Below, in pieces: positions 1 through 33,119 of a DNA stretch of 33,119 nucleotides. This DNA comes from Spirochaetia bacterium (lineage in GTDB: Bacteria > Spirochaetota > Spirochaetia > CADAEX01), in contig JAFXTY010000081.1 in the NCBI GenBank assembly GCA_017535435.1, forward strand, positions 1-33,119, in the 5' to 3' direction. The stretch's first letter is position 1, and every line of letters begins with the position of its first letter. Position numbers and translations under genes: made by a program. The notes under the pieces were generated by a model. It was not told where the DNA came from and searched no databases. It saw nothing but the letters and a program-made list of their open reading frames with translations.

Positions 1-472
1 CGTACAAGGTGCAGCTGCCTATTTTGTAGCCCCTCTCTCTGTAGTCCTTGAAAGTCCGGAAGACAGTATCGATCATCTCGGGAGCCATATTCTGGCTCAG
101 CCACTCCTGTCCTTTGCACAGGCGGTGCCGCTCAAAGCAGTATGGACAGCGGAAGTTGCAGTCGTATGTAGGCATGATGACCAGCCCGACGCCGCTTCTG
201 GAGAAGATAGTCCGGTATACGCGGCCCAAGAGCTTCAGGTCAGCCAGTTCGCCTTCCACGTCCTTGCAGGTAAGGTGACCACGCAGCAGGAGCCGTTCCC
301 TGATCGCCAGGGGCAGCTCGATAAAATTTCCAGCCTTAAGCTTATCTGCATCTTCCTTTGGAAGGATATCCATAGCGCCGTAAAGGCCATTTATCAAAAG
401 AGTCCTGTCTTTGATTTCCTCTTCTTTCCCGTCTATCAGAGGCAGGATTATTTCGTATGTACTTAATCTCAT
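1..472 (-). CDS. Radical SAM peptide maturase (RiPP), N-terminal part, cut by window edge
   Basis: The start is the ATG at 472, preceded by AGAAGG and lying 13 nt after the stop of the precursor gene at 486-767. I translated the 157 residues visible on the minus strand. The first ~95 residues form a leader-recognition-like or SPASM-maturase-type N-terminal region. A radical SAM motif follows, CNFRCPYC, with C105, C109 and C112 in the CxxxCxxC pattern that binds the [4Fe-4S] cluster used to cleave S-adenosylmethionine. The next residues (F113, E114) are typical of the peptide-modifying SPASM branch. Position directly downstream of a Nif11-type precursor indicates that it installs a radical-based crosslink, probably a thioether, on that peptide. 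The C-terminal SPASM cysteines, which would confirm the subclass, lie outside the window. No transporter or leader peptidase is seen in the window. Confidence 0.88.
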   Translation of the reverse strand, partial: MRLSTYEIILPLIDGKEEEIKDRTLLINGLYGAMDILPKEDADKLKAGNFIELPLAIRERLLLRGHLTCKDVEGELADLKLLGRVYRTIFSRSGVGLVIMPTYDCNFRCPYCFERHRLCKGQEWLSQNMAPEMIDTVFRTFKDYRERGYKIGSCTLY

Positions 473-485
473 TTATGATACCTTC

Positions 486-767
486 TTAGCAGCCCTTGAA
501 GTTTTCCCAGCCTACAGTACCGCAGACATGATGAGGACAGGAACTTTCACTTGGACAATTTGTCCAGCATACCCCGCCGGCAACCTTGTCCAGAGTAGCA
601 TCGTCCAGTTCGTAATCCTGAAGCTCTGTCATATATGCCTCGGCCTGTTCCTTGGTGATGACAACTCCCATCTTCTTTGCCAGGGCAATAAGCTCATCTG
701 CAGTCTTGCACTTCATTGCCATTGCAATCTGCTCTTTTGTCAGACTGCTTGTATCAAATTCTGCCAT
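486..767 (-). CDS. Nif11-type RiPP precursor peptide, Cys-rich core
   Basis: This 93-residue peptide has a 65-residue Nif11-like leader ending in the double-glycine site VAGG (G64, G65). The leader carries LTKEQ (9-13) and KTADELIALAKK (21-32), both typical of the family. The predicted 28-residue core (66-93) holds five cysteines (C67, C71, C77, C82, C93) in the pattern C-x3-C-x5-C-x4-C-x10-C, and begins V-C-W. A strong GGAGG ribosome site precedes the ATG. The radical SAM gene follows 13 nt later, so the two are almost certainly co-transcribed and the peptide is the maturase substrate. The name Nif11 reflects homology of the leader only and does not imply nitrogen fixation. The mature product and its activity are unknown; a ranthipeptide-like thioether peptide is my best guess. 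Confidence 0.9.
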   Translation of the reverse strand: MAEFDTSSLTKEQIAMAMKCKTADELIALAKKMGVVITKEQAEAYMTELQDYELDDATLDKVAGGVCWTNCPSESSCPHHVCGTVGWENFKGC

Positions 768-822
768 ATGATACCTCCAACATAAAAACTAATGTGATTA
801 TATATAACTGTCAATAAAAAAG

Positions 823-2466
823 TTAACTGTTGAACTTGTCCATATCTATCAGGTTCTCATGCCTTGCCACAATTGCAGTGCCCACCGCATCCCCTGTCAC
901 ATTTACAGTGCAGAGCATCATTCCTGCCAGAGGATAGAGCCCCATGACCAGGCTTATGGATTCTGCAGGAACACCTATCTGCTGAACCAGCAGCGACAGG
1001 CAGATGAGGGCGGCGCCAGGAACCCCGGGAGCTCCTATGGAGAGGACAAATATGGAGAAGAAAAGCGAGAGGAGTATGCTTCCTGTTATTGCGACTCCGA
1101 ATATTTTAGCCATGAAGAGAGTTGACACCATAAGGGCGACGCATGTGCCGTCCATGTTTATAGTGGCACCCAGAGGCAGCGAGAAGGAATAGACCCTTCT
1201 TGATATACCCATCTCCTCGGCCTGCTTAAGGGATGTAGGCAGTGTGGCATTGCTTGATGCAAAGGAGAAGGCTGTGATCATGACAGGGTAGTATTTCCTG
1301 ATGAAGCTGAGGGGGTTGAGTTTCCCCATTACCATAAGCAGGATGACATATACTCCAAGCATCAGGATATCGCCGAAGTAGAGGACAGGAACCCATACTA
1401 CGACATTGAGCAGCTGTGACAGGTCTATGGAGATCATCATCTTGGCCATGGAGCAGAACACCACAAGTGGAATAAAGCCTACAAGGGCAGTGGTGATCTT
1501 GGCGCATATACTGTTGGCCACAACCAGCACAGTCCGTATGAAGGGGAAGGTCTTGGTCAGGGCAGATGCGGCCAGCCCCAGTACTACAGCCATGAAGATA
1601 AGCTGCAGCATGTTGGAGGTCTGGAACGGAGTTATTATGTTGTTCGGGATGATGTTTATGATAGTGTCTTTTATGGAGATATCCATGTTGCTGCCGGCCG
1701 CAATGGTGGCTGATGCCGCATCGGTGACTGCAGAGGCAAGGGCAGGGGTGCCGATAGGGAATATCTGGTATGTGACATAACCCACCCCGATAGCCACCAC
1801 AGAGGTGAACATATAGAACAATATGATTTTCCCGGCTATCTTGCCCAAGGCCTTAAGGTCCCCGAAGTCTGCGATGCTGGAGGCCACCGAGCAGAAGACC
1901 AGGGGTGCCACTATCATCTTGAGGGCGTTCATGAACATTGTGTAGACAGGGGAGAATACGTAGTTGATGATTCCTTTTCCCACCTGTTCAGGAAGGACTT
2001 CATGTATCAGAAGACCTGCCGCCACACCACCTATCAGGGCAAGCAGTGTAAGTATAAGGTTCCGGAGCCGGGAGGCTTTGACCTTGATGGTGATTTTATT
2101 TATCCCCCGCACATAGCGGAAAGAGAAGTATTCACCGAACCACTTCGATACCAGATTGTGGATCACCTCGTTGGTATCTTCATCAGAGGATTCTTCCTTC
2201 AGCAGCATGGAATCCTCTATGGCAGAGGCATCAAACTTCTCTCCCTTGGCAGATATATGGATCTCCACATTTCCAAAGAGCCTGACGAATGAGAGTGTGA
2301 TATTTCCGGAAGCTTTTTCTATAAGGTTTGTCAGCACATCCTCGGTCATCATTGTTGTCCGCAGGATCTCTTTCTTCGGGACCTGATGCCGTGCCAGATC
2401 TGCTGATATAAGTTCTATTGTCTTAGGAACTTCGTTTAAGTCCGCAGCAATGTTTATCTTTTTCAT
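823..2466 (-). CDS. SDF-family (dicarboxylate/amino acid:cation) symporter with N-terminal RsbW-like domain
   Basis: A 547-residue protein in two parts. Residues 1-~130 are soluble and resemble a degenerate GHKL/RsbW-type fold: D43-x3-N47 fits an N-box, and KGEKFDA around 74-80 resembles a worn G1 box. From ~133 on it is an SDF (PF00375) sodium symporter, with the hairpin motif SSNATLP, NMDGT at 437-441 and NVTGD at 522-526, so the sodium-site residues are intact. The positions that in archaeal GltPh bind the acidic substrate (D394, R397) are here G515 and L518, so glutamate, aspartate or dicarboxylates are unlikely; a neutral substrate is more plausible. It is about 130 residues longer than ordinary SDF proteins. 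A short inverted repeat (2466-2483) overlaps the start region. A homologue with the same architecture lies at 30271-31878. Confidence 0.9.
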   Translation of the reverse strand: MKKINIAADLNEVPKTIELISADLARHQVPKKEILRTTMMTEDVLTNLIEKASGNITLSFVRLFGNVEIHISAKGEKFDASAIEDSMLLKEESSDEDTNEVIHNLVSKWFGEYFSFRYVRGINKITIKVKASRLRNLILTLLALIGGVAAGLLIHEVLPEQVGKGIINYVFSPVYTMFMNALKMIVAPLVFCSVASSIADFGDLKALGKIAGKIILFYMFTSVVAIGVGYVTYQIFPIGTPALASAVTDAASATIAAGSNMDISIKDTIINIIPNNIITPFQTSNMLQLIFMAVVLGLAASALTKTFPFIRTVLVVANSICAKITTALVGFIPLVVFCSMAKMMISIDLSQLLNVVVWVPVLYFGDILMLGVYVILLMVMGKLNPLSFIRKYYPVMITAFSFASSNATLPTSLKQAEEMGISRRVYSFSLPLGATINMDGTCVALMVSTLFMAKIFGVAITGSILLSLFFSIFVLSIGAPGVPGAALICLSLLVQQIGVPAESISLVMGLYPLAGMMLCTVNVTGDAVGTAIVARHENLIDMDKFNS

Positions 2467-2505
2467 GTCTTCATTTTAAGACAGAATAAGTTGCGGGTCA
2501 ATGAA

Positions 2506-2781
2506 TTAAAATAAATCAGCGTGGGAACCTGTGTCTACTAAAGTTAAAGTCAATATATCGTCTTCTTTAAGGTAGAGAAGAAGCCAATCTGGTTTTATGT
2601 GACACTCTCTCAACCCCACATATCTTCCTGATAGTTCGTGGTCTTTAAATTTAGCGGGGAGGGGAGTGTCTGTCCTCAATTTATCAACTATCTTCTTGAG
2701 CTCATCAATGGGCAGACCCCGCTTTTTAGCAAGCTTATAACTGCGCTTGAATGTGGAAGTCCATTTTATGGCATATATCAT
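2506..2781 (-). CDS. YafQ-family (RelE superfamily) mRNA interferase toxin
   Basis: This 91-residue protein matches the YafQ family: it opens with a KWTSTFKRSYK-like strand-helix and has the KDHELSG segment. It also has ECHIKPDWLLLY and the C-terminal TGSHADLF, which supply the histidine, aspartate, tryptophan and phenylalanine positions of the YafQ active site. Family members cut mRNA on the ribosome under stress. The start codon overlaps the antitoxin stop as ATGA, so translation is coupled and antitoxin is made first. Length is normal and no catalytic residue appears lost, so the toxin should be active. Confidence 0.9.
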   Translation of the reverse strand: MIYAIKWTSTFKRSYKLAKKRGLPIDELKKIVDKLRTDTPLPAKFKDHELSGRYVGLRECHIKPDWLLLYLKEDDILTLTLVDTGSHADLF

Positions 2782-3059
2782 GCGTCCAAGTCCTTGAAGA
2801 GTTCATCTATATCGGTATAGCTTTTTACCTTTGGATCGTGGGAAATCCTGCGGGCTTCTTCTAATGCCAGCTCTGCTCTTGAAGGAAGATATCTAGGCTC
2901 AGGGTACCGTACTTCGAAAGGTAATCCTTTGGTCAGAACCACCTGGCGGAGAAATATGCTGACCGCATCAGTAAGAGAAAGTCCAAGCCCTTTTAGAAGT
3001 TCAGCAGATTCCTTTTTCAGTTCAGAATCCAATCTTATATTTGTTGAAATAGATGCCAT
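2778..3059 (-). CDS. RelB/DinJ-family antitoxin
   Basis: This 93-residue protein begins with a ribbon-helix-helix segment (STNIRLDSELKKESAELL, then GLSLTDAVSIFLRQVV), typical of RelB/DinJ antitoxins that bind DNA through the N-terminus and the toxin through the C-terminus. The C-terminal half includes LPFEVRYPEPRYLP and a charged helix ending FKDLDA. It is the first gene of a two-gene operon with the YafQ-like toxin. Its promoter is near consensus. An inverted repeat over the ribosome site (3062-3078) is a plausible operator for autoregulation by the complex. Confidence 0.9.
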   Translation of the reverse strand: MASISTNIRLDSELKKESAELLKGLGLSLTDAVSIFLRQVVLTKGLPFEVRYPEPRYLPSRAELALEEARRISHDPKVKSYTDIDELFKDLDA

Positions 3060-3061
3060 TT

Positions 3062-3109
3062 GTATATCCTTTATATACTAATTTTAGCATTTTATGTATC
3101 GAATGTCAA
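3062..3109 (-). promoter_or_regulatory. Toxin-antitoxin promoter and operator-like inverted repeat
   Basis: On the minus strand TTGACA (3109-3104), a 17-bp spacer and TAAAAT (3086-3081) make a near-perfect sigma-70-type promoter. Downstream, GTATAT and ATATAC (3062-3067 and 3073-3078) form an inverted repeat that overlaps the ribosome site of the antitoxin gene, consistent with autoregulation. Confidence 0.7.
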
Positions 3110-3140
3110 CCAAAACAAAACATAATCGCAGTTTGGGTTG

Positions 3141-3884
3141 TCAGAAGAAGAGCCGTATTGCTGACACAAACGATATAGCCAGTATGAAGACTCTGTAGGA
3201 CTGGTTGGTGAACTTCTTCACAAAGAAGAGACCCAGCACAAAGCCCAGCACGATGAGCGGTGACATCAAGAGCGAAGTGACAAAAGTTACAGTGGTAATA
3301 TTATGCCATAGGAAAATGTAGAGGGGCAGCTTTACTATATCCACCAGGAAGCAGAAGAAGGCTGAGGTTCCGATCAGCTTATCCTTTGGCATGTTCAGCA
3401 TAAGAAGATAGGCCAGTATCACAGGACCGCCGGAAGCTCCCAGAGTAGAGGAGAGACCGGTAAGAGCGGCGAAAAGCCATCCCAGTATCATAATCACTTT
3501 CTTATTCTTCAGATGCCGCTTCTGCAGGTCGCTGTAGATGGCGAAGCACAGGCATGTGATCAGAATGCAACCCACTGTGATCTTGAAGGCATGGGTCGAG
3601 ATATTGGATCCGATGGCAAACCCCGCCCCGATGCCTGCCACCATTGCAATAAAAGTGCTCCGTATGATGTGCCAGTCAGTGTCCCGCCAATACCGGGCCA
3701 CAGAGAAGCAGTTGGAAATGACCACAATAGGCTGGGTGTAACCTAGGGCAGCCATAGGACCCAGGGAGGCGAACACAGTAGGGACAGTGATCATGTTCAC
3801 CGAGCGGATACCGGAGCGTTCAAGCCCCATGGAGAAGCTGTAGAGTGCCAGTATTATAGTCTGTGTCAGGGTCAGCTCAAGCAT
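3141..3884 (-). CDS. TSUP (TauE/SafE) family membrane permease, copy A
   Basis: A 247-residue hydrophobic protein with about eight membrane segments. It carries the repeated TSUP pattern: an N-terminal half with GLERSGIRSVNMITVP and a second half with ALTGLSSTLGASGGPVI. TSUP proteins move sulfite, sulfonates or other small anions across the cytoplasmic membrane; the substrate cannot be read from the sequence. It begins 9 nt after the stop of the homologous gene at 3894-4670, so the pair is one operon. Segments such as GASGGPVIL-YLL-LNM-KDKLIGTSAFF are shared almost word for word by both copies, indicating a tandem duplication. The two may form a heteromer or have distinct substrates. Confidence 0.85.
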   Translation of the reverse strand: MLELTLTQTIILALYSFSMGLERSGIRSVNMITVPTVFASLGPMAALGYTQPIVVISNCFSVARYWRDTDWHIIRSTFIAMVAGIGAGFAIGSNISTHAFKITVGCILITCLCFAIYSDLQKRHLKNKKVIMILGWLFAALTGLSSTLGASGGPVILAYLLMLNMPKDKLIGTSAFFCFLVDIVKLPLYIFLWHNITTVTFVTSLLMSPLIVLGFVLGLFFVKKFTNQSYRVFILAISFVSAIRLFF

Positions 3885-3893
3885 TCAGCTCCC

Positions 3894-4670
3894 TTACAGG
3901 AACAGCCGGATTCCGGAGATGATCAGCCAGACAGCAGAGAGGAAAGACATTGTTATAATGAATATCCGGAATGACTTGGAAGTGAAATGCTTCACCACAA
4001 GAAGCCCTAGGATAAGCCCCAGTGCCATGACAGGAATCAAAGTTATGTCGGCCAATATTGTGGTAAATGAAATATTGTGCCATGCAAAGAAATAGGTGGG
4101 CAGCTTGCAGATATTCACCATGAAGAAGAAGTAGGCAGATGTCCCGATCAGCTTTTCCTTGCTCAGGTTAAGGAGCAGCAGGAAGGAGAGGATCACAGGG
4201 CCGCCGGAAGCTCCCAGCATGGAAGATAGACCGGTGCAGAATGCGAAGAAAAGGCCTAGGAACAGGGTGGCCTTGGGATTCAGCTCATGCTGTTTCTGCA
4301 GGTCGTTATAAAGGATGAAGCACAGGCTTATGATGACGATGGTTCCCACCAGACACATGAAGGCTGGCTTTGAGAGGTATTTTCCGATGAAGGCTCCCAG
4401 CAGTATTCCGAAGATAGCCCCAGGGAAAGAGCGCTTCAGAATATGCCAGTCAGCGCTCCGCTTATAGTAGGTGATGGAGAAAATATCGGAGATAAGCACC
4501 ATGGGAAGCATATAGCCCATTGCAGTCTTAGGGTCGATGAAGAGCATGAGTATGGGAATGATGGGCATGTTGATGAGCCTTACGCCGGAGCGCTCGAAAC
4601 CCATGAAGAAACCATACAGACCAAGACAGATGAACTGAACCAGTGTCAACCCAAAAAAAGTACCTTCCAT
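3894..4670 (-). CDS. TSUP (TauE/SafE) family membrane permease, copy B
   Basis: A 258-residue permease homologous over its full length to the gene at 3141-3884, with the same GFERSGVRLINMPIIP and GASGGPVILSFLL signatures and about eight membrane segments. It is the upstream gene of the pair. A GAGG ribosome site precedes the ATG at 4670. It is transcribed divergently from the helicase-nuclease gene, with only 34 nt between the two starts. The transported anion is unknown. No sulfur-metabolism gene lies nearby to suggest one. Confidence 0.85.
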   Translation of the reverse strand: MEGTFFGLTLVQFICLGLYGFFMGFERSGVRLINMPIIPILMLFIDPKTAMGYMLPMVLISDIFSITYYKRSADWHILKRSFPGAIFGILLGAFIGKYLSKPAFMCLVGTIVIISLCFILYNDLQKQHELNPKATLFLGLFFAFCTGLSSMLGASGGPVILSFLLLLNLSKEKLIGTSAYFFFMVNICKLPTYFFAWHNISFTTILADITLIPVMALGLILGLLVVKHFTSKSFRIFIITMSFLSAVWLIISGIRLFL

Positions 4671-4684
4671 TTTATGCCTCTTTC

Positions 4685-4713
4685 TTGCATTCTACACCTG
4701 CCCAATGTATAAT
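4685..4713 (+). promoter_or_regulatory. Promoter overlapping the start of the AddB-AddA fusion gene
   Basis: TTGCAT (4685-4690), 17 bp, then a perfect TATAAT (4708-4713). The -10 box lies inside the first codons of the longest reading frame. If it is used, the ATG at 4705 cannot be the start, and translation would begin at the ATG at 4723 or later on a nearly leaderless mRNA. No ribosome site is visible before either ATG. Confidence 0.5.
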
Positions 4714-7700
4714 TCAATAGAAATGTATATTATCCCTAAAAAATATGATGCAGCCAAAATACGGCTGGAAATAAAGAAACAGATGGCAAAAGAGGGTAAG
4801 GAAGCTGTCCTTATCCCGGAACTTGGTACCCTTTACGATGTGGCTCTGGAGAAATCGGGCATAGGCCTTGGAAAAGGACTTGGAAAGGTAATCATGAAGG
4901 AGGACTTCTTCTGCCTCCTGGACCAGATTGATGAGCTTCCTGATAAATTCAAGAACAGCAACCGAAACTACAAAAGCGCAATCTTCGCTCTCCTTAACGA
5001 GATGTCCTTTGCCAGCGAAGAGCTGGACTCATACCCATTCCATGGCACAGTGCATGCCGCAGGCCTTACCAGGGAGCACTGTACTCTTATCTATAAGACA
5101 GTGCGGGAGCGGGGTTTCCTGTTCCGTGCCGAGGTATACCGCAAAGCTATTGAGGAGTTGGATAAGAAGGGTCTCCGGGAAGAGGAGGAATATATCCTTT
5201 ATCCAGGAGAGTACTATACTCATTTGGAGCAGCAGCTTCTGGAAAAGCTTGGTGCCAGCCCGGCCGATGCAGATGATGGCAACCAGGTCCTCTGCACCGC
5301 CATGTTCTCCGACGACACCACTGGTGATTTCCAGATTTCTGAGCCGGAGAAAATGGTGGGGTTCCTTAAGGCAGACTCCATTATGGAGCAGTATATTGCA
5401 GTAAAAGACCACATTCTTGCCACCATGAAAAATGATCCGTCTTTAAGGCTGGATGACTTCTGCCTGGTGCTTGGCGGCGATGATTCTCTTTCCCTGTGCA
5501 CATCATATTACGAATCCATAGGGTTTCATCCAGTCTCATCTGCATCAGTGCAGGCCGAGACCCCTCTGCTTGATGGCCTGAATCTTATTTTCTATGCCCT
5601 TTCAGGCGATATAGAGAAACTTATTCTGTACTTCAACCGTCATAATCCTGATTCAAAAGTGACATATGACCCCACATACGATTTCGGGGATTTTTGGAAC
5701 TTCAGCAAAAAACTGGCCAAAAGCGACGGCAGCAGATTTGACAGATTCCGGGATGTGCCTCCTGCATTCAAAGAATGGATCCAGAAATTCTCTGGTCTTG
5801 ACAACAGAAAACAGTCTGCCTCAAAGCATTTAAGACAGCTTCAGATCCACCTTAAGAAGCTTGATGCCGAGGGAGAAAGCCTCTATGAATATGAACCTTC
5901 GCTAAGGCAGATATTCAAGAGCGGGAAAGGGGAGGATATAGACATATCCCTCAAGGATCTGGTGGAATATTTCAAGAATATTCTGGCCGGCCGTAAGCGG
6001 AATCTTATCTCCACCTGGGACGATGGAATAGTGCTGGTGAAGATGGGTGAATACATTCCCAAGTGCCGTCATCTCTATTTTGCAGACCTGGAGGAGAAGA
6101 CCTTCCTTAAGGACAAGATGCCGAACCTGCTCCTCTCTTCTGAAGAGCATGATAATTTCAACACCGAAGTCTACGGCTGCACCAAGGAGGAGCACCTTAA
6201 AAAATGCTTTGCTCAAAGTGTTGCCCGTTCTCAGCGTATTCTCTTTGTCATTCCGAGCTACGACGAAGGTACCGTTGTTTCTGAATATGTGGAGAACGCT
6301 CTCCGGCTGTTCCCTGTGGAGAACCGCCCCGTAAAGGTTGTGTGGGGCAATGTTCCGGAATTCAGACATCCCTTCTTCCGCACATTCAGGAATACTGTTT
6401 GGGAAAATGCGGCGCCGGAACTGGCTCCTGCATCGTCCGAGGATTTTTTCAAGCCTCATGTGAAAGAGGGAGACCCTCTTGAGTATGTGCTTGGCAAGCT
6501 GAGCAGCGCCACAAGGATAGAGCCTTTCATGCGCTGTCCTGCCAGATTTATCTACGACTGTCAGGCACCAGGCACTCAACTGAAGGACGAGATCCATTTT
6601 ACCAGGGGCAATGCTTTCCATATGTTCTGCGAAATGTTTTTTTCTAAGCAGAACATTAAAGTTTTCGCCATGAACAATCCGGACCTGGTACAGGAGGTTG
6701 CACTGTATCTGAGCAATCTTCCCTGTGATCCGGAGCTGGCTGCCTATATGGACAGCCTGGATGTCCGGGGCATGTTCAAGACAGTCTGCGACAAGTACAG
6801 TGATCTCAAGCTTAAAGATACCGATCTTCACACCTACCTTTCATTTATCTGCCGCTGCATGAAAGATCTTATGGGTGACTGCGACAGCTCATCCATACGG
6901 CTTGAGGTTTTTATCGGAGGCGCCCCGCTTCTGTCTGATCCCCCTGTTGCTGTGGGAGAGGGCTATATCGACATGATGTTCTGCACCACCAATGGCGAGG
7001 TGGTTCTTGTTGATTTCAAATCAACTGATATCAAGGAATTCCCTGAGGATGTGAATTCCATTTCCAATGTTCAGCTCCTAATTTATTCCCATATTGTGGA
7101 GGAGGCTCTTAAAAACCGTGATTTCTCTGTGTTCCAGCCCACCGATGAGCAGCGAGGCAGGATGAAAGAGAAAGGGAAGGATGAGTCGTCTATCCTGAAT
7201 CCAGGCTACTTTGATTCAATTGAGGCAGATGCACCTGTCAGCGCTTTCTATCTTTCCTATAAGGGTAATGATAATTACAGGGCGGTCAGCGGAATCTCAA
7301 GCCTTGAAGATCCATACGGCAGGTTTGAGAACAAGCTGAAAGACCTGCTGGGCCAGGCTGCGAGAAATGAGTTCAAGCCTTCCTACAACAAGGACTGTAT
7401 ATTCTGCCCGATCAATTCCTTCTGTCCCGACCGGGAGAACGGTATGAGCATGGATGCCCTTTATCAGAGGCTTAATCTGAAGGGACCATTCTTCAATCAG
7501 TATCCTGTGCCTAAGGAGCTGACCTCTGCAGCTTCAGGCCCATCCAGTCCTGCTGACGATCCGGTCAGGATAATACAGTTTGCAGAGCGGGCAAAATATT
7601 CTGCAGTTGCCGACACCAGCAGTGATATCATAATATCTGCCGGGGCAGGGGCCGGTAAGACCGAGGTCCTTACCACCCGTTATCTCAATCTCCTGCTGAG

Positions 7701-10683
7701 CACAGATGCAGAACTGGAGAATATCCTGTGCATAACCTTTACCGAGAAAGCGGCTGGAGAGATGAAAAAGAGAATCTTTGCCAAGCTGCGGGACACCCTT
7801 TCCCTGGGGGCCTTCTACTCTTTACCTGCCGATGGACAGGGGCAGGAGGCCTATAAGCTTACCCCGGCCCAGATCCAGAAGCTGCAGAAGGCCAGGAAGA
7901 ACTTCTTCCGCAAGAACCGCATCTCCACATTCCATTCCTTCTGCCTGAACATGCTTACCAGGTATGAGAAGGAGAATCCGGCTTCCCAGCGGGATCTTAC
8001 CAGTGCTGTAGTTGAGGACTTTGTCATCCGCGACAAGAAGATTGCTATTATCAGCAGTCTCATAAACACCTTCGCTGAGTCTGACGAGGCATTTGCCCGG
8101 TGGGCTTTATATCTTCCTCTGTACTTCAGGACCGATAATGGAGAGGGTGGTGTGGCTCTGGATATCCTGAATCTGCTGAACAGCATGAAGCTCAGCGGTA
8201 TGCCTCTGACCGAGGAGAGCAAGGATTATCTTGCCCATCAGTTCAAAGAAAGAAAGCAGGCTGCGATAAATGAACTCTGGGATAAGTTCGAGATTCTGCG
8301 GGATAATCTGCTGGAGGCTCTTGAGCAGCTCAGGTCAGAAGAAACCAAGCCAGGTAATATAAAGAAACTGGATGCAGAGATAGAGGAGGTCACCAGAGGA
8401 AGCTGCGGCGATGCCGGCCGATATCCATATAAGACCAACCCTATGCTCAAGTCTCTCCTGAAGGCTTACCAGAGCATTCCATGCCCCAGTGCCGAGGAGT
8501 GCTGCACACTGGCGGAGGAACAGAATCTTCATTCCATCCTGTTCGAGATCCTGCTGGTGGCAGACCGCATGATTGAGCAGTATAAGATAGAGAACAGCAT
8601 CATAGAACTTTCAGATTACCACCTGAACCTTATCTCCCTTCTGGAGAACAAAAAGATTCTTAAAAAGATAAAGGATGAGCTTAAGTACATTATGGTGGAT
8701 GAGTTCCAGGATACCAACTGGCTTCAGAAAAAGATTCTGGACTCTCTCCATGATGAGAATAATCATCTGTTTGTGGTGGGGGATCTTAAGCAGTCTATAT
8801 ACCGGTTCCAGCAATGCGACAATCAGATATTCAAACAGTACCGGGACCAGGATTCCATGCTCTATATCACTTTTCAAGACAACTTCAGGTCTGTTAAGCA
8901 GATTGTAGATTTCAACAACAGATATTTTTCCGAGAACCTGGTGCAGGAATACAGGATTATCCCCAACACCAGCAAGAATCCCGAGAAGCCTGAATTCAGC
9001 ATTCCACGTCGTCCGGAAGCCACATGGCCAGTTGTCAATGTGGTTGGATTCGGATACTTGAATGATGACTTCAAAGAACTGGCCACAAGAGAGAAGAATG
9101 CTCTGGTGAGGGAGCAGGAGGCTTTCTTCATTGCCCGTACCATTGCCGCAACAGGCAAGGAGAATTACGGGAAGTGGGGAATCCTGGTCCGGGAATATAC
9201 AAATATGAACTTTATTCTGGATGCCCTCCAGCGTCTGAATATTCCATATTCTTTCTGCATAAAGAAGGATTTCTTCCGGCAGAGCGAGATTGTGCAGGTG
9301 CTTCTGGTGCTGCAGGTGCTCTATGGCTTCCTGCCACAGGAGATTCTGGCCGCCAACCCGGTCCTGTCTGAATTTGTATCTGGTTATGACCAGAAAGAAA
9401 AGGGATTCTGCTATGCAGTAAGCTCCATTATGAAACTGCCTATGTATGCCCCTGTCCGTCCTATGCTGCATCAGCTTCTGCTGCAGTGCCGCGATTTTGT
9501 CCGTCAGCTGGGGGAATGTCCTGAGGATATAATTGTCCAGCTGCTTAAGTTTGCCGACGAGAACAGCAAGGAAATCAATGTATCGGCTCTGGAGAACGGT
9601 GTCAGGATTATGACAGTCCACAGCTCCAAGGGGCTTGAGTTTGACTACCTCTTTGTGTCAAAGATAACCGACTACACCGGAAAAGGTGGTTTCGGAGGCC
9701 CCAGGAGCAGCATAGACTTCATAAACTATGTGGATGAATACAACAATCAGATCATAGACTATGACATAACAGGGTTCAGAAAACTGGTGAAGGATGAGCG
9801 CCCCCTGCTCTATGACGCATGGATAAAGGATAAGAATACAGAATTCGAGAGCGAGGAGAAGGGCAACCTGCTCTATGTGGCATTCACCCGGGCCAAGAAG
9901 CATCTGGTGGTGACAATGCAGAGCGGAAAGCTTACAGAGGATGGCCTTGCAGATGTACAGCCTGATGTGAACTGGTTCAAGAATATAGTGGGCAACCTGC
10001 CTTATTATCCAGAAATTGTTCAGAATCCAGAATTTGATATCAGCCTTATAGAACCTGTGCTCAACAAGGATAAGCCTGCGCTGATGTATCCCGTGGAGCA
10101 GAAGGAGTTCCCGGCACCTGAGCTGGCCACTGTTTCTGTTTCCCGGCACCTGGATGCCATGGAAGAGGAATATGATCTGGATGATAAAATCACAGATGCC
10201 GATGATGAAGCACCTGAGGCTGCAGGATCCAAGGCCAGCGAGGTGGGCACCGCAGTCCACAGCTTCTTCGAGAAGAATGTGGGCAACCTTTCCAGTGCCA
10301 AGCCTGAGGATTTTCCTGTCCCAGAATCTATCCGATCCAGGTTCCTTGCCTTTGCAAAGGCTGGACTTGCGGTGCCGGAGTACCATGCCCTGGTGTCCGA
10401 TGCCGAGAAGCTTATACCGGAGAAAGCCATGATATTCCGCACCCCGGAGGGCAAACTCCTGAACGGCGTCATAGACCTGATTGTGAAGAAAGGAAACTCA
10501 GTCACAGTGCTGGACTACAAGACCCACTCCGGCAGCAGCCTGGATGACAATACCCTGGAGCGATATAAGAAGCAGGTGGCCCTCTATGCCCATGGTCTTA
10601 AGAGCATCTTCCCAGGCTGCACTTTCGACTGCTGTCTCCTGGTTATGTACTCCACCGGCAAGTCCGAGCTGGTGTGGTGCTAA
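4705..10683 (+). CDS. Single-chain AddB-AddA-like ATP-dependent helicase-nuclease
   Basis: A 1992-residue protein combining both subunits of an AddAB recombination enzyme. The N-terminal ~930 residues are AddB-like. They hold a RecB-type nuclease with D756 and D770-F-K772, framed by iron-sulfur cysteines C611 and C898-x2-C901-x5-C907, the same CxxC-x5-C spacing as the AddB cluster. No Walker A is seen in this half. A Ser/Pro/Ala-rich linker (~935-952) leads to a UvrD/AddA helicase with Walker A AGAGAGKT (979-986), DEFQDTN (1332-1338), NFRS (1393-1396), TVHSSKGLEFD (1637-1647) and YVAFTRAKKH (1724-1733). The C-terminal nuclease has H1852, D1924 and D1937-Y-K1939. Role: processing double-strand DNA ends for homologous recombination and degrading foreign DNA. 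The start may be the ATG at 4723 rather than 4705. Confidence 0.92.
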   Translation: MYNSIEMYIIPKKYDAAKIRLEIKKQMAKEGKEAVLIPELGTLYDVALEKSGIGLGKGLGKVIMKEDFFCLLDQIDELPDKFKNSNRNYKSAIFALLNEMSFASEELDSYPFHGTVHAAGLTREHCTLIYKTVRERGFLFRAEVYRKAIEELDKKGLREEEEYILYPGEYYTHLEQQLLEKLGASPADADDGNQVLCTAMFSDDTTGDFQISEPEKMVGFLKADSIMEQYIAVKDHILATMKNDPSLRLDDFCLVLGGDDSLSLCTSYYESIGFHPVSSASVQAETPLLDGLNLIFYALSGDIEKLILYFNRHNPDSKVTYDPTYDFGDFWNFSKKLAKSDGSRFDRFRDVPPAFKEWIQKFSGLDNRKQSASKHLRQLQIHLKKLDAEGESLYEYEPSLRQIFKSGKGEDIDISLKDLVEYFKNILAGRKRNLISTWDDGIVLVKMGEYIPKCRHLYFADLEEKTFLKDKMPNLLLSSEEHDNFNTEVYGCTKEEHLKKCFAQSVARSQRILFVIPSYDEGTVVSEYVENALRLFPVENRPVKVVWGNVPEFRHPFFRTFRNTVWENAAPELAPASSEDFFKPHVKEGDPLEYVLGKLSSATRIEPFMRCPARFIYDCQAPGTQLKDEIHFTRGNAFHMFCEMFFSKQNIKVFAMNNPDLVQEVALYLSNLPCDPELAAYMDSLDVRGMFKTVCDKYSDLKLKDTDLHTYLSFICRCMKDLMGDCDSSSIRLEVFIGGAPLLSDPPVAVGEGYIDMMFCTTNGEVVLVDFKSTDIKEFPEDVNSISNVQLLIYSHIVEEALKNRDFSVFQPTDEQRGRMKEKGKDESSILNPGYFDSIEADAPVSAFYLSYKGNDNYRAVSGISSLEDPYGRFENKLKDLLGQAARNEFKPSYNKDCIFCPINSFCPDRENGMSMDALYQRLNLKGPFFNQYPVPKELTSAASGPSSPADDPVRIIQFAERAKYSAVADTSSDIIISAGAGAGKTEVLTTRYLNLLLSTDAELENILCITFTEKAAGEMKKRIFAKLRDTLSLGAFYSLPADGQGQEAYKLTPAQIQKLQKARKNFFRKNRISTFHSFCLNMLTRYEKENPASQRDLTSAVVEDFVIRDKKIAIISSLINTFAESDEAFARWALYLPLYFRTDNGEGGVALDILNLLNSMKLSGMPLTEESKDYLAHQFKERKQAAINELWDKFEILRDNLLEALEQLRSEETKPGNIKKLDAEIEEVTRGSCGDAGRYPYKTNPMLKSLLKAYQSIPCPSAEECCTLAEEQNLHSILFEILLVADRMIEQYKIENSIIELSDYHLNLISLLENKKILKKIKDELKYIMVDEFQDTNWLQKKILDSLHDENNHLFVVGDLKQSIYRFQQCDNQIFKQYRDQDSMLYITFQDNFRSVKQIVDFNNRYFSENLVQEYRIIPNTSKNPEKPEFSIPRRPEATWPVVNVVGFGYLNDDFKELATREKNALVREQEAFFIARTIAATGKENYGKWGILVREYTNMNFILDALQRLNIPYSFCIKKDFFRQSEIVQVLLVLQVLYGFLPQEILAANPVLSEFVSGYDQKEKGFCYAVSSIMKLPMYAPVRPMLHQLLLQCRDFVRQLGECPEDIIVQLLKFADENSKEINVSALENGVRIMTVHSSKGLEFDYLFVSKITDYTGKGGFGGPRSSIDFINYVDEYNNQIIDYDITGFRKLVKDERPLLYDAWIKDKNTEFESEEKGNLLYVAFTRAKKHLVVTMQSGKLTEDGLADVQPDVNWFKNIVGNLPYYPEIVQNPEFDISLIEPVLNKDKPALMYPVEQKEFPAPELATVSVSRHLDAMEEEYDLDDKITDADDEAPEAAGSKASEVGTAVHSFFEKNVGNLSSAKPEDFPVPESIRSRFLAFAKAGLAVPEYHALVSDAEKLIPEKAMIFRTPEGKLLNGVIDLIVKKGNSVTVLDYKTHSGSSLDDNTLERYKKQVALYAHGLKSIFPGCTFDCCLLVMYSTGKSELVWC

Positions 10684-10712
10684 AAAAACGGGGTGCCTTT
10701 CAGCACCCCGTG
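10682..10712 (-). terminator. Rho-independent terminator for the lipoprotein gene, possibly bidirectional
   Basis: CGGGGTGC (10689-10696) pairs with GCACCCCG (10703-10710) around a six-base loop. On the minus strand the hairpin is followed by a run of seven T, a good terminator for the gene at 10730-11230. On the plus strand the T-run is poor, so termination of the helicase-nuclease gene is less certain. Confidence 0.85.
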
Positions 10713-10729
10713 TTATTAATCATTTTATC

Positions 10730-11230
10730 TTATTGCTGTGTCAATACCCAATAGTCAAAGATATTAACAGTGTTGTTTTCAGTTGAAAAAGTGAAAGTAT
10801 CATCCCAATTTTGTGGTGTTTCTGTTCCTGTGCCTGTATCCTTTGACTTATTACAATGAACATTTACTGTGTTTCCAGAAACTTCATAAGTTCCATAGTA
10901 AGTAAGATCGCAATTGCGAGCAGGGTTACTGCTAACTTCTTTTTGATACAGCGAGAATGTCTTTTCTGTATCATTTACTGTAAGAGTAACTGTATCATCA
11001 TTTGTAAAGCTCCCGTCATCCACATAATGAATAGTTCCGTTATTAGAAGAAAAACCTGTTACTACTGCACGGTTGACCAGATCTGTAACTTTAAAGATCA
11101 TAGTTCCAGTGTTGCTTCCGCCGTTACTTCCCCCGTTATCGTTAGAGCTGCCGCCACCGCCGCCGCTGTCACAGCCAGTCAGAAAACCAATTAAACACAC
11201 AGCTAAAAGCAAAAACCATAATTTTCTCAT
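10730..11230 (-). CDS. Putative lipoprotein of unknown function
   Basis: The reading frame is open from 11266, but I place the start at the ATG at 11230 because AAAGGAAG lies just upstream and the protein then begins MRKLWFLLLAVC, a lipoprotein signal with lipobox LTGC. A Gly/Ser/Asn-rich linker of about 25 residues follows the lipidated cysteine. The mature part (~110 residues) is predicted beta-rich, Asn/Thr-rich and with three cysteines. I do not recognise a family. It probably sits on the outer surface or periplasmic face of a membrane. Expression may be switched by a poly-G tract in the promoter spacer (11303-11311). It looks more AT-rich than its neighbours, consistent with a recently acquired or fast-evolving surface protein. 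Confidence 0.75.
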   Translation of the reverse strand: MRKLWFLLLAVCLIGFLTGCDSGGGGGSSNDNGGSNGGSNTGTMIFKVTDLVNRAVVTGFSSNNGTIHYVDDGSFTNDDTVTLTVNDTEKTFSLYQKEVSSNPARNCDLTYYGTYEVSGNTVNVHCNKSKDTGTGTETPQNWDDTFTFSTENNTVNIFDYWVLTQQ

Positions 11231-11291
11231 TTTGAACTTCCTTTGTTGTAAAAATATTTGTATCAAACTGAAATAAATTCAGTATGATACA

Positions 11292-11337
11292 TTTATAGTC
11301 TACCCCCCCCCATGCCAAAAGTCAACCAACAAAAAAT
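11292..11337 (-). promoter_or_regulatory. Lipoprotein promoter with a nine-base poly-G spacer
   Basis: On the minus strand, TTGACT is followed by 8 nt, a run of nine G (plus-strand C at 11303-11311), then TAGACTATAAA. With nine G the spacer is 17 bp to TAGACT and 22 bp to TATAAA. A change in G number would move the -35 and -10 boxes relative to each other. Confidence 0.55.
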
Positions 11338-11398
11338 TCGATAGCAAGAGTTATAATAAAAAAATGGTCAAAATAAATATTCCTATTTTCGGTAAAAT

Positions 11399-11453
11399 GC
11401 ACCCCGGGCGGTATCCCCGGCCCGCAGGGAGCGGGACCACCGAGCCGGGGTGT
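11399..11453. other. GC-rich imperfect hairpin upstream of alaS, function unknown
   Basis: GCACCCCGG (11399-11407) can pair with CCGGGGTGT (11445-11453), CGGT (11409-11412) with ACCG (11439-11442), and CCCGC (11421-11425) with GCGGG (11431-11435) around an AGGGA loop. It stands out in otherwise AT-rich DNA. There is no T-run on either side, so it is not an ordinary terminator. It lies upstream of the likely alaS promoter. Confidence 0.55.
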
Positions 11454-11472
11454 ATTATTGCTGGAGTTAATA

Positions 11473-11501
11473 TTGTATATTTAATTCTTTTTTATTATAA
11501 T
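11473..11501 (+). promoter_or_regulatory. Likely alaS promoter
   Basis: TTGTAT (11473-11478), a 17-bp spacer and a perfect TATAAT (11496-11501). Transcription would start at about 11508, so the mRNA leader would be about 10 nt and consist mostly of the AGGAG ribosome site. Confidence 0.6.
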
Positions 11502-11517
11502 TTTTGTAGGAGACACT

Positions 11518-13311
11518 ATGAAACCATTGAAAGCTGACGAACTTAGAAAAAAATTCATCGATTTTTTTGTATCCAGGGGACATACCCAGATTTCCGGGGC
11601 ATCTGTAATCCCGGAGAATGACCCCACTGTGCTCTTTACCACAGCGGGAATGCACCCATTGGTACCATATCTTTTAGGCCAACCCCACCCGGCAGGGACC
11701 CGGCTCACCGACTACCAGAAGTGCATCCGTACAGGCGATATCGACAGTGTAGGCGACCCGCACCATCTGACCTGCTTCGAGATGCTGGGAAACTGGTCAT
11801 TAGGGGACTATTTCAAGAAAGAGATGATTCCTTGGAGCTATGAGTTCCTTACAAAAGAGCTGGGAATCGACCCGGAGAAGCTTTCTGTGACTGTATTTGA
11901 GGGAGAAGAGGGCATTCCACGGGACACAGAGAGTGCCGAGATCTGGCACAGCCTGGGTATCCCTTACGAGAGAATCTACTTCATGCCTAGAGAAGACAAC
12001 TGGTGGGGCCCTGCCGGGGAGACCGGACCATGCGGACCAGACACCGAGATGTTCATAGACACAGGCCGTCCTGCCTGCGGTCCGGACTGCAAGCCTGGCT
12101 GCGGATGTGGCAAATACTTCGAGATATGGAACGACGTCCTCATGGGCTACAACAAGAACAAAGAGGGCCAGTTCGTTGAGATGGAAAGAAAGTGCATCGA
12201 CACCGGAATGGGAATCGAGCGTACCATCGCCATCCTCCAGGGGAAGAAGAGCGTATACGAGACCGAGGTTATGCAGCCTATTCTTAAGCGGATCGGAGAG
12301 CTGGCCGGCGTTGAGTATGGCAAGGATGACAAGACTGATATCTCCATGCGGATAATCGCAGACCATATAAGGACCAGCACCTTTATCCTGGGGGATCAGC
12401 GGGGCTGCACTCCGTCCAACGTAGGTCAGGGCTATATACTGCGGCGCCTTATCCGGCGGGCTGTGCGCAACGGCCGGCACCTGGGCATCCAGGGCACCTT
12501 CCTGGCAAAGGTGGCAGAGATTGTAATCGACCTTTACGGTGCACCATATCCAGAGCTGGTTCAGAACAAGGATAAAGTGTTCGACGAGCTGACCAAAGAG
12601 GAAATCAAGTTCAGCGAGACCCTGGAGAAGGGAGAGAAGCAGTTCGAGAAGATGACCTTCTTCATGGAGAAGCAGGGAATAAAGGAGATTGCAGGTGGCA
12701 GCGCCTTCAAACTGTACGACACCTTCGGCTTCCCAATCGAGCTGACCCAGGAGCTGGCCGCAGAGAAAGGCTTTACCGTTGATGTGAAAGGCTTCAACGA
12801 GGCCTTTGCAAAGCATCAGGAGCTTTCACGCACAGCCGAGGCAGGACAGTTCAAGTCCGGTCTGGGCGACCACAGCGAGGAGACCACCGCACTTCATACA
12901 GCAACACACCTTCTGCATGCGGCACTCCGCAAGGTGCTGGGTGACCATGTGGGACAGAAGGGTTCCAACATCACTCCGGAGCGGCTCCGCTTCGACTTCA
13001 GCCATGGCGAGAAGATGACCAAGGAGCAGATCCAGCAGGTTGAGGACCTGGTGAACGATGCAATCAAGCGGGACCTGCAGGTAAGCGTTGAGACCATGAC
13101 ACCGCAGGAAGCTGTGGAAAAGGGTGCAGTTGCATTCTTCTCCAGCAAGTACGGCGAGCAGGTTACTGTATATACAATCGGAGACTTCTCCAAGGAAGTG
13201 TGTGCCGGTCCTCATGTGAAGCATACTGGCGATATGGGCCATTTCCACATTCTTAAAGAGGAGAGCTCATCATCCGGTGTCCGGAGAATCAAGGCAGTGC
13301 TTGAGAAGTAG
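11518..13311 (+). CDS. alaS: Alanyl-tRNA synthetase, short form
   Basis: Charges tRNA-Ala with alanine in the cytoplasm. The N-terminal class II catalytic core is clear: it starts KADELRKKFIDFF, then HTQISGASVIP and LFTTAGMHPL, with an RTGDIDSVGDPHHLTCFEMLGN-type region. A cysteine-rich insertion (GPDCKPGCGCGKYFEIWNDV) follows, then the tRNA-recognition helices. The editing domain is present with HTATH (460-464) and CAGPH (562-566), the zinc-binding and proofreading residues. The protein ends at 597 residues, directly after the editing domain. The C-terminal oligomerisation (C-Ala) domain of the usual ~870-residue enzyme is absent, as in spirochaetes such as Borrelia. An AGGAG site precedes the ATG. 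rpe follows after 6 nt. Confidence 0.96.
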   Translation: MKPLKADELRKKFIDFFVSRGHTQISGASVIPENDPTVLFTTAGMHPLVPYLLGQPHPAGTRLTDYQKCIRTGDIDSVGDPHHLTCFEMLGNWSLGDYFKKEMIPWSYEFLTKELGIDPEKLSVTVFEGEEGIPRDTESAEIWHSLGIPYERIYFMPREDNWWGPAGETGPCGPDTEMFIDTGRPACGPDCKPGCGCGKYFEIWNDVLMGYNKNKEGQFVEMERKCIDTGMGIERTIAILQGKKSVYETEVMQPILKRIGELAGVEYGKDDKTDISMRIIADHIRTSTFILGDQRGCTPSNVGQGYILRRLIRRAVRNGRHLGIQGTFLAKVAEIVIDLYGAPYPELVQNKDKVFDELTKEEIKFSETLEKGEKQFEKMTFFMEKQGIKEIAGGSAFKLYDTFGFPIELTQELAAEKGFTVDVKGFNEAFAKHQELSRTAEAGQFKSGLGDHSEETTALHTATHLLHAALRKVLGDHVGQKGSNITPERLRFDFSHGEKMTKEQIQQVEDLVNDAIKRDLQVSVETMTPQEAVEKGAVAFFSSKYGEQVTVYTIGDFSKEVCAGPHVKHTGDMGHFHILKEESSSSGVRRIKAVLEK

Positions 13312-13317
13312 GGAAGT

Positions 13318-13956
13318 ATGAAGGATATTATCATTGCGCCATCAATGCTGGCGTCAGATTTCAGCCAGGTCCGGGAGTCCCTGGATTTTGTGAAGAAGAA
13401 TGGAGCACAGTGGGTGCACCTTGATGTCATGGATGGCCACTTTGTACCAAACATGACATTCGGCACCAAGTTTGTGCAGGATATGCGGCCCCATTCCGAC
13501 CTTGTCTTTGATGTCCATCTGATGGTGGAGAACCCTGAGTTCTTTGTGGAGGAGTTCGGTAAGACTGGTGCAGACTACATCACATTTCATGTGGAGTCCT
13601 GCTACCATATCCACCGGCTTATCTACCGGATCAAGGAACTGGGCAAGAAGGCTGGCATAAGCATAGTGCCATCCACCCCGGTAAGTGCCATTCAAGAGGT
13701 GCTGGGAGATGTGGATCTGGTGCTGGTTATGACTGTGAACCCAGGCTTCGGCGGACAGAAGCTGATTCCAAGCTGCATTGATAAAATTTCACAGCTGGCT
13801 GCCATCAGGAAAGAGAAGGGATACAACTTCCTTATCTCGGTGGATGGCGGAGTAGGGGGCGGCAATGCCCAGACCCTGGTTGATGCCGGTGCCGACGTGC
13901 TTGCAACCGGCTCAGCTTTCTTCAAGGATCCAAGCTGGACAAAGAATATAAAATAA
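13318..13956 (+). CDS. rpe: Ribulose-phosphate 3-epimerase
   Basis: A 212-residue TIM-barrel enzyme that interconverts ribulose 5-phosphate and xylulose 5-phosphate in the pentose phosphate pathway. Family motifs are all visible: IAPSMLASDF at the N-terminus, HLDVMDGHFVPNMTFG (metal-binding His and Asp), DVHLMVENP, the TVNPGFGGQKLIP phosphate loop and ISVDGGVG with the second catalytic Asp. The start at 13318 has AGGGAAG just upstream and lies 6 nt after alaS, so the two genes are probably co-transcribed. A strong terminator follows. Confidence 0.96.
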   Translation: MKDIIIAPSMLASDFSQVRESLDFVKKNGAQWVHLDVMDGHFVPNMTFGTKFVQDMRPHSDLVFDVHLMVENPEFFVEEFGKTGADYITFHVESCYHIHRLIYRIKELGKKAGISIVPSTPVSAIQEVLGDVDLVLVMTVNPGFGGQKLIPSCIDKISQLAAIRKEKGYNFLISVDGGVGGGNAQTLVDAGADVLATGSAFFKDPSWTKNIK

Positions 13957-13971
13957 AAAAGATATATAATC

Positions 13972-14033
13972 AAAAAAATACCCCTGTCGGTGTTACAGCT
14001 TTTGCTGTTTACCGAGCAGGGGTGTTTTTTTTG
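13972..14033. terminator. Bidirectional terminator between rpe and metQ
   Basis: CCCCTG (13981-13986) pairs with CAGGGG (14017-14022), TCGGT (13987-13991) with ACCGA, and ACAGC (13995-13999) with GCTGT (14004-14008). A T-run (14025-14032) follows on the plus strand and an A-run precedes it, giving a T-run on the minus strand. The flanking genes converge here. Confidence 0.9.
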
Positions 14034-14046
14034 TCAGTATTTCGGC

Positions 14047-14826
14047 TTAGAATACAGGCACAACTTCGCCGTTAGGATATCTCTTCGCGATGTAGTCCTT
14101 TACTTTCTGAGTCTTCAGGGCCTCAACCAGAGCCTTGATTGCAGGCTTGTTCTCGTTGCCAGCCTTGACTGCGATGACGTTTACGTATGGAGAGGATGAA
14201 CCCTCTACAAAGAGTCCGTCTTTATTTGCGGAAAGTCCAGCAGGAATAGCGTAGTTACCATTGATTACTGCGCCGTCAACATCTCCAAGAACTCTTGGCA
14301 GAGAAGCAGCCTCGATCTCCCGGAACTTGATCTTCTTTGGGTTCTTTGCAATGTCCAGAGGAGTTGCGGTGATTCCAGCATCAGCTTTCAGTGTGATGAG
14401 TCCTGCATCTGCAAGAAGGAGAAGTGCTCTTCCCTCGTTGGTCGGATCGTTAGGAATTGCGATCACAGCCTTGTTCTTGAACTGGTCCAGCTTTGTGACC
14501 TTCTTTGAATAGAGAGCGAATGGCTCTACATGGATTCCACCTGCGTTCACCAGATGATATCCCTTCTCCTTGTTGAAGGAATCAAGATATGGGATGTGCT
14601 GGAAATAGTTTGCATCGATATCGCCAGCCTCAACTGCATCGTTTGGTGTCACATAGTCTGTGAACTCCACAACTTCAAGCTTTACACCCTTTGCTGCCAG
14701 GTCATCCTTGATAAGATTGAGGATCTCGGCATGTGGCTCCGGTGTAGCTCCCACTTTGATTGTCTGCTGTGCATATACTGCTGTTGCGGCAAATACAAGC
14801 GCTGCGATTAAAAGAAATTTTTTCAT
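14047..14826 (-). CDS. metQ: Methionine ABC transporter substrate-binding protein
   Basis: A 259-residue NlpA/MetQ-family protein that captures methionine outside the cytoplasmic membrane and delivers it to MetI/MetN. After the signal peptide comes VGATPEPHAEILN; YFQHIPYLDSFN, then IAIPNDPTNEGRALLLL and the C-terminal NVIAVKAGNENKPAIKALVEAL are all typical. Unlike most MetQ proteins it has no lipobox cysteine: the signal (residues 1-19) ends AVYA before QQ, so a freely diffusing periplasmic protein is predicted. It is the last gene of glyA-metN-metI-metQ but has its own consensus promoter in the 81-nt gap after metI, which would give an excess of binding protein over permease. Confidence 0.95.
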   Translation of the reverse strand: MKKFLLIAALVFAATAVYAQQTIKVGATPEPHAEILNLIKDDLAAKGVKLEVVEFTDYVTPNDAVEAGDIDANYFQHIPYLDSFNKEKGYHLVNAGGIHVEPFALYSKKVTKLDQFKNKAVIAIPNDPTNEGRALLLLADAGLITLKADAGITATPLDIAKNPKKIKFREIEAASLPRVLGDVDGAVINGNYAIPAGLSANKDGLFVEGSSSPYVNVIAVKAGNENKPAIKALVEALKTQKVKDYIAKRYPNGEVVPVF

Positions 14827-14840
14827 TTATAACCCCCTAT

Positions 14841-14891
14841 TACCTACTTGATTGGTAGGTATATTATACTTTCAAACCAAAACTGTGTCAA
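14841..14891 (-). promoter_or_regulatory. Consensus metQ promoter with downstream inverted repeat
   Basis: On the minus strand a perfect TTGACA (14891-14886), exactly 17 bp and a perfect TATAAT (14868-14863). TACCTAC (14841-14847) and GTAGGTA (14855-14861) then form a 7-bp inverted repeat with a 7-nt loop at the expected transcription start. It could be an operator or a 5' mRNA hairpin. A purine-rich AGGGGG ribosome site lies between it and the ATG. Confidence 0.8.
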
Positions 14892-14907
14892 CAGCTGGAT
14901 TAAATTT

Positions 14908-15561
14908 TTATCTCTTGCTCAACATTTTGTTGGTCAGCCGGGTACCTGCGAACTGGATTGCTGCCACCATTATGATGATGACGATAACCGCTGCAGTCAT
15001 TACCCCGGTGCGGAACCTCTGGTAGCCATAACGGATAGCCAGGTCTCCCAGGCCGCCGCCACCCAATGTTCCAGCCATAGCAGAATAGCTTATAAGATTG
15101 ATGATAGTCAAGGTGATGCCTGATACTACAGAAGGCATTGCCTCCGGCACCAGAACCTTGTATATGATCTGCCAGTTGGTGCTTCCCATAGCCCGGGCGG
15201 CCTGGACAATTCCAGGGTCCACCTCGTTCAGTGCAGTCTCTGTGATACGTGCCACAAACGGGGCTGCCGCTATGGAGAGTGGTATGATAGTAGCTGTTGT
15301 GCCGATTGCTGTCCCCAGCATCAGGCGGGTGAAGGGGAGGAGCACAATCATCAGGATTACGAATGGGAAAGACCTGAGCACATCTATGATACGGCTTAAG
15401 ATCGAGTTGAACACCGGCCGTGGTGTGATGCCGTACTGGTTTGTGGTATTAAGGAGCACTCCCAGAGGGAAACCTATCAGGATAGCAAAAAGTGTGGAGA
15501 AGAATACCATAAGAAGGGTCTGGAGTGTGGATACACCCACAAGAATCAGTATCTGTTCCAT
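14908..15561 (-). CDS. metI: Methionine ABC transporter permease
   Basis: A 217-residue inner-membrane protein with about five membrane segments and the binding-protein-dependent permease (EAA) loop, TALNEVDPGIVQAARAMGST, which contacts the MetN ATPase. It forms the methionine channel. The start is 3 nt downstream of the metN stop, so translation is coupled. Length and motif placement are normal for MetI. Confidence 0.95.
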   Translation of the reverse strand: MEQILILVGVSTLQTLLMVFFSTLFAILIGFPLGVLLNTTNQYGITPRPVFNSILSRIIDVLRSFPFVILMIVLLPFTRLMLGTAIGTTATIIPLSIAAAPFVARITETALNEVDPGIVQAARAMGSTNWQIIYKVLVPEAMPSVVSGITLTIINLISYSAMAGTLGGGGLGDLAIRYGYQRFRTGVMTAAVIVIIIMVAAIQFAGTRLTNKMLSKR

Positions 15562-15564
15562 AGA

Positions 15565-16557
15565 CTACTCCTGCTCCTTCCGGACATGGACGCTGTTCTC
15601 CTCGAGCCATGCTATGACCTTGGATACCTCTTCATCGCTTCCCATGATATCTGCATTCATATAGCCCACATCCTCATCCGGCAGATGGGAAATACCTGCG
15701 GCAAAGATGTTGAACTCCACATTGAATTTTTTTGCTATTGTGCTGAGGAGCGGCTTCTCCGGAGTCTTCCCTGTGAAGTGGAGATGGAACTTGCCGGTCT
15801 GGTCTGACCACTTCACCATCTCCTTGTCGTTAAGCACATTCTTTATAAAATCCCGGGTTGTCTTGGTCTTGGGGTTTGCGAAGATATCCTTGACCTTTCC
15901 CTGCTCAACTACTTTTCCATCCTCCACAACTGCCACATATTCACAGGCATCCCGGACAACCTCCATCTGATGGGTTATCATGACCACAGTCAGGTTCATC
16001 TTCTTCTGGATTTCCCTTATCAGGGCCAGGATGGACTGGGTTGTGTTGGGGTCCAGGGCGCTGGTGGCCTCGTCGCAGTAGAGGATATCGGGCTGGGTTG
16101 CCAGTGCCCGGGCTATAGCCACACGCTGCTTCTGACCTCCGGAGAGGGTGCTTATAGGAGCGTTCTCCCTGTCCTCAAGCCCCACTAGTTTGAGCATCTC
16201 TGTAACCCGCTCCTTTATCTGGGCCTTGGGCATGCCGCATATCTCAAGGGGATATGCCACATTCTTCCCGGCATTGCGGGAGGAGAAAAGATTGAAGTTC
16301 TGGAAAATCATCCCTATCTTGCGGCGGCAGGCTATAAGCTCATCCTTGGGCAGGTTGTCCACCCGGCGCTCGCCGTACCAGACAGCACCCGAATCAGGGG
16401 CTTCCAGCAGACTCATGAGCCGTACCAGGGAGGATTTTCCTGCACCGCTTTTCCCAATTATACCGAAGATGGTGTTCTCCGGGATATCCAGGGAAATGTC
16501 ATCCACTGCATGGATAGAGTCGTAATACTTTTTCAGGTTCTCCAGCTTTATCCGCAT
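15565..16557 (-). CDS. metN: Methionine ABC transporter ATP-binding protein with NIL domain
   Basis: A 330-residue ATPase that powers methionine import. Visible motifs in order are Walker A GKSGAGKSS (~35-43), the Q-loop (MIFQNFNLF), the ABC signature LSGGQKQRVAIARAL, Walker B ILYCDEATSALD and the switch histidine in VVMITHQ. The last ~85 residues form an NIL domain, which in MetN binds methionine and lowers transport when internal methionine is high. The gene starts 15 nt after glyA and ends 3 nt before metI. Confidence 0.96.
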   Translation of the reverse strand: MRIKLENLKKYYDSIHAVDDISLDIPENTIFGIIGKSGAGKSSLVRLMSLLEAPDSGAVWYGERRVDNLPKDELIACRRKIGMIFQNFNLFSSRNAGKNVAYPLEICGMPKAQIKERVTEMLKLVGLEDRENAPISTLSGGQKQRVAIARALATQPDILYCDEATSALDPNTTQSILALIREIQKKMNLTVVMITHQMEVVRDACEYVAVVEDGKVVEQGKVKDIFANPKTKTTRDFIKNVLNDKEMVKWSDQTGKFHLHFTGKTPEKPLLSTIAKKFNVEFNIFAAGISHLPDEDVGYMNADIMGSDEEVSKVIAWLEENSVHVRKEQE

Positions 16558-16572
16558 GAATGCCTGTCAAAC

Positions 16573-17823
16573 TCACTTATACATCGGGAACTTTGCGGTG
16601 AAGGCATAAACCTCATCCCGCAGTGCTGCCAGAGCTGCATCGTTGTCGATGTTGTCGCAGGCTTTCTTTATGAACCGTGCGATCTGAACCATCTCGGCTT
16701 CCTTCATGCCACGGGTGGTGACAGATGGGGTGCCGATACGGATTCCGCTGGTTACCATAGGCTTCTGCTTGTCGAATGGGATTGCATTCTTGTTCACGCT
16801 GATTCCAGCCTTGTCCAGAGCCTGCTCCACAGCCTTTCCTGTAAGGCCCAGGACAGATACATCAACCAGCATCAGGTGGTTGTCTGTGCCGCCGGATACC
16901 AGTGCAAAGCCCTGTGCCAGAAGCTCTTTTGCCAGAGCCTGTGCATTTGCCACAATCTGCTTTGCATAAGCCTTGAACTCAGGCTTCAGGCATTCGCCAA
17001 GAGCCACAGCCTTTCCTGCGATTATGTGCATCAATGGACCGCCCTGGATTCCAGGGAATATAGCCTTGTTGAGCTTGTATTCATCTGCAAACTCCTGGCT
17101 TGAGAGGATCATGCCGCCCCGTGGTCCGCGGAGAGTCTTGTGGGTTGTAGTTGTGGTTACATGTGCATATGGGATGGGGCTTGGATGGAGACCGGCTGCT
17201 ACAAGACCTGCGATGTGAGCCATGTCCACCATAAGGATAGCTCCTACAGAGTCTGCAATCTCACGGAATCTCTTGAAGTCGATCACACGTGGATATGCGG
17301 AGGCACCTGCGATAATCAGCTTTGGCTTGCATTCAGAGGCAATCCGTGCAACTTCGTCATAGTCGATGAATCCATCCTCTTTTACGCCGTAAGGAACGAT
17401 GTTGAAGTAGGTTCCTGAGAAGTTTACCGGGGAGCCATGGGAAAGGTGACCGCCGTGGGCCAGGTTCATGCCCATTACTGTGTCGCCCGGCTTAAGAAGG
17501 GCAAACTGTACAGCCATATTGGCCTGTGCGCCGGAGTGAGGCTGAACATTCACGTAAGTGCAGCCGAAAAGCTTTTTAGCCCGTTCCCGTGCCAGCTCCT
17601 CTGCAATATCTACACACTGGCAGCCGCCATAGTACCGCTTGGTAGGGTAGCCTTCGGCATACTTGTTGGTCATGACACAGCCATCAGCCTCAAGGACAGC
17701 GTTGGAAACGTTGTTCTCGGAAGCGATAAGCTCGATATTGTGGTTCTGTCTGGCTTTCTCCTGCTCGATTGCAGCCCAGACTTCCGGGTCTGTATCTTTC
17801 AAATGGTCATCAAAAAATCCCAT
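16573..17823 (-). CDS. glyA: Serine hydroxymethyltransferase
   Basis: A 416-residue PLP enzyme converting serine and tetrahydrofolate to glycine and 5,10-methylene-tetrahydrofolate, the main source of one-carbon units. Motifs seen are [53 protein letters not shown] and [14 protein letters not shown], the last carrying the PLP-binding lysine. A GGGAGGAATTC ribosome site precedes the ATG at 17823. It heads the operon with metN, metI and metQ. This pairing makes sense because one-carbon units feed methionine synthesis. I saw no SAM riboswitch or T-box in the leader. Confidence 0.97.
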
Positions 17824-17971
17824 GAATTCCTCCCAGTTATTGTTTTTTTCTATCTTATATGGAAACCCTCAAACAGTAAATAGAGATAGGGGCAAAAAGT
17901 AATTAAGTTAATAAAAATAAGTAGAAAAAGTAATTTATTCTAAATTTTCAATGTGATATAGTTATATCATC
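17824..17971. promoter_or_regulatory. Divergent regulatory region between glyA and yhdT, with palindrome
   Basis: This 148-bp AT-rich gap holds a 16-bp palindrome, TGATATA (17954-17960) GT TATATCA (17963-17969), ending 2 nt before the yhdT start. It contains a TATAGT -10-like box (17957-17962), with TTATTC 16 bp upstream. The yhdT transcript would be nearly leaderless and repressible at the palindrome. On the minus strand TATAAG lies upstream of glyA. Confidence 0.5.
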
Positions 17972-18235
17972 ATGAAAAAGATGACAAAACAGGAAAAGCA
18001 TGCCCAGTGCATGAGAGAGATCAAGGGAACCCTCATAGTGACTCTTCTGTGCTGTGCATGGCATATTTTCACCGCCTTTGCCCTTAATGGCAAGGGGCTC
18101 TACTTCTTGGGAATGCCGGCTTGGTTTTCTGTATCGGTATTTGGAACTATAGTTATTGCTCTGGTCGGAGTGCGCTACCTTTTAAAGCATGTGTTCGTGG
18201 ACTTTGAGTATGATGACGAGGAGGAGCAGGAATGA
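17972..18235 (+). CDS. yhdT: YhdT family (DUF997) small membrane protein
   Basis: An 87-residue protein with two membrane segments (about 22-40 and 50-70), the conserved LCCAWHIFTAFAL and LGMPAWFSVSVFG of the family, and an acidic tail (DDEEEQE). YhdT is the usual genetic partner of PanF and is thought to be an accessory of the symporter. That role is by association only. Its TGA overlaps the panF ATG as ATGA, so the two are translationally coupled. No ribosome site is visible before its own ATG. Confidence 0.9.
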   Translation: MKKMTKQEKHAQCMREIKGTLIVTLLCCAWHIFTAFALNGKGLYFLGMPAWFSVSVFGTIVIALVGVRYLLKHVFVDFEYDDEEEQE

Positions 18236-19701
18236 TTCTGACAATTCTCATTATCTACCTTGTCTGCAATGCGATTATAGGTATCTGGTACAACAGGAAG
18301 AAAAGCCAGGAAAGCACCCTTTCCGTGGAGAAGAAATATTATATCGGCAGCCGCTCCATGAACGGTCTGCTCCTGGCTATGACCACCATGGCCACATATA
18401 CATCGGTAAGCTCCTTTGTCTCAGGACCTGGAGCTGCAGGTATGACCTACGGCTATGCCCAGGTATGGATTGCTGCGGTTCAGGTTCCTGTGACATTCTT
18501 CATTCTGGGAGTCCTGGGCAACAAGATGGCTTTGGTTTCCCGCCGTACAGGTGCAGTGACTGTGGCCGGCTATCTCAAGGCCCGCTACAAGAGCGATGCC
18601 CTGGTGATTGTCACATCGCTTCTGATGGTGGCTTTCTTCATAGCTCAGATGATATCCCAGTTCACCGGCGGAGCCACTCTGATCCAGTCCATCACCGGAA
18701 TCAACTACAAGTATTCGCTGTTCATCTTTGCCGCAGTAGTCATTATCTATACTGCTTTCGGAGGATTCTCCGCAGTGGCGATCACCGATGCTATCCAGGG
18801 TTTCATAATGTGCATCGGCACATTCCTGTTCCTCTTCTTTGTGCTGCAGGCTGGTGGAGGCCTTTCCGGAATCGATGCAGGGCTTCAGCAGAATCTGCCT
18901 GGTGTTTACGACAACCTGTTTGCCAAGTATAAGCCTGGTACACTGCTCTCCTTCTGGATTCTGGTGGGCTTCGGTGTCCTTGGTCTGCCCCAGACAGCAG
19001 TGCGGGGCATGGGGTTCAAGAATACAAAGAGCCTTCACAGCGCTATGTGGATCGGTGCCATCACCTGTTCCTTCGTGGTAGTCGGTATGCACCTGGCTGG
19101 TGCCTGGGCAGGTGCTCTGGTGGACAAGGCCAATCTTCCTACATCAGACTATTTCATCCCATATATTGTTCAGCAGATCATGCCTACTCCTCTGGCAGGC
19201 CTTTTCCTGGCCGCCCCTATGGCTGCAGTAATGTCCACTGTGGACTCCCTGCTTATCCTGGCATCAGCTGCCATTGTAAAGGACCTGTGGCGGACTTATG
19301 TGGTCAAGGATGATCCTGTAAAGATTGAGAAATACAACAAGAGGGTAGCTTTTATCAGCCCTCTGGTGACACTGCTCTTCGGAATCCTGGTGGCTTTCCT
19401 GACACTGAATCCGCCTGACATCATCTTCTTCCTGAATATGTTTGCCTTCGGCGGTCTTGAGTGTACATTCTTCTGGCCTCTGGTAGGTGGACTCTTCTGG
19501 AAAAAGGGTACACGGCAGGCTGCTGTTGCCAGCTCATTAGGAGCCGCATTTACCTACATCTTCTGCCATTACAATGTGAAGATTGTGGGAATCAATGCTG
19601 TAGCCTGGGGCCTCCTGGTAGGCGGACTGCTTTACTTCATCGTAGGTCAGATCACCGGCAAGAAGGGGCTGGATCAGGATATCCTGGATAAGTGCTTCTG
19701 A
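18232..19701 (+). CDS. panF: Sodium/pantothenate symporter
   Basis: A 489-residue sodium:solute symporter (SSS family) with about 13 membrane segments. It takes up pantothenate, the coenzyme A precursor, with sodium. Recognisable parts are MTTMATYTSVSSFVSGPGAAG near the N-terminus, AQMISQFTGGATLIQSITG, TAFGGFSAVAITDAIQGFIM, the LPQTAVRGMGFKNTKS loop and APMAAVMSTVDSLLIL. The pairing with YhdT supports PanF over other SSS members. It converges on the methyltransferase gene with only 7 nt between the stops. Confidence 0.93.
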   Translation: MILTILIIYLVCNAIIGIWYNRKKSQESTLSVEKKYYIGSRSMNGLLLAMTTMATYTSVSSFVSGPGAAGMTYGYAQVWIAAVQVPVTFFILGVLGNKMALVSRRTGAVTVAGYLKARYKSDALVIVTSLLMVAFFIAQMISQFTGGATLIQSITGINYKYSLFIFAAVVIIYTAFGGFSAVAITDAIQGFIMCIGTFLFLFFVLQAGGGLSGIDAGLQQNLPGVYDNLFAKYKPGTLLSFWILVGFGVLGLPQTAVRGMGFKNTKSLHSAMWIGAITCSFVVVGMHLAGAWAGALVDKANLPTSDYFIPYIVQQIMPTPLAGLFLAAPMAAVMSTVDSLLILASAAIVKDLWRTYVVKDDPVKIEKYNKRVAFISPLVTLLFGILVAFLTLNPPDIIFFLNMFAFGGLECTFFWPLVGGLFWKKGTRQAAVASSLGAAFTYIFCHYNVKIVGINAVAWGLLVGGLLYFIVGQITGKKGLDQDILDKCF

Positions 19702-19708
19702 GAGAAGA

Positions 19709-20464
19709 TTACTTCCTTGCAATTACTATAGGCTGATAGAAACCTGTTTCCTCAGGCAGCTTCCATAGCACCTTGGTGCAGCCGCCGGCCAGGAGCAGGT
19801 CTGTCAGTTCTTTTCTTCTGGTTGCCCTGTATTCGCATTCAAACTTGTGTATCTGCAGGGTACCCTCATCATCAATTATGTATTGAGTAAGATAATAATT
19901 CTCATCAGCCCATCTCCAGGTCTGGAAAGAGACCCGCTGCCCTTTGGCTGTCTTATGGATATAGGGTGCTGAATATGGCGGTTTTTTCTCCAGCAGGTCG
20001 TCATAGTCCCGGATGCTGGCCACAAATAATCCACGTGGTTTGATCTGATCTGCTATGCTTTTGACAGCCTTTCCCATCGCTTCTTCTGTAAGCATGTGGG
20101 GCAGGGCATTGTCCATTGCAATTATGATGTCGAACTGCTCCTTGAAGGTGTCTGATAATGCACAGAAATCAGCATGCTCAAACTGGATCCTCACGCCATT
20201 TTCATCAGCTCTCTTCTTTGCCTCTGCAAGCTCATCGTCACTGATATCTGAAGCGGTAACATTGTATCCAAGACCAGCCAGACCTATTGCTTGGGTTCCG
20301 ATTCCGCAGGCGCAGTCAAGGATATGGGCAGTATGGTCAAATCCATTGTCAGTGAAGATTTTATTCAGGATAACCGCCTGTTCCTTGGTTGTGCTTTCCC
20401 AATCAAGGAAGAGCTTGTCATACTGTGATGCCATGTCATCATAAAAGGTCTGGACTATACTCAT
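19709..20464 (-). CDS. Class I SAM-dependent methyltransferase
   Basis: I place the start at the ATG at 20464, which overlaps the stop of the DUF3795 gene as ATGA. The longer frame to 20524 would overlap that gene by 64 nt. The 251-residue protein begins MSIVQTFYDDMASQYDKLF, then has SAM motif I ILDCACGIGTQAIGLAGLG and the acidic loop ASDISDDELAEAK. Motif II/III surrounds DIIIAMDNALPHM. The fold resembles small-molecule methyltransferases of the glycine/sarcosine or UbiE type. The substrate is not evident. It is the last gene of the TRAP operon, which suggests but does not prove that the imported compound is modified. Confidence 0.88.
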   Translation of the reverse strand: MSIVQTFYDDMASQYDKLFLDWESTTKEQAVILNKIFTDNGFDHTAHILDCACGIGTQAIGLAGLGYNVTASDISDDELAEAKKRADENGVRIQFEHADFCALSDTFKEQFDIIIAMDNALPHMLTEEAMGKAVKSIADQIKPRGLFVASIRDYDDLLEKKPPYSAPYIHKTAKGQRVSFQTWRWADENYYLTQYIIDDEGTLQIHKFECEYRATRRKELTDLLLAGGCTKVLWKLPEETGFYQPIVIARK

Positions 20465-20796
20465 GCTTTCAGATTCTTCCTGGCTTCTCTGTTGTTGCTG
20501 ATGACCATGGCCACCTTGCTGCACTTATCCAGTTCATTGCAGTCCCCACAGGTCTCGAACCCTTTTGACTCAGCGCATTTGCGGATGGGGCACATGGAGG
20601 CACAGTAGGCGAACTTGATTCCCTCTGTTCTGCATCCCATGCAGTTGATAGTCTCCGGGGTGATCTGATCTGTGTGATTCATCTCGCACCATTTGCGCGC
20701 AGTCTCTTTTCTCAGGTTGTCATCATTGTTGATTGTGGCGATTCTTGCGTCGCATTTCTCGCAGTCAAGGCCGCAGTAAGCGATTAGTTTTTTCAT
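20461..20796 (-). CDS. DUF3795 cysteine-rich protein
   Basis: A 111-residue cytoplasmic protein opening AYCGLDCEKCDARIAT, with further cysteines in NCMGC, YCASMCPIRKC and ETCGDCNELDKC. This is the DUF3795 pattern, presumed to bind zinc or an iron-sulfur cluster; function unknown. Both ends are ATGA overlaps: with the TRAP permease upstream and the methyltransferase downstream. That implies a single transcript and stoichiometric production. Confidence 0.88.
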   Translation of the reverse strand: MKKLIAYCGLDCEKCDARIATINNDDNLRKETARKWCEMNHTDQITPETINCMGCRTEGIKFAYCASMCPIRKCAESKGFETCGDCNELDKCSKVAMVISNNREARKNLKA

Positions 20797-22778
20797 GCTT
20801 TTCTCCTAAATCTGCGGCGTATGATCTGGAAGGCACACAGCACTGCCAGCATGCATAATCCGATTATATCGGTCGTTCTTTCGGGTATTACACACAGAAG
20901 ACCGGCGGCAGCAAACAGGATACGCTCGATTATATTGCTGGTGAACCCGAACCCATAGCCCTCAAGAGCCACGCTTATTCCGAACATACCAATCAGGGCA
21001 GTGATCAAAATATAGATAAGCTGCAGTGTGTTTGCATCAATCATAAGCATCTGCGAGTTGAAAACAAACATATATGGTATGATAAAGGCTCCTATTGCCA
21101 GCTTGGTGGCGTTGACTGCAGTCCTCATAGGTTTGGCCTTTGCAATTGCAGCACCTGCCAGAGCTGCCAGAGCTACCGGAGGTGTGACATCGGCGATAAT
21201 TCCAAAGTAGAATGCGAACATGTGGGCAGCCAGCGGCAGAACATTAAGCTGTATAATTGCACCTGCAGTGATAGTAGATGTTATAAGATAATTTGCGGTT
21301 GTAGGAGCTCCCATTCCCAAGATTATCGATGCGACCATAGTAAAGATAAGTGTGAGAAAAAGCTGCCCATGAGCCAGTGTAACAAGGCCGGCACCCATCT
21401 TGAGGCCAAGCCCTGTGAGGGTCACAATGCCAATAATTATTCCTGCCATACCGCAGGCAATAGCCACCGAGATAATATTCCGGGAAGCTGCGCACATTAC
21501 ATCCACCATATCTTTTACGTTGAAGGTTGGGCGTCTTCCCTTTGCCAGGTCCACCAGTGATACTGCAAAGCCGATGATAAGGCAGCTCATAATTCCCATG
21601 AGTGCGGCAAACACAGCAGTTTTTCCAGTGCATAGGAAGTAGATGATGACAAGAAGCGGAATAAGCATGTAACCTCTGCTAAAGAAAAGGGGCAGGAACT
21701 TTGGCAGCTGATCCTTCGGAAGTCCTTTCAGATTCATCTTCTTGGCCTCGAGATGGACAGTGATGAATATGCCGGTAAAGTATAGTACTGCCGGAATTAT
21801 GGCCGCTTTTACAATAGTGATGTAAGGCATGCCAAGGCTTTCGGCCATAAGGAAGGCGGCGGCGCCCATTATAGGCGGCATAAGCTGGCCTCCGGTGGAA
21901 GCGGAAGCCTCTACCGCACCGGCGAACTCGCCCTTGTACCCCAGTCGTTTCATCATAGGAATGGTGAAGGAGCCAGAGCCTACGGTGTTGGATACAGAGG
22001 AGCCGGATACTGTGCCCAGCAGGGCAGAGGAGAGGACAGCGACCTTGGCCGGCCCGCCACTGGCGCCGCCTGCAATGGAGTTGCACACATCAATGAAGAA
22101 CTGTCCTATGCCTGTTTTCTCAAGCAGGGCTCCGAACAGTATGAACAGGAATATAAATGTGGAACAGGCGCCTATAGGGGTGCCCATGATTCCCTCTGTG
22201 TTATAGAACAGATGGCATACTACACGCTGCAGAGAATAGCCGCGGTGGTGCATAAAGCCGGGCAGGTATTTGCCTATAAATGCATAAAATACGAAACAGC
22301 CGGCGATTATCATTATAGGAAGACCTACAATGCGGCGGCAGCTTTCGAACAGTATAAGGATACCTACAATACCGATTATTACATCCAGCACAGTGTTGTT
22401 TCCAGATCTGCGCACCAGGGTTTCAAAGTTTATGACAATGTACATCCAGCAGGATGCTCCTATAAGAGCCAGCACCACATCATACCAGGGCAGTGTGTCT
22501 TTACGCATCTTCTTTGATGCAGGGAAAAGAAGGAATGCAAGAAGCTGTATAAAGGCAAGGTGTGTTGCCCGCAGGACCTGGGCAGTTATATGGCCCGTAA
22601 GGGTTGCATAGAGCTGGAACATGACAAAGACAACAGAAATGACAACAGTAATATATTGCCTCCAGCAGGTATGCTCCCGGTAGGCCTGCTCCCGGTCCAG
22701 CTCCTTCATAAGCTGTTTTATTTCTTCTTCATTTGTTGTTGGAAGAATGTTGTCAACTTTATTATCGATATCATCCAT
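20793..22778 (-). CDS. TRAP transporter fused permease (4TM/12TM)
   Basis: A 661-residue membrane protein in which the small (DctQ-like, N-terminal four segments) and large (DctM-like, twelve segments) TRAP subunits are one chain, as is usual in TAXI-type systems. Large-subunit landmarks include SGSSVSNTVGSGSFTIPMMKRLGYK, ASTGGQLMPPIMGAAAFLMAE and ILGMGAPTTANYLITS. It imports a solute with sodium or proton, using the TAXI receptor encoded two genes upstream. Its start overlaps the DUF1850 stop by 8 nt. Confidence 0.95.
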   Translation of the reverse strand: MDDIDNKVDNILPTTNEEEIKQLMKELDREQAYREHTCWRQYITVVISVVFVMFQLYATLTGHITAQVLRATHLAFIQLLAFLLFPASKKMRKDTLPWYDVVLALIGASCWMYIVINFETLVRRSGNNTVLDVIIGIVGILILFESCRRIVGLPIMIIAGCFVFYAFIGKYLPGFMHHRGYSLQRVVCHLFYNTEGIMGTPIGACSTFIFLFILFGALLEKTGIGQFFIDVCNSIAGGASGGPAKVAVLSSALLGTVSGSSVSNTVGSGSFTIPMMKRLGYKGEFAGAVEASASTGGQLMPPIMGAAAFLMAESLGMPYITIVKAAIIPAVLYFTGIFITVHLEAKKMNLKGLPKDQLPKFLPLFFSRGYMLIPLLVIIYFLCTGKTAVFAALMGIMSCLIIGFAVSLVDLAKGRRPTFNVKDMVDVMCAASRNIISVAIACGMAGIIIGIVTLTGLGLKMGAGLVTLAHGQLFLTLIFTMVASIILGMGAPTTANYLITSTITAGAIIQLNVLPLAAHMFAFYFGIIADVTPPVALAALAGAAIAKAKPMRTAVNATKLAIGAFIIPYMFVFNSQMLMIDANTLQLIYILITALIGMFGISVALEGYGFGFTSNIIERILFAAAGLLCVIPERTTDIIGLCMLAVLCAFQIIRRRFRRKA

Positions 22779-23274
22779 GGTAATGTCTCCGAATATAATT
22801 TGCCAGGTTCACCCTCTTTATCTGCAGGGTTATGCCGGTCTGTGCCGGGAAAAAATCGGAAAGAGGAATCTCAGAATCTCCGATGTTTATTGAATGGTTT
22901 GCCACTAGGCCCACAGCCATGTTCAGCTTGGGAAGAATTCTGTGCAGGTTGCTGATTGTGTAGCAGCCGTCAGCTGCTGTGAAAATTGCCCCGACAGTCT
23001 CGTAGGGTTCAGGAATGCCGGCTCCATAAGAGACGAACTGAGTCTTATATAGTTCAAGTTCATCTTTTTGGGCTCTGCGGTAATAGTCATGTACCCGGCC
23101 CTTGTTGACCGAGTGGGTGTAAGATATGATGAACCCATTCCTGTAGCCTGCGGCAGAGTAGTAGCATTTATTGCTGTTTTCTCTGCTTGAGATTACAAGA
23201 ACAGGTTTGGCGGGAACCAGCAGAAGGGCACCCGCCAAAATAAAAAAGGAAATAAGAAGTAGCGACTTCTTCAT
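22771..23274 (-). CDS. DUF1850 protein, TRAP-associated
   Basis: A 167-residue protein with an N-terminal signal or anchor (MKKSLLLISFFILAGALLL) and the DUF1850 pattern FIISYTHSVNKGRVHDYY followed by ETVGAIF. DUF1850 genes typically sit between a TAXI receptor and a fused TRAP permease, exactly as here, 6 nt after the receptor and overlapping the permease. It is presumably a periplasmic accessory factor of the importer. The biochemical role is unknown. Confidence 0.85.
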   Translation of the reverse strand: MKKSLLLISFFILAGALLLVPAKPVLVISSRENSNKCYYSAAGYRNGFIISYTHSVNKGRVHDYYRRAQKDELELYKTQFVSYGAGIPEPYETVGAIFTAADGCYTISNLHRILPKLNMAVGLVANHSINIGDSEIPLSDFFPAQTGITLQIKRVNLANYIRRHYHG

Positions 23275-23280
23275 CAGCTG

Positions 23281-24237
23281 TTATTTCATAAGTCCCAGTT
23301 CTTTGAAGTACTTAACCGCACCTGGATGGAAAGGAACAGAAACACCGGTAACTGCTTTTTCGGCAGAAACTTCCTTGCCCTTTGCATGTGCTGTAGCCAG
23401 ATCAGGAAGGTTTGAGAACAGAGCTTTTGTCATCTCGTAAACTGTATCGGTATCAAGCTTTGCATTTACTGCCAGTGTTGCCTTGATTGCCAGTGCAGAT
23501 GTGTCCTTGTCGGTTCCCTTGTAGGTTCCGCCTGGGATTGTGGTGAGTGTGTAATAGTTATACTTGGCCATGATTTTTTCAGCCTCGGCTCCTGCTACAG
23601 GAATAAGCTGAAGTCCTGCGGTGAAAGCAAGCTCCTGAAGGGCAGCGTTTGGAACGCCTGCTGTGATGAAACATCCATCCAGGGTACCATTCTGGATACC
23701 GTCGGCTGATTCTTTGAATGAAAGGTTGTTTTTCTTGATGTCGGCAAATGTGATTCCATAGCCTTCAAGAATCTGTTTTGCGTTGAATTCTACTCCGGAA
23801 CCTGCATCACCTACAGATATTCTCTTTCCACCCATGCCTGTTATAGACTGTATGCCGCTTGTCTTGGATACAGCAATCTGCACAACTTCTGGATAAAGAG
23901 TTCCGATAGTCTGGATATTGGCAAGCTTTTCACCAGCAAACAGGTCAGTTCCGTTATAAGCGTAGTCCATTACGTCGTTCTGAACAATTGCAAATTCGGC
24001 ATCTCCCTTGTTGATAAGCCGCAGGTTCTCGGCAGATGCTCCGGTTGCCTGTGCAGTCACGTTCATGTTTGCAACTTTTGTGTTCCAGATGTTGGCAATA
24101 GCTCCACCGAATGGATAGTAGGTACCAGAAGTACCGCCGGTAGCCAGGATGTAATCCTTTTTTGCATTTGACTTACAGCCTGCAAGACAGAGCAGGGCAA
24201 GTGTCAGAATAAGAGCCACAGTTAAAATTCTTTTCAT
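23281..24237 (-). CDS. TAXI family TRAP transporter solute-binding lipoprotein
   Basis: A 318-residue TAXI-type receptor. The signal ends in lipobox LAGC at residue ~20, so it is membrane anchored. Family hallmarks are ATGGTSGTYYPFGGAIANIW at the mature N-terminus, ATGASAENLRLINKGDAEFAIVQ and a VGDAGSGVEFNAKQIL segment, with FITAGVPNAALQEL further on. The ligand cannot be deduced; characterised relatives bind glutamate/glutamine or similar small acids. First gene of the operon, with an AGGGGA ribosome site. Confidence 0.93.
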   Translation of the reverse strand: MKRILTVALILTLALLCLAGCKSNAKKDYILATGGTSGTYYPFGGAIANIWNTKVANMNVTAQATGASAENLRLINKGDAEFAIVQNDVMDYAYNGTDLFAGEKLANIQTIGTLYPEVVQIAVSKTSGIQSITGMGGKRISVGDAGSGVEFNAKQILEGYGITFADIKKNNLSFKESADGIQNGTLDGCFITAGVPNAALQELAFTAGLQLIPVAGAEAEKIMAKYNYYTLTTIPGGTYKGTDKDTSALAIKATLAVNAKLDTDTVYEMTKALFSNLPDLATAHAKGKEVSAEKAVTGVSVPFHPGAVKYFKELGLMK

Positions 24238-24263
24238 AAAATCCCCTATTGAAATATATTTTT

Positions 24264-24332
24264 ATTATTATTCATTTATTCAATTTGTCAACAAATTTTT
24301 CAGTTGATATTACTCAATAATCAATATATTCT
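24264..24332. promoter_or_regulatory. Divergent promoters for the TRAP operon (-) and the capA-like gene (+)
   Basis: Minus strand: TTGACA (24291-24286), 16 bp, AATAAT (24269-24264), driving the TAXI receptor. Plus strand: TTGATA (24304-24309), 17 bp, TATTCT (24327-24332), driving the capA-like gene. The rest of the 146-bp gap is AT-rich with nothing else recognised. Confidence 0.6.
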
Positions 24333-24383
24333 AAAAATATAAATCAGATGATAAAAACAATGGGGCTTTGAAACCGATAAAAT

Positions 24384-25400
24384 ATGATTAAAAGACTTCT
24401 TTTTCTTGTTATATGTCTCCTTGCTTTGATGCCTGCGGCAGCTGAGCCGAAGGATTATGCAGCTATTGATTTTGTAGGCGATGTCTCTTTGGCAGACAAC
24501 TGGGCAGTAGGCTGGCGGTATGATGCGAGAAAAAAGAAAGTTCTGGGCATTCTTTCCAAAGATATAGTGGATATTATGACCAAGAGCGACTTTATGGTGG
24601 TGAATTCCGAGTTCGCTGTCAGCAACAGGGGTAAACCTGTAGAAAACAAGAAGTACACTTTCCGGGCAAGACCCGAGCGGCTTAACATATATCACGAGAT
24701 GGGGGTGGATCTGGCCCTTCTTGCGAACAACCATGTTTATGACTATGGAAAAGAGGCTTTTCTGGATATGTTCGATGCTTTCGATGCAGTGGGAATTCCG
24801 TACATAGGGGCAGGGCATGATCTGGAAGAGGCTATGAGGCCTTATAATGTGGTTATCAACGGGTATAAGTTTGCGATATTAAATGGCTCCCGGGCCGAGA
24901 AATACAGGCTTACGCCAGGGGCTACTGCCTCTGAGCCGGGAATATTCCTGTGCTATGACACAACCAACATGGTCAATGCCATCAGGAAAGCAAAGGAAGA
25001 TAACGATATCGTCATAGCCGTGATCCACTTCGGAAAAGAGCTTTCTCATGACCTTGAGAAGGAGCAGGTGGAGAGTGCACGGCTCTATATAGACAGCGGC
25101 GCCGATATGGTGGTGGGGCACCATGCCCATGTGCTTCAGGGGGTAGAGTTCTATAAGGACAAACCTATAATCTATAACCTGGGAAACTTTATTTTTAACG
25201 CCGATACCGTTGATACGGCTATATTCGAAGTGCGGCTCGATGCAGACGGCAAGATGGAGTATTATATTATCCCTGCGATTCAGGATGAAGTTTATACCCG
25301 TCTGGCAAATCCAGAAGAGAAAGCCAGGATAATTAAAGATATTAATTCTTGGAGTATAAATGCGTATCTGGACAGCGACGGCAGGATGATGAAGAAGTAG
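24384..25400 (+). CDS. CapA family (PGA_cap) exported metallophosphatase-like protein
   Basis: A 338-residue protein with a cleavable signal (cut near AAAEP, residue ~20). The fold is the calcineurin-like CapA family: FVGDVSL (~31-37), NSEFAVSN, LLANNHVYDYG, AVIHFGKELSH, the metal-binding VVGHHAHVLQG and IIYNLGNFIFN. CapA proteins take part in poly-gamma-glutamate synthesis or anchoring, but many homologues act on other extracellular polymers. No capB, capC or pgsE is seen nearby, so the polymer role is unproven. No ribosome site is obvious at this start. The RiPP precursor gene follows 73 nt downstream. Confidence 0.88.
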   Translation: MIKRLLFLVICLLALMPAAAEPKDYAAIDFVGDVSLADNWAVGWRYDARKKKVLGILSKDIVDIMTKSDFMVVNSEFAVSNRGKPVENKKYTFRARPERLNIYHEMGVDLALLANNHVYDYGKEAFLDMFDAFDAVGIPYIGAGHDLEEAMRPYNVVINGYKFAILNGSRAEKYRLTPGATASEPGIFLCYDTTNMVNAIRKAKEDNDIVIAVIHFGKELSHDLEKEQVESARLYIDSGADMVVGHHAHVLQGVEFYKDKPIIYNLGNFIFNADTVDTAIFEVRLDADGKMEYYIIPAIQDEVYTRLANPEEKARIIKDINSWSINAYLDSDGRMMKK

Positions 25401-25473
25401 TATTGATATCAGCTGTTATTTTTTCTTGACGGCAGAAAACAGCCTATATTAAAGTGAAATTCAGGAGGTAATA

Positions 25474-25713
25474 ATGGCAAAGATTAATAGAAGTGAACTT
25501 ACCAAGGAACAGCTTTCAAAGGCCCTGGAGTGCAAGACATCAGATGAACTGATTGCCCTGGCAAAAGCAGAAGGCTACGATATAACAAAGGATGAGGCCG
25601 AGGCTTATCTTGCCGAGATGGCCAACATGGAACTGGACAACAAGGATCTGGAAAAAGTGGCCGGCGGGCTCAATGATATATGCTGGCGGCTCCCTTGCGG
25701 TGATCACTTATAA
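25474..25713 (+). CDS. Solitary Nif11-type RiPP precursor, short CWRLPC core
   Basis: A 79-residue peptide preceded by a very strong AGGAGGT ribosome site. Its 65-residue leader matches the one at 486-767 without gaps (about 38 of 65 identical by hand count, including KT-DELIALAK) and ends in the same KVAGG. The core (66-79) is only 14 residues, with C70-W71 and C75. The C-W dipeptide just after the GG site is also found in the other core. No modifying enzyme is adjacent, so I infer modification in trans by the radical SAM enzyme 25 kb away or one elsewhere. Its 3' end overlaps the convergent Nudix gene by 10 nt. Confidence 0.88.
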   Translation: MAKINRSELTKEQLSKALECKTSDELIALAKAEGYDITKDEAEAYLAEMANMELDNKDLEKVAGGLNDICWRLPCGDHL

Positions 25714-26132
25714 TTTTTTAAAAATTTCTTGATTTCCCGCTTTACTCCAAAGGCTAGCTTGTAGTCACCAAGTTTGCTGATAGGGATGAACTTCATCTCG
25801 GAGAATTCACGAATCTCTGTGGGCACTGGAAAATCAGAAGGAACCTCATACATATAAGTTTTCCATTTAAAAAATGGTAATCTTATATAGTCTGTGACAG
25901 TTTCTCCAATCTGCACTGCTTTTACATCGCTACACAGGTCTAATCCTGTTTCTTCCTTCAATTCCCGCCCTGCAGCCGTAAATAAGGTTAAGTCCTTTAA
26001 TTCATAACCACCGCCTGGAATGGACCATTTGCCTGCCTGCGGCTTATATTTCCGATTGCCCAGCAGAACCTGATATTCACCATCTGCTTTTTTGAACAGT
26101 GCAACACCTGCACCTTTGTATGGAATTTTCAT
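25704..26132 (-). CDS. Nudix hydrolase
   Basis: A 142-residue pyrophosphohydrolase of the MutT superfamily. The Nudix box starts at KWSIPGGGYE and ends RELKEETGL, with the metal-binding catalytic glutamates in place. The glutamate normally 8 residues before the R of REL is a leucine here, with Asp one position earlier, a small departure from the consensus. Substrate unknown: family members hydrolyse damaged nucleotides, nucleotide sugars or ADP-ribose. It lies 15 nt after the small gene at 26148-26384, probably in one operon. Confidence 0.92.
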   Translation of the reverse strand: MKIPYKGAGVALFKKADGEYQVLLGNRKYKPQAGKWSIPGGGYELKDLTLFTAAGRELKEETGLDLCSDVKAVQIGETVTDYIRLPFFKWKTYMYEVPSDFPVPTEIREFSEMKFIPISKLGDYKLAFGVKREIKKFLKNYK

Positions 26133-26147
26133 ATTGTACCTACCTTT

Positions 26148-26384
26148 TCAATCAACGACCCAACCTGCAGCAACCAGATCTTCCACTGACAAATATTTTT
26201 CAATAGTGCCATCTTCGGTTACAACATCCCAGTGGTCGGTGGCAATACCTTTCACTACAGAGACAACACCATACCTGTTCTCTTCCCGCCAGTGTTTGAC
26301 GTGACAAGGCTCCATGCATCTGCCGTTGAAAAGTATATCGATTGATGATTTAATCCGTTCCTTGCGCCAATGATTTTCAGCCAT
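26148..26384 (-). CDS. Small hypothetical protein (78 aa)
   Basis: I do not recognise the family. The 78-residue protein is soluble, rich in Trp and charged residues, with a central MEPCHVKHW, then YGVVSVVKGIATDHWDVVTEDG, which looks like two short beta strands of a small barrel, and a C-terminal LSVEDLVAAGWVVD. AGAAAGGAAC precedes the ATG and TTGACA lies upstream (26436-26431 on this strand), supporting real expression. It is the first gene before the Nudix hydrolase. Confidence 0.7.
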   Translation of the reverse strand: MAENHWRKERIKSSIDILFNGRCMEPCHVKHWREENRYGVVSVVKGIATDHWDVVTEDGTIEKYLSVEDLVAAGWVVD

Positions 26385-26475
26385 AGACAGTTCCTTTCTT
26401 AAGTATAAAAATAATATACATATGTTGGTGTGTCAAAGAATGCTACAGGAACAAAAATAATTTAAAATTCTTTAT

Positions 26476-26504
26476 TTGATAACAATACTGAAATGATGTA
26501 GAAT
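26476..26504 (+). promoter_or_regulatory. Promoter for the ABM monooxygenase gene
   Basis: TTGATA (26476-26481), a 17-bp spacer and TAGAAT (26499-26504): ten of twelve consensus bases. AAGGAGAA lies before the ATG at 26530. Confidence 0.75.
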
Positions 26505-26529
26505 GCATCTGTAAAGAAGGAGAATCAGC

Positions 26530-26820
26530 ATGAAGCAGTTCATAGAAGTTCATTATTATCTCAAGGACGGGAAGCGGGAGGAATTCTACCGTGCAATTAT
26601 GGAAAGCGGGATTGCCGCCGCATCCAGGGCAGAGAAAGGAAACGAGAAATACGATTACTTCTACAGCCCTGACAATAAGAATGAACTGCTCCTGATTGAG
26701 CTGTGGGCATCGGAGGAGGTACTTAAGCAGCACTGGGAAACTGATCATTTCAAGGCCCTTGGTGAACTTAAGAAGGAATATGTGGCTGATACAGTGATCA
26801 GCCGGTATGAGGTGGAATAA
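26530..26820 (+). CDS. Antibiotic biosynthesis monooxygenase (ABM) domain protein
   Basis: A 96-residue protein with the ABM/YgiN ferredoxin-like fold pattern: an N-terminal strand FIEVHYYLKDGKREEFYRAI, a central YDYFYSPDNKNELLLIELWASEEVLKQHWETDHF with the conserved W and H positions, and a C-terminal strand ISRYEVE. Relatives are small quinol or heme-like monooxygenases, or stress-linked proteins of unclear substrate. It has its own good promoter and a strong ribosome site. The next gene starts 2 nt after its stop. Confidence 0.88.
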   Translation: MKQFIEVHYYLKDGKREEFYRAIMESGIAAASRAEKGNEKYDYFYSPDNKNELLLIELWASEEVLKQHWETDHFKALGELKKEYVADTVISRYEVE

Positions 26821-26822
26821 TA

Positions 26823-27362
26823 ATGCATGGCGAATATCTGACAAAAATTAGAATTGTGCTCTTGGTGGCTTTAGTTATGGCTCTTGCTATACCAGCTGCA
26901 GCCCAGGGAAAGGCAGACAATAAAGTATATTTTGCGGCACCGTTGTTCAACCAGAGCGAGAAGGACTACAACCTTAAGATCACCAACATTCTTGAAAGCT
27001 ACGGCTATGAGGTTTTCCTGCCTCAGCGTGACGGTTATCTGGCGGCAGATATGGAAGGAAAGAGCCAGGAAGAGCTCATGGATATGATTTTCAAGAAGGA
27101 TTATCAAGAGGTTCTTAAGGCCGATATTATCTTTGTGATACTTGATGGAAGGTCACCGGATGAGGGGGCCTGTGTTGAGCTGGGTATTGCCTATGCCAGC
27201 GGCAAAAGATGCTATGGCTTCAAGACTGATGCCAGGTCAGTAGAATTCGGTCTGGATCTGAATCCCATGATAACAGGATGCTTCAAGAAGCTGTTCTATG
27301 ACTTGGATGGCAATAAACTGGTTGAGGAATTGAAGCAGTATCTGTCCCAGAATAAACTGTGA
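26823..27362 (+). CDS. Nucleoside 2-deoxyribosyltransferase homologue with signal peptide
   Basis: A 179-residue protein. Residues ~33-179 match the nucleoside 2-deoxyribosyltransferase family: VYFAAPLF (substrate-binding Tyr), then KADIIFVILDGRSPDEGACVELGIAYASGK with the catalytic glutamate in the VELG position (E119), and FGLDLNPMI. These enzymes swap bases between deoxyribonucleosides in salvage and are normally cytoplasmic. Here residues 1-27 are a clear signal peptide (positive start, long hydrophobic run, IPAAA before Q). A GAGGTGG ribosome site fits this start, and there is no later Met before the domain. The protein is therefore predicted to be exported, which is unusual. Operon partner of the ABM gene. 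Confidence 0.85.
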   Translation: MHGEYLTKIRIVLLVALVMALAIPAAAQGKADNKVYFAAPLFNQSEKDYNLKITNILESYGYEVFLPQRDGYLAADMEGKSQEELMDMIFKKDYQEVLKADIIFVILDGRSPDEGACVELGIAYASGKRCYGFKTDARSVEFGLDLNPMITGCFKKLFYDLDGNKLVEELKQYLSQNKL

Positions 27363-27449
27363 AATATAACAAAATATTATCTCCTCAAGGAATAGAAAAA
27401 TCTCTATAAATAATTTATTTATGGATATGAATAAAAATCATAATATAAT

Positions 27450-29044
27450 GTAAAAATTATTTATAAACTTTTTTTAGTCGCAATAGTAGTTACAATATTT
27501 ATTGTTATAGGCTGTGACATCGGTTCATCTGGCAGTTCCAGCTCATCAAAAGGGGGGCGATTTGTCAGGGCAGAAGAAATCGGCACAGTTTCTCTGGATG
27601 AAATCATTGAGAATAAAAAGAATGGCGGCGGTGATGCAGCAGAGCTGGAGGAACTGGAGAACCTTAGAGCTGAGCGCATTGAAAAATACAAAATAGAAAT
27701 GAAGAAAGCTTTTAAAAAGCGAAAACTTAAGCTTAAAGGCGTTAATTCAGCATCTGATATAGATGATCTTTTTGAAAATAATAAGAAATTCAAGGATAGT
27801 CTCTGCTGTGAGGTTGCGGCGTTCAAACTTGACTATACGACAACTGACCCATTTGATAATGAAGTTACGGCTTCAATGAGAGTCCTTGTAAATTATCTGG
27901 AGTATTTTGATCTGTGGGACTGGAGCTGGCATAGATTTTATGCCTGCTCAGATATTGCAGTTCTTCATTGTCACGCCACACAGCTTAAGGACACCGATGT
28001 TCCTTCAAAGAAATCTGGATTTAATGCTTCTGAATGTGGCCTTCTGTATGAGACATGCTTCCATGACTATATGGTTGTTTTCCCGGACTATCTGGGGTAT
28101 GGCACTTCAAAGGACAGTATTCATCCTTACCTCATTCAGGAGAATACCGGCAAGCAGTGCTGGGATGCCGCCTGTGCCGCTATATACTGGAAGTGTAATA
28201 AAAGTGATTCAAATGGCGACTCTTTCAGAGGTCTGGAAAATGATTATTACACTGCTGCCATCGGCTATTCCCAGGGTGGTGCAGCTGCCCTCGCCACTCA
28301 GAACTACATAGAAAAATACGATGACAGGGACCGCACCCATTTCAGAGGCGTTGTATGCGGAGACGGCCCCTATGATGCAATGTCTACATATAAATTTTAC
28401 ACGGAAAACGGGATGTACCTTCCAAGAGTAATAACTCTGATTCTCCGCTCTTATCTTTACTACTACAAGGATTCCTACCTCAAGGGCTTTACGGCGCCAG
28501 CGACTTCTTGAAGGATGAAGTTATAACGGCCTTGAAAGACGGCACAGACAAGGAATGGAATATGATTGATTCAAAAGAAAAATCAACCACCGATATTGAC
28601 AATGCGATTAAAAATGCGCTGGGAGTGTCTATTCCAGTACAACCGTCAGATATGTTTAAAGCCGAAGCCATGAACCCCTCTTCAGCCGCATATAAGGCTC
28701 TTGAAAAAGCATTTGCCGCCAACAATTTGGCAGATTCAAGAAATTGGGCCGGTGGAACAAATAATCATAAATCACAATTCATCCATTTTGAATGCGATGA
28801 GGTTGTTCCATATGTAAACTATATCAATGTGGCTAATGCGCTGAAAAATACGAAATATATTAATTGGAAGGAACCTTCAGTTCTAATGACTATCATTAAA
28901 GCAGTGCAAGCCCTGGAAATATTTATTGATCTTCTGGATATAGTTGATGATCTTGAAAAGGTTGCGGGTGAAACCACCCCATATGATGGTGCACATGTTG
29001 CCGGAGGAGAACTTTTCTTTGTAGGAAATATCTTCTACATATAA
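27450..29044 (+). pseudogene. Frameshifted secreted alpha/beta-hydrolase (lipase/esterase-like) lipoprotein
   Basis: The first frame, open from 27444, encodes a lipoprotein signal (VTIFIVIGC, Cys codon at 27513), a Ser/Gly linker, a charged coiled-coil-like stretch and an alpha/beta-hydrolase domain with VVFPDYLGYGTSK and nucleophile elbow GYSQGG (Ser codon at 28269). The frame stops at 28509. The next frame carries on directly (YGASDFLKDEV) and holds the remaining triad residues: Asp in FECDEVV (codon 28796) and His in GAHVAGG (codon 28994). A one-base loss near GGGCTTTAC (28484-28492) explains the split. No ATG, GTG or TTG is in frame ahead of the signal peptide; restoring one base after the ATG at 27448 would give a normal start. 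Two lesions suggest a decayed gene, or sequence error. Confidence 0.8.
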
Positions 29045-29067
29045 AGATTACAAAAGCTGGTAATTTT

Positions 29068-29562
29068 TCAGCTGTCCCCCTGAAGGGGTATGAACACTGC
29101 GTTGGCCAGGATGAATAGGTTCTCCAGGGTGGCGTTCTGCTTCATGCTGACAGAGTAGGTGAGTCCCGGCACTATGTCCTGCCAGATGACAATTCCTGTG
29201 GTCTCGCCATCAGACTCAAACCAGCGTGCTGTTGCAGTGTTGTAGCCCACCGGCAGCTCCACTTCTTTCTCCCATTTATAATAGAAGCCGGATATGTCCT
29301 CAAGCTCCGTGGATGTGCTGGGCTTTATCCGGGCGGTGCAATCAGCTCCCTGCCAGGTGAAGTCCGCCTGGGCCAGGTTTCCTGCTATAATTGAATAGTA
29401 GATATTCTCCGCATCCTTGGGGATGCCGAATGTTATCCCCAGCTTCTCCTGAATCTCCTCGAAGGAGGATTCCACGATAGGGTTGGGCATCTCCACCTGA
29501 TTTTTCCTGCAACCGCAGATAAGGAGAAGTGGTAAAAAGAATAAAAGGGGAATACGCCTCAT
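29068..29562 (-). CDS. Putative lipoprotein of unknown function
   Basis: A 164-residue protein with a short positive signal and lipobox ICGC at residue ~18, so it is membrane-anchored. The mature part begins with a helical SSFEEIQEKLGITFGIP segment, followed by beta-rich sequence with ADFTWQGADCTARI and TTGIVIWQDIVPGLTYSVSM. I do not recognise the family. It begins 9 nt after the VanX-like dipeptidase, so an envelope-related role is plausible but not shown. Confidence 0.8.
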   Translation of the reverse strand: MRRIPLLFFLPLLLICGCRKNQVEMPNPIVESSFEEIQEKLGITFGIPKDAENIYYSIIAGNLAQADFTWQGADCTARIKPSTSTELEDISGFYYKWEKEVELPVGYNTATARWFESDGETTGIVIWQDIVPGLTYSVSMKQNATLENLFILANAVFIPLQGDS

Positions 29563-29571
29563 TGCTGCCCT

Positions 29572-30213
29572 CTATTTCAATATGTCATAGGCCACAGGGA
29601 ATGTGAAGTAGGTGTCGGGGTAGGGCTCATCAGCCAGCATGAAGTGCCACCATTCGCAGTCCAGGGGTTTGAAGCCGTTCCTTATCATGACCTTCTGAAG
29701 GAACATCCTGTTGGCAAACTGCTCCTCGGTTATCCCGGTGTAATCGGGGTGGGAGATAGGCCCGAAGAAATCGAAGGGGCTGCCCATGTCCAGCTCCTTC
29801 CCGGTGCTCATGTCCAGCAGGGTCAGATCCACAGCGCTTCCACGGCTGTGGCTGGACTGAGTTGCGATATAGCCTTTCTCGAAAAGCTCCTGCTTCTGCA
29901 GGTCGGGGTAGAAGATGTGCTTCATCCGTACATCCTGGTCCTCAAGACCCCACAGCATAAAATGCTTTACAGCCGGGGCAGGTCGGTAAGCATCGAACAC
30001 TTTGAGCCGGTATCCAGACACCATCATCTCCTTGCTCACAGCCTTGAGTGCCCGGGTAGCCTCCCGGGTAAGGAATGCACAGGGCTCCTCGTAGCCGTCT
30101 ATTCTGTCACCGATGAAGTTGTATGTGGAGTAATAGCGGATCTCCTGTATGATGTCTGGCACATAGTCAGATAGCAGGACAAATCCGGAAGCATCCTTTG
30201 TCACATCTTTCAT
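29572..30213 (-). CDS. D-alanyl-D-alanine dipeptidase (VanX/DdpX family)
   Basis: A zinc metallopeptidase that cleaves D-Ala-D-Ala dipeptide. I use the ATG at 30213 (213 residues) because the longer frame starts at TTG and overlaps the divergent gene. Key residues are R77 in DAYRP, H122 and D129 in SHSRGSAVD, and E187 and H190 in EWWH, matching the VanX zinc and catalytic set. No signal peptide with this start, so the enzyme is cytoplasmic. No vanH or vanA-type ligase is present, so peptidoglycan-fragment recycling is more likely than glycopeptide resistance. A TATAAA box (30228-30223) lies only 9 nt before the ATG, and no ribosome site is visible, suggesting a leaderless mRNA. Confidence 0.92.
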   Translation of the reverse strand: MKDVTKDASGFVLLSDYVPDIIQEIRYYSTYNFIGDRIDGYEEPCAFLTREATRALKAVSKEMMVSGYRLKVFDAYRPAPAVKHFMLWGLEDQDVRMKHIFYPDLQKQELFEKGYIATQSSHSRGSAVDLTLLDMSTGKELDMGSPFDFFGPISHPDYTGITEEQFANRMFLQKVMIRNGFKPLDCEWWHFMLADEPYPDTYFTFPVAYDILK

Positions 30214-30270
30214 ACTGTTGATTTTATAGAAGAAACTTGCAATAATCAAGGGCAGAGAAGGGACAACGGA

Positions 30271-31878
30271 ATGCAGAAAAGATTTGATATGAAAGGCCAA
30301 GAGACAATTCAGGAGATTCTGGATTTTAACCGTCAGACTCTTAAAGATTTTAAGCTTGATTCAAAAGAGAGACTGCGTGCAGAGCTGACATGCGAAGAAG
30401 TGCTGATGCGGCTGATCGAGCATGGTGATTTTTCCAAGAAAAAAAATATTTCCCTCAACATTATTAAATTTTTAGGCAATGTCAGCATAGATATGCGGGT
30501 TCCTGGAAATGATTTTGAATTTTTGCCCAAGCCTGATTTTGATGATATAGAGAACGATGATGAGACAGCAGAGGCCATACAGAGCATTATTTTACGATCC
30601 CTTGGCGACAAGATAAGCTTCCGGCATTCAGGTGATTATAATACTGTCCGGATCCAGGCTTTCCGCTCCCAGTATTTCAATCTGTATTTAATATTGACAG
30701 CAATGATCCTGGCAATCATTACAGGGACTGCCATGAAATATTTCCTGCCGGAACAGGTCTGCGGTTTCATTAATGAGAATATTTTCCAGTCGTTCAGCAC
30801 ATTGTTCATGAACGGTCTTAAGCTGTGTGCAGTACCGGTTGTCTTCTTTTCTATTGTCACCTGCTTTACTCAGACAGATAGTTTGTCCGGAATAAAGAGG
30901 ATTGTTTTCAAGCTGTTTGCTGTTTTTTCTGTTCTGATGGTCTTTGCTTCATTCTTAGGGTACTTGGTGGTTAAGCTGTTCAAAACAGGAGTCGGAATAC
31001 ATCTGACTGCCGCTTTGAGCTCCGATGCAGTTCAGGGCAATCTGCTGTCAATAAGGAATGTTCTTGTTGATGTGGTGCCGAACAATATCATCAGACCCTT
31101 TGCAGAAGGGAATATGATTCAGCTGATAGCTCTGGCAATTCTGATCGGAGTGGCATGTGGAGCCTGCAGGATAAAAATTGTCTCTTCAATCTTTGATGAA
31201 GTCAACAGGCTTTTTATGAAGATTATCGGATTCTTCATACATCTTCTTCCGCTGTTTGTCTTCTGTTCTGTTTCATCTATGCTGATTATGACAGGATCCA
31301 AGGTGCTGCTTTCTGTCCTGGGAATTTTCTATACTGCTATTATTGCCAATCTGCTGCTTTTCCTGCTTTATAGTCTTATTACTGTTTTCCTTGGGTTTAA
31401 TCCTTTTATGGTGCTTAAAAAATCGATGCAGATGCTGTTGACCAGCTTTACAACCGCTTCAAGTATAGCCTCTATGCCGGATGCCATGCAGGCTGCTGAG
31501 AATCTGGGTGTATCCCCCAAAATGTATAAGTTCTCTATCCCGATAGGAATGACTATTTTTAAAAGCACTTTGTGCCTTTATATAGTGATTGTTGTCTGCT
31601 CAATAGCAAACATTTATGGTATTGCTATGCCGTTCCTGAAGATTATTTCGCTGGTACTGTCTACAGTTATTCTTGTAATAGCTATGCCTGGAATACCGGG
31701 GGTGGGTATTATCCTGCTGTCATCGCTGTTGACAATGGCAGGTTGCCCAATTGAGGCCCTGGGGCTTATAGTGGGAATCGATCCGATTATTGATATGCTT
31801 GGAACACCAGGTGGGGTATTCGGCGTTCTGATAGCAGTCCTGACTGTGGCAAAAAGCGAGAAGATGTTAAAAAAATAA
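30271..31878 (+). CDS. SDF-family transporter homologue with RsbW-like domain and lost ion-site motifs
   Basis: A 535-residue homologue of the protein at 823-2466 with the same two-part layout. Residues 1-~130 form the soluble RsbW-like domain, with TCEEVLMRLIEHGD in the N-box position (Asn replaced by Arg, His kept). The SDF membrane domain follows. Its coupling residues are altered: the NMDGT position reads FKSTL (430-434), and the positions equal to GltPh R397, N401 and D405 are G511, G515 and V519, although D504, D508 and T512 are kept. SSxxTLP is changed to SSIASMP. Ordinary sodium-coupled uptake is therefore doubtful; a uniporter or ligand sensor is possible. Length and membrane pattern are intact, so it is not simply decaying. 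Confidence 0.85.
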   Translation: MQKRFDMKGQETIQEILDFNRQTLKDFKLDSKERLRAELTCEEVLMRLIEHGDFSKKKNISLNIIKFLGNVSIDMRVPGNDFEFLPKPDFDDIENDDETAEAIQSIILRSLGDKISFRHSGDYNTVRIQAFRSQYFNLYLILTAMILAIITGTAMKYFLPEQVCGFINENIFQSFSTLFMNGLKLCAVPVVFFSIVTCFTQTDSLSGIKRIVFKLFAVFSVLMVFASFLGYLVVKLFKTGVGIHLTAALSSDAVQGNLLSIRNVLVDVVPNNIIRPFAEGNMIQLIALAILIGVACGACRIKIVSSIFDEVNRLFMKIIGFFIHLLPLFVFCSVSSMLIMTGSKVLLSVLGIFYTAIIANLLLFLLYSLITVFLGFNPFMVLKKSMQMLLTSFTTASSIASMPDAMQAAENLGVSPKMYKFSIPIGMTIFKSTLCLYIVIVVCSIANIYGIAMPFLKIISLVLSTVILVIAMPGIPGVGIILLSSLLTMAGCPIEALGLIVGIDPIIDMLGTPGGVFGVLIAVLTVAKSEKMLKK

Positions 31879-31882
31879 ATAG

Positions 31883-32110
31883 AAAAACACTACCAACGTT
31901 GGTATTCATTGTTGGTTTTTGCCTGTTTTTATACTTTTTCTGAAAAATTTTATTCAAGATAACTCTTTATACTACAAGCAAATAGAAAAAAGTTTCAAAA
32001 AAATGAAAAATTTCTCTTGTGTTACTATTGACAGATTAGTAACGGTATAGTAATGTTGGTATTGTAAACGGAAACGTTGGTGAAACGTTACTGAAAAAAG
32101 GAGAAAAAAA
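31883..32110 (+). promoter_or_regulatory. Repeat-rich promoter region of the BspA-like gene
   Basis: A palindrome TACCAACGTTGGTA sits at 31891-31904; its left arm can also pair with GTTGGT at 31911-31916, giving a possible weak terminator for the upstream gene. TTGACA (32028-32033) is flanked by GTTACTA (32021-32027) and TAGTAAC (32037-32043). Further AACGTTGGT and AACGTTACT copies lie at 32074-32082 and 32084-32092. A clear -10 box is not obvious; TAATGT lies 17 bp after TTGACA. AAGGAG precedes the ATG. Confidence 0.6.
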
Positions 32111-32767
32111 ATGACAAACTTCAGACAGACAATCAAGATGATGGCAATGGCCCTGGTAATGGCAGTAACACTCTGCTCATGCAATGCAGCTGGTGGATCA
32201 GATTCATACGAGGCAGCTACCTCCCAGGCTGCAACTCCAACAGCAACTAACAAAGTTCAGGAACCAGCAGAAAAGGCAGGCGTTGCAGAGGTAAAAGCTC
32301 AGGCTGTCCTCCGGGGTACAAATCTTACATTCTACTATGATGACAAGGATCACAATGCAGAAGGTACAGTATACGAAGTAAGTTCCAAGGGTTACGGTGT
32401 AAAGGGCGCTCCATGGGCATCTTCCGGATTCCTTACAGCAAGTTTCGATGAATCATGCAAAGCTTGGACCCCCACAAGCATGATCTTCTTCTTCTCCGGC
32501 TGCACCAAGGCAGTAAGCATCGACTGCACAAACCTTAACACAGCATCTGTAGTTGACATGAGCTGCATGTTCCAGAAGTGCCGTGCTCTCACAAGCCTTG
32601 ACCTGACTGGATTCGACACAGCAAACGTTATCGAGATGTACCGGATGTTCAACGAATGCGGCGTGCTCGAGAGCATCACAGTAAACAGTTCCTTCATCCA
32701 GAAGGCAGGCCAGTTGCACAGCTACGATATGTACCGCCTGTGCCCGGCAGAGGTTATCAACGGTTAA
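32111..32767 (+). CDS. BspA-like (DUF285 repeat) surface lipoprotein
   Basis: A 218-residue protein with a lipoprotein signal (lipobox LCSC, lipidated C24), a Ser/Thr/Ala-rich linker to ~60 and then FYYDDKDHNAEGTVYEVS. It ends with two to three DUF285/BspA-type repeats: TNLNTASVVDMSCMFQKC, then TGFDTANVIEMYRMFNEC. Such repeats occur in surface proteins of oral and gut bacteria and are linked to adhesion. This one is unusually short compared with typical multi-repeat BspA proteins. Good AAGGAG site, strong terminator downstream, so it is a single-gene transcript. Its promoter region is rich in inverted repeats, suggesting tight regulation. Confidence 0.88.
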   Translation: MTNFRQTIKMMAMALVMAVTLCSCNAAGGSDSYEAATSQAATPTATNKVQEPAEKAGVAEVKAQAVLRGTNLTFYYDDKDHNAEGTVYEVSSKGYGVKGAPWASSGFLTASFDESCKAWTPTSMIFFFSGCTKAVSIDCTNLNTASVVDMSCMFQKCRALTSLDLTGFDTANVIEMYRMFNECGVLESITVNSSFIQKAGQLHSYDMYRLCPAEVING

Positions 32768-32807
32768 TAGATAAAAGACTGAAATAAGTCTGAAGTTTAA
32801 ATAGAAA

Positions 32808-32838
32808 GGGCTCCCGGAACGGGAGCCCATTTTTTTTG
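32808..32838. terminator. Rho-independent terminator after the BspA-like gene
   Basis: A perfect 9-bp stem, GGGCTCCCG (32808-32816) with CGGGAGCCC (32820-32828), and a GAA loop, followed by a T-run at 32831-32838. The aminotransferase gene converges from the other side. Confidence 0.93.
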
Positions 32839-32850
32839 TCTTATAAGAAG

Positions 32851-33119
32851 TTATTTTAAGAACTTCACCAGCTTTTCCATGGCTTTCTGGGTGTTCTCCC
32901 TTGAGTTGAAGGCGCTGAACCGAACATAGCCCTGTCTGCAGCTGCCGAAGCCTGATCCTGGTGTGCAGACTATGCCGCATTCGTGGAGCAGCTTGTCGAA
33001 GAAGGCCCAGGAATCGGTCTTGGTGTTCACCCACCTTGGCGGACGGGAGAACATTGAATTTGTGGACGCATGCATGACCAGGCTCCGCGTGACAGTGAAA
33101 GATATCTCCAAGGTGGCAG
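32851..33119 (-). CDS. dapL: LL-diaminopimelate aminotransferase, C-terminal part, cut by window edge
   Basis: Only the last ~89 residues are visible, entering from the window edge. The sequence RPPRWVNTKTDSWAFFDKLL, then GIVCTPGSGFGSCRQGYVRFSAFNSREN matches the end of class I/II PLP aminotransferases, and the SAFNSREN ending with the CTPGxGFG motif is characteristic of DapL. DapL makes LL-diaminopimelate directly from tetrahydrodipicolinate, for lysine and peptidoglycan. The PLP lysine lies outside the window, so subfamily assignment rests on the C-terminus alone. Confidence 0.82.
   Translation of the reverse strand, partial: ATLEISFTVTRSLVMHASTNSMFSRPPRWVNTKTDSWAFFDKLLHECGIVCTPGSGFGSCRQGYVRFSAFNSRENTQKAMEKLVKFLK

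Follow-up and report, generated by a model that had tools for sequence, protein, structure and literature searches.

A Nif11-leader peptide precursor in a rumen spirochaete and its candidate remote radical-SAM/SPASM maturases

The gene at 25474-25713(+) of the window (the whole stretch of 33,119 nucleotides that was analysed) very probably encodes an N11P precursor, that is, a RiPP precursor with a Nif11 leader, whose core would be modified by a remote, leader-bound maturase before export through an NHLM apparatus. In the mechanism that we propose, the helical leader of ~65 residues would be bound by the RRE-like N-terminal domain of a radical-SAM/SPASM maturase encoded on contig C65, C58 or C31/C28, this enzyme would cross-link the short core at a Cys-aromatic site, and the NHLM apparatus (HlyD adaptor, C39-peptidase ABC1, ABC2 and TolC) would cleave after Gly-Gly and secrete the modified peptide. 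A leader common to all as the handle would free precursors from any fixed place in the genome and allow their cores to differ. The evidence comes from the leader family, the dispersal of its genes and their co-occurrence with the maturase, from the export genes, and from the architecture of the maturase and the motif statistics of the cores.

The target gene and its paralogues

The host genome (G000) is a rumen Spirochaetia MAG of 1.70 Mb in 82 contigs, 99.4% complete. The target gene starts with ATG and encodes 79 residues, namely a 65-residue leader with VAGG at its end (25474-25668(+)) and, directly after it, the 14-residue core LNDICWRLPCGDHL (25669-25710(+)). The leader passes the cut-offs of both TIGR03798, the curated N11P model (35.4 bits against 32.3), and PF07862, the Nif11 model (27.8 bits against 23.8), and a Gly-Gly site closes the conserved region ahead of a short variable core, as in N11P precursors. 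An AGGAGG ribosome-binding site is located at 25463-25468(+), preceded by a promoter-like stretch with TTGACG at its start (25426-25455(+)), which aligns with the stretch 5′ of the orthologues in G003 and G004; a promoter scan near the target within the window gave one site, at the level of chance. Syntenic orthologues are present in four sister genomes, and the ORF is confirmed as real. On one side of it lies a gene for a PGA_cap protein (24384-25400). On the other is a NUDIX gene in convergent orientation (25704-26132), which shares 10 bp with the 3′ end of the target; neither neighbour encodes a modifying enzyme, and no RNA families or tRNAs were found in the window.

The first precursor of the window, at 486-767(-), encodes 93 residues with the 28-residue core VCWTNCPSESSCPHHVCGTVGWENFKGC. 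The target and 486-767(-) leaders are identical at 38/65 residues (58%; BLASTP E 2e-26), and identity of the target leader to the other full-length leaders in the genome is 55-70%. A sequence-only reading of this DNA had described the leader length and this identity, the 14-residue core containing CWRLPC, the strong ribosome site and the absence of a neighbouring enzyme, all of which hold. It had also placed a C-W pair directly after the GG in both cores; the pair lies at core positions 5-6 in the target and 2-3 in the first precursor. Its further description of the target as a lone second precursor is ruled out by the leader search of the whole genome, which gave 32 matches, belonging to no fewer than 25 separate precursor genes spread over nine contigs (C1, C26, C31, C39, C50, C58, C65, C75 and C78). 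Subgroups can be recognised among these leaders, for example MPIDK and MEKLDLNS.

Read-through of TAG was considered for some leader matches and rejected: the matches fall in Nif11-like helices at the C terminus of Hint-fused precursors, and since the helices end at the stop with the next gene following, recoding need not be invoked. Such precursors, with a Hint (intein/hedgehog-like) domain 3′ of the core, were seen at L031:420-1211(-), L032:490-1272(-), L032:3-467(-) and L033:18168-18947(-), as well as in G001 and the Selenomonadaceae loci L131 and L140, and most carry a second Nif11-like helix after the Hint domain. Splicing looks unlikely, because the block-B histidine position is occupied by Gln and a terminal His-Asn was not seen. 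In addition, several leaders (L031:4150-4401(-), L031:5965-6318(-) and L081:5098-5445(-)) carry a conserved peptide, MDEIENLFKQSDFSSENIGLETRIWNRI, as an in-frame fusion at their upstream end, and dicarboxylate symporters with a long N-terminal extension lie beside precursor loci (window 823-2466(-) and 30271-31878(+); L184:12733-14418(+)). The window also holds a single ORF of 1992 aa at 4705-10683(+), in which, by eye, an AddB-like half seems to precede one resembling an AddA/UvrD helicase.

The maturase family and its distribution

Contigs C65 and C58 each carry, amid their precursor genes, the gene for a radical-SAM/SPASM maturase, of 506 aa and 503 aa respectively. The N-terminal 157 residues of a third, 73% identical to the C65 maturase, are encoded at 2-472(-) of the window, where the gene is cut by the contig end. 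The stretch C28:10086-11177 covers maturase residues 154-501 and the ends of C31 and C28 agree in 14/15 bases, so the rest of the window maturase probably lies at the end of C28, a joining that we can only infer, given how alike the paralogues are in this region. Only these three proteins in the genome were detected with the SPASM model TIGR04085; PF13186 added a fourth, unrelated SPASM protein on C69. The gene for this radical-SAM protein (L049:1078-2499(+)) lies in an AT-rich stretch and possibly belongs to another peptide system.

An AlphaFold model of the maturase, built on an alignment of 48 sequences, had a mean pLDDT of 94.2, and its residues 1-90 form three strands followed by three helices, a beta3-alpha3 arrangement which we take to be that of RiPP recognition elements (RRE). 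The closest solved structures are CteB (5wgg/5why), anSME and SuiB, and the family has invariant cysteines at the three radical-SAM and at seven SPASM positions. None of the NCBIfam equivalog cut-offs was reached: the best score was to TIGR04463 (rSAM_vs_C_rich; 156 bits against a cut-off of 525), and the protein fell below the models TIGR04064 for nif11-like peptide radical SAM maturases (62.6 against 518.7), YhhB (67-68 against 445) and FxsB (55 against 370), both for characterised families that form three-residue cyclophanes, the related DynA model for dynobactin (106 against 450), and PapB (105.7 against 340). A phage origin of the maturase was discarded, the viral contigs having yielded a single distant match at 27% identity.

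Of six further genomes in the genus, five have 15-33 leader matches each, and none were found in one genus member and four sister-genus genomes. Precursors and family maturase occur together in 6/6 genomes and are both absent from 5/5. Within the phylum, the maturase family was present in 2/296 drawn Spirochaetota genomes, both of the host genus. When the maturase alignment was scanned against ~85,000 species genomes, the matches came from rumen spirochaete MAGs and from rumen Selenomonadaceae, Acidaminococcaceae and Lachnospiraceae, a Saccharofermentans and a Coriobacteriaceae MAG, the members outside the spirochaetes being ~44-57% identical to the maturase. Isolates with the family include Succiniclasticum ruminis DSM 9236, Selenomonas ruminantium HD4 and Lachnospiraceae AC3007 and AD3010. 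The AC3007/AD3010 locus is compact, encoding a partner protein of ~550 aa, three or four precursors, one maturase and then HlyD, ABC1 and ABC2; in the cultured AC3007, one maturase is flanked by four precursors whose cores differ. In the tree, the maturases of the spirochaetes group as a single clade (100/99) within a mostly Bacillota group, a placement that would fit gene transfer within the rumen.

The proposal that one maturase serves scattered precursors stands in part. The precursors are scattered, their cores diverge and the enzymes lie at a distance, and in G003, which carries a syntenic target orthologue and 15 leader matches, a single family maturase is present for about a dozen or more precursors. 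For the host genome, which has three family maturases besides the unrelated SPASM protein of C69, the 'one maturase' wording oversimplifies. These three enzymes, together with leader subgroups such as MPIDK and MEKLDLNS, leave some room for a dedicated pairing in which each maturase has its own leader subset and the target one specific partner instead of belonging to a shared pool. We regard such pairing as possible but doubtful, since the precursors of G003, the target orthologue included, have a single family maturase between them, and since both leader subgroups are found around the same C65 maturase.

Core composition, orthologues and export

The cores of 175 non-redundant precursors were grouped into 127 core clusters and compared with shuffles, a procedure that corrects only partly for shared ancestry. 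The results showed that C[WY] is present 63 times where 24 are expected, and C[WY]xxC 18 times where 2 are. C-aromatic-x(2,4)-C spacings are common across the precursor family. Cores with neither Trp nor Tyr are far rarer than expected (3 against 27), which marks an aromatic residue as a near-obligatory element; cores without Cys are no rarer than chance (13 against 17). N, D or E stands at +2 after C[WY] in 28/63 cases against 12.4 expected, and is not enriched after other aromatics (22/105 against 20), so that a general cyclophane rule is weakened. D or E at +4 from Cys is likewise not enriched (28/243 against 32 expected). As read from these sequences, the statistics would slightly favour an aromatic-centred bond, an i/i+2 cyclophane, over a Cys thioether without being decisive; by analogy, CteB, the nearest relative of the maturase in fold and sequence, speaks against a cyclophane, as it makes thioethers. 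At the aromatic(i)-x-X(i+2) positions, the target core reads W-R-L.

The four syntenic orthologues, in the sister species G002, G003, G004 and G006, lie near the same TAXI-TRAP genes, and none has an enzyme next to it. Their cores read CWSNCPFARPF, CWDNCPFDAPL, CWDNCPYLH and CWTNCPTDKPF where the window has CWRLPCGDHL. Unlike the orthologues, the target lacks N, D or E at Trp+2, the Asn there having been lost in the window species, and its second Cys is kept but shifted one position further. The lack at Trp+2 means that this copy might be a weak substrate, or in decay. One alternative is accordingly that the target is a decaying copy of a CWxNCP gene, with a leader kept by homology and a core out of the second-Cys register that is no longer a productive substrate. 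The divergence from the G003 orthologue, with 54/65 leader residues identical against only 3/14 in the core, would agree with decay, as would the 10-bp overlap of the 3′ end with the convergent NUDIX gene. We nevertheless consider decay unlikely, since the frame is intact, the ribosome site is strong, the promoter-like stretch resembles that of the orthologues, the C-W pair and a second Cys are retained within a range of spacings usual for the family, and the orthologue cores vary freely too. A functional precursor is the reading that we prefer, and these comparisons show its core to be fast-changing.

Export genes of the NHLM system were identified on C28, where ABC1 with its C39 peptidase (996 bits against a cut-off of 853) and ABC2 (760 against 709) are encoded. 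An HlyD homologue lies beside the exporter on C28 and C46, the C28 copy being partial and in front of ABC1, and the score for the NHLM HlyD model was obtained with the G002 protein (298 bits against 156); the exporter that accompanies N11P precursors (TIGR03794, 03796 and 03797) is thus represented. The C28 exporter is adjoined by a periplasmic binding protein, a TolC-like protein and a ~536-aa protein with a weak SPASM-like end. The C39 peptidase occurs in 5/6 producer genomes and in none of the non-producers; in G006, which has precursors and maturases, the C39 transporter was not detected, perhaps because the genome is fragmented. LanC-like proteins (PF05147) and YcaO (PF02624) were each found in 0/6 producer genomes, and lanthipeptide or thiazole chemistry was rejected on that basis. 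An alternative in which recognition of the leader falls mainly to the exporter, with the core secreted without modification as a class II bacteriocin-like or signalling peptide, is very unlikely: no modifying enzyme co-varies with such leaders as strongly as the NHLM exporters do (Haft 2010, PMC2887384) and some family cores lack Cys, but the maturase and the precursors co-occur perfectly, the maturase adjoins precursors in clusters, and the cores obey a strong aromatic/Cys grammar.

Several further genes recur at these loci. A DUF7005 protein with an HECTH motif lies beside maturases (L031:1189-2028(-) and L147:7003-7893(+)), occurs in 5/6 producers and no non-producers, and may be a pathway protease or other metal enzyme. 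A protein of 536-582 aa that belongs to no curated family and has a weak SPASM-like end recurs beside maturase and exporter (L182:8104-9714(+), L183:17412-19157(-), L137:5462-7150(+) and L138:5408-7066(+)) and is likely a partner subunit. A B12 radical-SAM protein adjoins the exporter at L187:1403-3358(-), L183:2425-4320(+) and L147:10040-11977(+); since the G002 copy scores above the cut-off of the RiPP C-methyltransferase model TIGR03975 (457 bits against 282), some cores may also be methylated. The same HlyD/ABC1 stretch appears on two contigs at 94.7% identity (L182:6-681 and L187, C46), which means either two export loci or mixed strains.

Cores common to rumen phyla and relation to known systems

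Near-identical cores were found in Spirochaetota, Negativicutes and Clostridia (L038:11053-11289, L122:3498-3749, L137, L138, L129, L130, L147 and window 486-767). Several sibling cores are 82-100% identical across phyla, with leaders at ~59% and synonymous codons drifted; for 486-767(-), core identity is 82-86% in Acidaminococcaceae and Selenomonadaceae. Conserved cores include GCYPDC.KDYCFEN, YNICENYGQACPSYINVG and KTCYMVDGC.FKCGTLKDC. In six core families common to spirochaetes and Bacillota, 97/104 core residues (93%) are identical against 227/386 leader residues (59%) between same-core partners (Fisher p ~1e-12); these families were picked for high core identity, and the frequency of such conservation is not to be read from them. 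Where residues are identical, the codons agree as well at 32/91 core positions (35%) and 96/218 leader positions (p 0.16, no significant difference). Core codons being no more shared than leader codons, the identity of the cores does not come from recent transfer of core DNA, and a recent transfer, whether of entire genes or of just the cores, is unsupported. For most of the six families the leaders are ~70% identical to own-genome paralogues, and in 5/6 they are closer to these (median 0.64-0.73) than to the same-core partner (0.47-0.62). The exception is the leader of 486-767(-), at 0.57 to its own paralogues and 0.59-0.62 to same-core partners.

Given this identity across phyla in the face of leader and codon drift, those sibling cores are not hypervariable. 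The first precursor falls in this conserved-core class and the target, whose own core varies, outside it; the sequence-only description of a 'combinatorial' system is an overreach for the system as a whole. A tentative interpretation, to which we give less than even credence, is that rumen phyla (Spirochaetota, and the Negativicutes and Clostridia of the Bacillota) share a vocabulary of secreted, radical-SAM-modified peptides whose cores are under purifying selection while the leaders drift. That the leaders would be tuned to the machinery of each genome is part of this interpretation and equally tentative.

Dispersed Nif11 precursors and natural combinatorial biosynthesis are already known from cyanobacteria. 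The account of Haft, Basu and Mitchell (2010) covers Nif11-leader precursors located far from their enzymes, the NHLM exporter and natural combinatorial biosynthesis (PMC2887384). The present system resembles theirs in its TIGR03798 leader of ~65-70 residues, Gly-Gly site and variable core, and in its large paralogous sets of precursors distant from enzymes and TIGR03794/03796/03797 exporter. It differs in having a radical-SAM/SPASM subfamily in place of LanM or cyclodehydratase enzymes (LanC and YcaO were not found in the producers), in its rumen spirochaete and rumen Bacillota hosts, and in the conservation, rather than hypervariability, of several cores across phyla. The prochlorosins and synechococsins, with 29 precursors for ProcM and 79 for SyncM, likewise combine Nif11 leaders, tens of scattered precursor genes, a small genome and few promiscuous maturases (PMC10783134); their chemistry is LanM lanthionine formation, whereas no LanC-like protein was found in the six producer genomes.

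Triceptides, the three-residue cyclophanes of XncB, OscB, MscB, YxdB and YhhB, are made by SPASM radical-SAM maturases at an aromatic with N, D, K or R two residues on, comparable to the CWxN and CYxD seen here (PMC11002830); a Nif11 leader is not noted in that account, and the +2 polar preference here follows only C[WY]. The thioether maturases CteB, the closest solved fold, and PapB share the RRE plus SPASM layout and Cys-rich cores; the present maturase scores below the PapB cut-off and its precursors lack the +4 D/E enrichment of that type. Among radical-SAM/SPASM RiPP maturase families, TIGR04064, tied to nif11-like peptides, and TIGR04463 are further comparisons, and the maturase is well below membership in both. 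A survey of 8,160 rumen genomes reported many sactipeptide and bacteriocin clusters, and no mention of spirochaetes was found in its text (PMC8241843). Our search found no published account of this radical-SAM variant, which is weak evidence as subscription literature lay mostly outside it; the maturase subfamily below every existing equivalog cut-off, the phylum and the Cys-aromatic core grammar look new.

Dispersed Nif11 precursors with a promiscuous maturase are a model of natural combinatorial chemistry whose well-studied cases are lanthionine systems of marine cyanobacteria, and a radical-SAM counterpart in small-genome rumen bacteria would, judging from the genes, be an independent system with a different bond. 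It can be tested in cultured relatives (Selenomonas ruminantium HD4, Succiniclasticum ruminis DSM 9236 and Lachnospiraceae AC3007 and AD3010). The presence of nearly the same mature cores in unrelated phyla also turns the long-standing question of what such peptide sets are for into a directly testable one: if a shared vocabulary exists, its peptides would be conserved inter-species signals or ligands and not an arms-race library, and the target would be one of the faster-changing words.
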